From Mucilaginibacter pineti (GTDB lineage: Bacteria > Bacteroidota > Bacteroidia > Sphingobacteriales > Sphingobacteriaceae), in the NCBI RefSeq assembly GCF_900101875.1, contig NZ_FNAI01000001.1, forward strand, positions 620,001-684,000: 64,000 bases of DNA, read 5' to 3'. Below the pieces are notes generated by a model. The model ran no database searches. It worked only from the letters and a program-made list of their open reading frames with translations, and was not told where the DNA came from. Shown piece by piece: positions 1-64,000 of this stretch. The position numbers and the translations under genes are program-made. Positions within the stretch are counted from its first letter, which is position 1; the number at the start of each line of letters is the position of its first letter.

Positions 1-519
1 TTTTTAACAGACAGCCAATTGGTATTTCTCTCAGCCTTGTTAAGAAAAATGATGGAAGAGATGGATTCGGAATATCCCGGCAAATACGATCTGCTACGTA
101 ATTACCTACGAATCCTGATGCACGAAGCATTAAAGATAGCACCAGAAAGCTCGCAGGAAATCAACGCCGGAGCCGCCGCGAGGATCACCAACCAGTTTAT
201 GGAGTTACTGGAAAGGCAATTCCCGATAGATTCACCCGGTCAGTTTCTAAAGCTAAAGACGGCCAACGACTTTGCAAAAAACCTTGCAGTACATACCAAT
301 CACCTAAACCGCTCGGTAAAAGAGGTAACGTATAAAACCACTACACAGCATATCTCCGAACGTGTTTTGAAAGAAGCGCAGGCTTTACTGAAACATACCG
401 ACTGGAGCATTGCACAAATAGCCGCCGGATTGGGTTTTGAAGAGCCTGCCTACTTCACCAACTTCTTTAAAAAACACACCGGCTCTTCTCCCGCTATGTC
501 GCGCCCGGTAAATATTTAA
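1..519 (+). CDS. AraC-family transcriptional regulator, 3' part (cut by window edge)
   Basis: The frame is open from base 1, so the gene starts upstream of the window; the TTG at 19 is not a convincing start. The visible 170 or so residues hold the end of a linker or ligand-binding region and a full C-terminal AraC/XylS DNA-binding domain with two helix-turn-helices. The second half carries the family signature: 'WSIAQIAAGLGFEEPAYFTNFFKKHTGSSP' spans about residues 128-160 and ends in the usual 'F-K...G-SP' block. It probably regulates a gene outside the window, because its downstream neighbour is an unrelated small protein 80 bases away. The effector cannot be inferred. Confidence 0.85.
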   Translation, partial: FLTDSQLVFLSALLRKMMEEMDSEYPGKYDLLRNYLRILMHEALKIAPESSQEINAGAAARITNQFMELLERQFPIDSPGQFLKLKTANDFAKNLAVHTNHLNRSVKEVTYKTTTQHISERVLKEAQALLKHTDWSIAQIAAGLGFEEPAYFTNFFKKHTGSSPAMSRPVNI

Positions 520-601
520 GATTAGCGCCTGCAAAGGCGGCGGCGCTAAATAATTCAAATTATTAAAAAAAACAATTGGTGCATTTATTTATTGTTTAAC
601 C

Positions 602-958
602 ATGATCACAGTAATAGGAATTTTTGAAGCGCGGGAGCTGGCAGACGAAGCCGCCTCGTATTTATTAGCCAATGAATTTAAAAGCGAAGATGTGGATGTG
701 CACCAGGCGGAGGCTCCGGAAAAGGTGGCAAAGTTTTTCGATCACCTGTTTGAAGATCGTTCAGCAGCAGCATCGCACACTGCAGCGGCAATTAACGGAA
801 CTATAGTTACTATTCACGCCCAATCTACCCGGGAAGCACAGGAAGCTGTAGATGTATTGAATAATTATGGCGGAATTGATGTTAGCATACCCGGCAGCGA
901 GGAGGTACTTAGCCGTATTGTGGAACGCGCGGTAAATTCAAGTGTCCGGTTAAGGTGA
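602..958 (+). CDS. Small acidic alpha/beta protein, possibly stress-related
   Basis: This 118-residue protein has no signal peptide or membrane segment. It begins MITVIGIFEARELADEAASY and has an alternating strand/helix pattern. An ATVxI-like strand near residue 68 (GTIVTIHA) is followed by a helix (AQEAVDVLNNYG). That layout resembles the small ferredoxin-like domains found in general-stress proteins of the YflT/17M type, but the match is only by pattern. It is flanked by an AraC gene upstream and a convergent membrane protein downstream, and appears monocistronic. The function is unknown. Confidence 0.6.
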   Translation: MITVIGIFEARELADEAASYLLANEFKSEDVDVHQAEAPEKVAKFFDHLFEDRSAAASHTAAAINGTIVTIHAQSTREAQEAVDVLNNYGGIDVSIPGSEEVLSRIVERAVNSSVRLR

Positions 959-990
959 ATTTAAATTGATGAAAAAACTTTATTAAATAC

Positions 991-1515
991 TTAATGGTGT
1001 TTGATAACGTGTGCGCCATTTGCACGACCAACAAAATAACCGATAATAAGTGCTATTAAGATTAACACCCACCAGATATATTGCCTTGTTTTTAAGTTAT
1101 CAATTGACTTTTGAAGTTTATTGATCTCACCTGCGTTTGCCAATTTCTCGTTTTGCAGGCGCATGTTTTGCTGCTGTAATTTGGCCAGCGTTCCACCTAC
1201 TTCCACCGGCTTTTGCTGCTCCATTTGATAGCGCCGGCTAAAACCACCTTCTTTCAGGAATTTTTCGCCTTTGGGTTTCAAGACCAGTTTCTCCGGCAAC
1301 TCGTAATCGCCATGCTTGCCCGATTCGGCAACTAAGCCCTCCCGGGTGAGTGCCTGCACCATGGCAAATGCCGTCGCTTCGTCCTGGTCAAAAAGACTCA
1401 TTAGCTGCAAGCGCGTAAGGCTGTCCGGAACGCCAAAGGCTTCCAGCATTAAGTCAAGCATTTCACATTCGTATTCATTCAAATCCGTCATCATTACAAA
1501 TTTAGTAATATCCAC
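991..1515 (-). CDS. Winged-helix-like protein with coiled coil and C-terminal membrane anchor
   Basis: The product has 174 residues. Residues about 10-95 look like a helical, winged-helix-type module (helices around LDLMLEAF, LTRLQLMSLF and TAFAMVQALTREGLV). A coiled coil at about 108-142 is rich in Leu/Gln/Lys/Glu heptads (LAKLQQQNMRLQNEKLANAG). A single hydrophobic span at about 148-166 (WWVLILIALIIGYFVG) is followed by a short basic tail, so it is likely a tail-anchored inner-membrane protein with a cytoplasmic head. I do not recognise a named family, and nothing nearby suggests a role. It converges with the gene ending at 958. Confidence 0.6.
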   Translation of the reverse strand: MDITKFVMMTDLNEYECEMLDLMLEAFGVPDSLTRLQLMSLFDQDEATAFAMVQALTREGLVAESGKHGDYELPEKLVLKPKGEKFLKEGGFSRRYQMEQQKPVEVGGTLAKLQQQNMRLQNEKLANAGEINKLQKSIDNLKTRQYIWWVLILIALIIGYFVGRANGAHVIKHH

Positions 1516-1615
1516 GCAACTATTTTGTTTTGCTGCACAGGCAAAAGTTTTTCATTTCCAATCTTTTCAATATTTAATTAACAGACTTATGGCCTGAATT
1601 GTATAATTTATGTCC

Positions 1616-1646
1616 TTTGAGACAGGTTTACTATTATATAATTTTG
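1616..1646 (+). promoter_or_regulatory. Consensus Bacteroidota promoter for the GlxA-type regulator
   Basis: TTTG at 1616-1619 is separated by exactly 19 bases from TAATTTTG at 1639-1646, a full match to TTTG-N19-TAnnTTTG. The predicted +1, counted as four bases past the final G, is the A of the ATG at 1650. This supports 1650 as the start of the downstream gene and suggests a leaderless transcript. Confidence 0.7.
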
Positions 1647-1649
1647 AGT

Positions 1650-2531
1650 ATGGATAAGAAGAAGATCGCTATAGTGGTGATGTCTGGTAACTTCTTGATG
1701 GATTTCGCAGGCCCTGCCGATGTTTTCGGCCATGCAAACCAGCTCCGGGATATGTACGAGGTAGTATTGATATCGCCAGATGGCAGAACAGTGAATAGTG
1801 CCGGTGGGCTACAGATCAACAGTGAAAGGTTGGAAAATCTGGGCAGCATCGATACTTTGCTGATCGTCGGCAACGACCAGGAATCGAATTACGATGAATT
1901 TTATACATGGCTGGCCGGCGCGCATAACCGCATTCGCAGGATCGGTACCATAGGCGTTGGCGCTGCCATTGTGGAAAAGGCTGGTCTGCTGTTAGACAGT
2001 AACTATTTTCATACACGGGACGGCCAGCTGTACACTTCAGGCGGGGTATCTTCCGGGATAGACCTTGCATTAGCTATGGTGGAAGAAGATTGCGGGCGGG
2101 GTGTTGCAGCCGCTATAGCACGAAAATTAATCTTCTTTTACCTGAACAGACAGGCTTACCAGGTACAGTTCGGCACCCTGGTCGACACATCACCTATCGC
2201 CGTACAGTTAAAGGAATGGTTGGCAGAACACCTACACGAATCCTTAGATGTTGGCCGCTTAGCTGAAAAAATGAATATGAGCCCCCGAAACTTCACGCGA
2301 GTATTTACCCGGCAAACCGGAATTTCCCCGGCAAAGTTCATTGAAAAGCTCCGCGTTGAAGCGGCACGGCTTCGCCTGGATGAAATAGATGAGCCGCTTG
2401 AACAGATCGCCTTACGCTGCGGTTTGGGGGGATTGGTATCCATGCGGCGGTTATTTTTAAGACACCTGATGGTTACACCATCAGATTACAGGAGATTTTT
2501 AAAACTACAGAAATATGAAAATTGCAATTAA
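1650..2531 (+). CDS. GlxA-type AraC-family regulator with DJ-1/PfpI-like N-terminal domain
   Basis: This is a 293-residue two-domain regulator. Residues about 4-165 form a DJ-1/PfpI (class I glutamine amidotransferase-like) fold: IAIVVMSGNFLMDFAGPADVF opens it and YTSGGVSSGIDLALAMVEED closes it. The nucleophile-elbow position reads G-V-G where active PfpI enzymes have Cys, so it should be a sensor, not an enzyme. Residues about 200-290 are an AraC helix-turn-helix pair (MSPRNFTRVFTRQTGISPAKF). I chose ATG 1650 over an upstream in-frame TTG at 1599 because the protein family starts there and a consensus promoter lies just before it. The stop codon overlaps the start of the GAPDH gene by 17 bases, so the two are probably co-transcribed and translationally coupled. 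Confidence 0.85.
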   Translation: MDKKKIAIVVMSGNFLMDFAGPADVFGHANQLRDMYEVVLISPDGRTVNSAGGLQINSERLENLGSIDTLLIVGNDQESNYDEFYTWLAGAHNRIRRIGTIGVGAAIVEKAGLLLDSNYFHTRDGQLYTSGGVSSGIDLALAMVEEDCGRGVAAAIARKLIFFYLNRQAYQVQFGTLVDTSPIAVQLKEWLAEHLHESLDVGRLAEKMNMSPRNFTRVFTRQTGISPAKFIEKLRVEAARLRLDEIDEPLEQIALRCGLGGLVSMRRLFLRHLMVTPSDYRRFLKLQKYENCN

Positions 2532-3489
2532 TGGATTTGGCCGTATCGGCCGAATGACGCTTCGGGCTTTACAAAACAAGGATATAGAGGTTGTTGCCAT
2601 CAACGACCTAACAGATCTGCAAACGTTGATCCACCTGTTGAAATATGACAGCGCGCATGGGCGTTTTCCGGGAACTGTTGCCGAAGAGGATGGCACCATG
2701 CTGGTAAACGGCAAAAAAATAAAACTATTGAGCGAAAAAGACCCCAAAAACCTGCCATGGGGAGATCTGGGAATTGATGTGGTCATTGAATCAACCGGGC
2801 GTTTTACCGACAGGGCGGCAGCACAAGGCCACATAGACGCGGGTGCTAAAAAAGTATTGATCACCGCTCCTGCAACCGGCGGGATAAAAACAATTGTGCA
2901 CGGTGTAAACAATAACCTGATAGGCGGCGATCAGATCTATTCAACAGCATCTTGCACCACAGGTAGCATTGCCCCGGTATTATTCATATTGGATAAGGAG
3001 TTTGGGATCGAATCGGGCTTTATGGCCACCGTTCATGCTTTCACCGCCGACCAACATTTACAGGATGCGCCGCATAAAGATCTGCGCAGGGCACGTTCTG
3101 CACCGCATTCCATTATACCTACAACAACCGGGGCTGCAAAAGCCATTGGCGACGTATTGCCGGAACTAAAAGGCAAGCTGGACGGATTCTCCTACCGCGT
3201 CCCGGTGATTGACGGATCTATTGTTGATCTTTCTATCAACCTAAAAAAGGAAGTTTCAGCCAAAGACCTCAACGCCGTTTTAAAAAGTTATGCAGATAGC
3301 GCGTTGAAAGGAATTTTGGAATATACAGAAGAACAATTTGTTTCTGCTGATATACTTGGCAATACCCATAGCTCTATTGTTGATGGCAATCTCACCAAAT
3401 CTATAGGTAAATTTGTGAAAGTTGTTGCCTGGTATGATAACGAGGTCGGCATCTCCAACCGCATAGCCGAACTTGTATCTGTATTGTAA
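2515..3489 (+). CDS. gap: Type I glyceraldehyde-3-phosphate dehydrogenase
   Basis: The 324-residue product oxidises glyceraldehyde-3-phosphate to 1,3-bisphosphoglycerate in glycolysis. The Rossmann motif GFGRIGR lies at residues 7-13 and the NAD-selecting Asp in AINDLTD at residue 31. The catalytic Cys147 sits in STASCTTGS and the base His174 in TVHAFTADQ. Most relatives read SNASCTTN around the cysteine, so Asn is replaced by Gly three residues after Cys and by Thr two residues before. The C-terminal block VAWYDNEVGISNR is canonical. The start lies inside the end of the upstream GlxA-type regulator gene. A strong terminator follows. It may be a second, condition-specific GAPDH rather than the main glycolytic copy, but this is inference. 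Confidence 0.93.
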   Translation: MKIAINGFGRIGRMTLRALQNKDIEVVAINDLTDLQTLIHLLKYDSAHGRFPGTVAEEDGTMLVNGKKIKLLSEKDPKNLPWGDLGIDVVIESTGRFTDRAAAQGHIDAGAKKVLITAPATGGIKTIVHGVNNNLIGGDQIYSTASCTTGSIAPVLFILDKEFGIESGFMATVHAFTADQHLQDAPHKDLRRARSAPHSIIPTTTGAAKAIGDVLPELKGKLDGFSYRVPVIDGSIVDLSINLKKEVSAKDLNAVLKSYADSALKGILEYTEEQFVSADILGNTHSSIVDGNLTKSIGKFVKVVAWYDNEVGISNRIAELVSVL

Positions 3490-3497
3490 ATTTTGCC

Positions 3498-3540
3498 AGC
3501 CATATTCTTAATTTGCTGTTTTCGGATTAAGAATATGGCT
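3498..3540 (+). terminator. Rho-independent terminator after gap
   Basis: A perfect 15-bp stem, AGCCATATTCTTAAT (3498-3512) with its complement at 3526-3540, encloses a 13-base loop. It is followed by a T-rich run (TTTGTTATTTG). It lies 8 bases past the gap stop codon. Confidence 0.85.
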
Positions 3541-3546
3541 TTGTTA

Positions 3547-3578
3547 TTTGTCATTCACCCATTTGTGCTATAACTTTA
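3547..3578 (+). promoter_or_regulatory. Probable msrA promoter
   Basis: TTTG at 3547-3550 and TAACTTTA at 3571-3578 are separated by 20 bases. The second box has one mismatch to TAnnTTTG. The predicted start near 3582 gives a leader of about 18 bases. Confidence 0.4.
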
Positions 3579-3599
3579 CCTATCAAAAAATAAAGCTAT

Positions 3600-4094
3600 A
3601 TGAATACGGAAAAAGCAATATTGGCCGGCGGTTGTTTTTGGGGAGTTGAAGAGTTGATACGTCATTACCCTGGTGTTATTTCAACAGTAGTTGGCTATAC
3701 CGGCGGAGATGTACCTAATGCTACTTACCGGAATCATGGTACACATGCCGAAGGTATAGCCGTGACGTTTGATCCGGCCCAGCTATCTTATCGCAAACTC
3801 CTTGAATATTTTTTCCAGATCCACGATCCAACAACCCGCAACAGGCAGGGGAATGACATAGGCACATCTTATCGCTCTGCCATTTTTTTTCAGGATGAAA
3901 GCCAGCGTGAAGTTGCAAATGAATTGATAGCAGAAATGGATACCTCTGGTGTATGGCCCGGGAAGATAATAACTGAAGTAGTACCGGCAACCGACTTTTG
4001 GAACGCTGAAGCCGAACACCAGAATTATTTGCAGAAAAACCCATATGGGTACACCTGCCACTTTGAAAGACCAGACTGGAAACTGGATCAATAA
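3600..4094 (+). CDS. msrA: Peptide methionine-S-sulfoxide reductase MsrA
   Basis: This 164-residue cytoplasmic enzyme reduces the S-epimer of methionine sulfoxide in proteins and protects against oxidative damage. The catalytic signature GGCFWGVEE is at residues 10-18 with nucleophilic Cys12. The family blocks [39 protein letters not shown] and [12 protein letters not shown] are all present in order. The length matches the single-domain MsrA form without an MsrB fusion. A second cysteine in YTCHF near the C-terminus could act in disulfide exchange. Its 3' end overlaps the convergent YdeI-like gene by 7 bases. Confidence 0.95.
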
Positions 4095-4681
4095 TAAAAC
4101 TGTTTAGGTTTCAGTTTTTGAGCTGCAAGTGCTGCTATTTCTTCAATTCGTTTTTGTCGGGTTTCTGGTCGCTTGGCCAAAACAAGCCATTGTAAAATTG
4201 CTTTTCTGACAGACTTGCTTAAACCCATAAAAAACATCTCTGAACCTGGCTGGATCTTAAAAGCATCTTCCAGCTCTTTAGGTATCAACAATTCCTCTAC
4301 ATGATCTAAAATCATCCAGGAACCATTTTGCTTTGCAGTTTCTATACTTTTGTGCCCTGCTTCGGTAATAAGTCCCTCAACAATTAATCGTTGAACCTTT
4401 CCTTTGTTGATTTTTGACCAAACACTGGTTGGTTTTCGTGTGCAGAAAAACTGCATAAAGGTTTCATTGTCAACCGACTTTTTTATACTGTCTATCCAGC
4501 CAAAACAAAGTGCTTCTTCAACCGCCTCACTCCAGGTGAGTGTTGGCAAATTCGCCTCCTTTTTGTAGTAAATGAGCCAAATTGATTGCTTTTTATCGTG
4601 ATGCTCTTGCAACCATTGCCTCCACTCCTGTCGGCTTGCCGGGCAAAAGGTTTCAATATCTTTTTTTATAGTATTCGTCAT
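4088..4681 (-). CDS. YdeI/OmpD-associated family protein
   Basis: This 197-residue soluble protein matches the YdeI (OmpD-associated, formerly bacteriocin-protection) family. The N-terminal half carries the pattern W[20 protein letters not shown], then [24 protein letters not shown] and [18 protein letters not shown]. The C-terminal part carries the helical [32 protein letters not shown] module. Members are widespread in Bacteroidota and their biochemical function is not established. A box matching TAnnTTTG (minus-strand TATGTTTG, plus 4714-4721) lies about 33 bases upstream of the start, but I see no good -33 element with it. Confidence 0.88.
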
Positions 4682-4832
4682 AATTCGATACGGTAAAATT
4701 TAGAATTTATAACCAAACATAAGCCAGCCGGATGACAGCCTTATGTCAGGAGTAAAAAATAATTGATAATAATGATTAAACCAACAAATCTTGCCCGATA
4801 AAAAAATTTTAATAAAAATACGCATGAGATAA

Positions 4833-4877
4833 AGCAACAAAACCACGTTTCTGAATCAGAAACGTGGTTTTGTTGCT
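4833..4877. terminator. Long perfect hairpin, bidirectional terminator
   Basis: A perfect 21-bp stem (4833-4853 paired with 4857-4877) encloses a 3-base loop. Its core is CCACGTTTCTG, flanked by A-rich and T-rich outer arms, so it can terminate in either direction. It lies 27 bases past the stop codon of the minus-strand oxidoreductase operon. Confidence 0.8.
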
Positions 4878-4903
4878 AAGGAAAAGTCTAATATATATAA
4901 TAA

Positions 4904-6010
4904 TTAGTCTAATACCAGTTCGCCAAGCGCTGCTTTGGTAAAGCCTTTTAGCTCATCTGTACGATCCTCACGGATTTTTTTCGGCCAAAAAGGATCGGCC
5001 AATAGTGGCCGACCTACACCTACCAAATCAAAATCGCCCCGGTCCATACGTCTCATTAATTCATCAAGTGAACTCGGTTGTGAACTTTCGCCGGCAAAAG
5101 CTGCCAGGAACTCGCCGGTAAGCCCTACTGAGCCTACGGTAATTGTTGCTTTACCTGTTATTTTTTTTGCCCAGCCTGCAAAATTAAGATCAGAACCTTC
5201 AAATTCAGGCTCCCAAAAACGGCGTTGCGAGCAATGAAAAATATCAACACCGGCATCTGCCATCGGATTGAGCCAGGCTTCCAATTCTTGTGGGTTTGTG
5301 GCCAGTTGATTGGTGTAATCAGCCGGTTTCCACTGGGATAAACGTATGATAACTGCAAAATCTTCTCCTACTCTTTTTCTCACTTCTTTGATCACCTCCA
5401 AAGCAAACAGACTACGCTCAGGCAAGGTTTTACCACCATAAATATCGGTACGCTCGTTCGTGCCATCCCAAAAGAACTGGTCAATCAGGTAGCCATGAGC
5501 ACCATGGACCTCCACACAGTCGAATCCCAGGTTTTTAGCATCTGCTGCAGCCTGCCCAAAGGCGGCGATGGTATCGCCAATATCACTTTCTGTCATAGTT
5601 TTACCGTTGTTAGAGCCGGGGCGGTTTAAACCAGATGGACCTTCAAAAGGTTCAGCCGGTAACCAGCCGGAATGATGGTTGTCCATAATGCCCATATGCC
5701 ATATCTGCGGTCCCATTGCGCCGCCTGCCTGGTGCACACCATCTATCACGTTCTTCCAGCCGGCCAAGGCTGCATCTCCATAAAAATGTGGGATATTACC
5801 ATCGTTGGAAGAAGATACACGGTTAATAACCGTTCCCTCTGATAAGATCAACCCAGCCTCACCTTCAGCCCTTTTACGATAATAAGCCGCCACATCTGCA
5901 GTGGGTACACCATTCGGGGAAAATGATCGGGTCATGGGCGCCATCACAATGCGGTTTTTAATATTTAATGATTTCAAGCTAAATGGCTTGAACAAATTAT
6001 CTGTGTTCAT
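4904..6010 (-). CDS. Old yellow enzyme family NADH:flavin oxidoreductase
   Basis: This 368-residue FMN-dependent TIM-barrel ene-reductase is related to NemA and 12-oxophytodienoate reductases. It would reduce activated C=C bonds of quinones, enals or nitro compounds with NAD(P)H. Visible family blocks are IKNRIVMAPMTR (FMN site), AGLILSEGT, GPQIWHMG, DCVEVHGAHGYLIDQFFWDGTNERTD and DLVGVGRPLLADPFW. The start lies 17 bases after the ArsR stop codon, so both share one transcript and the regulator very likely controls it. Electrophile or metalloid stress is a plausible inducer, but this is inferred from enzyme type only. Confidence 0.92.
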   Translation of the reverse strand: MNTDNLFKPFSLKSLNIKNRIVMAPMTRSFSPNGVPTADVAAYYRKRAEGEAGLILSEGTVINRVSSSNDGNIPHFYGDAALAGWKNVIDGVHQAGGAMGPQIWHMGIMDNHHSGWLPAEPFEGPSGLNRPGSNNGKTMTESDIGDTIAAFGQAAADAKNLGFDCVEVHGAHGYLIDQFFWDGTNERTDIYGGKTLPERSLFALEVIKEVRKRVGEDFAVIIRLSQWKPADYTNQLATNPQELEAWLNPMADAGVDIFHCSQRRFWEPEFEGSDLNFAGWAKKITGKATITVGSVGLTGEFLAAFAGESSQPSSLDELMRRMDRGDFDLVGVGRPLLADPFWPKKIREDRTDELKGFTKAALGELVLD

Positions 6011-6027
6011 ATTTATAGTTGTGTTTA

Positions 6028-6327
6028 TTAAATTTCTGTTTGAATAAGTTTACTTAGCATGGCAAATGCCTCTTCATTTCTTTGATAATAAGTCCATTGT
6101 CCCTTACGTACCGATTTAACGAGCCCTGCACGCTGCAAAGTGGATAAGTATTCTGAAACGGTAGACTGGGTAAGACCTGTTTTTTGCTGTATCTGACCAA
6201 CGCAAACGCCATCCGAGAAACCGTAAACAGCCTGATCGGGAAAGCTGAGCTCAGGTTCTTTAAGCCAATTGAGGATCTGCAGCCTGGTTTTGTTGGAAAG
6301 TGCTTTGAAAATTTCTACCTGGTCCAT
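6028..6327 (-). CDS. ArsR-family winged-helix repressor
   Basis: This is a 99-residue compact winged helix. It starts MDQVEIFKALSNKTRLQILN, has the recognition helix in GLTQSTVSEYLSTLQRAGLV, and has the beta-wing in VRKGQWTYYQRN. The classical ELCVCDL metal-binding motif of ArsR is absent; the equivalent stretch reads DGVCVGQI with one cysteine. It therefore probably senses something other than arsenite, perhaps an electrophile. It is first in an operon with an old yellow enzyme, a common repressor/detoxifier pairing. A 7-bp-arm palindrome in its own promoter is the likely operator. Confidence 0.9.
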   Translation of the reverse strand: MDQVEIFKALSNKTRLQILNWLKEPELSFPDQAVYGFSDGVCVGQIQQKTGLTQSTVSEYLSTLQRAGLVKSVRKGQWTYYQRNEEAFAMLSKLIQTEI

Positions 6328-6331
6328 ACGT

Positions 6332-6363
6332 CAAAGATATATCGACTTTTCCCGATATACCAA
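6332..6363 (-). promoter_or_regulatory. arsR-OYE promoter with overlapping operator palindrome
   Basis: On the minus strand TTG (plus 6361-6363) and TATCTTTG (plus 6332-6339) are 21 bases apart, giving a good Bacteroidota promoter. The spacer contains an inverted repeat, TATATCG-N8-CGATATA (6338-6359), placed where a bound repressor would block the polymerase. Only four bases separate the TATCTTTG box from the ATG, so the transcript should be leaderless or nearly so. Confidence 0.65.
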
Positions 6364-6527
6364 TTAAAGTAATTAAATGACTTTTTGCAGATGATTTATT
6401 GGAACGTCTATCAATTTTTTAGAACCCGGTAATGACTATGGTTACCTATAGCTTATACAAGAAAAGATGCTTTTGATAGCCACAAAAGGCAGTTATCAAA
6501 AAAGAAAAAGTTTTATTGGAGATAAAA

Positions 6528-7796
6528 TTAATCCTCGAAGAGATAGCCGCTATAAGCCAAACCCTTGGCCACACTTTTAAAGTTATCGCCCGAGTTTAAA
6601 TTAACATGAGGAAATCTGTTTTTGAATAGTTTTTGAATACTGCTCACCATAGAAGTACCACCGGTTAAAAAAAGGCTGTCGATATTTTTGGGGTCTATAT
6701 CATTCTGCAACATAAATTCGTCCAGGTAGTTTGCAATTTTAGTTACATCCTTTGCTATAATTTGTTCATAAATAGGCAAGGGAATCTCCTCGTTAATGTT
6801 GATGCCCATTTTGCGATAGTTGAACATCGAAGTATCCACATTTGATAACTCAATTTTTGTTTTTTCGATGGATTGAAAGACCGAATAGCCGAGGTTGTTT
6901 TCAATGAGTGTTATCAGGTTTTTAAATTTTCGGTCGTTGCCCGAGAAATAATAGTAATCTTCAATATCCTTTTTAATGCGCTGACCATTAAAAAAGTTCA
7001 TTTGTTCCCAGGAGCAAATATTCACAAATAGTGATTTTGGCACATCCAACACCTTCCCGGGTGTTGCCTCATATTGCGCATACTTGCCAAAATATGGTGT
7101 ACCTTTTTCCCACATAAATGCCGAATCCAGGCTATCACCACCCACGTAGATCCCACCGCGGGCCATCATATCATTTTTCCTGTCCTTACTGCCAACATTT
7201 TTAGGGTCGAGCACCAGGTAAGTAAAATCTGTGGTACCTCCACCTAAATCGGCAACCAATACGTTTTCCCTTTTTATAAGTTCCTTTTCATAGGCAAAGG
7301 CAGCACCAATAGGCTCAAATTGAAAACGCACATCTTCAAAACCTGCAAGTTGTGCAGCTTTATTTAGCCTTGTTTGCGCCAATGTGTCTTTTTGCACATC
7401 ATCGTCATCAAAAAAAACAGGCCGGCCAATTACCGCTTTACGACAGTCCTGCCCAATTAATTCATCTGCCCTTTGTTTCAACTCCTTTAAGATGATAGCC
7501 ACCAAATGAGAAGCATTGTACCGCTTATTATGAATAAGGGTTTCTGTAAAACTGCTTCTTGATAGTATCTGCTTAACAGATTTAATGAACCGCCCTTTCA
7601 TCCCATCGTTAAGATAGGCAGTAATAGCCTCTTCGCCTACAACATAGTTCTGCACACTCCCTGCCTTTTGCTGGTGATAAAAATAAATGAGCGAGGGTAT
7701 AATGATAGTGCTATATATTTCCTTCGTGTCTTCGTCATAAATTGCCAAAGCCGAGTTGGTTGTTCCGAAATCAATTCCGTATAAAAACTTATTCAT
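6528..7796 (-). CDS. Short Hsp70-family ATPase (YegD-like)
   Basis: The 422-residue product consists of an actin/Hsp70 ATPase domain only. The phosphate-1 loop GIDFGTTNSALAI is at residues 5-17, the phosphate-2 motif VADLGGGTTDF lies mid-protein, and the adenosine motif SLFLTGGTSMVSSI is near residue 395. The length is close to E. coli YegD (about 450) and well short of DnaK (about 640), and there is no substrate-binding domain or EEVD-like tail. An in-frame ATG 32 codons upstream would add a hydrophobic extension foreign to the family, so I use ATG 7796. It stands alone and diverges from the xus operon. The function is not established. Confidence 0.85.
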   Translation of the reverse strand: MNKFLYGIDFGTTNSALAIYDEDTKEIYSTIIIPSLIYFYHQQKAGSVQNYVVGEEAITAYLNDGMKGRFIKSVKQILSRSSFTETLIHNKRYNASHLVAIILKELKQRADELIGQDCRKAVIGRPVFFDDDDVQKDTLAQTRLNKAAQLAGFEDVRFQFEPIGAAFAYEKELIKRENVLVADLGGGTTDFTYLVLDPKNVGSKDRKNDMMARGGIYVGGDSLDSAFMWEKGTPYFGKYAQYEATPGKVLDVPKSLFVNICSWEQMNFFNGQRIKKDIEDYYYFSGNDRKFKNLITLIENNLGYSVFQSIEKTKIELSNVDTSMFNYRKMGININEEIPLPIYEQIIAKDVTKIANYLDEFMLQNDIDPKNIDSLFLTGGTSMVSSIQKLFKNRFPHVNLNSGDNFKSVAKGLAYSGYLFED

Positions 7797-8060
7797 AACG
7801 AGGGATGTAAACAGTAAAATTTTTAAGGGCGGCGAAAGTATTAAAAAAATAGCTAATGAACAAAATCGATGTTTAAAAAGACAGTTTTTCACTTAAATAC
7901 TACCTGCATTTACCAATCTACTATTTCACCTCTGATATAATCTTAATAGAATGATAAGGTGGTATTACTAATCCGAGCACTAAAGTATCAGATATAATAA
8001 ACCCCATAACTATCTGCATATCAAATAACAATGTTTTTTTATAACTAATTCACCGATGTT

Positions 8061-8092
8061 ATTTGTAATCATTCTAAATAAAACTATATTTG
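8061..8092 (+). promoter_or_regulatory. xus operon promoter with Fur-box-like dyad
   Basis: TTTG (8062-8065) is 19 bases from TATATTTG (8085-8092), a full consensus. Bases 8061-8079 read ATTTGTAATCATTCTAAAT, a 19-bp dyad in which 14 of 18 paired positions are symmetric, like the 19-bp Fur box. It covers the -33 box and most of the spacer, where a repressor would act. That Fur is the binder is inferred from the iron-uptake genes downstream. Confidence 0.6.
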
Positions 8093-8108
8093 TCCAGGCA
8101 AAAAAATA

Positions 8109-8151
8109 GCCGTACAGCGGGAACTGTACGGCTTAACCGGGCAAGCCGGTT
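8109..8151 (+). other. Two tandem RNA hairpins in the xus leader
   Basis: GCCGTACAG (8109-8117) and CTGTACGGC (8124-8132) form a perfect 9-bp stem with loop CGGGAA. Two bases later AACCGG (8135-8140) and CCGGTT (8146-8151) form a perfect 6-bp stem with loop GCAAG. Both lie between the predicted start near 8096 and the ATG at 8177. No U-run follows, so they are not a simple terminator, and I do not recognise a known riboswitch core. Confidence 0.6.
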
Positions 8152-8176
8152 GCTCTTCAACTTCAATCAAAAAGCA

Positions 8177-10504
8177 ATGCAATTTAGAAAAATTTTGCTA
8201 TCGGCCCTGCTATGCGCCCATAGTATTTTTACGAATGCACAAGGCCCAGTATCCATCCGGGGTCAAGTGAAAAATTCGGCCGGCCAACCTATTAGCGCGG
8301 CAACTGTCCAACTGCAAAACACTGGCATAGGTACTATGACCAATGAAGAAGGCTCCTTCTTCATTAAAGGCCTAAAGCCAGGGCCCTACACACTTGCTAT
8401 CAGCGCGGTTGGTTTTAAAACCGAACACCGACAGGTTATAGTTAAAGCCGACAAAGAAAGCGAAGCGCATATTACCTTGAAAGATGCCTTGGTTGATATG
8501 GAAACGGTTACCGTTACCGGCCGAAGCGCAGTAAAGGAGAGTAACCGGCAAGCTTTCAACGTAACTGCTATAGACGCCAAAAAACTTTATAACACCACGC
8601 TTGACCTGGCCGGGGCGCTTGACCGCGTGGCGGGGATACGTGTGCGGGAGTCTGGCGGTGTGGGATCGAATTTTAATCTCTCGCTGAACGGGTTTTCAGG
8701 TAACCATGTAAAGTATTTTATTGATGGAATACCGATGGACAATTTCGGTTCGTCTTTCCAGATCAATAATATCCCGATCAATATTGCTGATCGTTTAGAG
8801 GTTTACAAGGGCGTAGTGCCCATTTGGCTGGGTTCAGATGCGCTGGGCGGGGCAATTAACATCATCACCGGCGACCGTTACCGCAATTATGTAGATGCCT
8901 CTTACTCCTATGGCTCCTTTAATACGCACCGCAGTGTCATCAATGCAGCGGCAACCACAAAAAATGGTTTCACCATACAGCTTAACGCTTTTCAAAACTA
9001 TTCAGACAATGATTATAAGGTAAAAGTAGATGCCGCAGATATCAATACCGGTGCTTACACGCCGGGTGCTTACCTGCGCCGTTTCCACGATAAATACCAT
9101 AACGAAACACTGATTGCAAATGTTGGTGTGGTAGATAAAAGCTATGCCGATAAATTACTCTTCGGGATTACGCTGGGTAAAAACTACAAAGAGATCCAAA
9201 CCGGCGCGCGAATGGTATCAGTATTTGGCGGCTGGCATAGCAGAGGCGACATTGTGATGCCCACCCTGAAGTATAAAAAAACGGACCTTGTTAAAGGTTT
9301 GGATGTAACAGTTAATGCTAACTATAACCTGGGCAGTGAGCGAAATATTGATACAATGAATGTTCGTTATGACTGGTTCGGCAACAGCAAACCCAATGGT
9401 TCTAATGGAGAACGCGCGAGAAGCCTTTACAAATACAAAAATAATAACGGTATCGCCACCACCATGCTAAACTACCGTATGGACGAGCGGCAGGGTATTG
9501 CGTTAAGCAATGTGTTTACCACTTTTAACCGCAAAGGAACCGACCCTTTGAATCCTTCCATAGCTGATGAAACACCCAAGAAAACGCAAAAAAATGTTTT
9601 GGGCCTTGGTTATAGCTACGACATTAAGGATAAATGGAGCACATCGTTATTTGGAAAATACATCTACCAAAACAATTCTACCGGAACTAACGGCAATAGC
9701 GCGGCAACCAACAAATTGGGATACGGTATAGCAACCACATACTTCCTAACTCCTAATTTACAGATCAAATCCTCATACGAATTAACCAACCGTATGCCAG
9801 AGGCACAGGAAATTTTTGGCGACGTGGAGAACCAGGAAGGCAACCCCAGCCTGAAACCTGAACAAAGCAATAACGTGAACCTGGGTATCAGTTATGCATT
9901 TGCCATTAATCCGGATAATAAATTCATGGTTAATGCCAATGCTATATATCGTCAGTCTACCAATTTTATTTATAACCGGTTAAACAATAACCAATCGAAA
10001 CTGGTAGCGGATAACCGTGATGGTGTAAGAACAGTAGGCGGCGATGGCGAGATCAGGTATTCATATAAAAACTGGTTGAGTATGGGAACAACACTAACCT
10101 ACCAGTATCTGCAAAACCTGCAAAAGTATGAACCTGGTTATACCGGGATAAGCCCGGTTTATAAAGACCAGATGCCGAATATCCCCTACCTGTTTGGGAA
10201 CGCCGATGCTTCCGTATCACTAAAAAATATTGGGGTTAAAGGCAATAACCTGAATATAGGTTATAACCTCCTATATGTACATGCATTTTACCTATACTGG
10301 CCAAGCCGGGGTGGCGACAAGCTGGACATTCCACAACAACTGAGCCATGACGTAAACATGGTTTACAGTATAGCCAACGGCCGGTACAACATTGGGCTCG
10401 AAGGCCGCAATATCGCCAACGCCTTGTTATATGACAACTTTAGTCTGCAAAAGCCTGGTCGCGGCTTTTACCTTAACCTGCGCTACTTCATTAATAAATC
10501 ATAA
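8177..10504 (+). CDS. xusA: TonB-dependent siderophore receptor, XusA-like
   Basis: This 775-residue outer-membrane receptor has a signal peptide (MQFRKILLSALLCAHSIFTNAQ), a CarboxypepD_reg-like beta-sandwich (VSIRGQVKNSAGQPISAATV to GFKTE) at about residues 24-105, then a plug domain with TVTGRSAVKES as probable TonB box, and a C-terminal 22-strand barrel ending in aromatic FYLNLRYFINKS. An upstream TTG at 8090 lies inside the -7 promoter box, so ATG 8177 is chosen. The gene order receptor, DUF4374 lipoprotein, PepSY protein matches xusABC of Bacteroides, which imports iron bound to foreign siderophores such as enterobactin. The symbol rests on synteny and domain type, not sequence identity. 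Confidence 0.85.
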   Translation: MQFRKILLSALLCAHSIFTNAQGPVSIRGQVKNSAGQPISAATVQLQNTGIGTMTNEEGSFFIKGLKPGPYTLAISAVGFKTEHRQVIVKADKESEAHITLKDALVDMETVTVTGRSAVKESNRQAFNVTAIDAKKLYNTTLDLAGALDRVAGIRVRESGGVGSNFNLSLNGFSGNHVKYFIDGIPMDNFGSSFQINNIPINIADRLEVYKGVVPIWLGSDALGGAINIITGDRYRNYVDASYSYGSFNTHRSVINAAATTKNGFTIQLNAFQNYSDNDYKVKVDAADINTGAYTPGAYLRRFHDKYHNETLIANVGVVDKSYADKLLFGITLGKNYKEIQTGARMVSVFGGWHSRGDIVMPTLKYKKTDLVKGLDVTVNANYNLGSERNIDTMNVRYDWFGNSKPNGSNGERARSLYKYKNNNGIATTMLNYRMDERQGIALSNVFTTFNRKGTDPLNPSIADETPKKTQKNVLGLGYSYDIKDKWSTSLFGKYIYQNNSTGTNGNSAATNKLGYGIATTYFLTPNLQIKSSYELTNRMPEAQEIFGDVENQEGNPSLKPEQSNNVNLGISYAFAINPDNKFMVNANAIYRQSTNFIYNRLNNNQSKLVADNRDGVRTVGGDGEIRYSYKNWLSMGTTLTYQYLQNLQKYEPGYTGISPVYKDQMPNIPYLFGNADASVSLKNIGVKGNNLNIGYNLLYVHAFYLYWPSRGGDKLDIPQQLSHDVNMVYSIANGRYNIGLEGRNIANALLYDNFSLQKPGRGFYLNLRYFINKS

Positions 10505-10519
10505 TAAAAATCAAATCAC

Positions 10520-11731
10520 ATGAACTTTAAATCTACCATCGCGGCCCTGTGCGTTGCCGCCGCATTCGCATCCTGCTCTAAAAACAACAATGATAACAAA
10601 GTACCTGACAATCCGGGCAATTACATCTTAACCGTTACCCCTGCCGCCTCTACTGGTGTAGCCGATTACCTGCTAACTGCCGGAAGCCTGGAAGCAGGTA
10701 CAATCTCCACCGCTGGTAACGGTATTGAACAGGATGGTACTTACCGTTACTATGTAACCACCAATAACAAATTTTTCAGTATGTTGTATGGCCAGGGAAA
10801 CCCAGGTGCCGTTACAGCTTATAACGTAAAAGACGGAAAGCTGAATAAACTTACCAATTTTCAAACTGAAACAGTCCAGGCTTTTGCCCCTGTTAATGAC
10901 GATCTGCTCCTATTCAAAATAGCCCGAAACCCGGCTACACCAACCTCAAGCTGGTACAAGGTTAATACTAACAGCCTGCTGATCACTTCGGAAGGAACTG
11001 TTAATACCTTAGACCTGACAGGCTTGGGTGAACTGGCCCATTTCAGCTGGATTAAACAAGTTGGTGATAAAGTATACGCTCCTTATTTCACTATTCTGAA
11101 CAACACATTTTCAACTAACCACCCGGACGGAGCCTGGATCGCTATTTTCAATTATGCCGATATGAAACTGGAAAAAGTAATTACCGATAGCCGCACCAGC
11201 TTTATCGGCCGTTATTTTACAGATGGTTTGGCGCTTACCGAAAACAATGATATTTATGCGTTCTCGGCTTCAGTAGGCGTTACCGATAAAGTACTCACTT
11301 CTACAAAGCCATCAGCAATTACCCGCATCAAGGCAGGAACTACTGAGTTCGACCAATCTTATTACTTCAATTTTGAGGAAGCCAGCGGGGGGATGAACAT
11401 TACCAACTGGGTGTACCTGGGCAATAACACATTTATAGTAAATGCCAGTGCCAAAGCTGAAAAAGGAGCGTATACAACAGGCAGTACAGTAGGTATTGTT
11501 AACGTAGCCAATAAAACCTTTAAAAAAGTTACCGGCCTGCCTGCAACTACTGATATCCAAAGTTTAACCACCAACAACTACACGCCAAAAGATGGAAAAA
11601 CAGGCTACATAGGTGTTAACTTAAAGGATGGTACCAGCTATGTATACAAGGTAGACGCTGCTACAACAACCGCTACTAAAGGATTAAAAGTTGAAGGCGG
11701 AACCATTACTGCCATACAGTTCCTTAATTAA
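10520..11731 (+). CDS. xusB: DUF4374 surface lipoprotein, XusB-like siderophore-binding protein
   Basis: The 403-residue lipoprotein has the signal MNFKSTIAALCVAAAFASC with the lipobox Cys at residue 19, then an Asn/Lys/Asp-rich tether. The rest is beta-rich with repeated blade-like segments (YRYYVTTNNKFFSMLYGQG, DLLLFKIAR, VYAPYF, GWIAI-type strands), as expected of the beta-propeller of the DUF4374 family. In Bacteroides, XusB binds ferric enterobactin at the surface and hands it to XusA. It lies 15 bases after xusA and 25 bases before the PepSY gene, in a clear operon. The ligand here is not known. Confidence 0.85.
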   Translation: MNFKSTIAALCVAAAFASCSKNNNDNKVPDNPGNYILTVTPAASTGVADYLLTAGSLEAGTISTAGNGIEQDGTYRYYVTTNNKFFSMLYGQGNPGAVTAYNVKDGKLNKLTNFQTETVQAFAPVNDDLLLFKIARNPATPTSSWYKVNTNSLLITSEGTVNTLDLTGLGELAHFSWIKQVGDKVYAPYFTILNNTFSTNHPDGAWIAIFNYADMKLEKVITDSRTSFIGRYFTDGLALTENNDIYAFSASVGVTDKVLTSTKPSAITRIKAGTTEFDQSYYFNFEEASGGMNITNWVYLGNNTFIVNASAKAEKGAYTTGSTVGIVNVANKTFKKVTGLPATTDIQSLTTNNYTPKDGKTGYIGVNLKDGTSYVYKVDAATTTATKGLKVEGGTITAIQFLN

Positions 11732-11756
11732 TCTTCAAACAAACAATACCAACACA

Positions 11757-13052
11757 ATGAAACCCGACAAAGGCACTTTAAAAAAGTCAAAAGACACGCG
11801 TTTAAAAAAAATCAATAACTGGCTGCACTTATGGCTGGGGCTGGGCTCGGGACTAATTGTGTTCATCGTTTGTCTTACCGGCTGTATCTGGGTGTTTAAT
11901 GAAGAAATCACCAGCATCTTTGAACCGGAAAACAATATCGCATACCAGGCAAAACCGGTACTTAGTCCTGCAGTATTGGCAACAATAGGTGCAAATGCTT
12001 ATCCGGAAATGATACCCGCTTATGCCAGTTACCAACAGGGTAAAGTTGTAAACCTCTCTTTGCGCAAACCCGGAAAAATTGTTCGCCGGGGCGGCGGCGG
12101 GGTAATGCTAAAGATCAACCCTTATACAGGGCAGGTAATAGGCCGGGAGATCAGCAAAAAGGGTGAAACCGATTTCTTTCGATTTATATTAAATGGACAC
12201 CGCGCGCTTTGGCTTCCCTATGATATCGGTCGCCCGATTGTTGATTACGCAACCTTGATTTTTGTATTAATTTTGATCACAGGACTTATCTGGTGGTATC
12301 CCAAAAAGTGGAACAAATCTACCCGGGATAAGAGCTTTAAGATAAAATGGGGCGCATCATTTAAACGTGTGAACCTGGATCTGCATAATGTATTTGGCTT
12401 TTATGCCATGGTATTCCTATTGTTTATCGCCCTAACAGGTTTAGTATTCGGGTTAAGATGGTTTAGTGACGGGCTATACTGGGTAACTACGGGCGGAGAA
12501 AAACTAAAAGAATCTCGCCGAATGAAGTCAGACAGCCTGCAAGCTGTTGGTGCAAAAGACTCAAAAGTGGCTATGAACATACTTTGGCAAAAAGTGTTGT
12601 CAGAAAATCCAAAGTCGATGGGGTTTTATTACAACTACCCGGATATGACGAGCGCGGCCTCTACCATCAATATAACTGTTTACCCAACAGCCGGTCAGTT
12701 TTACAACAGCCGAAGTTATACATTTGACCAGTACACACTAAAGCAAATGAATCGCCAAGACCCCTATTGGGTACCTTATGAAAAAGCGGGCTTTGGTCAA
12801 AAAGTGCGAAAAATGAATTACGATATACATATCGGAGCCATACTTGGTCTGCCCGGAAAAGTAATGGCATTTTTAGCATCGCTGATTGGTGCCAGTTTAC
12901 CGGTAACCGGTTTTCTGGTTTGGTGGGGTAAGCGGAACAAAAAGCCAAAGAAGCCTACCGATATTAATCGGATAGAAAAAAACACATCCCAAACCGGCGA
13001 GCTAACAAGCAAGCCCCGTTTTAGGGTGCAGGTAAAAATGGAACAATCCTGA
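11757..13052 (+). CDS. xusC: PepSY-domain inner-membrane protein, XusC-like
   Basis: This 431-residue membrane protein has an N-terminal amphipathic LHLWLGLGSGLIVFIVCLTGCIWVF segment with the PepSY_TM signature, a periplasmic PepSY region, a second membrane pair around FYAMVFLLFIALTGLVFGLRWF, and a last segment GLPGKVMAFLASLIGASLPVTGFLVWWGKR. Conserved His residues at the membrane edges (LHLWLGL, DLHNVFG, DIHIGAILG) suit haem or metal ligation. The family is thought to reduce ferric siderophore iron in the periplasm. I chose ATG 11757, 25 bases after xusB, because the 22 upstream in-frame residues run back into xusB. A terminator follows. Confidence 0.85.
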   Translation: MKPDKGTLKKSKDTRLKKINNWLHLWLGLGSGLIVFIVCLTGCIWVFNEEITSIFEPENNIAYQAKPVLSPAVLATIGANAYPEMIPAYASYQQGKVVNLSLRKPGKIVRRGGGGVMLKINPYTGQVIGREISKKGETDFFRFILNGHRALWLPYDIGRPIVDYATLIFVLILITGLIWWYPKKWNKSTRDKSFKIKWGASFKRVNLDLHNVFGFYAMVFLLFIALTGLVFGLRWFSDGLYWVTTGGEKLKESRRMKSDSLQAVGAKDSKVAMNILWQKVLSENPKSMGFYYNYPDMTSAASTINITVYPTAGQFYNSRSYTFDQYTLKQMNRQDPYWVPYEKAGFGQKVRKMNYDIHIGAILGLPGKVMAFLASLIGASLPVTGFLVWWGKRNKKPKKPTDINRIEKNTSQTGELTSKPRFRVQVKMEQS

Positions 13053-13067
13053 TAAGGCAAAGTATTT

Positions 13068-13093
13068 AAAAAGCTCCGCGAGGGGCTTTTTTT
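13068..13093 (+). terminator. Terminator of the xus operon
   Basis: AAAAAGCTCC (13068-13077) pairs with GGGGCTTTTT (13082-13091) around a GCGA tetraloop, with one U:G pair. It is followed by more T. It lies 16 bases after the xusC stop. Confidence 0.8.
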
Positions 13094-13258
13094 ATTGGAT
13101 ACTTGGCAATGACCTTGCTAACTGATTAATATTTGCGTGTGTTGTTGTCATGATATTTAATTTATCATGCAAAGCTCTGCTTAAAAGTGATAGCGCGTTT
13201 TGTTTAAAAGACCATTTTACTATCAAAAAAACGCAATTCGTCCATTTATTCCAATTCG

Positions 13259-13302
13259 TTGATATAGATCAATACATACACCAAAGATTCTGATCAGTTT
13301 TG
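13259..13302 (+). promoter_or_regulatory. FNR-type box and -7 element upstream of the MFS/Crp operon
   Basis: TTGATATAGATCAA (13259-13272) is a perfect match to the Crp/Fnr-family FNR box TTGAT-N4-ATCAA. CAGTTTTG (13295-13302) matches TAnnTTTG with one mismatch, and there is no -33 box at the right distance. With +1 near 13306 the box is centred near -40, the usual class II activator position. The operon's second gene encodes a Crp/Fnr regulator with the matching recognition residues. Confidence 0.65.
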
Positions 13303-13314
13303 TAAAAAATAATT

Positions 13315-14532
13315 ATGGATTCAATTTCAACCATCAATCAAAATATAGTTTCACAAGAATCGGTTGCTCCATACGGAATGACTCGAAATTTAGGAGTCAT
13401 CTTCGGTATGGTGTTTACCGAGTTCATGATAATGGGTATTTCATTGGGCGTATTACCTGCTTTTATCCACCAAACACTCGGCCTCAGCAATATTTGGGTA
13501 GGTGTTGTAATTGGTACGCAATACGTGACCACACTGGCCACGCGCCAGTTTGCCGGTAAAATGGCCGATCATAAAGGCGGTAAACGCTCGGTGCTAACCG
13601 GCATTATTACCTCTGCCTTTTCAGGAATCCTTCTGTTTATGGCTACATCCTTGGTGCACCCACCCTTTCTTAGTTTAGGTTTAGTGCTGGCAGGTCGAAT
13701 CTTGTTGGGGATTGGGGAAAGTTTTTTAGTGGTTGGCATATTTGCCTGGGGTTTCGCACTGGTAGGTCATAATAACACCGGCAAAGTAATGGTCTGGAAC
13801 GGGATGGGCATGTATTCAGGAATGGCCTGCGGAGCGCCCGCCGGTATGCTGCTGCAAACGCTGTTTGGATTAAACTGGTTATTTAGCCTTACCATTATCT
13901 TACCCTGTATCATTTACCTGATCATGCGTTTGCTCCCACCTGTACCACTGCCAAAATCAACAACCCGGCTGCCGTTTTATAAGGCGGTTGGCTTGGTTTG
14001 GACCTCGGGAAGCGCACTGGCACTGGCCAGTATCGGTTTTGGCGGCATCGCCTCCTTTATTTCTCTTTACTTTTTGCAAAACCATTGGCAAAATGCTTCA
14101 TTCGCACTTACCGCTTTTGGCCTTTGTTATGTTATCGTTCGGATTTTTTTGTCTGGTGCACCCGATAAATTTGGTGGCGCCAGAATAGCGCTGATTTCTC
14201 TGCTCATTGAGATTGCCGGACAACTACTGATCTGGGCAGGTATCAGCGGAACGTTTACCATTTTAGGCGCAGCTTTAACCGGCATAGGAATGTCGCTGAT
14301 ATTTCCTTCATTGGGCCAGATAGCCATGAAGAAAGTGCCGCCTGCTAACCGTGGAATGGCTATTGCAGCTTATAACGCCTTTTTCGATCTGGGATTAGGA
14401 CTGACCGCACCTTTGGCCGGTTGGATAGCCGGACAATCGCATTACCAAAATGTTTATCTTTTTGGTACACTTGCAGCGGCAACCAGCGTTATCCTGGTAT
14501 ATCGCGAATACAGGAACAATGGAACAAAATAA
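13315..14532 (+). CDS. MFS transporter (drug/arabinose-efflux type)
   Basis: This is a 405-residue 12-helix major facilitator. The first half has the loop motif RQFAGKMADHKGGKRSV (MFS motif A) after helix 2 and LVLAGRILLGIGESFLVVG around helix 4. The second half repeats the pattern with GAPDKFGGARIALIS. It resembles the YfcJ/YhhS group of efflux permeases, whose members have been linked to small-molecule export. The start is preceded by only about 9 bases of predicted leader. It is co-transcribed with the Crp/Fnr regulator gene, which begins inside its last codons (14-base overlap). It follows the xus operon, but a terminator separates them. The substrate is unknown. Confidence 0.85.
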   Translation: MDSISTINQNIVSQESVAPYGMTRNLGVIFGMVFTEFMIMGISLGVLPAFIHQTLGLSNIWVGVVIGTQYVTTLATRQFAGKMADHKGGKRSVLTGIITSAFSGILLFMATSLVHPPFLSLGLVLAGRILLGIGESFLVVGIFAWGFALVGHNNTGKVMVWNGMGMYSGMACGAPAGMLLQTLFGLNWLFSLTIILPCIIYLIMRLLPPVPLPKSTTRLPFYKAVGLVWTSGSALALASIGFGGIASFISLYFLQNHWQNASFALTAFGLCYVIVRIFLSGAPDKFGGARIALISLLIEIAGQLLIWAGISGTFTILGAALTGIGMSLIFPSLGQIAMKKVPPANRGMAIAAYNAFFDLGLGLTAPLAGWIAGQSHYQNVYLFGTLAAATSVILVYREYRNNGTK

Positions 14533-15100
14533 TTCACATCACCAGCTTGAGCAACATATTGCCAGCATCGTTCATCTAACTGCGGAACAAATGTCGCTGG
14601 TACTGGGTCATTTCAAACCATTACATGCCAAACGTAACCAAATCCTATTGAGTGCCGGCGACCATAGCCAGTACATAAATTTTGTGTACAAGGGTTGCCT
14701 GCGCATATTTTTCATCAGAGACGACGGCCAAGAAGTAACCCGTTATTTTGCGTTCGAAAATGAATTTGCTACCAGCCTGGCCAGTTTTTTAACCGGGAAA
14801 GCCTCCCTGGAATATACACAGGCGATGGAACCAACAGATATCCTCCGAATCCATCGCCGTGATTTTTATTACTTGCTGGAACTTATCCCTGTCTGGGAAA
14901 AATTTTTCAGGAGTTACCTGGAATCGGCTTACATCACCAACCTGGATATCTACCAACGGGAAGTGACCAAGGATGCGGTGGAACGTTACAAGGAATTACT
15001 CATTAAAAACCCAAGAATCGTTCAACGCTTGCCCAATAAAGTTGTAGCATCTTACCTAAATATGTCACCAGAAACACTCAGCCGAATGAAACGAAAATAG
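14519..15100 (+). CDS. Crp/Fnr-family transcriptional regulator
   Basis: The 193-residue product has a cyclic-nucleotide-binding-like beta-roll at about residues 20-130 (RNQILLSAGDHSQYINFVYKG, FIRDDGQEVTRYFAFENEF), a dimer helix and a short C-terminal helix-turn-helix (LPNKVVASYLNMSPETLSRMKRK). The recognition helix carries Glu185, Ser188 and Arg189 in the E-x-x-S-R spacing that FNR uses to read TTGAT. There is only one cysteine, so the FNR iron-sulfur oxygen sensor is absent. I use ATG 14519 because upstream residues are MFS-gene frame read-through. The start overlaps the MFS gene by 14 bases. A perfect TTGAT-N4-ATCAA box before the operon points to autoregulation. Confidence 0.9.
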   Translation: MEQNNSHHQLEQHIASIVHLTAEQMSLVLGHFKPLHAKRNQILLSAGDHSQYINFVYKGCLRIFFIRDDGQEVTRYFAFENEFATSLASFLTGKASLEYTQAMEPTDILRIHRRDFYYLLELIPVWEKFFRSYLESAYITNLDIYQREVTKDAVERYKELLIKNPRIVQRLPNKVVASYLNMSPETLSRMKRK

Positions 15101-15123
15101 CGGTAACGTGCCTTTACCTGTTA

Positions 15124-16863
15124 TCATTTTTTACCATCAACAACTAAAAACACCACCGACCGGGGAGGTATTGATACCTTGATACCTCCATTTACCGTAG
15201 CGGAGCTTGCAGCCAATTGCTGATAATTTGCAGGGCCACCCGAAACAGAAGTTGGACCATTCCCGTTGATATATACTTTGCGCGAAAACTCACCATTATC
15301 TGTACCACCGGTTAAGGTGTAATAATAGTATCTCGCACCAGGCGCAAAGTTCTGCATATTAACATTGATTACCTGCGATGAGGTACCTTTGTTAACTATA
15401 ACCGCACCCGCCTGACCTGAGCTAAACGAAGAAGCATAGCTTAATATATCATTACTTCCGGTTACCGATGAACCAACCATTTTATCGCCAAAGTATTTTT
15501 GAAAATAGTACATGTAGTAAAAAGCGGGCCGGGCATTCCATTTTGTCGCATTATCGGGTTCATCGCCAGAGCTAAACATCCCCATATCATCGCCATTGGC
15601 ATAGCCGTTTGCCAGATCCCAGCGGCTCGCCATACCAAATTGATCTTTAATTAATTCGCCAAGCACCATGGTGGCATGAATACCGGCTATGTTTGATACC
15701 ATTTGCTTTGATCCTGTGGCAAATATATTCCACTCCGTTAATGCAATGGGTTTTAACGCTACCCCACCCTGCTGCGTAGTAGTATTCATCCAATCCATCA
15801 TTATTTTTGATTCCGATACTGCCGAATTAAGTATTGTTGCCGCATCCAGATTGGTTTGAGCGGTATAATAGTCATGAACGATATAAAAATCGGGATAATC
15901 GCCCGCCGAGGCAAACAATCCCGAGTTCCAGGTTTTATCTACCACGTTCCACGAGTTTACAGGGTTTGTTTGTATCAACTGGGCACCAATCTTAATAGTT
16001 GCGCCGGTTTCAGTTGCAGCTTTCCGCATCGAATCGGCAAATACTTTAAAATGTTTACCATAAAGTTCACCGGTGATTATTTGAGGCTGGGCATCTTTAT
16101 TATTAGCGAGGTCAATTTTCCAGCCCGCCTGCCAAGGACCATTATTCTCATTTCCAATTTCCCAGTATTTTGTTCGGCCCTTATCATGGCGTACCCATTC
16201 GGCGGCAAGGTGTGCGGCAACCTGATCTGGATGCGCACTTAAACCGTAACGCGCATAGCTGTAGTTTATAGTTATAATACCCTGGCTGTTGGTTTGCTGC
16301 AGTGTATTGTAATAGTTATCCAGCGATAGTGTCCAGCCGGCCGTGTTATTCCCTAACCAGTAATCGGCCGTTGTGCTGTTACCGTCAGAATCGTAAAGTG
16401 TAGCCGGAGCATCAGCGGGGATTTTCCCATCCCAAAAATAAACGCTACTGATATTGCCGCCCGGAAAACGGAGGATATTTGGCGAGAGTGCTTTAAGGTT
16501 ATTAATGAGGGTTGGTTCGGTAACAATTTGTCCCATATAGGGGTTTGTGTTATTCCCAAACAAATACTTTGAAACCTTAGCAAGTACATTACTATAATCA
16601 ACATTAATTGTTACTGTTGCGCTGGCTGCAGGCTTTGTAACATCGGCAGTAGTTGGGGTAGTAAAAGTTTTTGCAGCCCAATCATTTAAGAAAAAGCCTT
16701 GTGTTTTCGCAATCTCAACATCTGTTTGTGGCTTTACAGTAACGGGAATCACCGAAGTATCTTTGCCGCTCGTGGTTGCCTGCTTTTCGGCTTTGCTTTT
16801 TGAGCACGAAAGCATAATTGGTATAAGAAATGTAGATAAACTATATAATCGAAGCATCTTCAT
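15124..16863 (-). CDS. Clan GH-A glycoside hydrolase lipoprotein (GH51-like)
   Basis: The product has 579 residues with the lipoprotein signal MKMLRLYSLSTFLIPIMLSC (Cys20) and a Ser/Thr-rich linker to about residue 80. It then has a TIM-barrel with LRFPGGNISSVYFWDG at 131-146, the acid/base Glu239 in WEIGNENNGPW, and a probable nucleophile Glu377 in ALTEWNIF. A beta-sandwich closes it. The two glutamates at strand ends define a retaining clan GH-A enzyme; the fold and order fit arabinofuranosidase-like GH51 best, but GH30, GH39 or GH79 relatives cannot be excluded. It is last in the SusC-SusD-IPT operon of PUL1. I chose ATG 16863; an upstream in-frame start would spoil the signal peptide. Confidence 0.75.
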   Translation of the reverse strand: MKMLRLYSLSTFLIPIMLSCSKSKAEKQATTSGKDTSVIPVTVKPQTDVEIAKTQGFFLNDWAAKTFTTPTTADVTKPAASATVTINVDYSNVLAKVSKYLFGNNTNPYMGQIVTEPTLINNLKALSPNILRFPGGNISSVYFWDGKIPADAPATLYDSDGNSTTADYWLGNNTAGWTLSLDNYYNTLQQTNSQGIITINYSYARYGLSAHPDQVAAHLAAEWVRHDKGRTKYWEIGNENNGPWQAGWKIDLANNKDAQPQIITGELYGKHFKVFADSMRKAATETGATIKIGAQLIQTNPVNSWNVVDKTWNSGLFASAGDYPDFYIVHDYYTAQTNLDAATILNSAVSESKIMMDWMNTTTQQGGVALKPIALTEWNIFATGSKQMVSNIAGIHATMVLGELIKDQFGMASRWDLANGYANGDDMGMFSSGDEPDNATKWNARPAFYYMYYFQKYFGDKMVGSSVTGSNDILSYASSFSSGQAGAVIVNKGTSSQVINVNMQNFAPGARYYYYTLTGGTDNGEFSRKVYINGNGPTSVSGGPANYQQLAASSATVNGGIKVSIPPRSVVFLVVDGKK

Positions 16864-16937
16864 AATTACTTTGTGTTTAATAAAAAAGGCCACCACCAAT
16901 ACTACGGTGATGGCCGTACCAACTAACTCAATTTAAA

Positions 16938-18152
16938 CTATTTAATTTTAACTACTCTTATATTATCAATGGCTGCTTCAAACAACACAACAGGATCTTT
17001 GGTGTAATTCATAAACATAAACTCCATACCTGTATTTCCACTTGCCCCTGTTAAAGCAGCTATTGATGCAGGCGGCAAGCCGGCAACACCATCCTTTACA
17101 ATAAAGTTCGACAAAGGAATAGTTACTGTCTGCCAACCTTTTGTAGTAAACGGCGTTTTACTACCGTCAGCATTTTTCCAGGGATTATAGGCCGCCATAT
17201 TACTGAAATTATAATTGGCCAAAATATAAATGGTTCCGTTCGACCACGGTTTGGTAACATTTATCTCAAACTTTACCGCATAGCTGTCCAAACTGGCGGC
17301 AATATCTGATGCTGGAACCCATTGCGACGCGTTTAGGTTGATTGAGTGTGGATAGTCATACCAATCAGTTCCGCCCGCTGGCAGGTTGGTTGCCCCCATC
17401 ACATCAAAATAACCTGTATTGCCGGGGTACGAACTATTTGAGGTACCTGAACCCCAGGGGTATGTGTTTATAGCATCAAAATTGCAAAACACACCGCTTA
17501 CAAAATCTTCCACATTATAAACGGTTGTTACTGAACCAGTAGCGGTAGTAACGCTCACCGGCCCGCCTGTTGTGATACCTGATGGCACCGCCAGGGTAAT
17601 TGTGGTACCATCATTTGATGCCGTATAATCTGTAATGGTTTTGCCCGCAAACGTAACGTTCTTAATAAAGAAAAAACTAAAACCGTTGATCTTAACCGAA
17701 TCGCCGACATTTGCACTTTCGTTTGAAATACCAGAAATGGTTGGTGCAGGTGCCACTATAGGGAAAGAAAAAGTAGTTTGCCCATGTATAGTTATGTATT
17801 CGATGGTATTAAGCTTGCTTGACGGAACAGATGGAAAAGCTATAACAGCAGGTATAAGCACAATGGCACTGGTATCAGAAAACCAGGCATCATTAAAGGA
17901 TGCTGCTACCCCATCGATATTGATATGGAGCGCGCCTTTTAAATTTTTACCCGAGATCACTATCCATTGCCCGGTACCCGCGCTGCTCAATAGCGAATCG
18001 CCTGGATGTGCAACATAATTGCGAATGGCGCTGATGGCGGGTATACCCGTTGATGATGATGCATCTTTTTTACAACCCTGTAAAAGAAAAGCTGCCGCTG
18101 CAATTAAGATAATCAACAAACGGCTATTGGTATAATAAACTAATTTTTTCAT
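16938..18152 (-). CDS. IPT/TIG-domain surface glycan-binding lipoprotein
   Basis: This 404-residue lipoprotein (signal MKKLVYYTNSRLLIILIAAAAF, Cys27 in LLQGC) has two IPT/TIG immunoglobulin-like domains at about residues 38-128 and 131-212. Each carries the G-x-x-x-I-x-G pattern (WIVISGKNLKGA; SVKINGFSFFFIKNVTFAG). A C-terminal beta-sandwich at about 220-404 is typical of surface glycan-binding proteins such as SGBP-B of xyloglucan loci. It follows susD after 33 bases and precedes the GH-A enzyme. Its role is to hold polysaccharide at the cell surface for SusC/SusD. The target glycan cannot be read from sequence. Confidence 0.82.
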   Translation of the reverse strand: MKKLVYYTNSRLLIILIAAAAFLLQGCKKDASSSTGIPAISAIRNYVAHPGDSLLSSAGTGQWIVISGKNLKGALHINIDGVAASFNDAWFSDTSAIVLIPAVIAFPSVPSSKLNTIEYITIHGQTTFSFPIVAPAPTISGISNESANVGDSVKINGFSFFFIKNVTFAGKTITDYTASNDGTTITLAVPSGITTGGPVSVTTATGSVTTVYNVEDFVSGVFCNFDAINTYPWGSGTSNSSYPGNTGYFDVMGATNLPAGGTDWYDYPHSINLNASQWVPASDIAASLDSYAVKFEINVTKPWSNGTIYILANYNFSNMAAYNPWKNADGSKTPFTTKGWQTVTIPLSNFIVKDGVAGLPPASIAALTGASGNTGMEFMFMNYTKDPVVLFEAAIDNIRVVKIK

Positions 18153-18185
18153 GTTTTTTAAGACTTATATAAATGAATCTTTTAT

Positions 18186-19766
18186 CTATTTATAATATTC
18201 CACCGGTTCTTCCAACAACCTCGGATCCGCGGTTTGATCATTTGCCGGTATAGGAAGTGTAAACGTGGCCACTGTTGCAGGGGTAATAATAAGTCCGTTA
18301 ACTACAGGCGTTTTTACGCCGGTACCGGGGTTATAAGTAAACTGCTGTCTTTGCTGCTTATTAAGTGCATCACTCGCTGCCTGTGGATCATAGTATGAAA
18401 GGCGAACCAAATCAAACCAATACTGGCCTTCAAATGCAAGTTCAACCCTTCTTTCTTTCCGGAGTATTTCGGGGGTGATTGTATTAATCGGATCGACCCC
18501 TGCCCTTGAGCGGATAGCGTTAAAATACTTTACAGCTTCGGCATTTGTGGTAGACGCGTTATTGCCAAGTAATGCTTCAACATAAACCAGATACACATCG
18601 CCCAGGCGCAGCACCGTATTATGTTCAATAGACGACCAAAAATCCATAGTAGGCGAATTATTGTCGGCTGCTGTACCCACAATATGCTTTTTAACGTTTA
18701 CACCCGTAGCCGTATAACCGCCGCCCGCCGCGTTCAACTCGGGATAGTGCTCGCCGGTAAGCATAAAGGTGGCTTTACGACGTATAGAGTCCTGCTCGGA
18801 ATACAAATTAGCCAAATCAATTGTTGGCCCGATGGCGCCGCCATAACCACCACCACCAGTAACAATAGATGCACTTGGTGCAAACTGCGCTTCAATTGCG
18901 TTGCCGTTGCCGTATCCTACACCCGGTGCCCATTGAAAAGCAAACAAAGACTCAGGGTTATCATTAAATTGGGTTTTAAACAGGTTATAATAACTTGGTA
19001 AAAGTGCCAAACCGCTTGTATTACACACTTTACCAGCGTAATAAGCAGCACTATCAAGATCGGCCTGGTTACGGCTGCCGCTTTGGCCTAAGCCTGCCCT
19101 TGTTAAATAAACCTTTGCCAGCAAGCCTTGCGCACTCCATGTGGTTACGCGGCCGGGCTGATCTGTATTGGGTAAATTGGTTGCTGCAAATCTTAAATCG
19201 TTTATTATAAATTTATAAACGTCGGTAAGCTTATTGCGTGGCACCAAAGGGTTGGCTATCAATTTGTCGTTATCCTCAATAATAGGTACTGCTCCCCATA
19301 TTTGTGCTATTAAAAAGTACGAGCTGGCGCGTATAAATCTTAATTCGCCAAGCGCACCGTTTTTATCTGCTACAGCAACACTATCAGGCACTTTGGTATT
19401 AATGGTTTTTATATTGATGTTACAATGCGCCACAATATCAAAAAACGATTTCCACGATTGCTCTATATAAGAGTTTTGCGGTGTAATGGAAAACGTGGTG
19501 AACTGTACCAGATCGCCGTTGTAAGGCTGCAACATGTTGCCGCTCATGATATCGCCAATACCGAGCATCGGAAACTGATTCCAGTAAAACCACGGCTGGG
19601 CATAAAGTGCAGCCGTAGCAAGCCGAAGATCTGACTTGCTTTTGTAAAAATTATCTGTTGTAATGCCGGTTAAAGGAGGCCTGTTCAGGAAATCCTTTTT
19701 ACAACCGCTTATCATGATTATCATAATGATAAGCCATGAATAAATATTTATTTTAGTTAGTTTCAT
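18186..19766 (-). CDS. SusD/RagB-family outer-membrane lipoprotein (PUL1)
   Basis: This 526-residue glycan-binding lipoprotein has the signal MKLTKINIYSWLIIMIIMISGC and lipid-anchor Cys22. It is a tetratricopeptide-like helical protein with the SusD blocks FLNRPPLTGITTDNFYKSKSDL, LGELRFIRASSYFLIAQIWGAVPII, SAQGLLAKVYLTRAG, LRLGDVYLVYVEALLGNN and a C-terminal RRVELAFEGQYWFDLVRL. It forms the lid of the SusC transporter. It starts 9 bases after the susC stop codon. Confidence 0.95.
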   Translation of the reverse strand: MKLTKINIYSWLIIMIIMISGCKKDFLNRPPLTGITTDNFYKSKSDLRLATAALYAQPWFYWNQFPMLGIGDIMSGNMLQPYNGDLVQFTTFSITPQNSYIEQSWKSFFDIVAHCNINIKTINTKVPDSVAVADKNGALGELRFIRASSYFLIAQIWGAVPIIEDNDKLIANPLVPRNKLTDVYKFIINDLRFAATNLPNTDQPGRVTTWSAQGLLAKVYLTRAGLGQSGSRNQADLDSAAYYAGKVCNTSGLALLPSYYNLFKTQFNDNPESLFAFQWAPGVGYGNGNAIEAQFAPSASIVTGGGGYGGAIGPTIDLANLYSEQDSIRRKATFMLTGEHYPELNAAGGGYTATGVNVKKHIVGTAADNNSPTMDFWSSIEHNTVLRLGDVYLVYVEALLGNNASTTNAEAVKYFNAIRSRAGVDPINTITPEILRKERRVELAFEGQYWFDLVRLSYYDPQAASDALNKQQRQQFTYNPGTGVKTPVVNGLIITPATVATFTLPIPANDQTADPRLLEEPVEYYK

Positions 19767-19775
19767 AATTCAAGC

Positions 19776-22700
19776 TTATTTATTTAATGATACATTGAGG
19801 CCAACGGTGTATACACGCGGTTGCGCGTAATAGCCATTATCAATACCGGCGGCCAATGGGTTCCAAGATCCAATTTCGGGGTCGTACCCGCTATACTTGG
19901 TTATGGTGAATACATTGGTTACATTAACATAAACACGTAGCGATTTGAGGTGTAATTTTGACAACAAACCATCAGAAAGGTTATAGCCTAAAGCAATGCT
20001 TTTACATTTCAGGAATGAGCCGCTTTCAATATATTTATCAGAAAAACGTTGATTATCATTTCCGCTGCTTTGGCTTATCCTGGTTATTTTTGTGTCGGGA
20101 TTGGTGATATACACATTATTGATATCCGCTGCTGAACCAGCTGGGTCTATCAAACCTATTTTGGCGTAGTTAAGCACACTTGGGAAGTAGCCAAAATTTT
20201 GATTAGGGTTATTAGCATTAACACTTAGCTGGTTATAAATTTTATTACCCTGCTCGCCAACCATAAAAACAGTAAGGTCGATATTTTTATAGCTGAAAGC
20301 GTTATTGATACCGTACTGAAATATTGGTAATGGCGAACCTAAAAAGGTTTGATCATTGGCATCTATTTTACCATCATGGTTCAGATCCTTAAAAATAACA
20401 TCACCTACCCAAACCCCGCCAGATCCGTTTGTAATTGGTATTGGCCCGCTGCCATTTTGAGGCAACGCCGGATATTTGGTAAAGTCGGCGGCATTTTTAT
20501 AAATACCCAAAACCTGGTAACCATAAAAATCGCCGATGGAACGTCCTACAACAGTTTTACTAACCTGGCCATAAATGGCCGGCGTACCGGTTGCCAAAGC
20601 CAATACCTTGTTTTTGTTTTGTGAGAAGGTAAGATTTGTTCTCCAGTTAAAATCCTTTGATTTTACGTTTAATGTTGATAAGGCAAATTCAAAACCTTTA
20701 TTGCTAACCGAACCAATATTTACAAATGGCGCCTGTATTGCGCCTGGAGAATAACCGCCCGCGGCAAACGTACCTGAATATAGCGGCTCGGTAAGGCTTA
20801 ACAATAAGTTAGATGTTTTGCGATAATAGGCATCGGCCGTAAGTTCTATCCTTCTGTTTAAAATACTTACATCAATACCAATATTGTATGATTTGGTTGT
20901 TTCCCATTTAATATCCGGATTGCCCGTTGTGGCCGTAAGCTGCGAATTGCCCGATAGACCTGTTGCTACGGTATTTAATGTAGATCCATACGCATACTCT
21001 GCAATGTTTTGGTTGTTAACTAAGCCATAACCTAACCTTAATTTCAAGTCATTAATGAGTTTTGAATCTTTCAGAAAATCCTCATGGCTTATTTTCCACG
21101 CTAATGCTCCCGAATAAGTGGTGTTCCACCTGTTGGCAGGTGCAAATTTCGACGAGCCATCATGACGTACGGTGGCAGTTAACAAGTATTTATCGTTGTA
21201 TGTAAAGTTTGCACGACCAAAATAGGCTTCAAGCGCCCCATCGCCTTTGCTGCCGCTATTAGTTGCGGTTGTTGCATCGCCACTGTTTATAGCCTGTACG
21301 TTATTGCTGGCAAAATTTGTACGGGTGGCCGAAACCCGGTTGTTGGTAAGCAACTGCGATTCGTGTCCGGCCATTACGCTTACGTAATATTTTTGGCCAA
21401 ACATATGCTGATAAGTTAAGTAGTTGGAAAGTGAATAATAGAAATTTTGCCCGCTTGTAAATGTTCCAGTGTTAGTATTGTGAGAATAAGCACCCATAAC
21501 ATACGTAGGATTAAAATAATCCTCGGTGGCAAAATCAAAATTTCCGGACGCTTCGTTACGCAGGCTGATATCCCGGGTAAACTGAATTTCTGCATATACG
21601 TTACCAAGGGCCTGGTACCTACTTTTTAAATCCTTAACTATAGTTGCCAGGGCGAAAGGATTGGCTCCTACTGCTCCGTATATGTTTGGATCGTTACCAC
21701 CCCAGGTACCATCAGGGTTTATTACATTTACATCGGGCGTTTGGTTTAATGCCTGCAAAATAACCCCGGTATTGGTTGTTCCAACATTTTCTGCAACGTG
21801 CCCAAGCTCTAAACTGGTACCTACCTTTAACCAATCGGTTGTTTTGTTGTCGAGATTTATTTTTACCGAGGTCCTTTTAAAATCCGAGCCCAAGGCAATA
21901 CCTTGTTGTGAAAAATAGGTACCAGATAAGTAGTATTTTGTTCTGGCATCGCCCCCGCTTACAGCCACATTGTGGTTTTGCATAGGTGCCGTTCTATATA
22001 AGGCTTTCTGCCAGTTGGTACCAAGACCAAGATATTGCGGATTTGCAAACTGCGGCCTCAAATCATACCCAATTATAACCGATTTTTCGTTCATGAACGT
22101 AGCGTACTGTCGCAGGTCCATTACATCATAATATTTAGGTAACGACTGCTGTCCGTAATAGCCGTCATAACTAATAACAGGTGCACCAGATGTCCCTCTC
22201 TTTGTAGTGATGATAATTACACCGTTTGATGCCTGCGAACCATAAATAGCGGTAGCCGAAGCATCTTTTAGTATATCGATAGAAGCTATCTCCGAAGGAT
22301 TAATGCTTGACAAAGGATTGGTACCATTACCGGGGATAGGCGACTGCTGATTTGGCGGAATCTGGATGCCATCGATAACATAGAGTGGCGATGAGCCTGA
22401 GAAACCGCCGATGCCCCTTATCTGTACATTTACATCGCCGCCTGGCTGTCCGGATACCTGTTGTATCACAACTCCCGGAACTTTACCTTGCAAGGCCTGA
22501 TCGACAGTGGTAGGCTGGGTTCTTACAAGATCACTTGCGCGAACGGAAGATACCGACCCTGTAAGATCGCCTCTTTTTCCTGTTCCGTACCCTATTACCA
22601 CAACTTCGTCAAGACCATTTGTTGATGGCTTTAACTGTGCATTTATGGTTGCGCTTTGGCCTACATAAGTTTGTAAAGTGGTGTAGCCTAAAAAGCTAAA

Positions 22701-22937
22701 CACCAATACGTCACCAGCTTTAGCATTAATAGTATAAGTACCATCGGTACCCGAAACCGTTCCTGTTGATGTATCCTTTATTTTAATACTTACGCCGGGC
22801 AACGGCTTTGCATCGTCGGTACCGGTTACTTTTCCGCTAACCTTAATGGTTTGCGCATAGCCCGAAAAGCATAATAACATTCCGGCTATAAATAACAAAG
22901 TACCACACTTCATTTTTTTTTGTAAATTTCTTTCCAT
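19776..22937 (-). CDS. SusC/RagA-family TonB-linked outer-membrane transporter (PUL1)
   Basis: The 1053-residue product has a signal peptide ending CFSGYAQ, a CarboxypepD_reg-like domain (IKVSGKVTGTDDAKPLPGVS to AQLKPS, about residues 30-108), TonB box DEVVVIGYG, and plug domain with VQIRGIGGFSGSSPLYVIDG and ATAIYGSQASNGVIIITTK, the SusC signatures. The barrel ends VYTVGLNVSLNK. It imports oligosaccharides bound by SusD, powered by TonB. There is no STN domain, consistent with regulation by the hybrid sensor and not by anti-sigma signalling. Its predicted leader is about 300 bases long and contains five AACCAAT repeats; a conserved dyad lies further upstream. Confidence 0.96.
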   Translation of the reverse strand: MERNLQKKMKCGTLLFIAGMLLCFSGYAQTIKVSGKVTGTDDAKPLPGVSIKIKDTSTGTVSGTDGTYTINAKAGDVLVFSFLGYTTLQTYVGQSATINAQLKPSTNGLDEVVVIGYGTGKRGDLTGSVSSVRASDLVRTQPTTVDQALQGKVPGVVIQQVSGQPGGDVNVQIRGIGGFSGSSPLYVIDGIQIPPNQQSPIPGNGTNPLSSINPSEIASIDILKDASATAIYGSQASNGVIIITTKRGTSGAPVISYDGYYGQQSLPKYYDVMDLRQYATFMNEKSVIIGYDLRPQFANPQYLGLGTNWQKALYRTAPMQNHNVAVSGGDARTKYYLSGTYFSQQGIALGSDFKRTSVKINLDNKTTDWLKVGTSLELGHVAENVGTTNTGVILQALNQTPDVNVINPDGTWGGNDPNIYGAVGANPFALATIVKDLKSRYQALGNVYAEIQFTRDISLRNEASGNFDFATEDYFNPTYVMGAYSHNTNTGTFTSGQNFYYSLSNYLTYQHMFGQKYYVSVMAGHESQLLTNNRVSATRTNFASNNVQAINSGDATTATNSGSKGDGALEAYFGRANFTYNDKYLLTATVRHDGSSKFAPANRWNTTYSGALAWKISHEDFLKDSKLINDLKLRLGYGLVNNQNIAEYAYGSTLNTVATGLSGNSQLTATTGNPDIKWETTKSYNIGIDVSILNRRIELTADAYYRKTSNLLLSLTEPLYSGTFAAGGYSPGAIQAPFVNIGSVSNKGFEFALSTLNVKSKDFNWRTNLTFSQNKNKVLALATGTPAIYGQVSKTVVGRSIGDFYGYQVLGIYKNAADFTKYPALPQNGSGPIPITNGSGGVWVGDVIFKDLNHDGKIDANDQTFLGSPLPIFQYGINNAFSYKNIDLTVFMVGEQGNKIYNQLSVNANNPNQNFGYFPSVLNYAKIGLIDPAGSAADINNVYITNPDTKITRISQSSGNDNQRFSDKYIESGSFLKCKSIALGYNLSDGLLSKLHLKSLRVYVNVTNVFTITKYSGYDPEIGSWNPLAAGIDNGYYAQPRVYTVGLNVSLNK

Positions 22938-22969
22938 CTTCTATAGAAATTTTAATAATTGGGTAATTG

Positions 22970-23058
22970 ATTGGTTCATAATTATTGGTTTAATTGGTTT
23001 ATAGGTTTGTGTTATTTCATAATTGATTAATTGGTTTTAGGAAATTATATGATTGGTT
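22970..23058 (-). repeat. Five AACCAAT repeats in the susC leader
   Basis: On the coding strand AACCAAT occurs at plus coordinates 22970-22976, 22984-22990, 22993-22999, 23030-23036 and 23052-23058, all within 90 bases and ending 33 bases before the susC ATG. Single copies also precede GH31 (25796-25802 and 25933-25939) and the PUL2 susC (31802-31808). They could be a regulator or RNA-binding site, or simple leader composition. Confidence 0.5.
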
Positions 23059-23248
23059 TACATCTATAATATGTATGTATCTAATACTTCGCAATCGATT
23101 GTAATTGTTTTGTATAACGCACCTCATTCAGTAGCAAGACAATTTTTTCATGGTCAGGAAAACAAATCACTCTGGTTTTGAGCTGGTAAATAATTGGTTT
23201 CGGGTTGATATAATACACATGCTGATATTTTGCACGTTTTACCCTCAA

Positions 23249-23314
23249 TGAAGGTATAAATGTTGATTTTACCCGGGTGTAACATTTGTAATTATTGATG
23301 TAACTAATGTTTAC
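23249..23314 (-). promoter_or_regulatory. PUL1 regulatory element, susC copy
   Basis: The dyad ACATTTGTAAT (23282-23292), spacer TATTGAT, and GTAACTAATGT (23300-23310) match the GH31 copy exactly 2700 bases to the right, with 29 of 34 bases identical over 23281-23314. A second shared block TGAAGGTATAA (23249-23259) reads TTATACCTTCA on the coding strand and resembles a weak -7 element. If so, +1 is near 23245 and the dyad is centred near -51. Confidence 0.6.
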
Positions 23315-23382
23315 ACGCAGGTAAAGCATTAATTTAAAGCAACTTATATTTAATTACCTACACGTTTATACATAACAAAAGG

Positions 23383-25794
23383 CTACAAATTCACTTTTAG
23401 GGCCTTTCCTGTATATACTATGGTTTTATCAAATTTATCAACTGGTAACGGTCCGCTGCCGTGCGAGCCATTGACAATCACTATGTTGAAAGTGCGCTGC
23501 GTTAACATGCCAGGAAAGCTCCCTTTTGTAGTGGTAATGCTAAGCTGGCGATGTGCGTCGTTCCAGTTCAATGTAAAAGTGGCATACTTTCCATTTTCGT
23601 AGTTATAGTTGTCATTTTCATCATCGTAATACACAAACCCACCGTTCGCGCCGGGGTAAATTCTAAGTTCGATGGTGTTATCCGGCTTTTCGGTGGCATA
23701 TTGCATTACCGGCCCCATCGGGATGATGGCACCCGCTTTAACGTATAACGGCATTGTTTCAATTGGTGCATTAGCTGCAATGCTTTGCCCTCCGTTGTAG
23801 CGTTGCCCGGTCCAGAAATCATACCATTTTGTACTTTTAGGTAGATACACATCACGCGTGGTTTTCCCTGCTGAGGCGTTTGCCCCCGTGTACAATTGTT
23901 CGGTTACCGGGTTAACCATAAGCGCAGGCCCAAACATATATTGATCCGGAATATTATAAACTTTTTCATCGTTCCTGAAATCAAATGCAAGTGAACGCAT
24001 TATGGTATAGTTATTTAAGGTTACACGGCCTGCCAGCGAGTATATGTATGGCAGCAAGCGATAGCGCAACTGATCATATTTTAGCAGGATGGCTTTAGTT
24101 TTATCATCCCAATTATTGGAAAACAACGCCCGTTCTCCCTTGCCGTGTATCCTGAATATGGGCGAAAACGCACCAAACTGAAACCAGCGGGTAAACAGCT
24201 CCCGGTTCTCTGGCTTCGACCAAGTTGGTGCCGCCCAGTTAAGGTGATAGCCGCCTATGTCTGATGTCCAGTATGGGATACCGGAAGCACAAGCATTAAT
24301 CCCCTGGGGTACCTGCCTTTTAAATGCGTCAAACGTGCAGGAAATATCAGATGACCACAAGGTAGCCGCATTACGCTGCTCACCGGCAAACGACTGCCTG
24401 ATCAGGAAAAAAGCGCGCTTTCCAGGAATATCACGTCGCCAGCCTTCATAAATACCTTTTGAATGCTGTAACGAATAGGTGTTGAAATAATCTATCCCCT
24501 TACCTATAAAAAAATTACTTTGGCGGCGGGCATCAAGCAGTAACCCGTTATCGGGCTCACATTGGTCAACCCACCATGCATCCCATCCGTAGCGTTTAAC
24601 AATACTATCGCGGGCCTGTTGCCAGTAAAGCGCCCTTGCCGCCGGGTTGTGGGCATCATAATAAGTATCAAAGGTGTGTGTAACTACATTATCCCAGGTT
24701 ATATCTGTTAAGCCGCCCATTTTTTGCAAGGCATTAAAATTAGGTGTTCCCTTACCTAAAACTGGCCAAATAGAAATCATACCATGTATATTGGCTTTGT
24801 GCAACTCATCAACCATGGCTTTAGGATTTGGATAGCGTGCGGGGTTCATGATATGTGAACCTATGGGAAAAGGATCCCAGTAATACCAATCCTGCACAAT
24901 AACATCAACAGGGATATTGTTGTTGCGATAGTTATTTTTAACTGTGATTATCTCATCCTGGCTCAGATACCTATCCTGCGACTGGAACAATCCGAAAGCC
25001 CATTTAGCAAACATAGGGGCTTTACCTGTAGCCGTACGATAAAGGTCAATGATGTGGTCAAAATTGGGTCCGTAAAAAAAATAGTAATCAACCTGCCTGC
25101 CGCTTTCAGATACGTATTTGAATTTGGTATTATTATCCTCCGCGCCATAAAAGTTAGAAGCTGCATAGTTATCCCACATTAACCCATACCCTTTTGTGGA
25201 TAGTAATACTGGGATAGCACCTGTAAGATATTTTATGGCCATATCCTGGTTACGCCCTTTGTAATTAATAGATAACGAATCAAGCGGATGACAGCCCAAA
25301 CCAAATAGACCTTCATCTGCCGGAGAGTTAAACTGGGTTGTACAGTTATAGGTATTTATGCCGGCAATAGTGGCCGGCTGCATAGCTTTATTAGTTGTTT
25401 TATCTTCGGATAAAATAACCGTTCCATCTTTTGTTAAATAGCTAATGGCATTGGTTGCTTTATCAACCAATATATTCAACCTTGCAGTAGTTATAGTTAT
25501 GCTATTGCCCTCGTCCGACACGGTAAATTCCGAAGGTTGGCTCCATTTATTATTTACAACCAGCGACTCATTTTTTGAAAAGGCATCAAATATGGTGTAC
25601 TTAACTTCAATTATATCGGCACTGCACACCTTTACTTTGAGTATCCCCCTATCTAAACTAAATAAAACTCCATCTTTTTCTTTTGTAAAACTACGTACAC
25701 GGGCCAACGCTTTTTGTGAGTGTATGCAACAAGCAAGCAAAACTAAAAGGGTAAATATTTTAGCAGATTTTAAGTAAAGGTTATTGTATAACAT
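23383..25794 (-). CDS. GH31-family alpha-glycosidase (alpha-xylosidase or alpha-glucosidase)
   Basis: This 803-residue secreted enzyme has a signal peptide (FTLLVLLACCIHSQKALA), N-terminal beta-sandwich, and a TIM-barrel with WAFGLFQSQDRYLSQDEI at 266-282. The catalytic nucleophile is Asp410 in WWVDQCEPD and the probable acid/base is Asp483 in LWSSDI. IPYWTSDIGGY and the FRIHGKGERALF substrate region follow, and the protein ends in C-terminal beta domains with PLYVKAGAIIPMGPV. Retaining GH31 enzymes remove alpha-linked xylose or glucose from non-reducing ends. With an SGBP-like neighbour, alpha-xylosidase action on xyloglucan-type oligosaccharides is plausible but not proven. It has its own promoter element upstream, shared with susC. 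Confidence 0.9.
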   Translation of the reverse strand: MLYNNLYLKSAKIFTLLVLLACCIHSQKALARVRSFTKEKDGVLFSLDRGILKVKVCSADIIEVKYTIFDAFSKNESLVVNNKWSQPSEFTVSDEGNSITITTARLNILVDKATNAISYLTKDGTVILSEDKTTNKAMQPATIAGINTYNCTTQFNSPADEGLFGLGCHPLDSLSINYKGRNQDMAIKYLTGAIPVLLSTKGYGLMWDNYAASNFYGAEDNNTKFKYVSESGRQVDYYFFYGPNFDHIIDLYRTATGKAPMFAKWAFGLFQSQDRYLSQDEIITVKNNYRNNNIPVDVIVQDWYYWDPFPIGSHIMNPARYPNPKAMVDELHKANIHGMISIWPVLGKGTPNFNALQKMGGLTDITWDNVVTHTFDTYYDAHNPAARALYWQQARDSIVKRYGWDAWWVDQCEPDNGLLLDARRQSNFFIGKGIDYFNTYSLQHSKGIYEGWRRDIPGKRAFFLIRQSFAGEQRNAATLWSSDISCTFDAFKRQVPQGINACASGIPYWTSDIGGYHLNWAAPTWSKPENRELFTRWFQFGAFSPIFRIHGKGERALFSNNWDDKTKAILLKYDQLRYRLLPYIYSLAGRVTLNNYTIMRSLAFDFRNDEKVYNIPDQYMFGPALMVNPVTEQLYTGANASAGKTTRDVYLPKSTKWYDFWTGQRYNGGQSIAANAPIETMPLYVKAGAIIPMGPVMQYATEKPDNTIELRIYPGANGGFVYYDDENDNYNYENGKYATFTLNWNDAHRQLSITTTKGSFPGMLTQRTFNIVIVNGSHGSGPLPVDKFDKTIVYTGKALKVNL

Positions 25795-25948
25795 AATTGG
25801 TTTTTATATCTTCTTTATTGAATTTAATTGCCATCCCCTTTCTAAAACAACACAATGATGCAAGCTGTTAGCTTTATTGGGATACCGGTTATGGCATCCG
25901 TTTTACGGCTATTAAATTATCCGGGAATGATAATTGGTTTATATAAAG

Positions 25949-26014
25949 TGAAGGTATAAGCCAACAGGCCAGCACAAGGTGACATTTGTAACTAAGGATG
26001 TAACAAATGTTTAC
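25949..26014 (-). promoter_or_regulatory. PUL1 regulatory element, GH31 copy
   Basis: ACATTTGTAAC (25982-25992), spacer TAAGGAT, and GTAACAAATGT (26000-26010) form an inverted repeat with 10 of 11 arm bases paired. The block TGAAGGTATAA (25949-25959) is identical to, and at the same distance as, the one in the susC copy. The dyad centre lies about 200 bases upstream of the GH31 start. The likely binder is the AraC domain of the adjacent hybrid sensor. Confidence 0.6.
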
Positions 26015-26068
26015 GCACTCACAAATAACTGATATACAGATTCATTTAAATGAAAAACATATAAATGA

Positions 26069-29000
26069 TCAGGAAATATTTATTTTTTCTTGGTGTAGCC
26101 CGCGTTTTTGAAGCACAAATTCAGATGGCAGCATATTAAACTCGTCCTTAAATGATTTGGCAAAATATTGCGGTGTGTTAAAACCCACCTCGTATGATAC
26201 CTCGGCGATGTTCATGCGGCTGTATTCCAATAAATGGGCGGCTTTTCTCAAGCGCAAAAGCCTTATATATTCTACCGGAGATTTACCGGTAATAGTTAGT
26301 AGTTTTTTGTAAAGTGTATTGCGATTCATACCCATATGTCTGCTCAATTCATTTACCGATAGCGCGGGGTTCAGCATATTTTCGCCAATGTAGGTTACTA
26401 TTTCTTTTACAAACTTTTCATCAACAGAGGCAATGGCCGGCTCGTTTATCTGTATATCCAGTTGCCGGGTGTAGGTTTTTTTGAACGTGGCCTGCAGATT
26501 CAGCAGGTTCTTTATTTTAGAGATCAATATCTCGAAGTTAAAAGGCTTTGTCATGTAATCATTAGCACCAATTTCCAGGCCTTTCAATTCCTCTTCTTCA
26601 CCGATAAGGGCCGTAAGTAATATGATGGGGATATGCGATGTACGACTGTCATTTTTTATTTTTCTGCAAAGCTCCTTCCCGTTCATTTCGGGCATACTGA
26701 TGTCGCTTACCATAATATCCGGATGCAGGGCCAGTGCTTTCTGCCAGCCCTCCTTTCCGTTTGATGCCTCTATGATGTGAAACATGTCCTTCATATTATC
26801 TTTGAGGTAAAACCTAAAATCGTCATTATCCTCTACTAAAAGTAAAGTAGGTTTCTTACCGCTCTTCTGCACTTTAAATGGATCCACATTTTCGGTATGA
26901 GGTTCATTTTCTGTGTCATCTAAAGATATTTCCAGATCATCTAATGCGGGTACCGGCAAATGGACAATAAAGCAGCTACCATGTTCCGGTTCGCTTTCCA
27001 CACTAATTTTGCCCTGGTGCATGTAAACAAATTCCTTAGTAATTGCCAAGCCAATACCACTCCCTTGATTAAGCATTGAGCCGGGGAGGTTATTTTGAAA
27101 AAAACGCTCGAAAATACACTCCTGCTTATCTTTAGGGATACCTATCCCGGTATCCATAACTTTAATTTCAATAAATTTAAGTTCATTGGCACCGTCGCAG
27201 GCCATCATGTTGAGCAGTACACTTACGTGTCCGCCTGCAGGAGTAAACTTAAACGCGTTTGAAAGTAAATTGAACAGTATCCGTTCTATTTTATCATGAT
27301 CGAAACTCGTTTTAAAAGTGTCCACATCGGTATCAAATAAAAACCCAATGCCTTTTTGGTCGGCAATATCTGTAAACGACAGACTGGCCTCCTTAATAAA
27401 ATTAACAATGTCGCCGGGCTTTGTATGCAATTTCAGTTCATGAACCTCCATCTTCCTAAAATCAAGCAGTTGGTTAACGAGGTTGAGCAAGCGCCGGGCA
27501 TTTTTACTGATCATATTGAGCTGCAGCTTTTGATCCGCATTTGCAGCGTGATGGAGCATTTTATCAACCGGGGCCATAATCAGCGACAACGGTGTTCTGA
27601 ACTCATGGCTTACATTGGTTAAAAACTTGGTTTTGAGCTTGTCTATTTCATGCATTCGCTCAATTTCCTGTCTTTCCTGTTCTATAATAAGCTGTATTTC
27701 TTTTTTTTCCTGCTCGGCAATAAATTGTTTTCTGATTTTTTGAATACCCCGGTGGCGAATGAACAGTAACCCGCCTGCAACTATCAGTACATAAAAAGCA
27801 TACGCCAATGACGATTTCCAGAACGGGGGATTTACTTTAATATTAAGAGAAATTACATTGTTATCCCACAACCCATCGGCATTAGAAGCACGTACTTTAA
27901 ATACATAGTTACCTCCATCAAGATTTGTATAAGTAGCTTTACGAACATTATTATAGGCAGTAAGCCAGCTTTTATCAAAGCCCTCCAGCATATATTGGTA
28001 CTTTACTTTATTGGGGTTAAAAAAGTTAAGCGCCGCAAATTCAATGGTGAACACATTCTCGGCGTGGTTTAGGGAGATGGAATGTGTTGCCGATATAGCT
28101 TTTGAGAGTATTACATGCCCATTGATTGCTTCATTTGCTGCTACACTATTATTGAGTAGCTGCAAATCTGTAAATATAAGCTTAGGTTTATTTGTGTTTG
28201 TTTGGATATTTTGGGGATCAAAAATATTAAACCCATGCCCTCCTCCAAATATCAGTTCGCCTTTTTGAGTTTTCAGGGCCGCGTTTACATTAAATTCCCT
28301 GGCTTGTAAACCGTCACTTTCATCAAAATTTTTAAAGCGAAAACTGTATTTTTTGTTAACTGGTTTAAGCGCTATACGGCAAAGGCCGCCCGATGTGCTA
28401 AGCCACATCATGTGGTCGTTATCTTCCAGGATATTCAAAATTGAATTATCGGGTAACCCATCCTCTTTTACCAGCGACGTAAAGCGTTTTGTTTTTGTGT
28501 TTAATATGCTAAGGCCATCGCGTGTTGCTATCCACATAAGGCCGCGACTATCCTGGGTGATGCTGTTCACATTGTCTGCTATAAGACTATTTGATGTCCG
28601 CGTATCATGCACGTAATGAATAACACGACCGGATTGTTTTAGGATAACATTTATGCCCATATAGCCGCCAACCCATATATTACCGTCCTTATCCTCAAAA
28701 ATTGAGGATATATAAGGCGACTGAATTTGAGCCTGGGTAAATGGACGTGAAAAAAATTTCGTGATGGGATCGAAAAGATTGAGTCCTCCGGCAAAGGTAC
28801 CTACCCATAAACGGTGCGAGGAATCCTCAATGATACTATAGATACGATCATCAGACACAGACGTTGCCACGTTATCATCATGGCGATAATGCGTAAAGGT
28901 TTTTCCATCAAAGCCATCCATCCCGCCAAAATAAGTGCCTATCCACAATTTTTGGTTATGATCTATACACAGGCTAACGATGATATCATTGCTCAAACTA

Positions 29001-30241
29001 TTGTTATTTCGCACATTATGCTTGTACTGGGTATACTTGCCGGTTTTTCGGTTAAAATAAATTAAGCCGCCTCCGTTAGTGCCTATCCACAGGTTGCCTT
29101 CTTTATCCTCAACAAATTTATCAACGTCTTCAAAACTCAAACTGCCTGGATCTGACGCAAAGTGTCTGTATAGCGGAAACCTGATGATGTTTTTATGATA
29201 ATAGCTTATTCCCTCTTTAAAGGTGCCGGCCCACATAATCCCTGCGTTATCCTTATAAAGTATTACACTATTTTGCACTAAAGATTTGGTGTCGTCCTCG
29301 CGATTAAGCAGGTAATTGACCTTGAAATTTTTCTTATTAAGCACATTGATACCGCCGTGATCAGTACCTATCCATATAAGCCCGTCATCTGCCTGTACAA
29401 TATTGTTAACTATATTGGTGTTTAATCCGGTTTCTGTGGTTTCTTTATCGATATATTTAATAGTGTTTGCCTCCGGGTCAAGATAATATAAGCCCATATT
29501 TATAGTAGGCGCGTAAAACCAGATATCATTATCACTATCAACGGTAATGGCGTAAACTCTTTTTTTATTGCTATTATTTGCTGGTACAATTAATTTTCGA
29601 TAGCTTATTTTATTCAGCTTACTATTCATCATTTCTATAACACCGGTATCGTACGCAAACCATAAGTTACCCTTGTTGTCTTCGGCAAAATCAACCACGT
29701 TGTTGGCATATAATAACACAGGCGAATTATTACTGTGGGTATAATGATAAATTTGTTGACTGGTTTCATTATAACGATATATTCCCGAGCCATCATACAG
29801 GAACCAAAAGTCCCCCCTACTGTCCTTTTTTATTTTGCGTACGGCTACACCTGGCAGCTTTAATGATTTAAGTACCGGTGCTATATTACTGTTAAATTGC
29901 TCTGTTTGGGGGTTATAAATGCAAAATCCGTTACGGGTTTCTATCCAAAGGTTATGACTGGGCCCTTCAAAAATATTTACAATATAATCATCATTAATAG
30001 AGGTACTATCGTTCACATTGTGTTTAAATACTTTAAAAGTATAGCCGTCATACCGGTTAAGACCAGATAAGGTACCAAACCACATAAAACCTTGCGCATC
30101 CTTATAAATACAGTTTACCTGATTATGTGACAAGCCATTGCTTATATCCAGATGCGAAAATTGATATTTATTTTCTTGCGCAAACGCTGAAGTATAAATA
30201 CCAAAAAGTAAAATAAAAGCAAGCAATACGTTTAAACGCAT
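26069..30241 (-). CDS. Hybrid two-component system sensor/regulator (HTCS)
   Basis: This 1390-residue one-protein signalling system has a signal peptide (residues 1-21, ending SAFAQ), then a periplasmic sensor of many Reg_prop propeller repeats (pattern D-x-x-G-x-x-W-x-G-T, e.g. DAQGFMWFGTLSGLNRYDG) to about 730. A Y_Y_Y domain follows (about 735-800), one membrane span near 805-825, HisKA with His879 in SHEFRTPLS, HATPase (DTGIGIP, GSGIGLAI), receiver domain with Asp1180 in MVSDISMPEMNG, and a C-terminal AraC helix-turn-helix (about 1290-1385). Such proteins bind a glycan breakdown product outside and activate their polysaccharide locus. It neighbours GH31 and diverges from the ROK gene. All key residues are intact. 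Confidence 0.96.
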   Translation of the reverse strand: MRLNVLLAFILLFGIYTSAFAQENKYQFSHLDISNGLSHNQVNCIYKDAQGFMWFGTLSGLNRYDGYTFKVFKHNVNDSTSINDDYIVNIFEGPSHNLWIETRNGFCIYNPQTEQFNSNIAPVLKSLKLPGVAVRKIKKDSRGDFWFLYDGSGIYRYNETSQQIYHYTHSNNSPVLLYANNVVDFAEDNKGNLWFAYDTGVIEMMNSKLNKISYRKLIVPANNSNKKRVYAITVDSDNDIWFYAPTINMGLYYLDPEANTIKYIDKETTETGLNTNIVNNIVQADDGLIWIGTDHGGINVLNKKNFKVNYLLNREDDTKSLVQNSVILYKDNAGIMWAGTFKEGISYYHKNIIRFPLYRHFASDPGSLSFEDVDKFVEDKEGNLWIGTNGGGLIYFNRKTGKYTQYKHNVRNNNSLSNDIIVSLCIDHNQKLWIGTYFGGMDGFDGKTFTHYRHDDNVATSVSDDRIYSIIEDSSHRLWVGTFAGGLNLFDPITKFFSRPFTQAQIQSPYISSIFEDKDGNIWVGGYMGINVILKQSGRVIHYVHDTRTSNSLIADNVNSITQDSRGLMWIATRDGLSILNTKTKRFTSLVKEDGLPDNSILNILEDNDHMMWLSTSGGLCRIALKPVNKKYSFRFKNFDESDGLQAREFNVNAALKTQKGELIFGGGHGFNIFDPQNIQTNTNKPKLIFTDLQLLNNSVAANEAINGHVILSKAISATHSISLNHAENVFTIEFAALNFFNPNKVKYQYMLEGFDKSWLTAYNNVRKATYTNLDGGNYVFKVRASNADGLWDNNVISLNIKVNPPFWKSSLAYAFYVLIVAGGLLFIRHRGIQKIRKQFIAEQEKKEIQLIIEQERQEIERMHEIDKLKTKFLTNVSHEFRTPLSLIMAPVDKMLHHAANADQKLQLNMISKNARRLLNLVNQLLDFRKMEVHELKLHTKPGDIVNFIKEASLSFTDIADQKGIGFLFDTDVDTFKTSFDHDKIERILFNLLSNAFKFTPAGGHVSVLLNMMACDGANELKFIEIKVMDTGIGIPKDKQECIFERFFQNNLPGSMLNQGSGIGLAITKEFVYMHQGKISVESEPEHGSCFIVHLPVPALDDLEISLDDTENEPHTENVDPFKVQKSGKKPTLLLVEDNDDFRFYLKDNMKDMFHIIEASNGKEGWQKALALHPDIMVSDISMPEMNGKELCRKIKNDSRTSHIPIILLTALIGEEEELKGLEIGANDYMTKPFNFEILISKIKNLLNLQATFKKTYTRQLDIQINEPAIASVDEKFVKEIVTYIGENMLNPALSVNELSRHMGMNRNTLYKKLLTITGKSPVEYIRLLRLRKAAHLLEYSRMNIAEVSYEVGFNTPQYFAKSFKDEFNMLPSEFVLQKRGLHQEKINIS

Positions 30242-30604
30242 ATAAAGAATGGCCGGGAAATAAGTTTATAACATATAAAGCTACTTAACATATAAGCACT
30301 ATCCAAATCCAATAATATCAGGCACGTTACTTTATCATCCACATAGTTTTTATCTATCTCTCGCTTATACGCCTTTCCTGTATAAGTGCTATTTAATTCC
30401 CCCTTCGGTCACTCTTCTGCTATTTGGTTTGTACCGGCACCACTTGAATACATGTTGTTTAAGTTTAACTACTTCCCATAAATTCTGTTTTTTAACTGTC
30501 CACATTACAAATATTTTAAAAACAGCTAAATAGTTTTTAAAAAAAATAGAAAGTATTGGGAATTATTAAAATTTAATTTTAAGTTTGGATTACCAATTAA
30601 AAAA
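30242..30604. other. Divergent intergenic region, HTCS / ROK
   Basis: This gap is 363 bases long. It contains the ROK promoter near its right end. Two direct-repeat-like blocks, TATAAGCACTAT (30291-30302) and TATAAGTGCTAT (30381-30392), are 90 bases apart with 10 of 12 bases identical. No PUL1 dyad and no clear HTCS promoter were found. Confidence 0.5.
30556..30587 (+). promoter_or_regulatory. Promoter of the ROK regulator gene
   Basis: TTG (30556-30558) is 21 bases from TAAGTTTG (30580-30587), a full TAnnTTTG match. The predicted +1 near 30591 gives a 14-base leader. There is no purine-rich ribosome site other than the A-run before ATG. Confidence 0.55.
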
Positions 30605-31792
30605 ATGACTGTTATAAAGAAACATCACTTACTACGGAAGGATCTTATCAAGCATTTTTATTATAACAAACGATTAACGTTAACAGAATTAAGCAAACTC
30701 ACGCATAAAAGCTTGCCTTTAATTACTACAACGGTTAATAGCTTGATAGAAGATGGATATGTAATGGAGCATGAACTTGCTCCATCTACCGGGGGACGAC
30801 GCGCTTTAACTTTTTTGCTGAATAGCCAAAAACAACGCTATGTGGTAGCTGTAGCGGTTGACCAAATGGTTACCCAGGTTGTAATTTACGACTTATTGAA
30901 TAAGGTTAAAATGGCACCCGAGGCAACGGAACTTCTTTTGGTGAATGAGCCCGTGTTGGTTGACAAATTTACCGCGTTCTTAAAAGATTATATATCCCGC
31001 TCGGAGATACCAATTGCGCAAATATTAGGAGTTGGCATTGGGATGCCGGGCTTCGTAAATGCAGAGCAAGGTGTAAATCATAGTTTTTTTAAATCAACGG
31101 GCGATGTAAGCCTGAAGAAATATTTGACCCGCGAGCTTGGGGTGCCCGTTTTTATAGATAACGACTCGAGCGTTATAGCCCTGGCCGAATTAAAATTTGG
31201 TACAGGTAAAAATCTGAAGGATGTTTTGGTGGTGAATGTAGGTTGGGGTATAGGATTAGGCATGATAGTAAATGGCGCCCTTTTCAGGGGGCACAGCGGT
31301 TATGCGGGTGAGTTTAGCCACATTCCGCTTTCACAAAGCAATAAAATTTGTTCATGCGGAAAAAGAGGTTGCCTGGAGGTAGATACCTCATTGGTTGTGA
31401 TGGTTGAGCGCGCAAAGGCACAGATGGATACGGGCGGCAGCTCAAGTATGGAACTTAGTTATACTAAAAACGGCGATTTACCTGTTGACCAATTCCTTCA
31501 TGCTGCTAAATCGGGCGATCCACTGGCGGTATCAATATTGTCAGATGCTGCATTTTTAATAGGTAAAGGAATGTCGACTTTGATTCATATCATGAATCCT
31601 AAACTTATTGTTTTGAGTGGCCGTGGCGCTATAGCAGGTAAAATATTCATGGCGCCAATACAACAAGCAATTAACGAATTCTGTATCCCCTGGCTTGCCG
31701 AACAAACGGAAATACAAATTTCTACGCTGGCACCCGAAGCCGAACTCCTTGGTGCCGCCACTTTAGTAATAGAGAATTGCAACTTTAATTAA
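30605..31792 (+). CDS. ROK-family transcriptional regulator
   Basis: This 395-residue NagC/XylR-type repressor has an N-terminal winged helix at about residues 10-65 (LTELSKLTHKSLPLITTTVNSLIEDGYV; STGGRR wing), then a ROK sugar-kinase-like domain. The zinc site is complete: His239 in GEFSHIPL with Cys249, Cys251 and Cys256 in CSCGKRGCLE. The catalytic-type Asp187 is present (FIDNDSS), but its neighbourhood differs from kinases, in line with a sugar-sensing repressor. It lies 56 bases before the disrupted susC gene and probably controls that susCD pair or the locus as a whole. The ligand is unknown. Confidence 0.92.
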   Translation: MTVIKKHHLLRKDLIKHFYYNKRLTLTELSKLTHKSLPLITTTVNSLIEDGYVMEHELAPSTGGRRALTFLLNSQKQRYVVAVAVDQMVTQVVIYDLLNKVKMAPEATELLLVNEPVLVDKFTAFLKDYISRSEIPIAQILGVGIGMPGFVNAEQGVNHSFFKSTGDVSLKKYLTRELGVPVFIDNDSSVIALAELKFGTGKNLKDVLVVNVGWGIGLGMIVNGALFRGHSGYAGEFSHIPLSQSNKICSCGKRGCLEVDTSLVVMVERAKAQMDTGGSSSMELSYTKNGDLPVDQFLHAAKSGDPLAVSILSDAAFLIGKGMSTLIHIMNPKLIVLSGRGAIAGKIFMAPIQQAINEFCIPWLAEQTEIQISTLAPEAELLGAATLVIENCNFN

Positions 31793-31848
31793 GAAAATTT
31801 AAACCAATCATTAATAAACCCCATCAATTCACCAATAATCTGTAAAAA

Positions 31849-34800
31849 ATGAAACAATTGTACTTTAGGTGTTTCGCGTTATTGTTCTTCAGTTTGATTA
31901 CAATAACTGCCTATGCACAAAAAACAGTTTCCGGGACGGTAACTGAAAAATCCGGATTGCCAGTTCCCGGAGTAAGCGTATCGGAAAAAGGCACCAGTAA
32001 CGGCACTGCCACCGGAACCGACGGAAAGTTTAAGCTTACCGTTAAACCGGGCGCAGTGCTAACCTTTGCCTTTATCGGCTTAAAAACAAAAGAAGTAACT
32101 GTTGGCGATGAAACAAATTTAACAGTTGTTTTAGAAAGCAGTGAAAGCGCCCTCACCGAAGTTGTAGTTACGGCTTTAGGTATTAAAAGAGAAAAGAAAT
32201 CGTTAGGATACGCCGTACAGGAAGTAAAGGGTGAAACCTTATCTGACGCCAAGGAACCCAACCTGGTGAATGCGCTTTCGGGCAAAGTTGCCGGTTTACA
32301 GATCACCCGCTCGGGTAACGGCCCCGGTGGTTCATCAAAGATTACTTTGAGAGGAAACAATTCATTTAGACCAGGGGCTGCAAATCAACCACTTATTGTG
32401 GTTGATGGGATACCATTAGATAACTTTACAGGAGCCTCAAACAACGATTATTACAACCCATCATTGGATATGGGTAACGGCCTATCAGATATAAACGCAG
32501 AAGACATTGAAAGTATGAGTGTTTTGAAAGGTGCCGCTGCTGCTGCACTTTACGGCTCAAGAGCTGGTAATGGCGCAATCCTAATCACTACAAAAACAGG
32601 TAAAGCCCAAAAAGGCTTAGGTATTACCATATCATCATCAATAGGTATTGAAAGTATTTTTGCAAGGCCATAAATACAAAACGTATTTGGCCAGGGCGAT
32701 AACAATACTTACAGTGCAACATCAGCAGACAGTTGGGGACCAAAAGCAGACGGCCAGACAGTTAAAAAATATGATGGTACTAATGCCCCTTTAAGAACAT
32801 TTGATAACATTGCCAACTACTTTCCTCATGGCCTTACGTCTGATCAAAATATATCTTTTCAACAGCAATACAAGTCAACCTCTGTTTATTCATCGTACAG
32901 CCGTTTAGATGACAAAAGCTTAATTCCGGGAGCAAAGCTCATCCGCAATAACCTAATGGCCAGAACGGTAAGCAAATTTGGAGATGATAAGTGGACGCTT
33001 GATACCAAGGTTCAATATATCAATTCAACTGCACTTAACCGTCCGCAGGGTGGTTCAAACACAAGCAACAACTTTTATGCTTTATCATTACTACCAACCT
33101 CTATTGACGTAAGGGACTTTAAAAACCGTACCGACAACAATGGCATCATGACATGGTGGCGCCTTGGAAGCGAATTAAACCCGTACTGGGCATCTAAATA
33201 TAACCTTAACCAGGATATAAGGGACAGGCTTTTATTAAATGCTTCATTAAAATATCAATTTACCAGTTGGTTAAATGCGGAATTAAAGGGCGGTGCTGAT
33301 ACATACACCACCAATACCGAAAGCAAAACCTACGCGGGTTCTAACACCACCACAACAGGTTCATACGGTATTGGAAAAAGCACATTCACCGAAACCAACT
33401 ACAGCGGTTTACTTACAGCTAAAAAAGATAACCTTTTTGGTAAATTAGGTGGCGTGGCAACTTTTGGTGGTAATTTAATGAACCGTCAAAGCGCTTCATT
33501 AAGTGCCAGTGCAAATCCATTACAGGTGCCGAACCTTTTTTCGGTAAATAATAGTTCAACCAACCCTTCAGTTAGTCAAAGCCAATCACGCAAAGACATA
33601 TATTCAGTTTATGGATCACTTGGTTTAAATTACGACGGATACTTATTTGTTGATGGTACGTTCAGAAATGACTGGTCTTCGGCATTAAGCGCAGCTACCC
33701 GTTCGTATTTTTACCCTTCATTAAGTGGCTCATTTGTATTTACCGAATTGATGAGTAGAAGCGGAAGCACCTTACCATCATGGTTAACATACGGTAAAAT
33801 AAGAGGATCCTTTGCATCTGTTGGTAATGATATGGACCCATACCAGCTATACAATACTTATACTATTGGTAAAGATCCACTTGGTAACACTACTGCAGGC
33901 CGTGGCGATGTGCTTTATGATGCAAATGTTAGAAGTGAACAAATAAAATCATATGAAGCAGGTTTGGAAATGCGCTTTTTTAACAGCCGCGTAGGATTTG
34001 ATGCGGCAGTTTACAAATCTAATGCTACAAATCAATTGATCAATTTGCCATTGGATAACTTAAGCGGTTATTCTTCTAAAATAATTAACGCCGGTAATAT
34101 TCAAAATAAAGGCTTTGAATTGATGGTTGACGGCAAAATCTTCCAAAATCCTGAAGGATTCAACTGGACTACCATGTTGAATTTCTCTATCAACAGAAAC
34201 AAGATCGTATCAATTGCTCCTGATGTGAACACCTATGGATTGGGTGGTTTTGATGACATTTCCATTGTTGCAGAAACCGGCAAACTTTATGGAGAAATTT
34301 ATGGCTCCCGTTTTTTAAGAGTTAAAGATGCAAGCAGTCCGTATAATGGTCAAATGATCCTTACCAGTACAGGTTTGCCACAAACAGATCCTGACAATGC
34401 AAGATTAGGTAATCAGCAAGCTTCAAGCTTATTAGGCTTTACCAACTCATTCGCATACAAAGGATTTGACCTTTCATTCCTAATCGACGCTCGTTTCGGA
34501 GGCCAGATCTTCTCTGGTACTATAGCTAATATGGAGCAATACGGTACATCAAATAAAACCGTAGTAGGTGGCGCAAGAGCAGACATGCTTGTTGATGGAG
34601 TTGTGCTTAACACTACTACAAATCAATACGAAAAAAATACAACAAAAACATCTGTACAAAACTACTGGACCGTAGTTGCGGGCCATAGCAATATCGGAAT
34701 AACCGAGGCAAACCTTTATGATGCATCTAACGTACGTATTAGAAACGTACAATTAGGTTATAACCTCCCTAAAAAGTTTTTAGCAGGAACAGGTATTCAA

Positions 34801-34968
34801 AGAGCAAAAATTGGTGTATCGGCTAATAATGTATGGTTAATATCAAGTCACATGAATGGAATGGATCCTGAGTCTGTTTATGCCACAGGAACCAATGCTA
34901 CAGGCTTTGAAAGCGGGAGCACGCCAACTACACGTACGTTTTTATTTAATTTAACAATTGGCTTCTAA
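31849..34968 (+). pseudogene. SusC/RagA-family transporter interrupted by one in-frame TAA (PUL2)
   Basis: Read as one frame, 31849-34968 encodes a complete SusC of 1039 codons: signal peptide ending TAYAQ, CarboxypepD_reg domain (TVSGTVTEKSGLPVPGVSV), TonB box EVVVTALG, plug (ITLRGNNSFRPG, LYGSRAGNGAILITTKTG) and full barrel ending FLFNLTIGF. Codon 275, TAA at 32671-32673, interrupts it between FARP and IQNVFGQG. The other 94 codons up to the next ATG (32956) and all later codons are open and show normal SusC sequence. A one-base change from AAA, CAA or GAA would explain it. The options are a recent nonsense mutation, a sequencing error or readthrough. The downstream SusD is intact. Confidence 0.88.
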
Positions 34969-34994
34969 TTATAAAAATATTAATTCATAAGAAT

Positions 34995-36908
34995 ATGAAA
35001 ACCATATTAAAAAGATCATGCCTGCTGCTTACAGCCACCCTGTTAGCCTCGTCATGTAATAAATTTACCGAGCTCAATAACGATCCGCTTAAGGCAAGTG
35101 TTGACCAGGTACAAACAGAGTATTTTATAGACAATTCAATTATTGGCGCCCAACAAGACCCGGGATTATCTGAACGTGTATTTATCCTTTATTGGGTAGT
35201 TGGTGGCCATGCCCTGCAAGACGAGGATGGAGAAACTTTTTCGCGCGGATCCTATGATGATGGTTGGACATCAGAATATTACAGGCAATCATCACAATGG
35301 TTAAATTACATCAACAGTGCCATTGAGGTAGGAACTGGCCAAATTGCCAAGGGAACTTCAAAACCTTACACCAACAATCTTGTACAGGTAGCCCGTATCT
35401 GGAGAGCTTATTTGATGAGTGAACTTTCAGATAGTTTTGGCCCGATACCAACTGACGGCTTTCAGGGTAAAAACCCTGATTTCAAGGATGTAAAAACAGT
35501 TTACTATTATATGCTTGACGAGCTGAAAGATGCAAGTTCAAAGCTTGATCTTAATGTTCCGGTTACTGGCGATGTAAATAAAGAAGATCCAGCTTACGGA
35601 TATGATTTTGCTAAATGGCATAAATACGCTACATCAATGCGTATGCGTTTAGCCATGAGGTTATCAGAAGTCGATGCCGCAAAGGCTCAATCAGAATTTG
35701 AGGCTGCTGCTGCTACGAAAGATTACATTACTGATGCTGCAGGAATGTTTAGTGTACAGGAATTACCTAATAGCTACAACCCTCTTAGCAGTGTATTCAG
35801 AAAAGAATCATCATGGATGGGCTTACCTATATCTGCAACTTATAACAACCTTACTGTTGGCTTAGGAAGCATTAAAACCGCTGATCAATTACCTGCATTT
35901 GCATCCGCTGTTAAACCAGCCGATTGGATGGGTCAAAGTTTCCCTGATCAGTTTGCAACAAAAACCAATGATCCTATGGCTGGCTACTGGTTTAATGGTA
36001 TGCCTAACACTATTGACCCGCGTGCATACAAAGTATTCAGTGTTCCTGGTGATATAACCGATCCTAATTACCCTGCTATTGGCGGTACATTTACAGCTAC
36101 TGTAAGAGACCTGAAAAATAGCGCTGGTACTGTAGTTAAAACATTAAACTCCACAAGTACCTGGAATGCTAAAGCTGATGGTAACTGGGGTGCAAAAGCA
36201 GGAATGAACGATGCTATTACTACTAATGGTTTTAAGCCATTATTGAACCTGATTTACAGGAACGGTAATAACAGAAGGGTATTCTTTGGTCCTTGGGAAA
36301 CGTATTTCCTATTAGCTGAAGCTGCCGAACGCGGCTGGACATCACCTGTTGATGCTAAAACAGCTTACGAAACCGGTATCAGTAAGAGCTTTGATTATTT
36401 TGGCACATCAGCTTCTTTAGGTGCTTACCTTGCCTCTACAGATTATAACCGTGTTGGTACATCTGTAAACTGGGATAACACAACTGAGCCGCCTGCTACG
36501 CATACCATGAAATATGAAGATGGTATTACCGGTACTGCTGGTACTGTAGAAATAAGCTATCCTAAAAATGATCTGTACAAATCTGGCGCAGTTAGAAACG
36601 ACCACCTTACCAAGATCATTACTCAGAAATTTATAGCGCAAACGCCATATTTAACGCTGGAAAGCTGGAACGACCACAGAAGGTTAGGTTTACCATTCTA
36701 TGAAAATCCTGCGGTTGAAGATATTATGCCTGATCTGCCTGCTTTAAATTCGTCAAACTATATGACAAGCAGCGTAAAATTCTTCTCTCAGCGTATGAAA
36801 TACCCTTCAGGTTTGCGTAACAGCAACATTAATGGTTACAACCAGGCTGTTGCGGCATTGGGCGGTGCCGATGCAGTTTTAACACCACTATGGTGGGCAA
36901 AACACTAA
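34995..36908 (+). CDS. SusD/RagB-family lipoprotein, SusD-like_2 type (PUL2)
   Basis: This 637-residue surface lipoprotein has the signal MKTILKRSCLLLTATLLASSC (Cys21) and the tether NKFTELNNDPLKAS. It belongs to the larger RagB/SusD-like_2 branch: blocks YWVVGGHALQDEDGE, ARIWRAYLMSELSDSFGPIPTDGF, YYYMLDELKDA, HKYATSMRMRLAMRLSEVD and WETYFLLAEAAERGW. It starts 26 bases after the disrupted susC and should share its transcript, so nonsense-mediated polarity could lower its level. A strong terminator follows. Confidence 0.93.
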   Translation: MKTILKRSCLLLTATLLASSCNKFTELNNDPLKASVDQVQTEYFIDNSIIGAQQDPGLSERVFILYWVVGGHALQDEDGETFSRGSYDDGWTSEYYRQSSQWLNYINSAIEVGTGQIAKGTSKPYTNNLVQVARIWRAYLMSELSDSFGPIPTDGFQGKNPDFKDVKTVYYYMLDELKDASSKLDLNVPVTGDVNKEDPAYGYDFAKWHKYATSMRMRLAMRLSEVDAAKAQSEFEAAAATKDYITDAAGMFSVQELPNSYNPLSSVFRKESSWMGLPISATYNNLTVGLGSIKTADQLPAFASAVKPADWMGQSFPDQFATKTNDPMAGYWFNGMPNTIDPRAYKVFSVPGDITDPNYPAIGGTFTATVRDLKNSAGTVVKTLNSTSTWNAKADGNWGAKAGMNDAITTNGFKPLLNLIYRNGNNRRVFFGPWETYFLLAEAAERGWTSPVDAKTAYETGISKSFDYFGTSASLGAYLASTDYNRVGTSVNWDNTTEPPATHTMKYEDGITGTAGTVEISYPKNDLYKSGAVRNDHLTKIITQKFIAQTPYLTLESWNDHRRLGLPFYENPAVEDIMPDLPALNSSNYMTSSVKFFSQRMKYPSGLRNSNINGYNQAVAALGGADAVLTPLWWAKH

Positions 36909-36956
36909 AAAAAAGCAATAGTAAGCCGTAGAATAACAAACTGGTTTGCAAAAAGC

Positions 36957-36990
36957 AAAGACCTCGTCAGGTAATACTGACGAGGTCTTT
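36957..36990. terminator. Bidirectional terminator between susD and the GH78-type gene
   Basis: AAAGACCTCGTCAG (36957-36970) pairs perfectly with CTGACGAGGTCTTT (36977-36990) around loop GTAATA. There are T-runs on both strands. It separates convergent genes. Confidence 0.9.
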
Positions 36991-37060
36991 TTGTTTCAAC
37001 CCTAATTATTCCGATAGCATTTAGAATACTATGATGATTTATTTCAAATGCAAGAACTTA

Positions 37061-39595
37061 TCATTTGAATTTATCAAAGAATACACCGCTTAAAGCCGCG
37101 TTTGGTCCCCGAACCTGGTTTATCCGGATCCTTATACTACCCGAATAATTAAAAACGAGATATTTCCCGGCTTGATATTGTTTTACCATTTGAACCGGCG
37201 CCAGTAGCTTAAGCGTTTTAGCATCAAATATTTCCAGCTCGGATCGCCTTCCGGATTTATCCCAATCCAAAAAGTAAAGTGCAAGTTGGTGAACTTTATC
37301 ATCTTTTACCTGAATATCCATTGTCATAGTTTCCAGCAGCGGTATAGGATCTTGTGTAACCGCTGCTCCAAAACCGCCAACAAAACCCATAGTATCAGTT
37401 AATACCCTATCATCTCCCGGCAGGTTTGTATGAACTTTGGCTTCATTCCTCAACACTACTGATGATACATACGCCGGTAATTTTTGCAGAGTCTTTCCAC
37501 TTTCAACACTGTTAAATAATGTGAAGCCCTCCCTTCCATATTTATCCCTCCATTTTCCAGCAGTTAAACTATCCTGTTTAAAAGCATTGATAGCATAATT
37601 CCAGGGCAGGTTTACCATCGGCTTGCGTTTTACAAAACTATTATACACCATCTTATACTCATATTTACCCGGTGCCAATCCCATGATATTTAAATATCCG
37701 TCATTAACCTTAATATCGTTTTGAGATCTGTTATTTGATCCTTTCCCCTCCCAAATCAATCGTCCATTCAAATAAAGAGATTTAACACTATTTCCCCCTA
37801 ATGGTATAGCGACTCTTGTTGCCATTGTACCATCTGGTATTGTTACTGTAGCTCGTCCGGATTTAACATTAAAACTCGCAGAGATGGTTCCTTTTAATGT
37901 TGGTGTACTTCCGCTAACTGCATTAATGGTGTCTGCCAAATGCGGTACAATTTCAAAGGTTTTAAACCCCAGATCCAGTGGTTTGATACCCAGTATTTCC
38001 TCTGAAAGCCATTTAACTACGCCAGCGCTCCATGGATGCGTAAGACTGGTATAGGTACACTGGTTATTCGGTACAGCATCGTTTTTCCCGAGAATGGCGT
38101 TCCAACTTGGGCGATACACCTCAAAAAAAGTAGTTCCTCCGTATTTTAACTGCCCACCCCAAACATCTTTAATTGCACTTACTGCATCGGTATACTTTTG
38201 CATTTTTGCCATTGCACCTATTATAAAATATTCATTAAAAGGCGAATACGATACCCTGTTTACCCTATCCGTGAAATTACTTTTATAGAATACCCCATTT
38301 TCTACAGATGTAGTTAGGCCGGTATTGACGGCATCTGCCGAAGCGTGAAGCCCATAATTACTTTGCCAGTTATTTTTATTTCTTTCCTCTGCAATTTTTT
38401 GGATAGCATAGTCTATGTATTTTGTAGCCAGGTCTAAACGGCCAATTTGTTTCATTAACCTGCCATATTCCAGCCAGGTACGTATGCTAACCATGGAATA
38501 AGCATATTGCGATTCTGTTATATTGGCGTTTTCAAATCCGGCACCAAGGCGTTCGTCCCACCCAAAAAACTCCAGATTTGGTGCTTTTCCAAAGTGTTCG
38601 TAGGCTCGGTCCAACTTTTTACAAGCATTATCAATATATTTTTTTGCAAACTCAACATCACCTGTATAATTCACATAGTCGATAAGACTTAAAACCCAAT
38701 AAAGCGCATAGCTGGCTATGCCGTTATCAAGTTTGGAAGTATAGTCGATATTGGTTTTCACAAAGTCGTAATTTCCAAATGCCACCATAGAGGCTGCCTG
38801 GGCTACGTAAGCATCACCTGTCCATGAAAACCTATCCTGCCTTTCTATTAAAATGGCGCCAAAATAATTCTTAAGTAGATTGAGTTTAACGGTGTAGGCT
38901 CCGGTATACCAGATCCGTGTAAGCTCGGGATCGCTGCAGGAAAAACTACCTTGATAATTAGTGGGCTTAACCTGGCAAACCAAACGTAAATTTTTGATGT
39001 GCCATCGCTGCTGATGTGAAAGCACATGGATCCAGCCAAACCGAACGCCTTCATATAACTCAGGATTTAATTCTAACCTGTAAGTTTGCCCGTGTTTAAC
39101 CGGGGCTAAGGTTTTAAACCTATGTACGGCACCGTTATTAACAATTGCAGGTTGGTTGTATTCACTTATACTCATGGCTATACTATCTTTCAAGTCGTCG
39201 GCTTCAAACTCCAGCCAACCAGCATTTGTACGCCCGAAATCAAAGCGAATATCCCCCTTGCCGTTTACAACGATGACATCATTTTTTTTATAATCTGTCA
39301 TATTAAAACTGGCGGTCTTGGAAACAACCCAGCTTACAGGTTTTAACTGATAACTCTCCAGATCATCAGAAGCCTTTGGATTAGCCCAGGTATAATTCAT
39401 AACCGGGTCTGGGGACAAGGGATTTAAACGTCCTTTTTTTATTGCGGATACCGGTGGGTAGCCGTTTATTTGTCCCTGTACAGATTTCCAACACCCTAAA
39501 CAAAGTATTAATAGCAGAATTGAGGAGGGCTTAATATTAAAATTTGCCTTAACAATATGTGCACACAAGGTAAATTCACGGGTAAAGTAAATCAT
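37061..39595 (-). CDS. Secreted GH78-type alpha-L-rhamnosidase
   Basis: The 844-residue product has N-terminal beta-domains (about 30-215), an (alpha/alpha)6 barrel at about 220-580 and a C-terminal beta-sandwich (about 580-844). The segment AILIERQDRFSWTGDAYVAQAASM near residue 250 is the GH78 counterpart of the CPQRDERLGWTGDA catalytic-site motif, and EFFGWDERLGAGF and CTYTSLTHPWSAGVVKWLSEEILGIKP are barrel blocks typical of the family. The enzyme would release L-rhamnose from plant or microbial glycans. The signal peptide has an unusually long n-region (MIYFTREFTLCAHIVKANFNIK) before SSILLLILCLGC. It converges with the PUL2 susD, so membership of that locus is probable. Confidence 0.82.
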   Translation of the reverse strand: MIYFTREFTLCAHIVKANFNIKPSSILLLILCLGCWKSVQGQINGYPPVSAIKKGRLNPLSPDPVMNYTWANPKASDDLESYQLKPVSWVVSKTASFNMTDYKKNDVIVVNGKGDIRFDFGRTNAGWLEFEADDLKDSIAMSISEYNQPAIVNNGAVHRFKTLAPVKHGQTYRLELNPELYEGVRFGWIHVLSHQQRWHIKNLRLVCQVKPTNYQGSFSCSDPELTRIWYTGAYTVKLNLLKNYFGAILIERQDRFSWTGDAYVAQAASMVAFGNYDFVKTNIDYTSKLDNGIASYALYWVLSLIDYVNYTGDVEFAKKYIDNACKKLDRAYEHFGKAPNLEFFGWDERLGAGFENANITESQYAYSMVSIRTWLEYGRLMKQIGRLDLATKYIDYAIQKIAEERNKNNWQSNYGLHASADAVNTGLTTSVENGVFYKSNFTDRVNRVSYSPFNEYFIIGAMAKMQKYTDAVSAIKDVWGGQLKYGGTTFFEVYRPSWNAILGKNDAVPNNQCTYTSLTHPWSAGVVKWLSEEILGIKPLDLGFKTFEIVPHLADTINAVSGSTPTLKGTISASFNVKSGRATVTIPDGTMATRVAIPLGGNSVKSLYLNGRLIWEGKGSNNRSQNDIKVNDGYLNIMGLAPGKYEYKMVYNSFVKRKPMVNLPWNYAINAFKQDSLTAGKWRDKYGREGFTLFNSVESGKTLQKLPAYVSSVVLRNEAKVHTNLPGDDRVLTDTMGFVGGFGAAVTQDPIPLLETMTMDIQVKDDKVHQLALYFLDWDKSGRRSELEIFDAKTLKLLAPVQMVKQYQAGKYLVFNYSGSIRIRINQVRGPNAALSGVFFDKFK

Positions 39596-39600
39596 AAGAC

Positions 39601-39645
39601 AAAATTTGAGGCGGTTTTACAATTGATGTAATGACGAAATTACAC
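39601..39645 (-). promoter_or_regulatory. Possible activator dyad and -7 element of the rhamnosidase gene
   Basis: TGTAAT-N6-ATTACA (39628-39645) is a perfect 6-bp-arm inverted repeat. Downstream on the coding strand AAATTTTG (plus 39601-39608) matches TAnnTTTG except for its first base and ends 5 bases before the ATG. The dyad centre would be near -40. The block ATTGATGTAA (39623-39632) also occurs in the PUL1 susC element. Confidence 0.4.
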
Positions 39646-39818
39646 GCTTGATGGCAAAATTCAATTGTTGTAAAATGGCTATTTTTTGCACTTTTTGACA
39701 TTCAGGATTAGCTGCAATAAACATAACTCCGAATTATATAAAACGCCATTACAAACTTTCACCGTGATAAATTTAAACGCAGTATAAATGCATCCTGAAA
39801 TCTTTTTAACTTTGTGAT

Positions 39819-40040
39819 ATGAATTTTGATGAATTGACGGAATATTTTGCGAACATCCAGTTACCACAGGAATTAAGATTGGACAGGGCCACAACCCAAT
39901 TCAACGTTGCCGATCAGGTAAAAATATTACTGGCCAACATGCAACTATACCCTGAAAATTGGCGGCACCAGCACCGGTTATTAAAAATAAAAAATGCCAT
40001 TGAAAACCCTTACAATGGGCCGGGTATCCCAAGGTGCTAA
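39819..40040 (+). CDS. Small orphan protein, DUF6965-like
   Basis: The 73-residue soluble protein MNFDELTEYFANIQLPQELR.. has an YF-x(7)-LP start, a helix VADQVKILLANMQLYPEN and a closing RHQHRLLKIKNAIENPYNGPG. The pattern recalls the short DUF6965 proteins of Bacteroidota, where the two halves read 'L-x-x-YF' and 'PY-RL-x-x-LK'. It converges with the PIF1-like gene 3 bases away. The gene is probably real because its codon use and acidic/helical composition look natural, but no function can be given. Confidence 0.55.
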   Translation: MNFDELTEYFANIQLPQELRLDRATTQFNVADQVKILLANMQLYPENWRHQHRLLKIKNAIENPYNGPGIPRC

Positions 40041-40043
40041 TAC

Positions 40044-42125
40044 TTAGGAAAACAAATCGTTTTCTCCTAAATAGCTGCGTATCATTTTTAAAATGGGCTC
40101 ACCAAGATCCGTCGCCTTTGCGTCACCGAAACTCTTTAGCTGCGAAAGCTGATTTAATGAACGTGGCAATTTTGCTGTAATATCCCTGAGCATATTTTCC
40201 GAAACCAGTGTATGTTCCAGCACTTTTCGCTCCTGGCTTATTGCCTTACGCCAATTTAACAGTTGCTTATATAGTTCAGGATGCGCTATTTCTTTTTCTT
40301 TCGGCAATACTTTGACGTTCCAGTTTTTATAAACCGGTTTAAAACTAATACCGGCTTCCTGTACAGAAGATATCACATCGTTACCTGACGACGCCATAGG
40401 CATACGGATAAATGCCGCTGTTTTTGCTTTTAAACTCACCAGCAAATGATTCAGGCTATCATAAAATTCAACAGGGTTATTATCCCGATTTTTCTGAGCA
40501 TACAAATCATTTACAGCGGCGGCCAACGCGTCTAATTTGGGTACAAAATATGTCGCGGCGTTTCTTAGCCGTTCTTTAAGCGTTTCATTGCTCCAGAGTG
40601 GTTGGTTATTATTAAAAACGGAAAGTTCTTTTTTCATGAACCTGTCACCAATGGCTTTTATCTCTTTCTGCAATAGGTTATCGGTTTGCTGCAAAACTGT
40701 TGAGAGCTGTTCATTAGCAACGTAAAATATTTTGAATTGATCCCAACCTGTAGTCAATATAGAGAAGTCGAAAATATCCATCAGCAATTCAGATTCTGCG
40801 CCAAGAATAATATCGTTCAATAATTGCTCGTTGGGCGCTTCGTTAACAGCGCTCTGCATAAAGCGCACGATTTCCGGATCTGTCCGCACGTTTTCTGAGC
40901 GCACGGGGGCTTTCAGGATAATACCTTCTAAAGTCCGGCATCGGCTAAGTGCTACGTATGCCTGTCCAAAAGCAAATGCTGCGTCGATATCAATGATGGC
41001 CTTTTCAAAGGTTAGCCCCTGGCTTTTGTGAACGGTGATAGCCCAGGCCAGCCGTAATGGATATTGACTAAAAGACCCATTATTGGATTCGTTTACCTTT
41101 TGTTCATCTTCGGCAAGTGAATATTTAACGTTTTGCCAGCTTTCAGGAACAGCTTCAAACTCGGAACCATCATCAAGGAAACTCAACTTTACACTCCCCT
41201 GTCCTATCGTTGTGATCCGCGCCGTTCTGCCATTATAATATTGTTTCTTTCCCGAACTATCATTTTTGATAAACATTACCTGGGCGCCAACTTTTAATAC
41301 TAATTCTTCTTCGGCGGGGTAACCTTCTTTAGGAAAATCGCCGGTAACGGTGGCCTTAAAAACGTGAGGTTCGCCCTCCAGTTCTGTTAACCGCTGTTGG
41401 TTTATCTCGTTAACCAGTTTATTATGTGTAGAAAGCGTTACATAGTCTTTTAACCAGTTGTCATTTAAATTGGCATCAAAATGCGCATTGAGCTGATTCA
41501 GCGCCTCGTCGCCCACACTACCATTCCTGATCTGATTTAATATCGCTACAAAACCAGGGTCTTTTTGGCGATATACCTGCGTAAGCTCAAAAGTTATTAC
41601 TGGTATTTTTTTTAACGCAAGACTATTAAAAAAATAAGGGCCGGTATAAAATCTGCTTAGTACACCCCAATCTTTCTCATAAACCGGCGGCAATTGGAAC
41701 AGGTCACCTATCATGAGTAACTGAACACCGCCGAACGGACGTATTGATCCTTTAACCTGCCTGAGTACGGTGTCGATATAATCCAACGTATCAGCCCTTA
41801 CCATACTTATTTCATCAATAATAAGCAGGTCCAGACATTGCAAAACTTTAAATTTTTCCTGGCTGACCTGTTTAAGCGGCTCATTACTACCGGCAGGTAT
41901 TTGCGGCCCGAAAGGGACCTGAAAAAAAGAATGGATGGTTACACCGCCCGCGTTAATAGCTGCTACTGCGGTAGGTGCTACAACAGCCATGCTTTTGGTA
42001 ACATCGGCCCTTATGCGCCGAAGGAATGTAGTTTTACCGGTACCTGCCTTACCTGTTAGAAATATGGGTCTGTTGGTATTCCTGATGAATTTTAAAACGA
42101 GTTCATGAAAGGGCTCAAGCACCAT
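40044..42125 (-). CDS. PIF1-like superfamily 1 DNA helicase
   Basis: This is a 693-residue helicase. Walker A is GKAGTGKTTF (residues 25-34) and Walker B IIDEISMV (Asp104, Glu105). Motif III is LMIGDLFQLPPV, a Q/R finger lies in TQVYRQKDPGFVAILNQIR, and the C-terminal motifs are LRLAWAITVHKSQGLTFEKAIID and AYVALSRCRTLEGI. These are the PIF1/RecD2-like order and spacing. The last 80 or so residues (RKVLEHTLVSENMLRDITAKLPRS to LKSFGDAKATDLG) look like an HRDC-type helical DNA-binding module. Such proteins unwind 5'-tailed duplexes and G-quadruplexes in DNA maintenance. It appears monocistronic. Confidence 0.9.
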   Translation of the reverse strand: MVLEPFHELVLKFIRNTNRPIFLTGKAGTGKTTFLRRIRADVTKSMAVVAPTAVAAINAGGVTIHSFFQVPFGPQIPAGSNEPLKQVSQEKFKVLQCLDLLIIDEISMVRADTLDYIDTVLRQVKGSIRPFGGVQLLMIGDLFQLPPVYEKDWGVLSRFYTGPYFFNSLALKKIPVITFELTQVYRQKDPGFVAILNQIRNGSVGDEALNQLNAHFDANLNDNWLKDYVTLSTHNKLVNEINQQRLTELEGEPHVFKATVTGDFPKEGYPAEEELVLKVGAQVMFIKNDSSGKKQYYNGRTARITTIGQGSVKLSFLDDGSEFEAVPESWQNVKYSLAEDEQKVNESNNGSFSQYPLRLAWAITVHKSQGLTFEKAIIDIDAAFAFGQAYVALSRCRTLEGIILKAPVRSENVRTDPEIVRFMQSAVNEAPNEQLLNDIILGAESELLMDIFDFSILTTGWDQFKIFYVANEQLSTVLQQTDNLLQKEIKAIGDRFMKKELSVFNNNQPLWSNETLKERLRNAATYFVPKLDALAAAVNDLYAQKNRDNNPVEFYDSLNHLLVSLKAKTAAFIRMPMASSGNDVISSVQEAGISFKPVYKNWNVKVLPKEKEIAHPELYKQLLNWRKAISQERKVLEHTLVSENMLRDITAKLPRSLNQLSQLKSFGDAKATDLGEPILKMIRSYLGENDLFS

Positions 42126-42386
42126 ATATTAAAATAGAAATTTTGTTAAAAATAACAAATTAGGCGGCAGGATATCGTCATGAGCGTAACATAACAGCAT
42201 ATTAACAAAACGTAGCTGTTTAATTCAATAAGCGGATGCTGATAATCCATAAATTACCAACAGCAATGTCGCGAGTAAAGGGTATGTTTGTTAGCCATTC
42301 TTTAAACATTCAATAATTTGGTTTAACATTATTTAACTATTATTCATTTGGTGTTTTGGGTTTGGTTTCTTTTATTTATAAACGGA

Positions 42387-43862
42387 ATGTTAGCATCGTT
42401 ATACCCTACCACCAAAGTTTGTAAGTTATTACTTATCAGCCTTTTTGTTTTCTTTTTACCGTCGACACTTTCGGCGCAATATCTTTTTCTGGAAAAAATA
42501 GAGGCCTGCGGTAACGCGAGTTTTTGTATGGATTGCGGCGATAAAAAAGCAACCTGCGACCAGTTTACCCTGGATTATATATGCGGACAGATTAATCGCC
42601 GATATAGTTTTAAAGATGTAAATACATCGATTACTTTTCAGGTTTTGGTTGAATCTTCTGGTTTTAGCTGTGTGCTTAGTCATTCAGATGTTACCAATAG
42701 TTCGTTAACATCCGAATTGATCAGGTATTTGAATGGTAATATATGGAAAGCTGCAAAAGAAAATGGCAAACCCATTTCGGCCTCGGTTAATGTGATGTTT
42801 CGTATTGCCAACGGGGTAATGTCTGCCCGTATGCTCCGTATGGATTTGAGCCAGCTTGCCCCTCCCGGCGACCCAGTGATTTATAATAAAACCATAACCT
42901 ATACAAACCCATCCTTAAAGAACTACGACTTTAAGGTATGGACCCGGTATAATTCTCCTCTTCCGGATAATATTGGCCAATCTGCCGCAGTAGATAAATC
43001 CGACATTTTGTGGTACGCTACGGCCAAAGGACTTACCCGTTTTGATGGAGAGGGCTTTACCCCGGTAAATGAGTTTAACTCTCCTTTTACTGCAGAAACA
43101 CCTGTACAGGATATAACTGTTGATAAAGACAATTTCAAATGGGCGTATGCTTACAATAGGGTATACAAATACCAGGATGGCGCGGGGTGGCAGATATATG
43201 ACTTTAAAAAGTTTTTAGCATCCGGAGTTAACCATATTTTAAATAGCCGCAACGGTAAACTGCTGTTTACAACCAAAGACGGTTTGGTTGTAGTTAAAAA
43301 AGACAAAGTTGTATTGTTAAATAAGAAAACCATACCGCAACTACCCTCAAGTAATATTTCTTACGCATTTGACGATAGCCAGCAACGCCTATGGATAGGT
43401 ACATCAAAAGGTACTATAATGATGGACGGGCACTCCATAATAACCAAATTTAATACCGCCAATACCCCTTTAAAAAACATGTCTATATCCGGCGCAACCG
43501 AAGATGAAAATGGAAACATCTACTTTTCAATGGTTGATTGTAATAAGGTTGAGGGCGACAATGATCGGGAAGGCATAGCCGTGCTGAAAGCAAATGGACA
43601 ATGGCTGCATTATAATGATAAAAATTCCGGCATGCCGGCAAATCATGTTAACACTATGCTGTATGACAAATTTGAACATGTTTTGTGGATAGGTACAGAT
43701 CAATCAGGATTGGTGAGGTTTAATTTGAAGGATGAGTGGGAAAACTACCATAATAATAATTCTGCAATGCCAGGTTTTACTGTTTACCAGCTGATGCAGG
43801 ATTCAAAAGGTGACATTTATGCTACTACGGCTAACGGTTTAACGAGGATAAAGAAGAAATAA
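42387..43862 (+). CDS. Secreted protein with TonB-C-like domain and Reg_prop propeller
   Basis: The 491-residue product (from ATG 42387; an upstream TTG at 42348 adds 13 residues) has the signal KLLLISLFVFFLPSTLSAQ, then a cysteine-rich stretch (CGNASFCMDCGDKKATC). The next about 70 residues read like a TonB C-terminal domain: SITFQVLVESSGFSCVLSHS, SELIRYLNGNIWKAAKENGK and PISASVNVMFRI. From about residue 180 it has Reg_prop propeller repeats (SDILWYATAKGLTRFDGEGF, QQRLWIGTSKGTIMM, EHVLWIGTDQSGLVRF, GDIYATTANGLTRI). Unlike a hybrid sensor it has no membrane span, kinase or helix-turn-helix. It may be a periplasmic sensor partner or an orphan ligand-binding protein. Confidence 0.7.
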   Translation: MLASLYPTTKVCKLLLISLFVFFLPSTLSAQYLFLEKIEACGNASFCMDCGDKKATCDQFTLDYICGQINRRYSFKDVNTSITFQVLVESSGFSCVLSHSDVTNSSLTSELIRYLNGNIWKAAKENGKPISASVNVMFRIANGVMSARMLRMDLSQLAPPGDPVIYNKTITYTNPSLKNYDFKVWTRYNSPLPDNIGQSAAVDKSDILWYATAKGLTRFDGEGFTPVNEFNSPFTAETPVQDITVDKDNFKWAYAYNRVYKYQDGAGWQIYDFKKFLASGVNHILNSRNGKLLFTTKDGLVVVKKDKVVLLNKKTIPQLPSSNISYAFDDSQQRLWIGTSKGTIMMDGHSIITKFNTANTPLKNMSISGATEDENGNIYFSMVDCNKVEGDNDREGIAVLKANGQWLHYNDKNSGMPANHVNTMLYDKFEHVLWIGTDQSGLVRFNLKDEWENYHNNNSAMPGFTVYQLMQDSKGDIYATTANGLTRIKKK

Positions 43863-43978
43863 TAGTTGATTTAAATTTCAGTTCTTATTATCTGAGAAAG
43901 AGAATTAAATACCTTTTCATTGATTATGTATCTTATAAGCTGATCTAAGATAAATGCTTTAGTTGCCGGGATCTAAAT

Positions 43979-44016
43979 AAAATATCCTGACTGGATAATT
44001 CCAGCCAGGATATTTT
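43979..44016. terminator. Bidirectional terminator, propeller gene / PUL3
   Basis: AAAATATCCTG (43979-43989) pairs with CAGGATATTTT (44006-44016), and an inner stem CTGGA/TCCAG extends the hairpin past an A/C mismatch. The outer arms are A/T-rich on both strands. It serves convergent genes. Confidence 0.8.
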
Positions 44017-44086
44017 ATATAAGCCAAAGGTATTGACTACTTTTTGCAGTATCCCCACCTCTGCCTCTATAGGCGAGGATTAATCA

Positions 44087-45334
44087 TCAATTTTTGAATA
44101 GTCTGATTTTTGATATCCTGAAATAACTACCGGGATTACCATTACCAACAATATTCCCTAAAATTCCTATTGAAACCACTTGCGGTGAGGTAAGGGTAAA
44201 TGTGAAACTTTTTGATTCGGTGGCATTGGGACCTGTTGTACCTACAATTGCCCCGTTATACACAGAAGCAGAACCTAATGCGGTAGCAAGGTTAGCCAAT
44301 ACGGGGATACCATTACCTCCAGCTGCTGCCACACAATACACGGATGAATTAGATTGTATTTCTGAATAATAATCAAATGTAACAATGTAATTTGCTGCAG
44401 GCAGTGGCGAGGATGTAGGCTGATAGAGTATCCCGTTTACAACAGGAGAATTATTCCATGTTTCCCAGTTAATTGCTCCGCCTTCGTCACCTGTATAACC
44501 GCCGTTAACCCCGTTGTCCTTATTTTTTGCTGCTGCGTTGGTAATCCATGGCGCTGCAAGCGTACCCCATCTTCCGTCAAAAGAATCTCTTACAAAAGGG
44601 CCCATATTTGACAGGTAAATGTTGGTTACGTCGGCTTTTACCGTGTGGGTTTGATAATCAACATAAAAAGTATCAATAGCCGTTTTGTTTGGTAAATAAG
44701 CTGTACGATAGCTAATGGAGCTGCCCGCCTTAAATGCAGGCAGCGAAGTACTTAAATTAGCTGGAATTGACGTAATTAATGTATCGTGTGCCTTGTTAGC
44801 AGCATCAGTATATTTAATTCGCATCGAAACTAAGCCATCGTCGCTGTTTACATCGGCCCAGTTAATTAATGCCGAACCGTCCGTTTGAATTTCGGCTTTT
44901 ACTATCCCCCTGTTTATGATTGAGCTTTGATACAAATCGCCGTATATATTACCCGCAATACCAACCGGGATGGAAACATGCCCGGCATTATCATACGTCC
45001 TGATCTCGAACGACATCAAACCTTCGGGCAAATTGGGTATATACAATTTAGCGGTATCAACGCCACTTGTACGTACAACGGGTACCTCTACAGAATCCTG
45101 CTTGCTATTCCAGTAAACCCGGTATTTAACAATTTTAGGATCGGAGGTAAAAAGGCCCGTGATCAGTACGCGATTTTTTCCGGAAAACACTTGTACAGAG
45201 TCAAGTATGCCGGGGTATATCAGCGGACCGTTTGCTTCATATTTCTTTTTATAATCATCCATTTTAGTACAGGCACTTATTACAAGTACCGCTAATACCA
45301 AAATATAGTATGACGTAATTTTATATTGTTTCAT
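44087..45334 (-). CDS. DUF4998-type surface lipoprotein of PUL3
   Basis: This 415-residue lipoprotein has the signal MKQYKITSYYILVLAVLVISAC (Cys22), tether TKMDDYKKKYEANGPLIYPG, and two fibronectin-like DUF4998 repeats at about 40-220 (VQVFSGKNRVLITGLFTSDPKIVKYRVYW). A C-terminal carbohydrate-binding-like beta-sandwich spans about 230-415 (FDGRWGTLAAPWITNAAAKN to SYFRISKIRLFKN). The order fits the accessory glycan-binding lipoproteins found after susD in sigma/anti-sigma-controlled loci. It is last in the PUL3 operon, 28 bases after its neighbour. I use ATG 45334 because the upstream in-frame residues are not signal-like. Confidence 0.75.
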   Translation of the reverse strand: MKQYKITSYYILVLAVLVISACTKMDDYKKKYEANGPLIYPGILDSVQVFSGKNRVLITGLFTSDPKIVKYRVYWNSKQDSVEVPVVRTSGVDTAKLYIPNLPEGLMSFEIRTYDNAGHVSIPVGIAGNIYGDLYQSSIINRGIVKAEIQTDGSALINWADVNSDDGLVSMRIKYTDAANKAHDTLITSIPANLSTSLPAFKAGSSISYRTAYLPNKTAIDTFYVDYQTHTVKADVTNIYLSNMGPFVRDSFDGRWGTLAAPWITNAAAKNKDNGVNGGYTGDEGGAINWETWNNSPVVNGILYQPTSSPLPAANYIVTFDYYSEIQSNSSVYCVAAAGGNGIPVLANLATALGSASVYNGAIVGTTGPNATESKSFTFTLTSPQVVSIGILGNIVGNGNPGSYFRISKIRLFKN

Positions 45335-45362
45335 AATTAAATTTTGATTTTTAAACTCCCTG

Positions 45363-46568
45363 CTACTTTCCAAACATTGTAAACTCACTGATACTCATAA
45401 AGTATGATCCTGTCCAGTTACGAAGACTCCTGATCCTCACGTAACGATATGTGCCTAAGCCTGCCGGAAAATCATAACCCCAGCCATCATGCGCATAAGT
45501 TTGATCGGCCGCGGTTTCCGTACCAGATGGTGAACCTGATGGTTTAACCACGTTACAGGTTACCAACTTTGTCCAGGTGCCATCCAGCGCACCATTTACA
45601 TTTGGTGAGTTTGATCCCCATATTTCAAAATCCCTTAAATTTCCCCTTACATAATAAACGTTGCCGACCTCTATAAACGGATTGAGTATAAATCGGCTGA
45701 AAACACGAGGCTTTCCAAGATCAATGGTTACCATTTGCGGGCTGCCGGCGCTCTCTTCCGTAAACAAACAATTTGGCCAGCCGCCGTTAAAGTTTCCATC
45801 AAAAATCTTTGTTACGTCTGTATAAGAATATAGATTTTTGGCATCACCCGGCAAAACATAAACAGACCAGTCGAGCTTGGAAAATTGTTCCTCGTAAAAA
45901 GGTGTAAGCTTTAAAAACAAGGTATCAGAACGATTTAAAAACCTATCCCTTACAAAAAAAGCATACGTTCTTTCAATAGCCGGCTGTCCTCGCACCGCCG
46001 CTTTTATTTGGGCGCTGTTACTGTATATATTGTCCATACCCTTAGGCTGTACATATAATCCATTATTAGCGGTATCAACCAATGGTACTATGGCCAGGTT
46101 ACCTTTAAAAAGATTATCGGCAAGTACGTTAAATCCGCCAAAGGTGGCCGTAATTTTAAGCGATCTAAACGCGAGGATATATGGCGGCGTTAAGGGCGTT
46201 ACCGTAACCGTAACCGGTGCCGAAACTACCTCACTTGAATTTACGGCATATAATTTCACCTCATGCGCTAAGGTGTCGGCAAAACCATCCACCGTTAGTG
46301 TATTGGTATAATGTGAGGCTATAACTTCCCTGCTTTTACCTTTAGATGTTTCATACACGGCCTTTACATAAAAAAGGTCGGCATCATTGGGTAACGAAAA
46401 TGTTAAACTGGCCTGCCCGTTTTCATTTACCACCTGTACATTTGATACAACACCCGGCGGGTTTGTATTTATTACCGTGGGCTTATTTAATGTTTCCTGC
46501 TTGCAGCCTATACCAATTACTGCTATTAAAGCTATATATAAGGCTGATCGTAATTTTATTGTTTCCAT
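45363..46568 (-). CDS. DUF4959/DUF5126/DUF5000 surface lipoprotein of PUL3
   Basis: This 401-residue lipoprotein has the signal METIKLRSALYIALIAVIGIGC (Cys22), tether KQETLNKPTVINTN. Three beta-domains follow: a fibronectin-like DUF4959-type module (PPGVVSNVQVVNENGQASLTFSLPNDADLFYVKAVYE), a second DUF5126-type module to about residue 230, and a C-terminal F5/8-type (DUF5000) discoidin fold (KIFDGNFNGGW, MVTIDLGKPRVFSRFILNPF, YRYVRIRSLRNWTGSYFMSISEFTMFG). Discoidin-like folds bind sugars. It starts 37 bases after the susD stop. The upstream in-frame extension reads back into susD and is rejected. Confidence 0.8.
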   Translation of the reverse strand: METIKLRSALYIALIAVIGIGCKQETLNKPTVINTNPPGVVSNVQVVNENGQASLTFSLPNDADLFYVKAVYETSKGKSREVIASHYTNTLTVDGFADTLAHEVKLYAVNSSEVVSAPVTVTVTPLTPPYILAFRSLKITATFGGFNVLADNLFKGNLAIVPLVDTANNGLYVQPKGMDNIYSNSAQIKAAVRGQPAIERTYAFFVRDRFLNRSDTLFLKLTPFYEEQFSKLDWSVYVLPGDAKNLYSYTDVTKIFDGNFNGGWPNCLFTEESAGSPQMVTIDLGKPRVFSRFILNPFIEVGNVYYVRGNLRDFEIWGSNSPNVNGALDGTWTKLVTCNVVKPSGSPSGTETAADQTYAHDGWGYDFPAGLGTYRYVRIRSLRNWTGSYFMSISEFTMFGK

Positions 46569-46605
46569 TTTAATGTTTCTAATGTTGAACATATATTGTT
46601 GCCCC

Positions 46606-48579
46606 TTACCAGTTAGGGTTTTGCACCAGGTTTTGATTAACCAGCAGATCGTTTTCCTGAAGTGGCCATAAGTAATCACGCGGGATTACAAAATGCCTCG
46701 AATAGATGGACCGCTCGCGATAATACAGTTCTGGCGAATTTTCACTTATCGACCATCCTGTTACGTTTCCATTAAGCTCAACGCCCGCTGTTTTCCAGCG
46801 TAACAAATCCCAAAAACGATGACCTTCAAAGCAAAGCTCAACGCTACGCTCTCGCTGTATAATTGACCGCATGCCGTCTTTAGTGGTGTATTTGGTTGGG
46901 TTGATACTGTAATTTGACCATGAATCCTGCACTGTAGGTAACCCAGCTCTTGCCCTTATCAGGTTTACATAGGTATACACATCACCGGTAGGGCCTTCTG
47001 CCTCATTTAGTGCCTCGGCATACAACAGATATAGATCTGAAAGCCTCATTTCTGGCCATGGATAATTGGTATAAGTAACGGTTGCCCATTCGTAATGCCA
47101 GTTAAGCGCTTTTTTCATGTAAAAACCGGCAATCGGTATTGGCGACGATTGGCCTACTTCGGCACCGCGGGCTTTCATCCACCAGGTATCTTCGTCGGTT
47201 TTTGATGGGCTATTAGCCATATACCACACCCCACGGTCAAATCCCAGGTCGGCGTAATAGCGTGGCTCCCTGTCAAAATTAAGGCGTGCGGTGGTTTCCC
47301 CTTCTTTGATGTTAAAACGTTCGGCATGAGTACCAACCCGCAGTTCAGCTATATTGGTAAAATCAAGCGTTTTGTCTTCATTAATGGGAACCCCGTTTTT
47401 TGTATAAAACATTTTGGCCATTTTTATAGTGGGGCCAAGCAAAGGGCGGTTTGCTGATTTTGCAGCGTCGGCATTATTAAAATCATACTGACCCGCACAC
47501 ATCGACTGGAAGAATGAATTAAAACCAATGTTATTAACGGTTAATCCCCATATCAACTCATCATTCCATTTTTCGCTCATGGCATTCCTGATGCTCATCT
47601 GCGTCATAGTTGTTTGACTAAGCGGATTGGTTTGCGCAGGAAATGTATACAACTGTATGTTTTGTTGCTGGCAAAGATCGATGGCTTCTTTACAAGCCGT
47701 AGCGGCACGCTGCCATTTTTCTACGCTGTAGGTTGAATTAAATAACTGCTCGCCATCTTTATTTTTAAAAGAACTATAATCAGGGTTACCGTTAAATAAG
47801 GGGCTTGCCGCGGTTACCAGTAGTTTTGCCTTCATGCTTAATGCAATTGGCTTGGTAATACGCCCAAGGTCACTACTTTCGTTGTTAATAGTTAGGGGAA
47901 GTTTGGCTGCAGCCAGATCATACAAACCGGCTATATAATTAACCACTTCGTCAACCGGCCTGCGTTTAACCCTAACTTCATCAATAGATGCATCAATTGG
48001 CAGGTTTTTATCAATGATTGGAATAGGCCCGTATGCCCTAAAAAGGATAAAATGATAAAATGCTTTAAGAAACTGTACCTCAGCTATCCAACGTTCGCGG
48101 GTATCAATATCCAGGTCACGTACTTTATTTAAATCGCTTACATTTTCCAGGAAAACATTACAGTCGCGTATTGCTTTGTAATTTGCAGCCGCGTCCCTTG
48201 TGCCGTTCATAAAATTGGCAATAGGGTCTGATGTGTTTTGAAATCCTCTGGGCAATTGTAAAACATTTGTTGACCGGATATGATTTGCCGGATCTTCAAC
48301 CCAAACCTCATCACCTGCAGTGAGCCCCACGTTATACGTTGGATCTGCTTCCGTTGGCAGGTAAGAATAACAGGTAAATAAATACTTTTCTGCCTCGGTT
48401 TTTGAAACGAAAGCGTTTGCAATAGTTGAAACATTATCAGGAACAACATCCAGAAATGATTTTTTACAGGATGATATGGGCAAAGCAATTATAATAACCA
48501 ACAGGCATACGGCAAACTTGCCTTTGGCTGTATAGTTATATAGTGAATGCCTTATTTTTTGTATAAAATTACTTTTCAT
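46606..48579 (-). CDS. SusD/RagB-family outer-membrane lipoprotein (PUL3)
   Basis: The 657-residue lipoprotein has a long n-region signal (KGKFAVCLLVIIIALPISSC) with lipid-anchor Cys at about residue 38 and KKSFLDVVPDNVSTIANAF after it. Family blocks include IAEVQFLKAFYHFILFRAYGPIPIID, MKAKLLVTAASPLFNGNPDY, MRLSDLYLLYAEALNEAEG, YVNLIRARAGLP and RERSVELCFEGHRFWDLLRWK. It partners the SusC 19 bases upstream. Confidence 0.95.
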   Translation of the reverse strand: MKSNFIQKIRHSLYNYTAKGKFAVCLLVIIIALPISSCKKSFLDVVPDNVSTIANAFVSKTEAEKYLFTCYSYLPTEADPTYNVGLTAGDEVWVEDPANHIRSTNVLQLPRGFQNTSDPIANFMNGTRDAAANYKAIRDCNVFLENVSDLNKVRDLDIDTRERWIAEVQFLKAFYHFILFRAYGPIPIIDKNLPIDASIDEVRVKRRPVDEVVNYIAGLYDLAAAKLPLTINNESSDLGRITKPIALSMKAKLLVTAASPLFNGNPDYSSFKNKDGEQLFNSTYSVEKWQRAATACKEAIDLCQQQNIQLYTFPAQTNPLSQTTMTQMSIRNAMSEKWNDELIWGLTVNNIGFNSFFQSMCAGQYDFNNADAAKSANRPLLGPTIKMAKMFYTKNGVPINEDKTLDFTNIAELRVGTHAERFNIKEGETTARLNFDREPRYYADLGFDRGVWYMANSPSKTDEDTWWMKARGAEVGQSSPIPIAGFYMKKALNWHYEWATVTYTNYPWPEMRLSDLYLLYAEALNEAEGPTGDVYTYVNLIRARAGLPTVQDSWSNYSINPTKYTTKDGMRSIIQRERSVELCFEGHRFWDLLRWKTAGVELNGNVTGWSISENSPELYYRERSIYSRHFVIPRDYLWPLQENDLLVNQNLVQNPNW

Positions 48580-48598
48580 ATAATTAATTTAAACGCTA

Positions 48599-51500
48599 TT
48601 AAAATTCTACCCTTAAACCTATGTTAAACACTTTTTGAATTGGATACCCCAATCCCGATGTTCCCATTTCCGGGTCCCAAAGCTTAAAGCTGCTCAATGT
48701 TAAGAGGTTTAAGCCGTTTATATAAATACGCGCGCTATTCAAATGGATACTTTTAAGTTGACTTTTAGTGAAATTGTATCCGATCTCTGCCGATTTCAGG
48801 CGTAGGAACGAGCCATCCCGCAACCACCATGTGGATGTTGGCGATGTTGACGTTTGGCTGTTATTTGCCTGTATGGTATTACTTAAACGTGGCCAAAACG
48901 CGTAAGGGTTACGGTTATCTTCTGACCAATGATCATTAGCAATTGAATTAAGCAGGCCACTTTGGTTACCCGTGTTAAGGCCGTTGGACTGGTAACCGCT
49001 CACTAAATAGAAAGGAGAAATATCTGCCGAATTTATCACAAAAGAAGACCGTGCTGACCCCTGGAAAAACGCACTGATATCAAAGTTTTTATATCCAACA
49101 GAAAAACCGGCACCGTATATAATTTCGGGCACCTGAGGATAACCTATTGGCACTATATCTGAATTGGTTATTTTTCCATCCCCATTCATGTCGCGGTATT
49201 TAATATCTCCGGCTTTATAATCGCCAAAGCTTTGTACGGGCGAATTGGCTACGTCTTTATCGTCAATGAATAACCGCTCGGCAAGTAAACCGTAAATCTG
49301 GCTTAGGGAATTACCTACCCTACTCAGATACTGCATGTTAGCCGGGTAAACTGGCTCTTCGTTTTTCAACAGTTTGCTTTTAGCATAAGTAAGCGTACCG
49401 CGCGATTGAATCCAAAAAGAATTAGTAAAGTTTTTCTTGTAATCCATGGCTACATCAACCCCCTTGCTTGATGATTTACCCGCATTTGAGGATATATTGG
49501 CCTGCAAACCCATAGAGGTAGGTATGGTGCTCCTTACCATTAAAATATTGTCGCGTTTGTTTTGGTAAGCATCTAAAGTTAAATTAAAGTTTTTCGCCAC
49601 CGTTAAATCCATCCCTATATTGGTTTGCCTTGATTGCTCCCAGGTAATGTTTTGGTTTTCATAACGATTGGTAAATACCCCTCCTCTGCTGTAAGTAAAG
49701 TTTGTACCAAACTGACCGATATTTCCGCTATTTAAATTAACATCTGACAAGTAAAAGAAACGGTCGTTAGCATTACCTATCTGGTCGTTACCAACTAACC
49801 CGTAAGTAAACCTGAATTTCAGATTGTCGATAGTAGATAATAATGGCTCAAAAAACTTCTCGTTTGATACAACCCAGCCTGCACCTACAGATGGGAAAAA
49901 CCCAAACCGGTGGTTACTTGCAAAACGCTCGGAGCCATTGTAGCCGAAGTTAAATTCAAACAGATAACGGTTATCATAAGCATAAGTAAACCTGCCGGAT
50001 ACGCCCTGGTTACGCGACGGTAACGATAACTGCAATGTTGGTGCGTTGGCTGTTAAATAATTACGCATAGTACCGATTAATAAACCACTGATGACGTGCT
50101 TTTCGCCAAGTGTGCGGTTGTAGTTTATCGCCGTTTCAATATAGGTAGTAGAGTTGGATACACTTCCACCAGGGCTGTAAGTTAAATACTCGGTTGGTGC
50201 GTTACCGATACTTCCCGACTGACCATCGTTAATTAATGTCAAACCGTTAAACTGCCCGTTAAACACGTTTGACTGATAATAATAAGGGCTATATTGGCGA
50301 CTAACCGCGAAGGAGGAATAACGGGTTGTATATGCCATTACTCTTGCCGATAAACCACTGGTAATAAAATCAAGTTTTTGATTTAAGTTTAACTGCGCAG
50401 TTAATGTGCTTGTGTTTGAGGTTTGAAAGCCCGACAGTGATTGCGCGTATGGGTTCATATACAAACCGCCACCGGGGATAATAGCATTACCAAAAAGCGG
50501 GTGATTGGCATATGGCTGCAAATTGCCGGGGTAAATTGCCGGAAAAGCTACCGGATTACTCCACAAAGCATTTAAAAAAGTATACCCGCCGCCGCCTATA
50601 GGGCCATTATAGCTATCAAACTGACCTTTTAAACTAACTACTGCTTCGGTAGTTTTAGTAAGATTTATGGAAGTATTTGATAAAATGGAGTACGATTGCA
50701 GCTTAATGTTATTGCTGAAGTTATTAAGCTTATTTTCGGCCAGGTTACCATTATCAATATTATAGGTCATGGCCAAGTAGTACTTGGCTTTTTCTGACCC
50801 TCCATTGGCATTCATGTTGAACCTTTGGTTGCTTGTTTTAGTTTTTATAAGCTGCTTGATCCAGTTGTTGCTTGGGTATAGCAGCGGATCATCACCGTTG
50901 GCCGTGTGATCTATTTTGTTTTGTGAGTAAGGGAGCGCACCTAAGGCGTTACGGGTAAGTACTGCCTCGTTGGCAAGTGTCATGTAGGTTATATTATCGG
51001 CCAGATCAATGTTTTTGATATTGGATGATGTTGAGTTTTCAGCGCGTACGTTAAATTTAAGTGCGCCAATATCGCCTCGTTTGGTAACTACCAATATTAC
51101 ACCGTTTGCACCACGCGCACCATATAGTGACGAAGCGGTGGCGTCTTTTAACACCGAAAAACCGGAAATATCATCCGGTTGTAGCCGGGCAAGGTCTGTT
51201 GTTGTCGATTCGATACCGTCAATTAAAATCAGGGGGTCAACTTTACCGGCCCCAAATGTACCAACGCCGCGTATAAAAAACTGTGCGTTATCGGCTCCTG
51301 GCTCACCACTTCGCTGATATGATATCATACCCGGCACCACCCCGGCAAGCATAGTGGTTAAATTACTTGACGGGCCTTTAAGCTGTTTAGGACTTATGGT
51401 GGTAATTGAACTTACCAGACTTGATTTTTTCTGTGTACCGTAAGCAACAATGGCAACTTCATCCAGTCCGTTTTTATCAGCAGCTATTTGTACATCCACT

Positions 51501-52093
51501 GTGTAAATGCCTTCGCTTGATGCGGTATAATCACTTAAATTAAATTCCTGACTTTTTGATCCCACGAAAGAAAAAACGAGGGTTACTTTACCATCACCCT
51601 GTAAATTAAGTGTGTATTTACCATTAACATCTGACTGCGTGCCAATGCCTGATCCTTTTATTTTAATACTTACACCAGGTAATGATAGTCCCTTTTCATC
51701 AGTAACAGTTCCCTGTACCTTTTTGCGAGTGGCGGTGCGTACCGGTTCTTTTACAGGTGCTGCAACGGGTTCCGTTTTTTTAATTACGATGAGTTGGTCT
51801 TGTACCACGTAATTCAGGTTTTTATCTTTTAAGATAACCCGAAATACTTCCTTCAGCTCGGCATTTTTAAAATCGACCGAAATAAGTTCCTTGTCGTTTA
51901 AAATACTGTTGCTGTAAAAAACAGTTAATCCTGTTTGTTCTTTAATTGATTTAAATACTTCCGCTAATGTTATATTGTCTTTTTTGAGGGTTACGGATGG
52001 CACGCTTTGCGCGTGAACAACCGTGTACCGGGTTACCAATAAAAGAAATAGAACAGGCAATAGAAGTCGCCGGTAAAATAAAATTTTCTCCAT
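48599..52093 (-). CDS. SusC/RagA-family transporter with N-terminal STN signalling domain (PUL3)
   Basis: The 1164-residue product has a signal peptide ending TVVHAQ, then an STN (secretin/TonB N-terminal) domain at about residues 33-108 (ITLAEVFKSIKEQTGLTVFYSN, LKEVFRVILKDKNLNYVVQDQ). A CarboxypepD_reg-like domain follows (VQGTVTDEKGLSLPGVSIKIKG), then TonB box DEVAIVAYG, plug (DAQFFIRGVGTFGAGKVDPLILIDG variant; ASSLYGARGANGVILVVTKRG) and barrel. The STN domain marks it as a transducer that contacts the FecR anti-sigma factor two genes upstream. It heads a separate unit 241 bases after fecR, with an element also found before fecR. Confidence 0.95.
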   Translation of the reverse strand: MEKILFYRRLLLPVLFLLLVTRYTVVHAQSVPSVTLKKDNITLAEVFKSIKEQTGLTVFYSNSILNDKELISVDFKNAELKEVFRVILKDKNLNYVVQDQLIVIKKTEPVAAPVKEPVRTATRKKVQGTVTDEKGLSLPGVSIKIKGSGIGTQSDVNGKYTLNLQGDGKVTLVFSFVGSKSQEFNLSDYTASSEGIYTVDVQIAADKNGLDEVAIVAYGTQKKSSLVSSITTISPKQLKGPSSNLTTMLAGVVPGMISYQRSGEPGADNAQFFIRGVGTFGAGKVDPLILIDGIESTTTDLARLQPDDISGFSVLKDATASSLYGARGANGVILVVTKRGDIGALKFNVRAENSTSSNIKNIDLADNITYMTLANEAVLTRNALGALPYSQNKIDHTANGDDPLLYPSNNWIKQLIKTKTSNQRFNMNANGGSEKAKYYLAMTYNIDNGNLAENKLNNFSNNIKLQSYSILSNTSINLTKTTEAVVSLKGQFDSYNGPIGGGGYTFLNALWSNPVAFPAIYPGNLQPYANHPLFGNAIIPGGGLYMNPYAQSLSGFQTSNTSTLTAQLNLNQKLDFITSGLSARVMAYTTRYSSFAVSRQYSPYYYQSNVFNGQFNGLTLINDGQSGSIGNAPTEYLTYSPGGSVSNSTTYIETAINYNRTLGEKHVISGLLIGTMRNYLTANAPTLQLSLPSRNQGVSGRFTYAYDNRYLFEFNFGYNGSERFASNHRFGFFPSVGAGWVVSNEKFFEPLLSTIDNLKFRFTYGLVGNDQIGNANDRFFYLSDVNLNSGNIGQFGTNFTYSRGGVFTNRYENQNITWEQSRQTNIGMDLTVAKNFNLTLDAYQNKRDNILMVRSTIPTSMGLQANISSNAGKSSSKGVDVAMDYKKNFTNSFWIQSRGTLTYAKSKLLKNEEPVYPANMQYLSRVGNSLSQIYGLLAERLFIDDKDVANSPVQSFGDYKAGDIKYRDMNGDGKITNSDIVPIGYPQVPEIIYGAGFSVGYKNFDISAFFQGSARSSFVINSADISPFYLVSGYQSNGLNTGNQSGLLNSIANDHWSEDNRNPYAFWPRLSNTIQANNSQTSTSPTSTWWLRDGSFLRLKSAEIGYNFTKSQLKSIHLNSARIYINGLNLLTLSSFKLWDPEMGTSGLGYPIQKVFNIGLRVEF

Positions 52094-52122
52094 ATGTGTT
52101 GGGTTTATAATTTGGTTTTTAT

Positions 52123-52152
52123 TAAGACCGTTTCAGAGAAAAACGGGTGAAC
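52123..52152 (-). promoter_or_regulatory. PUL3 shared element, susC copy
   Basis: The coding strand reads GTTCACCC, 15 bases, then GGTCTTA, 30 bases in all, ending 29 bases before the susC ATG. The copy before fecR (53487-53516) has the same length and 22 of 30 identical bases. Here CCGTTT and AAACGG can also pair as a small hairpin, which is not conserved in the other copy. Confidence 0.5.
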
Positions 52153-52334
52153 AGAAATGAAAAAAAATCTCATTTTTTTATAGAAGAAACAAGACAACAA
52201 TCACTTTATCAATTATATATCAGAAAAACAATTGAAATTCCGTCTTTTCAGCTGATATAATTAACGCACATTACACCTTAAAAACACTATTGTATCAGCG
52301 GTTTATTTGAAGTTTATTAACGCAGGTAATTGGC

Positions 52335-53480
52335 TTATTTTATGTGTAATACACCATCTTTAAAAGTGGCTTTCACACCTGCAGAAGTTTTAATATTTTG
52401 GATAAAAACATCAATGGGCTTATTTTTTTGAATAGCACCCGAAAATGCTTCGTCGGCCTTTGCAGGATCATCAAAAACCACCTTGATATCAAACCAGCGT
52501 AAAAGAACTTCGCTGATATCATTAAGTTTGGTGTTATGGAAGTAATAAATATTGTGCATCCAGGCCAGTTCAATACCAGGGTCAAACGATTGGGTCAGAA
52601 AACCGTTTTCGGGCGCGTAGATGGCTTGATACCCGGGATGTAATAATAATTTCTGGTTATTATGACCATTGGTAGATACAGACCCCTCAACAAGTGAGGT
52701 TATTGTGGTATTTGATTTGTACGTATTTACATTAAACTCTGTTCCAAGTACTTGTACATCGGTTTGGTTAGTATGTACAATAAATGGCTTGGCGGCGTTT
52801 TTTGCTACTTTAAAAAAGGCTTCACCGGTTAAATACACATCTCTTGTTTTGCCGGAAAATGAAAAAGGAAAACGCATGCTTGATGCCGAATTTAACCAAA
52901 CCTGCGTACCATCCGACAATGCTATCTGATAGGTTAACTGAGGCGGTATCACCAGGGTGCTCCACTCTTCAGTTTTGTTATCGTTTAGTTCGTAACTTAA
53001 ACCTTTTGTGCCTTTTTTAAGATGAGCAAACGATGTATTTATAATTTGTTTAGATGTATCTGAAAGGTTGATGTGTTGCCCGTTTGCCAATTTAAGTTCA
53101 ATGACAGGTTTTAATGTTTTTTTAACTGCAATTACAATTGGGTTAGCTATTGGCTTTGGCTGTAAGTAATATACTGTAGTAATTGCCATGCATAATATTG
53201 CAGCTATCGGCAACCACTTTGAAAAACCTTTAAATTTTGAAATAGGTGGCTGTGCATCAATCTTAAGTTCAATTTTCTTCCAAGCCTTGTTTTCGTCAAG
53301 ATTTCCCAAAAAATCCTTACCCCTGCCCGATGTCAAAGTATACTGCATTTCGTTCCACAGTTGTTTAACATCCGCATCTTCTGCTATTGCACGTTGTAGA
53401 AAATCATTATCGTCGTCACTTATTGTGCCACCAACGTGATCAATTATTAGCTCCTGAATATATGATATATTATACTTCAT
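52335..53480 (-). CDS. FecR-family anti-sigma factor (PUL3)
   Basis: This 381-residue inner-membrane regulator has a cytoplasmic N-terminal sigma-binding region at about 1-80, and a membrane span about 88-106 (WLPIAAILCMAITTVYYL). A periplasmic FecR domain follows (VIPPQLTYQIALSDGTQVWLNSASSMRFPFSF, TRDVYLTGEAFFKVAKNAAKPFIVHT, VQVLGTEFNVNTY), then a C-terminal DUF4974 domain (NTKLNDISEVLLRWFDIKVVFDD). It holds the ECF sigma factor inactive until SusC reports ligand through its STN domain. It starts 35 bases after the sigma gene. Confidence 0.95.
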   Translation of the reverse strand: MKYNISYIQELIIDHVGGTISDDDNDFLQRAIAEDADVKQLWNEMQYTLTSGRGKDFLGNLDENKAWKKIELKIDAQPPISKFKGFSKWLPIAAILCMAITTVYYLQPKPIANPIVIAVKKTLKPVIELKLANGQHINLSDTSKQIINTSFAHLKKGTKGLSYELNDNKTEEWSTLVIPPQLTYQIALSDGTQVWLNSASSMRFPFSFSGKTRDVYLTGEAFFKVAKNAAKPFIVHTNQTDVQVLGTEFNVNTYKSNTTITSLVEGSVSTNGHNNQKLLLHPGYQAIYAPENGFLTQSFDPGIELAWMHNIYYFHNTKLNDISEVLLRWFDIKVVFDDPAKADEAFSGAIQKNKPIDVFIQNIKTSAGVKATFKDGVLHIK

Positions 53481-53486
53481 TATTTA

Positions 53487-53516
53487 TAAGACCTAATTAT
53501 AAGAAAAAGGGTGAAC
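53487..53516 (-). promoter_or_regulatory. PUL3 shared element, fecR copy
   Basis: The coding strand reads GTTCACCC-N15-GGTCTTA between the sigma stop codon and the fecR ATG, ending 6 bases before ATG. See the susC copy at 52123-52152. Confidence 0.5.
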
Positions 53517-54049
53517 TAACGCACATTTTTTAATCCCTCTCTTAAAATTTTCACCGCAAGTTTTAAATGAGTTTTTAAAGAGTTGATACTAATTCCCATT
53601 TCAAATGCCGCATCCTTATATTTCTTATTTTGATAATGAACCAATGTAATAGCCTGCATGCGCTGCATTGATAGCTCTGCCAAAATCTTATCAGGGTAAA
53701 AATGCGCTACCGCCACATCCTCCTCTACTTGCGGCCCAGTAAGTGTATACTGATAATCTACCAGTTTTTTTTGTACAAGCGTTTCTTTTTCAATCCTTTT
53801 TAAGCACCGGTTACGAATAGCTATACTTAAATAAGCTTTTAATGACGAATTAACATTTTTATATAATTGCCTATCCCAAAAATCAACAAAAAAACCCTGA
53901 ACGGTGTCTTCGGCCTCCATTTCATCCTGTAAAATATAAAAAGCCGATACGTTAAGCAGCTTATAATATTTTTTAAACAGCATTTCAAAAGCCTCTTGGT
54001 TACCCATCTTTAATTGTTCAATAATTTGAACATCATTCAAAATTTCCAT
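53516..54049 (-). CDS. ECF RNA polymerase sigma factor (PUL3)
   Basis: The 177-residue sigma-70 family protein of the Bacteroidota RpoE-like type has region 2 at about 10-80 (MGNQEAFEMLFKKYYKLLNVSAFYILQDEMEAEDTVQGFFVDFWDR). Region 4 lies at about 120-172 (LAELSMQRMQAITLVHYQNKKYKDAAFEMGISINSLKTHLKLAVKIL). No sigma-1 or sigma-3 region is present. It is first in the sigma/fecR pair, and its target is presumably the PUL3 susCD operon. Its own promoter was not identified in the AT-rich upstream gap. Confidence 0.95.
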   Translation of the reverse strand: MEILNDVQIIEQLKMGNQEAFEMLFKKYYKLLNVSAFYILQDEMEAEDTVQGFFVDFWDRQLYKNVNSSLKAYLSIAIRNRCLKRIEKETLVQKKLVDYQYTLTGPQVEEDVAVAHFYPDKILAELSMQRMQAITLVHYQNKKYKDAAFEMGISINSLKTHLKLAVKILREGLKNVR

Positions 54050-54483
54050 GAAGTGGTCTTAACTAACTGGTTTACAAAAAACAGATTGAGAAATCTATCG
54101 AAAGCCAATGTAGATATTTTTATTGTCAAAACAACAATTAAATAAAAATATTATTAACGGACTTAACCATTGTTTAAATCAAACCGAAATTTAGCTATTA
54201 AGAAAATAATTCATAGGTAAAAAAGTTATTTTTAAAACTTAACTTATCATTAATTTTATACTTTTAACTTTAAAAAATATGATTAACAATTGTGTTTATA
54301 TAACAATTAAAAGAAAGAAAACATCGTAGCATCAGGAAAAACCATGTTTATATTCTTGGCTCACCTCCAAATTAAAATCATTTTCCCGTTTCTATGAACA
54401 CAAATAATAAACGAGATAAGGTAAAAGAAAAGGCCTGTAATCTCTCGATTACAGGCCTTTAACAGAACAAATTTATTCAGAAA
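54050..54483. other. Intergenic region between PUL3 and the hmu operon
   Basis: This 434-base, very AT-rich gap contains the hmu terminator (54429-54460) near its right end. The rest (54050-54428) should hold the sigma gene promoter, but no clear TTTG/TAnnTTTG pair was found on the minus strand, and no other structure was seen. Confidence 0.5.
54429..54460 (-). terminator. Terminator of the hmu operon
   Basis: AAAGGCCTGTAATC (54429-54442) pairs perfectly with GATTACAGGCCTTT (54447-54460) around a 4-base loop. On the minus strand it is followed by TTTTCTTTT. It lies 24 bases past the last stop codon of the operon. Confidence 0.88.
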
Positions 54484-55509
54484 CTATTTGGCCAATTCAA
54501 CTAAGACTGCTCTCCAATCTTCACTTTCTGGAATACCGGGTTTACGTTTACCAAAAAATTGAACAATTGTATTACCAGCGCTATCATAAACTTCAAGACT
54601 ATGTACAAAACCGTCTGTAGTTGGCTTTTTAACAAGCCATATGGCAGCAATACCGTCCTCACGCAGGTGCATATTAAATTCCGGATCGAGCACGTTAAAC
54701 CATGGGCCCGTTTGTACCAGCTTATGAATTTCGCCTGTATGAATTTGAATGCAGCCGGCACTTCCGGTAAAAACCATAATTGGCAATGAGGTTTCGGATG
54801 CTTTCGTAAGGATGTTTTTCAATGATTCAACACTTATAGGTTGAGCGTAACCTTCTGGTGCAAGCCTTAACGCCTGTGTACGTGTTAGTTCATGCTGGCG
54901 CAACAGACCATGAAAATCATGCGTATCCTGAAGTGCAAGCCAGGCATTTTGGAAAGCATCCACATTAACCTCACTATCTGGCTTTTGAAAAGCAGCAGAT
55001 TTCACTGGCTTAACAGCTAATTGCTGATATTGCTCATCGGCTTTATATTTTGCCACTAATTGATGATAAGCCTGTTCATTGCTTTTTTCAGTAAGGTATA
55101 TTTTATGTACGGCACTGCCATCCTCATCAAAAAACTGCAGACTCAATCTGTCATTCTCGTTTACCGCAAAACCAAAGCACCAGTGGTTCATAAACAACCG
55201 CAGATCTATATCTGGTGTTACAACTAATCCCACAGGGCCATTAAAGCCAACCTTGGTATAAATACCTTTACGTTCATGCACGCAATAGTCATTACGTGTT
55301 AATGCCATCACGTACCCTAAAGTATTGGTTTCCCTTAGCAGTTCTTTAAAATCGTTATTTAGCAAGGTATTATGTTCGCCAACCCCGGTATTAACCAGTT
55401 CGGCCTCGCTTACACCTAATTGTTTCGCCGCATCGCGGATTCGTAATTTGGGATTTTGTTCTTTAAACTGATCCCATTGTTCTTTTATTGATGTTGTTGT
55501 ATTTTCCAT
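54484..55509 (-). CDS. hmuS: HemS/HmuS-like haem-handling protein
   Basis: This 341-residue cytoplasmic protein has the HemS duplication: two similar alpha/beta halves at about 20-170 and 190-340. The first carries YVMALTRNDYCVHERKGIY and DLRLFMNHWCFGFAV, the second IMVFTGSAGCIQIHTGEIHKL, GPWFNVLDPEFNMHLRED and IAAIWLVKKPTTDGFVHSLEVYD. Proteins of this family bind imported haem and pass it on or open the ring. The name follows Yersinia HmuS; P. gingivalis HmuS is a different, chelatase-like protein. It closes the haem operon and lies 19 bases after hmuV. Confidence 0.9.
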   Translation of the reverse strand: MENTTTSIKEQWDQFKEQNPKLRIRDAAKQLGVSEAELVNTGVGEHNTLLNNDFKELLRETNTLGYVMALTRNDYCVHERKGIYTKVGFNGPVGLVVTPDIDLRLFMNHWCFGFAVNENDRLSLQFFDEDGSAVHKIYLTEKSNEQAYHQLVAKYKADEQYQQLAVKPVKSAAFQKPDSEVNVDAFQNAWLALQDTHDFHGLLRQHELTRTQALRLAPEGYAQPISVESLKNILTKASETSLPIMVFTGSAGCIQIHTGEIHKLVQTGPWFNVLDPEFNMHLREDGIAAIWLVKKPTTDGFVHSLEVYDSAGNTIVQFFGKRKPGIPESEDWRAVLVELAK

Positions 55510-55528
55510 TTCTATGTGTTTTATAAAA

Positions 55529-56311
55529 TTAAACTAATATTCCGCTGGGTATAACCAGTGGACATTTAAATCCTTCGCAATCCATCAATCTTACTTTAAT
55601 ATTGAAAGCTTCATGAATATTTTCGCAGCTGATAACCTCTAATGGTGCGCCGAAGGCAACTGTTTCACCATTTTTAAGGATCAGTATCTTATCCGCATAG
55701 CGGGATGCAAAATTAATATCGTGCAAAATACTGATCACAATATATCCCCTATTGGCCATATCCCGGGCAAGCTGCAATATTTGTTGCTGATACAGCAGAT
55801 CGAGCCCGTTTGTAGGCTCATCCAAAAACAGGAAGGCATTTGGCTGATCGTAGATCTGGGCTATTACCCGGGCTAACTGCACCCGCTGCTGCTCACCGCC
55901 AGATAAGGTATTGTAATCCCGTGCAGAAAGATGGGTTATTCCGGTATCTTCCATTACTTTATTCACTACCTCAATATCATTTGCCAATGGCTGATTTTCA
56001 AAGTGCGGATATCGCCCCATCAGTACCAACTCCTTTACTGTAAACATTACGCTTACGATGTTATGCTGTGTCAATACCGATCTGACAAGCGCCAATTGTT
56101 TAATGGTATAAGAATCTATATCCTTATCATTAAACCGGATATCGCCAGATGCTGGGTACATCTCCCGGCAAAGCAGTTTTAGCAAGGTACTTTTACCCGC
56201 ACCATTGGCTCCTATTACTGCCAGCATCTCGCCTGCTGCAACTTTAAAGGACACATTGTTGAGGATCTGTTTCCTTCCGGCAGAATAACTTACATTTTTT
56301 ACGGCTATCAT
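55529..56311 (-). CDS. hmuV: Haem ABC transporter ATPase HmuV
   Basis: The 260-residue ABC ATPase has Walker A GANGAGKST (residues 34-42), signature LSGGEQQRVQLARV, Walker B FLFLDEPTNGLD and the H-loop SILHDINFA. It follows the FecE/HmuV type of haem and cobalamin importers. Its ATG overlaps the HmuU stop codon by 4 bases (ATGA), indicating translational coupling. Confidence 0.93.
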   Translation of the reverse strand: MIAVKNVSYSAGRKQILNNVSFKVAAGEMLAVIGANGAGKSTLLKLLCREMYPASGDIRFNDKDIDSYTIKQLALVRSVLTQHNIVSVMFTVKELVLMGRYPHFENQPLANDIEVVNKVMEDTGITHLSARDYNTLSGGEQQRVQLARVIAQIYDQPNAFLFLDEPTNGLDLLYQQQILQLARDMANRGYIVISILHDINFASRYADKILILKNGETVAFGAPLEVISCENIHEAFNIKVRLMDCEGFKCPLVIPSGILV

Positions 56312-57354
56312 ATCTGTTGTTTTTTAAGCTGTGAAATAATCATGTAAATAAATACCGGCGAGCCGCCTAAGGCGGTCACTATACCTATTGGTAATTCTGC
56401 TGGGGCTACGATTGTACGTGAAATTAAATCGGCCAGTGTAAGTGCCGCCGCACCTAATAATGCCGAACCAGGTAATATCAACCTGTTATCCGAACCAAAT
56501 GCCATGCGCAAGATGTGCGGTATTACCAGCCCTATAAAGCTAATGATACCAGCAACCGCCACCGACGCACCAACGGCCATTGTTGCAAATACAATTACCA
56601 GTCTTTTTGTGCGGTTAACGTTGATACCCATGTGGCCGGCCTGTACCTCGCCCAAAGCAATAGCATTTAGTGATTTTGCCATAAACGGCAACCCAATCAG
56701 CGGGACAACGATAAATGGTAATACGCTGCTGAATGATAACCAGCTGGCACCACCCAAACTGCCTAAACTCCAAAAAGTGATATTGCGCAATTGCTCATCT
56801 GTTGATAAATAAGTTAACAGACCAGTAAACGCAAAAGCCAGGGCATTAATAGCTATACCAGTTAATAATAACGCTGTTATCACCGTTTTCCCCTGGCGCA
56901 TCGCCATACGGTAAACGGTAAGCGTAGTAATAAAAGCGCCAATAAACGCGGCTATAGCAAGCGCATAATAACTATAAATGCTCCCAATGGTATTAAGCAG
57001 GTGCCCCCCAAAAACTATCATTAAAGCAGCAAACAAGGTAGCACCCGATGATATACCGATAAGACCAGGCTCAGCAAGCGGGTTTCTGAATAAGCCCTGC
57101 AGCGACGCCCCTGAAATAGCCAGTGCAGCACCAATAATTATGCCCAATGAAACCCTCGGCAACCTTAAACTAAACAACACAGCGGTTTGCTGCGAACTGA
57201 ATAGCATCTCTTTACTTAATCCGGTATAATAGGTTAATATCGACCAAAATTGCGATAAACTAATATGCACCGCGCCTATGCATACAGAAGCTATTACCAC
57301 CACAATTAAAAACAGGCTTAGCCCTGTAAGTATTACTTTATTGTTTTTAAACAC
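56308..57354 (-). CDS. hmuU: Haem ABC transporter permease HmuU
   Basis: This 348-residue FecCD-type permease has about ten membrane spans. Family blocks include RLPRVSLGIIIGAALAISGASLQGLFRNPLAEPGLIGISSGA, TLTVYRMAMRQG, LLLTGIAINALAFAFTGLLTYLSTDEQLRNITFWSLGSLGGASW and GIISFIGLVIPHILRMAFGSDNRLILPGSALLGAAALTLADLISRTI. It pairs with HmuV and takes haem from HmuT. It starts 4 bases after the hmuT stop codon. Confidence 0.93.
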   Translation of the reverse strand: MFKNNKVILTGLSLFLIVVVIASVCIGAVHISLSQFWSILTYYTGLSKEMLFSSQQTAVLFSLRLPRVSLGIIIGAALAISGASLQGLFRNPLAEPGLIGISSGATLFAALMIVFGGHLLNTIGSIYSYYALAIAAFIGAFITTLTVYRMAMRQGKTVITALLLTGIAINALAFAFTGLLTYLSTDEQLRNITFWSLGSLGGASWLSFSSVLPFIVVPLIGLPFMAKSLNAIALGEVQAGHMGINVNRTKRLVIVFATMAVGASVAVAGIISFIGLVIPHILRMAFGSDNRLILPGSALLGAAALTLADLISRTIVAPAELPIGIVTALGGSPVFIYMIISQLKKQQI

Positions 57355-57358
57355 CTTG

Positions 57359-58198
57359 CTATTTTAACTTTTGTGATAATTGCGCCACAGCTTGCCCTAA
57401 CCTCGGACCGAAACCGGTAAGTAGCTCACCTTCCATCGTTACAAATTTTTTGTTTTTACCAGCATTGGTTTGATTTATTCCCTGCACATTTAATAAACCG
57501 GCAGCACCGCCAAGGCTTTCCATACCGCTGCTAAAAAGCAAAATCACATCCGGGTTTGCGGCAACCAATGCTTCTGCAGTAAGCGGTTTATAATCATTAA
57601 AACCAGTAACTGCGTTTTGTCCGCCGGCTAATTGGATGATCTTATTTAGTGGTGTATTATCTCCTGATACCATCATAGTACCGGCTCCACGAGCATAAAT
57701 GAACAATACTTTAGGCTTCGCAGCGCTTTTGCTCACCTTATTGACAGCAGCCAGATCGGTATCCAGTTTTTTAATCATGGCAGCGGCCTGTGGCGCACCG
57801 CCGAATGAAGCCGAAACATCTTTAATTAACTTGCGGGTTCCATCTGCAGAGAAATCCTGTGTAAACAAAACCAACTTTATACCGGCGGCTTTTAACTGCG
57901 CGGCCAGTTCGGGCTTTATTTCTGTAGATAAACCTGTTACCACGTCGGGTTGTAAAGCGATGATACCTTCGGCAGAAATGTTGCGGTTATGCCCTACTTT
58001 CGGTTTGCTCTTCAGGCTTTCGGGGTAATTGCTGGTAACATCGGTACCTATTATATTATTTTCCAAACCTAACCCGGCAAGAATCTCGCTAACGGTTCCG
58101 TTAAGAGATACTATTTTGGAATTTGCCGGAATTTTATCTGCCCCCTTTGCACCAAAGGCAAAAATGGCAAGTACTGTTATTAAAATTATTTTTTTCAT
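57359..58198 (-). CDS. hmuT: Haem ABC transporter substrate-binding protein HmuT
   Basis: This 279-residue periplasmic cluster A-III binding protein has a signal peptide (MKKIILITVLAIFAFGAKGA), an N-lobe starting KIVSLNGTVSEILAGLGLENNIIGTDVTSNYP, and KVGHNRNISAEGIIALQPDVVTG. The long backbone helix and C-lobe have GGQNAVTGFNDYKPLTAEALVAANPDVILLFSSGMES. It delivers haem from the outer membrane receptor to HmuU. A 67-base gap with a hairpin separates it from hmuY. Confidence 0.92.
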   Translation of the reverse strand: MKKIILITVLAIFAFGAKGADKIPANSKIVSLNGTVSEILAGLGLENNIIGTDVTSNYPESLKSKPKVGHNRNISAEGIIALQPDVVTGLSTEIKPELAAQLKAAGIKLVLFTQDFSADGTRKLIKDVSASFGGAPQAAAMIKKLDTDLAAVNKVSKSAAKPKVLFIYARGAGTMMVSGDNTPLNKIIQLAGGQNAVTGFNDYKPLTAEALVAANPDVILLFSSGMESLGGAAGLLNVQGINQTNAGKNKKFVTMEGELLTGFGPRLGQAVAQLSQKLK

Positions 58199-58223
58199 TA
58201 TCCAAATGTTTAAAAATCAAAAT

Positions 58224-58243
58224 AGCTCCCCTTTCGGGGAGCT
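58224..58243 (-). terminator. Hairpin between hmuY and hmuT, likely attenuator
   Basis: AGCTCCCC (58224-58231) and GGGGAGCT (58236-58243) form a perfect 8-bp GC-rich stem with a TTTC loop. On the minus strand it is followed by ATTTTGATTTTT. It lies 25 bases before the hmuT start and could limit expression of the ABC genes relative to hmuR/hmuY. Confidence 0.65.
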
Positions 58244-58265
58244 TTATTAACCAACCAATAAAAAC

Positions 58266-58874
58266 CTATTTAAAGCTTGTTGTACCGTCGCCCTGGTAGG
58301 CAAAACGGAAAGTATAAAAACGCGATGCAGGCCTTTTAGTAAGATCGGCAAAGTCGGCAGTTGTGGTGTTAGGGTTGCCTTTATAATAGCTGATAATTTC
58401 AACTTTGGCATAATTACCGGCGCTGGTTTTCACTACCAATATTTTCCCGGGCACAGTAAGTATAGCATGCTGAGGAGCGGTATCGGCAGTGTAAGTATAC
58501 CAGCCGGTGATAGCGTTGGCGCCGGTCGCGTCGGCTTTATAACCATCAGCCGGGGCGGCGGTTAAAGTTTCAAACGTGCTGCTTACTACCTGGGCCTGGG
58601 TTGTACCTGTACCAGATGTTCCGCTGTTTACAAAAATGCTGGTACTCTTAAATTTAAGATCCCATTTGTTTGTGGCAGTATCGGCACCGGTAACCTGCGC
58701 GCCGGTTGAAAGGCTATAATAAACGGCACCTGTTGAGCCATCAAGATCAGCAACTGTTTTAGTGCTCAGTTTGCTGACTTCAACGATTGGCGTGTCATTA
58801 TTTTTGCTGCACGATGATGCAAGTAAAATAGTCGCGCTGCATAATGCCAATGATAGAGTTTTAAATTTGTTCAT
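58266..58874 (-). CDS. hmuY: HmuY-family haem-binding lipoprotein
   Basis: This 202-residue lipoprotein has the signal MNKFKTLSLALCSATILLASSC (Cys22) and tether SKNNDTPIVE. The core is all-beta and carries the HmuY blocks AVYYSLSTGAQVTGADTATNKWDLKFKSTSIFVNSG, ILVVKTSAGNYAKVEIISYYKGNP and SRFYTFRFAYQGDGTT. In P. gingivalis HmuY scavenges haem at the surface and passes it to HmuR. Histidine and methionine ligands cannot be assigned here with confidence. It lies 35 bases after hmuR. Confidence 0.9.
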   Translation of the reverse strand: MNKFKTLSLALCSATILLASSCSKNNDTPIVEVSKLSTKTVADLDGSTGAVYYSLSTGAQVTGADTATNKWDLKFKSTSIFVNSGTSGTGTTQAQVVSSTFETLTAAPADGYKADATGANAITGWYTYTADTAPQHAILTVPGKILVVKTSAGNYAKVEIISYYKGNPNTTTADFADLTKRPASRFYTFRFAYQGDGTTSFK

Positions 58875-58909
58875 GTGTGTTTGTGTTATTTTGAATGGTT
58901 TGTTGTTTA

Positions 58910-61000
58910 TTACTTGTTAAAATTATAGGCTAAGCCAGCATAAATAAGTCTGCCCGGCAAGTTCAGGATCACTTGCGAATCTTTATAGTTCAACAGGTTC
59001 TGGGCCGTGAATTGCAATCTTATAGCATCCTTCAGGAACATTTTTGAAAGCGACGCGTTTACCAGCACGTAACCCTTGGTGTATTCATCGGCGCGGTTTA
59101 CAATGCCATTGCCGTCGGTATCTTTATAGCCATACCTGCCGCGATAGATAACCCTTATGGAGGTGTTAATACCTGTTTTCTCATCTTGGTAATTCAGGCG
59201 AACGTTATAGGTGTATTTAGAGCGGCTCAACAATCCACCGTAATCGCTTCTTTTTATGACTTTGGTAAGGTTGGTAGTTGGGTCTTTAGTAAATACCTTA
59301 CCGGCCTTTATCTGGTCGAGCACGTCCTGGTCGTAAGCTTCCAGGTATTGAATGCCACCTGCAATTTGCAAAGGCTTAAATAGCTGGTAGCTCAAATCGG
59401 TTTCTACACCCTGGGTGAATACTTTGTTTAGATTAAAATAAGAGAAAACAGATTGCCCGTTTGTTTTAATGGCAATGGGTGCTGTTTCAATAAGGTTGCT
59501 GATATTATTACGGAACAGGTTGGCCGTCCAGTACAATTTTTCAGTAGGTTTATACCTGAAACCAAAGTTGAAAGCGGTTGAACTCTCGGCATTCAATCTT
59601 TTCAGAGTAGATGGATCTATCAGTACAGATTCTATCTGCCCCTCTTGTTGCAGGCGTTGGATACCCGCGTTGGCTTCTTCATAACCAAATACGCTGTAAC
59701 CAACCTCGGCGTTGGTAAAGTTCAGATACAACTGCCTGAAATCCGGTGCTTTATAACCTTTACCTACAGAACCCAACAGGGTAAATTTATCGGTAAGCGC
59801 GTAGCTTACAGCCAGCTTCGGACTAAACTGCGATTTGTAAACACTATGCGCATCATACCGGCCACCTGCTATAATATCCAGCTTTTTAACAGGTAACCAA
59901 TCGGCCTGAAAATAGCCGTAGCCAGATGTAAATGACTGCAGTTTAGTGTAACGGGTAGCCTCGACAGTTTCATACTGACCGCCGAGGCCTGCGGTTAATT
60001 TCAGGTTATCCTGTATAGCGTAATCGTTCTGAATTTCGGCACGGTTAAAGGCCTGGTTAAAATAGGTTTGGTCATAAACCGAATTATCATCCTCATACCT
60101 TACATCTGAATTTGTTTTATAGGTAGACCGATATAACTGCAAGGTGGAGAAGACCTTATCGCTAAAACGATGCGTTATAACCGGCGCTATATTAAAATCC
60201 TTTTCGGTACCGGTTCCCGCCGCGTAACGGGTATCAACCAAAAACCTGCTATCCTGATCGTTGGTGTAATATCTTACCGAAAGTTTTAACGTGGTATTAT
60301 TATCAATTTTGTAGGATGTCTTACCGTTTAGGGTATATCCTTCAAAAGGTGAAACCGTTGGGATACCGGAGGCGGTTTCAAGCGAATACCCGCCGCTGCT
60401 GTACCTGTTTACAAAGCCCGAGATATAAAATTTTTCCGTTTTATAAGAAGAATTTAAAGACAGGTCGGCTGTTTTATTTGTACCGTACCGGGCAGATAAC
60501 CCGCCGGCTAATCCTTTAGCCGGCTCGGCGGTGATGATATTCACAACGCCGGCCATAGCTTCGGAGCCATATAAGGAAGATGTAGGGCCTTTTACAATTT
60601 CAATCCTGTCGATGTTATTGGTAGTGATACGTGACAGTTCAAAGATCCCGGTTGTACGACCGATCAATGGCAAGCCATCTATCAAAATAAGTGTGTAAGC
60701 TGGGTCAAAACCTTGTATCTGAATACCTTGTCCGTGCGGATCATCGAGAATAGTCATCCCGGTTTGCTCGGATAACACTTCGTTTAATCTTATCAACCCT
60801 TTTTTCTTTATCTCTTCTGATGTGATTCGGGTTATGGGTATGGGCACTTGCTGCAAACTTTTTTGTGTGCGTGTTCCTGTTACCACAACTTCTTTTAACT
60901 GTTTAGCGCTATCCTTTTTTAACGAATCGGCTTTTTGCGCAGCTGTTATGCCAACTGCTGATACCTGTAATAAAAAACAAAGGATAATTTTTATTTGCAT
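58910..61000 (-). CDS. hmuR: TonB-dependent haem receptor HmuR-like
   Basis: The 696-residue receptor has a signal peptide ending GITAAQK and TonB box KEVVVTGTRT near residue 37. The plug domain contains LSEQTGMTILDDPHGQGIQIQGFDPAYTLILIDGLPLIG and EIVKGPTSSLYGSEAMAGVVNIIT. The barrel ends LPGRLIYAGLAYNFNK. The classic FRAP/NPNL haem motifs were not clearly seen, so the haem assignment rests largely on the operon (HmuY, HmuT, HmuU, HmuV, HemS-like). It is the first gene and diverges from an AraC regulator. Confidence 0.88.
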   Translation of the reverse strand: MQIKIILCFLLQVSAVGITAAQKADSLKKDSAKQLKEVVVTGTRTQKSLQQVPIPITRITSEEIKKKGLIRLNEVLSEQTGMTILDDPHGQGIQIQGFDPAYTLILIDGLPLIGRTTGIFELSRITTNNIDRIEIVKGPTSSLYGSEAMAGVVNIITAEPAKGLAGGLSARYGTNKTADLSLNSSYKTEKFYISGFVNRYSSGGYSLETASGIPTVSPFEGYTLNGKTSYKIDNNTTLKLSVRYYTNDQDSRFLVDTRYAAGTGTEKDFNIAPVITHRFSDKVFSTLQLYRSTYKTNSDVRYEDDNSVYDQTYFNQAFNRAEIQNDYAIQDNLKLTAGLGGQYETVEATRYTKLQSFTSGYGYFQADWLPVKKLDIIAGGRYDAHSVYKSQFSPKLAVSYALTDKFTLLGSVGKGYKAPDFRQLYLNFTNAEVGYSVFGYEEANAGIQRLQQEGQIESVLIDPSTLKRLNAESSTAFNFGFRYKPTEKLYWTANLFRNNISNLIETAPIAIKTNGQSVFSYFNLNKVFTQGVETDLSYQLFKPLQIAGGIQYLEAYDQDVLDQIKAGKVFTKDPTTNLTKVIKRSDYGGLLSRSKYTYNVRLNYQDEKTGINTSIRVIYRGRYGYKDTDGNGIVNRADEYTKGYVLVNASLSKMFLKDAIRLQFTAQNLLNYKDSQVILNLPGRLIYAGLAYNFNK

Positions 61001-61018
61001 TTATTTAGACTAATTAAA

Positions 61019-61060
61019 AATAATGATGCAAATTTGAGCGATTTATAATTTAAGTGTCAA
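61019..61060 (-). promoter_or_regulatory. hmu operon promoter with Fur-like half-site
   Basis: On the minus strand TTG (plus 61058-61060) and CAAATTTG (plus 61029-61036) are 21 bases apart; the second box has one mismatch to TAnnTTTG. Just downstream, plus-strand AATAATGAT (61019-61027) resembles a Fur hexamer pair. This is the only gap between hmuR and the divergent AraC gene. Confidence 0.45.
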
Positions 61061-61098
61061 CGCCAAAAGGATTTTAATACACGTTTAAGGGATTAATT

Positions 61099-62079
61099 AT
61101 GCTCAGGATCACTACCCCGTTTATTCCGGATCTTGTTTTTTTACCGATAGATATGCAGCCAGATGGGGTGAAAATCAGCCAGGCTCACAAAATAAGTATC
61201 GATATTGACCTGTTAATTAAAGAGATAAAACTTGAAGGGATAGTATTACTTATTATCGACCTGAAATGTGGTGCGCCTCTGCCACTTAAAATACAGATAA
61301 ACGAAAGTATTTTATTAATGAACTTTATGCTTTCGGGCTGGCGTACGATAACAACTACTGTCGATCGGACAGAAACGATCATGAAGGAAGGGAGTTATCA
61401 TATTAGAACGCTGCCGGACGACAGCCAATTTAATATCCTTGCAAACGGCGATCTGAAATTGTTAATAGTTTGTTTGGCATTTCAAGACATAAGAAAACTA
61501 CTGACGGCTAAAGTAGATTTCTATCTGCAAAATAACAATAGTGATGTAGGCGAACTGCTTAAAACTGGCCTTATTAATATGCCGATGAACGAGATCATCA
61601 TTACAACCACCAGATACATTGATAACAATAGCCTCCATCCTATTTTATTAGCCGCTAAGATGTTGGAATTGCTCTTCCTAAGTATGGAGCAATTTGATCG
61701 GGCTGGGCTATCGCCCGTTAAATCAAACGATTTTAAAAAACTGGAACTGGCAAAAACATTGATCGCTGAAAACCTGCAAACACCCTGTTCGCTAATAGAG
61801 TTATCACGTAAAGTTGGTTTGAATGATTTTAAATTAAAAAAAGGGTTTAAAGAAGCATTTGGCAACACCGTGTTTGGGTATTTACTGGAGTTACGTATGG
61901 AGAAAGCAAAAGACATGCTTTTATTGCCCAATCAGTCGGTTAGTGAGGTTGCCCATAAGGTAGGCTATAAAAACGCCCATCACTTTACCGTAGCTTTTAA
62001 AAAACGATTTGGGTACTTACCAAGTAAAATAAACCGGCTCTTGGTTTGGGTGCTACTAAGTATTGCGTTGGTGGCTTAA
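61099..62079 (+). CDS. AraC-family regulator next to the hmu operon
   Basis: This 326-residue regulator has an N-terminal effector-like domain (about 1-215), without strong family match, then an AraC helix-turn-helix pair at about 225-310 (SLIELSRKVGLNDFKLKKGFKEAFGNTVFGYLLELRMEKAKDMLL; SVSEVAHKVGYKNAHHFTVAFKKRFGYLPSK). The architecture resembles PchR-type regulators of iron uptake. It diverges from hmuR across a 98-base gap, so control of the haem operon is likely. The last 13 residues (LLVWVLLSIALVA) are unusually hydrophobic for this family and could be a membrane tail or a frame artefact. Confidence 0.85.
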   Translation: MLRITTPFIPDLVFLPIDMQPDGVKISQAHKISIDIDLLIKEIKLEGIVLLIIDLKCGAPLPLKIQINESILLMNFMLSGWRTITTTVDRTETIMKEGSYHIRTLPDDSQFNILANGDLKLLIVCLAFQDIRKLLTAKVDFYLQNNNSDVGELLKTGLINMPMNEIIITTTRYIDNNSLHPILLAAKMLELLFLSMEQFDRAGLSPVKSNDFKKLELAKTLIAENLQTPCSLIELSRKVGLNDFKLKKGFKEAFGNTVFGYLLELRMEKAKDMLLLPNQSVSEVAHKVGYKNAHHFTVAFKKRFGYLPSKINRLLVWVLLSIALVA

Positions 62080-62244
62080 TATTAAGTGGTTACTAACATA
62101 TTGTTATGTAAAAACGTGGTGGTTAAATCGAATTTTATAAAACTTAACCGTAGTTTTAAGGTACAAACGATACGTTTTATAGAGTGACTGATAACAACAG
62201 ATTATACCGGATCGGGAATTAACTCATCATTATTTATTACAAGT

Positions 62245-62496
62245 ATGGAATCGAAATTATTCTCCTACAAGGTTGAAGGCATTGTTCTTGAACCGGCAAA
62301 CGATATATTGAAAGTAAGCGAACCGTTCGACAGAAAAGAGTTGCTAAACAAGATAAAAGAGGTTTTTAAAGACCAGGACTTTAAAGTTGAGGAGCAGTCT
62401 TTGGATTATAAAATTATTGATGGTCAGCTTTATATTCAAGGGCTTGTTGTAAAACAACAAGAGTTAAGATCCATTGGGTTTATGACAAGCAAATAG
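62245..62496 (+). CDS. Small protein of unknown function
   Basis: This 83-residue soluble, charged protein has alternating strands and helices (LFSYKVEGIVLEP, KELLNKIKEVFKDQ, KIIDGQLYIQGLVV). There is no signal peptide, membrane span or recognised family. It ends one base from the convergent CvpA-CAP gene. The composition looks coding and the frame is clean, so I keep it as a real but unknown gene. Confidence 0.55.
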   Translation: MESKLFSYKVEGIVLEPANDILKVSEPFDRKELLNKIKEVFKDQDFKVEEQSLDYKIIDGQLYIQGLVVKQQELRSIGFMTSK

Positions 62497-62497
62497 A

Positions 62498-63454
62498 TCA
62501 GTTTCTGAAATCCTGCGTTATCATTAAGCCATAACTGCCGCCGTCAAGTATGCCAATACCTACCCTTCCAAATGAAGGATTCAGAATATTGGCGCGGTGG
62601 CCGGGAGAACGCATCAGCCCATCGTGTGCTATTGCGAGTGTTTGGGCTATTGCCAAATTTTCGCCAGCTATAAGAAAATAGACTTTACTTTTTTTCATCC
62701 TATCAAACGGATCAATACCTTCGGGTGTGTAGTGCGAAAAATAGCTTCTTTTAAACATATCTGCGCAATGTTTTATCGCAACTACAGCCATTTCGGGGTC
62801 TGCCTTAAGCGGCGCTAAACCTCTTGTTTTACGCTCTTTATTTACCAGAATAAGCATTTTCATTTCCAGGTCGCGCCTTACTTTAGCATCTGTTACTTTG
62901 AAAGGCAGGCTAACCGGCTCTTCTGCATCAACCTCAACTGTATTTTTAGGGATAGCCTCATTAAAAGCTTCGCTAAAAATTGGCGACATTTTATCGTTCA
63001 ACCAGTTTATTTTTTCAATTAAACGTTCGGCCCATTTACCGTTCCGTGTTTCCATTGACACCTTATTTGTAAGCGGCGCCAGCAATAAAAATGAAGCCAA
63101 TAAAGCCGACCATATAAAACCATTTACCAATCCGGGTAGTATGCCCAGTGCTTTGTTGACAATACTTTTGTGAACATATCTCGGCATCATGGCCAGTACT
63201 TTTAAAAAAATGGTATCCAAAATATACCGGGTGGCTACTACCGCAATGATGAATGCAAATGGTACCGCCCAAAAAGTTAATGACGGAATAATGTGCAATA
63301 AAAAAGAACTTAGGTAGCGATACGAAACAAAGCCGGCCACCAAACTGCCTATCAATGATAGTAACGAAAGTGATGACAGCAAAAAACCACGTTGTATACC
63401 CGAATATATGCTATACAGTACAACAATTATAAGCAGCAGGTTTATGTAGTTCAT
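62498..63454 (-). CDS. CvpA-type membrane protein fused to a CAP/SCP domain
   Basis: This 318-residue fusion has residues about 1-130 as a CvpA/colicin V production-type domain with four hydrophobic spans (INLLLIIVVLYSIYSGIQRGF, LLSLIGSLVAGFVSY, WAVPFAFIIAVVATRYIL, LPGLVNGFIWSALLASFLLLA). A linker follows to about 195. Residues about 195-318 are a CAP/SCP (PR-1-like) domain with HYTPEGIDPFDR, FLIAGENLAIAQT and SPGHRANILNPSFGRVGIGI. Its histidines (HCADMFKR, FSHYTPEG, SPGHRAN) and Glu form the usual cavity. The CAP half is probably periplasmic. Either half alone is common; the function of the fusion is unknown. Confidence 0.85.
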   Translation of the reverse strand: MNYINLLLIIVVLYSIYSGIQRGFLLSSLSLLSLIGSLVAGFVSYRYLSSFLLHIIPSLTFWAVPFAFIIAVVATRYILDTIFLKVLAMMPRYVHKSIVNKALGILPGLVNGFIWSALLASFLLLAPLTNKVSMETRNGKWAERLIEKINWLNDKMSPIFSEAFNEAIPKNTVEVDAEEPVSLPFKVTDAKVRRDLEMKMLILVNKERKTRGLAPLKADPEMAVVAIKHCADMFKRSYFSHYTPEGIDPFDRMKKSKVYFLIAGENLAIAQTLAIAHDGLMRSPGHRANILNPSFGRVGIGILDGGSYGLMITQDFRN

Positions 63455-63697
63455 TATTAGGTATTGTACAATTATAGGTATTATACTATCACTTTGATAG
63501 GTCGGTCTTCATTTTTCATGCAGATCACATAATATTAAATTGAAAAAACAAACAGACTTTTCGGGTTAAAACAAATCAAAAACGGATATAAATGAAAAAC
63601 ATTGTATCGGCAAATCAATACAGAAATTTTAATAGCAATGAAATGAGGCAGATAGACAAAAAACTAAAATTATGTTTTATAATTTAACATTAAACAC

Positions 63698-63705
63698 TAT
63701 CTTTG
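63698..63705 (+). promoter_or_regulatory. Promoter -7 box for tRNA-Leu
   Basis: TATCTTTG is a full TAnnTTTG match, 21 bases before the tRNA. TTTT at 63675-63678 sits at the -33 distance. The predicted start is near 63709. Confidence 0.5.
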
Positions 63706-63726
63706 CGACCTGTTAAAAATCCTAAT

Positions 63727-63808
63727 GCGGAAGTGGCGTAATTGGTAGCCGCACCAGACTTAGGATCTGGCGCTTCACGGCGTGGGGGTTCGAGTCCCTT
63801 CTTCCGCA
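63727..63808 (+). tRNA. tRNA-Leu (anticodon TAG)
   Basis: The acceptor stem GCGGAAG (63727-63733) pairs with CTTCCGC (63801-63807), followed by A73. The D-arm, anticodon stem CCAGA/TCTGG with loop CTTAGGA (anticodon TAG), a short variable arm of class II type and GGTTCGAGTCC T-arm are all present. CCA is not encoded. It reads CUN leucine codons. Confidence 0.95.
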
Positions 63809-63819
63809 CATAACAGCTT

Positions 63820-63850
63820 AAACCCGGTCAATTTGACTGGGTTTTTTATT
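63820..63850 (+). terminator. Terminator after tRNA-Leu
   Basis: AAACCCGGTCA (63820-63830) pairs with TGACTGGGTTT (63834-63844) with one G:U pair around a 3-base loop, then a T-run. Confidence 0.82.
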
Positions 63851-63901
63851 TTAAACCTTTTTTATAAATCTTATTGTTTAAATAAAAATCAATAGCATAC
63901 A

Positions 63902-64000
63902 TCACAATTCGGCTATCAATCCTTCAAGATATTCCGGCACCTGCAATAACCTGCTCCCATACCAGGAAAACATTTCACCGTCAACTAACAGCACTTTGGC
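63902..64000 (-). CDS. 3' end of a probable periplasmic metal-receptor gene (cut by window edge)
   Basis: On the minus strand the frame is open from base 64000 to a TGA at 63902-63904, giving 32 residues that contain DGEMFSWYGSRLL and end PEYLEGLIAEL. A FSWYGSR-like tail recalls helical-backbone metal receptors of ABC importers in Bacteroidota, but this is a weak, pattern-based guess. The start and most of the gene lie outside the window. Confidence 0.5.
   Translation of the reverse strand, partial: AKVLLVDGEMFSWYGSRLLQVPEYLEGLIAEL

Follow-up and report, generated by a model that had tools for sequence, protein, structure and literature searches.

Two predicted activator operators with a rigid promoter layout beside a hybrid two-component regulator in Mucilaginibacter pineti

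Background

AraC-type DNA-binding domains typically bind in tandem. At the araBAD promoter of Escherichia coli, the AraC half-sites I1 and I2 lie in tandem 21 bp apart, the proximal one adjoins the promoter, and activation is achieved by monomers seated side by side. The 21-bp half-site layout of I1-I2 is like that of the putative operators examined in this paper, whereas the sequences are unrelated; additionally, AraC is a soluble protein that uses sigma-70 promoters, unlike the system described here. For the hybrid two-component systems (HTCSs) of Bacteroides thetaiotaomicron, 16 motifs have been predicted, all of them direct repeats with a mean distance of 21 bp (Ravcheev et al. 2013, PMC3878776). 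HTCS motifs are therefore less scarce than was implied by a preliminary description of the present DNA, which held that few HTCS operators have been defined; a literature search found no mapped HTCS operators with repeats. Response-regulator fragments of the HTCSs BT4124 and BT4663 bind susCD promoters in gel shifts, the SHIP motif marks receiver-inhibited HTCSs, and no mapping of the exact half-sites was found in the available sections of the same paper (PMC11253607). For the HTCS BT1754, chromatin precipitation recovered DNA from the 3' region of the gene that encodes it (PMC3404733).

Two similar elements are present in the window, the whole stretch of 64,000 nucleotides of Mucilaginibacter pineti DNA that was analysed. 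As in the operators predicted for B. thetaiotaomicron, the half-sites of the window are about 21 bp apart, the susC-type units concerned lie beside the HTCS gene, and the regulon is local (PMC3878776). The B. thetaiotaomicron motifs are clear direct repeats, whereas the core of the proximal half-site in the window looks inverted; the window also differs in its constant spacing of 25 bp to a -7 box, in genus and in sequence. One window site lies past the HTCS gene, the same position as the BT1754 site (PMC3404733). An AraC-type DNA-binding domain and a SHIP motif in the receiver are common to the window HTCS, BT4124 and BT4663; the susCD promoter target of the latter two was established by gel shift, whereas the window HTCS is known from sequence alone (PMC11253607).

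Results

All genes of the cluster lie on the minus strand, in the order HTCS, GH31, susC, susD, SGBP-B-type protein and a 591-aa protein. The HTCS (26069-30241), a membrane-bound sensor and the candidate binder of both operators, carries a periplasmic propeller sensor, Y_Y_Y, HisKA, HATPase, receiver and AraC-type DNA-binding domains on one chain, the last of these encoded at 26072-26476, and a SHIP motif can be read in its receiver. GH31 is encoded at 23383-25794. The other unit is headed by a susC-like TonB-dependent transporter gene (19776-22937; Plug, TonB barrel and CarbopepD_reg_2 domains), followed by a susD-like gene (18186-19766), the gene of an SGBP-B-type surface glycan-binding protein with a xyloglucan-binding domain (16938-18152) and, as the last gene, that of the 591-aa protein (15124-16899). 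The latter is weakly similar to GH51 arabinofuranosidases (E 5e-5), has no Pfam match at the usual cut-off, and has a counterpart of about 70% identity in the cluster of some relatives.

The xyloglucan locus of B. ovatus has an HTCS regulator, as does the window cluster, and GH31 alpha-xylosidase and SGBP-B relatives are common to both. The closest solved relatives of the window GH31 are alpha-xylosidases (7kmp and BoGH31A, 5jou), the SGBP-B is similar to B. ovatus BACOVA_02650 among other proteins, and the clusters of relatives additionally hold GH74-like, GH29, GH42, GH39 and GH3 genes; the cluster therefore looks xyloglucan-type, an assignment made by sequence similarity. Unlike the B. ovatus locus, the window cluster has no endo-xyloglucanase (GH5_4, GH9 or GH74) among its scanned genes, so that no membership among xyloglucan utilization loci is claimed. 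In the five relatives a GH74-like (BNR/Sortilin) gene stands between HTCS and GH31 (L049:12079-14322); it is missing from the window at 25795-26068.

Several other features of this region were also observed. In a second cluster (31849-34968), the susC-like gene seems to be split into ORFs of 274 aa, with the plug domain, and 670 aa, and may thus be broken or frameshifted. The 5' untranslated region of susC (22940-23040) is crowded with AACCAATTA-type repeats, and among fetched HTCS loci, which are partly related to each other, 37 of 52 susC starts have CCAATNA in the 120 nt before them, as against 1 of 52 in an intragenic control stretch. Such repeats are possibly a translation or RNA-binding signal.

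As for the two elements, 29-bp dyads are located at 23282-23310 and 25982-26010, exactly 2700 bp apart, and each element holds one copy of TGAAGGTATAA (23249-23259 and 25949-25959). Over an aligned stretch of 34 bp, 29 bases are identical. On re-reading of the sequence, these values were exactly as given in the preliminary description. Its duplicated 66-bp element was confirmed and refined: an operator of about 35 bp and a box are conserved, and the spacer between them is not, with 45 of 66 bases identical over the whole 66-mer. Over the 12 sites of six genomes described below, the operator holds 1.81 bits of information per column and the box 1.83, compared to 0.78 in the spacer and 0.60-0.82 outside. 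The best 34-mer match of one intergenic region to the other is the 29 already mentioned, whereas 246 comparisons of the same size with the rest of the window reached at most 24. With up to 3 mismatches, the dyad pattern matched only the two elements in the window (shuffle mean 0.02), and these were also the only matches in the whole 7.2-Mb genome.

Element 1 lies between GH31 and susC and element 2 between HTCS and GH31, so that each transcription unit has one, as had been noted before. Each sits at the promoter of a PUL unit that neighbours the HTCS gene. Read on the coding (minus) strand, the susC operator consists of a distal half-site at 23303-23310 (ACATTAGT, extended TAAACATTAGTTACA), which is kept in all six orthologous susC promoters, and a proximal half-site 21 bp away at 23282-23289 (ACAAATGT, extended ATTACAAATGTTAC); the -7-like box TACCTTCA follows 25 bp from the operator (23249-23256). 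In the GH31 promoter, the corresponding features are ACATTTGT at 26003-26010, ACAAATGT at 25982-25989 and TACCTTCA at 25949-25956.

The distribution of the element was determined in 149 Mucilaginibacter genomes, using the extended 35-bp pattern and a reversed-pattern control. The pattern was found in six genomes, with exactly two sites in each on the same contig, and the control gave none. A census with the last 135 residues of the HTCS, its DNA-binding domain, found identities of at least 74% in exactly these six genomes and of at most 60% in all others. Element and cognate HTCS therefore occur together in 6 of 6 genomes as against 0 of 143, a count that is not independent of linkage because all cases come from one syntenic locus. 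This co-occurrence supports the regulatory reading of the preliminary description and its choice of the adjacent HTCS as candidate binder. The search of orthologous loci that it had suggested located the element at the HTCS and susC flanks in all six genomes: one site follows closely on the HTCS stop (about 40-160 bp 3' of it in the orthologs) and the other upstream of susC. In one genome (G022) the susC is merely 36% identical, yet the site upstream is retained. In all five relatives the first gene after the HTCS-side site is the GH74-like gene, which precedes GH31, and in L051 the second site is separated from GH31 by a GH29 gene. It can be seen from the G022 transporter and the GH74-like first gene that the element stays with the HTCS and not with a given target gene.

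The anatomy of the promoters is rigid. All 12 sites read TAAACATTwGTTACAT-N6-TTACAAATGT on the coding strand, then 25 bp, then TAyCTTCA, with no variation in the 25-bp spacing. The -7 element of Bacteroidota has the consensus TAnnTTTG, as quoted in PMC7366714; TAyCTTCA agrees with TAnnTT and departs from the consensus at the last two bases, which makes TACCTTCA a poor match. At other HTCS loci, most boxes read TAnnTTTA. No TTTG was apparent at -33 in the promoters of the 12 sites. If the box is placed near -12 to -5, the operator would occupy about -66 to -38, which would suit an activator compensating for the missing -33 contact. The constant spacing thus gives comparative support to two earlier suggestions, a weak -7 box and an activator position near -51. 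In the available HTCS literature, no statement of a fixed operator-to-box spacing was found. A further block, TTGTAwATCA(gTT), at 26027-26039 and at orthologous sites, precedes the operator by 20-29 bp and is kept in most of the 12 sites. TTGTAwATCA has 87 matches genome-wide, compared to 23 for the reversed control, and as an additional PUL element these matches showed no clear link to PULs.

The preliminary description took each element for a dyad. Its matching cores and their spacing are real: two ACAwwwGT cores lie 21 bp apart, core to core, in all 12 sites. Since the half-site itself is near-palindromic, both tandem and inverted readings fit the window alone; the flanks and the relatives indicate a tandem orientation and the two central bases an inverted one. 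If the operator were a true inverted repeat, the HTCS or another dimeric regulator would bind ACATTTGTAAC-N7-GTAACAAATGT with two-fold symmetry. Consistent with this, ACAAATGT, the proximal core, is exactly what reverse complementation of ACATTTGT gives, the arms of the GH31 copy match at 10 of 11 bases, all 12 orthologous sites have AA at the centre of the proximal half-site, and the proximal core fits the distal one better inverted than tandem. That preference, however, hangs on two central bases of a near-palindrome, whereas a TTAC-like tail with an invariant C is found on the same side of both units. Tandem binding is also what has been predicted for HTCSs in the B. thetaiotaomicron study (PMC3878776).

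Promoters of other HTCSs also bear on the orientation. A set of 60 loci from the genus was fetched, almost all belonging to other HTCSs, and the direct repeats in their intergenic DNA are most frequent at distances of 21-22 bp (27 and 25, versus about 7 in shuffles). A symmetric half-site scan, which is neutral between tandem and inverted arrangements, was then considered: among pairs 21 bp apart, a TAnnTT box occurs 15 times at offset 23 past the 12-bp unit (25 past the core) and about once at other offsets. The 20 promoters of this kind (21- or 22-bp spacing), a count not wholly unselected since a few loci had been picked for an earlier pattern match nearby, have TT at the distal centre in 19 cases; at the proximal centre, 14 have TT and 1 has AA. 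Tandem TAACATTTGT repeats are the form at HTCS-relative promoters with the 21-bp and 25-bp geometry. The window element has exactly the geometry of those 20 promoters and carries the rarer proximal variant, and for this reason tandem binding is favoured. A strict tandem TAACATTTGT composite had no match in the genome of M. pineti at up to 3 mismatches, so that the arrangement seen in relatives is not repeated there. A true inverted-repeat operator is considered unlikely; the dyad is probably two near-palindromic half-sites 21 bp apart, whose inverted symmetry would be incidental.

A different regulator could also read the sites, for example a global Crp-like regulator, a free AraC protein or the ROK protein encoded at 30605-31792. 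The ROK protein has a helix-turn-helix domain and is encoded adjacent to the HTCS, but the orthologous element-bearing loci showed no homolog of it next to the HTCS, which disfavours it as the binder. The presence of just two sites per genome speaks against a global regulator; moreover, the half-site spacing fits HTCS motifs and the same grammar occurs at other HTCS loci, so this alternative is quite improbable. It is still harder to see the elements as RNA hairpins or terminators at the 3' ends of HTCS and GH31. A same-strand stop codon does precede each copy by 59-73 bp and formation of a weak hairpin is feasible, but the folding is unremarkable (z -1.9 and -1.2), five of the six susC-type sites have an A-A mismatch in the putative stem that no other change compensates, and no T run follows. 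The distance to the upstream stop varies from about 40 to 360 bp while that to the box is constant at 25. The RNA explanation is rejected as very improbable. Finally, a dispersed repeat or mobile-element remnant, the case named in the preliminary description as one that would refute it, might be suspected from two similar copies 2.7 kb apart, but is rejected with near certainty, since the 7.2-Mb genome has only two copies, six genomes have them in the same two places, and little is conserved beyond operator and box.

The layout was also searched for in 400 genomes of the order as a composite of half-sites, spacing and box, which gave 29 matches compared to 2 in controls. Of 20 loci inspected, 16 showed clear HTCS, susC or GH31 similarity within about 1.5 kb (4 of them being the window or its orthologs), and one more gave a weak match. 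In another genus of the family (L203, L208, L209 and L210), a variant operator, ACATTTGTTACCTATTTAGTAACATATAT, is located in a divergent intergenic region beside a susC of 53-69% identity, with the box pointing away from susC toward the other gene. Close variants are also found before a GH35-like gene in G018 and before a gene of similar length in G149; in G116, a close variant and the same TACCTTCA box precede a 77%-identical GH31, and the best HTCS there is 54% identical. The DNA-binding-domain census found no HTCS ortholog of the window type in these three genomes, suggesting that other HTCSs may read similar sites and that half-site sequences are partly common to several HTCS groups.

Discussion

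Taken together, each element is very probably an activator operator of the adjacent HTCS (26069-30241), a prediction drawn from comparative sequence evidence. The half-site would consist of the near-palindromic core ACAwwwGT followed by TTAC, and two copies 21 bp apart, or two helical turns, would let a pair of AraC-type DNA-binding domains sit next to each other on the same DNA face. Since 25 bp separate the end of the proximal half-site from a weak -7 box (TACCTTCA versus TAnnTTTG), the dimer would span about -38 to -66 of the predicted transcript and could substitute for the missing -33 element. The periplasmic sensor would bind an oligosaccharide, probably from xyloglucan, and the phosphorylated HTCS would then bind both sites, so that the susC-susD-SGBP-15124 unit and GH31 would be switched on together.

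The regulator, both operators and both promoters are cleanly paired in six genomes. The operator has been kept beside the HTCS while the susC transporter was exchanged, which suggests that the regulatory wiring outlasts transporter swaps. What the present pair adds is the rigid promoter layout, which could help to read HTCS operators from sequence. There is about an even chance that it is general for HTCS promoters in Mucilaginibacter, and possibly throughout the family, in the form of a half-site pair spaced by 21 (or 22) bp with a TAnnTT box at a constant 25 bp past the core, an inverted-looking half-site being tolerated. The fixed spacing to the -7 box may serve as a filter for the operators of other HTCSs. 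HTCSs govern a large share of glycan use in Bacteroidota, and for most of them operators are undefined; if such a rigid grammar holds, the cognate operators of unstudied HTCSs would be readable directly from sequence.
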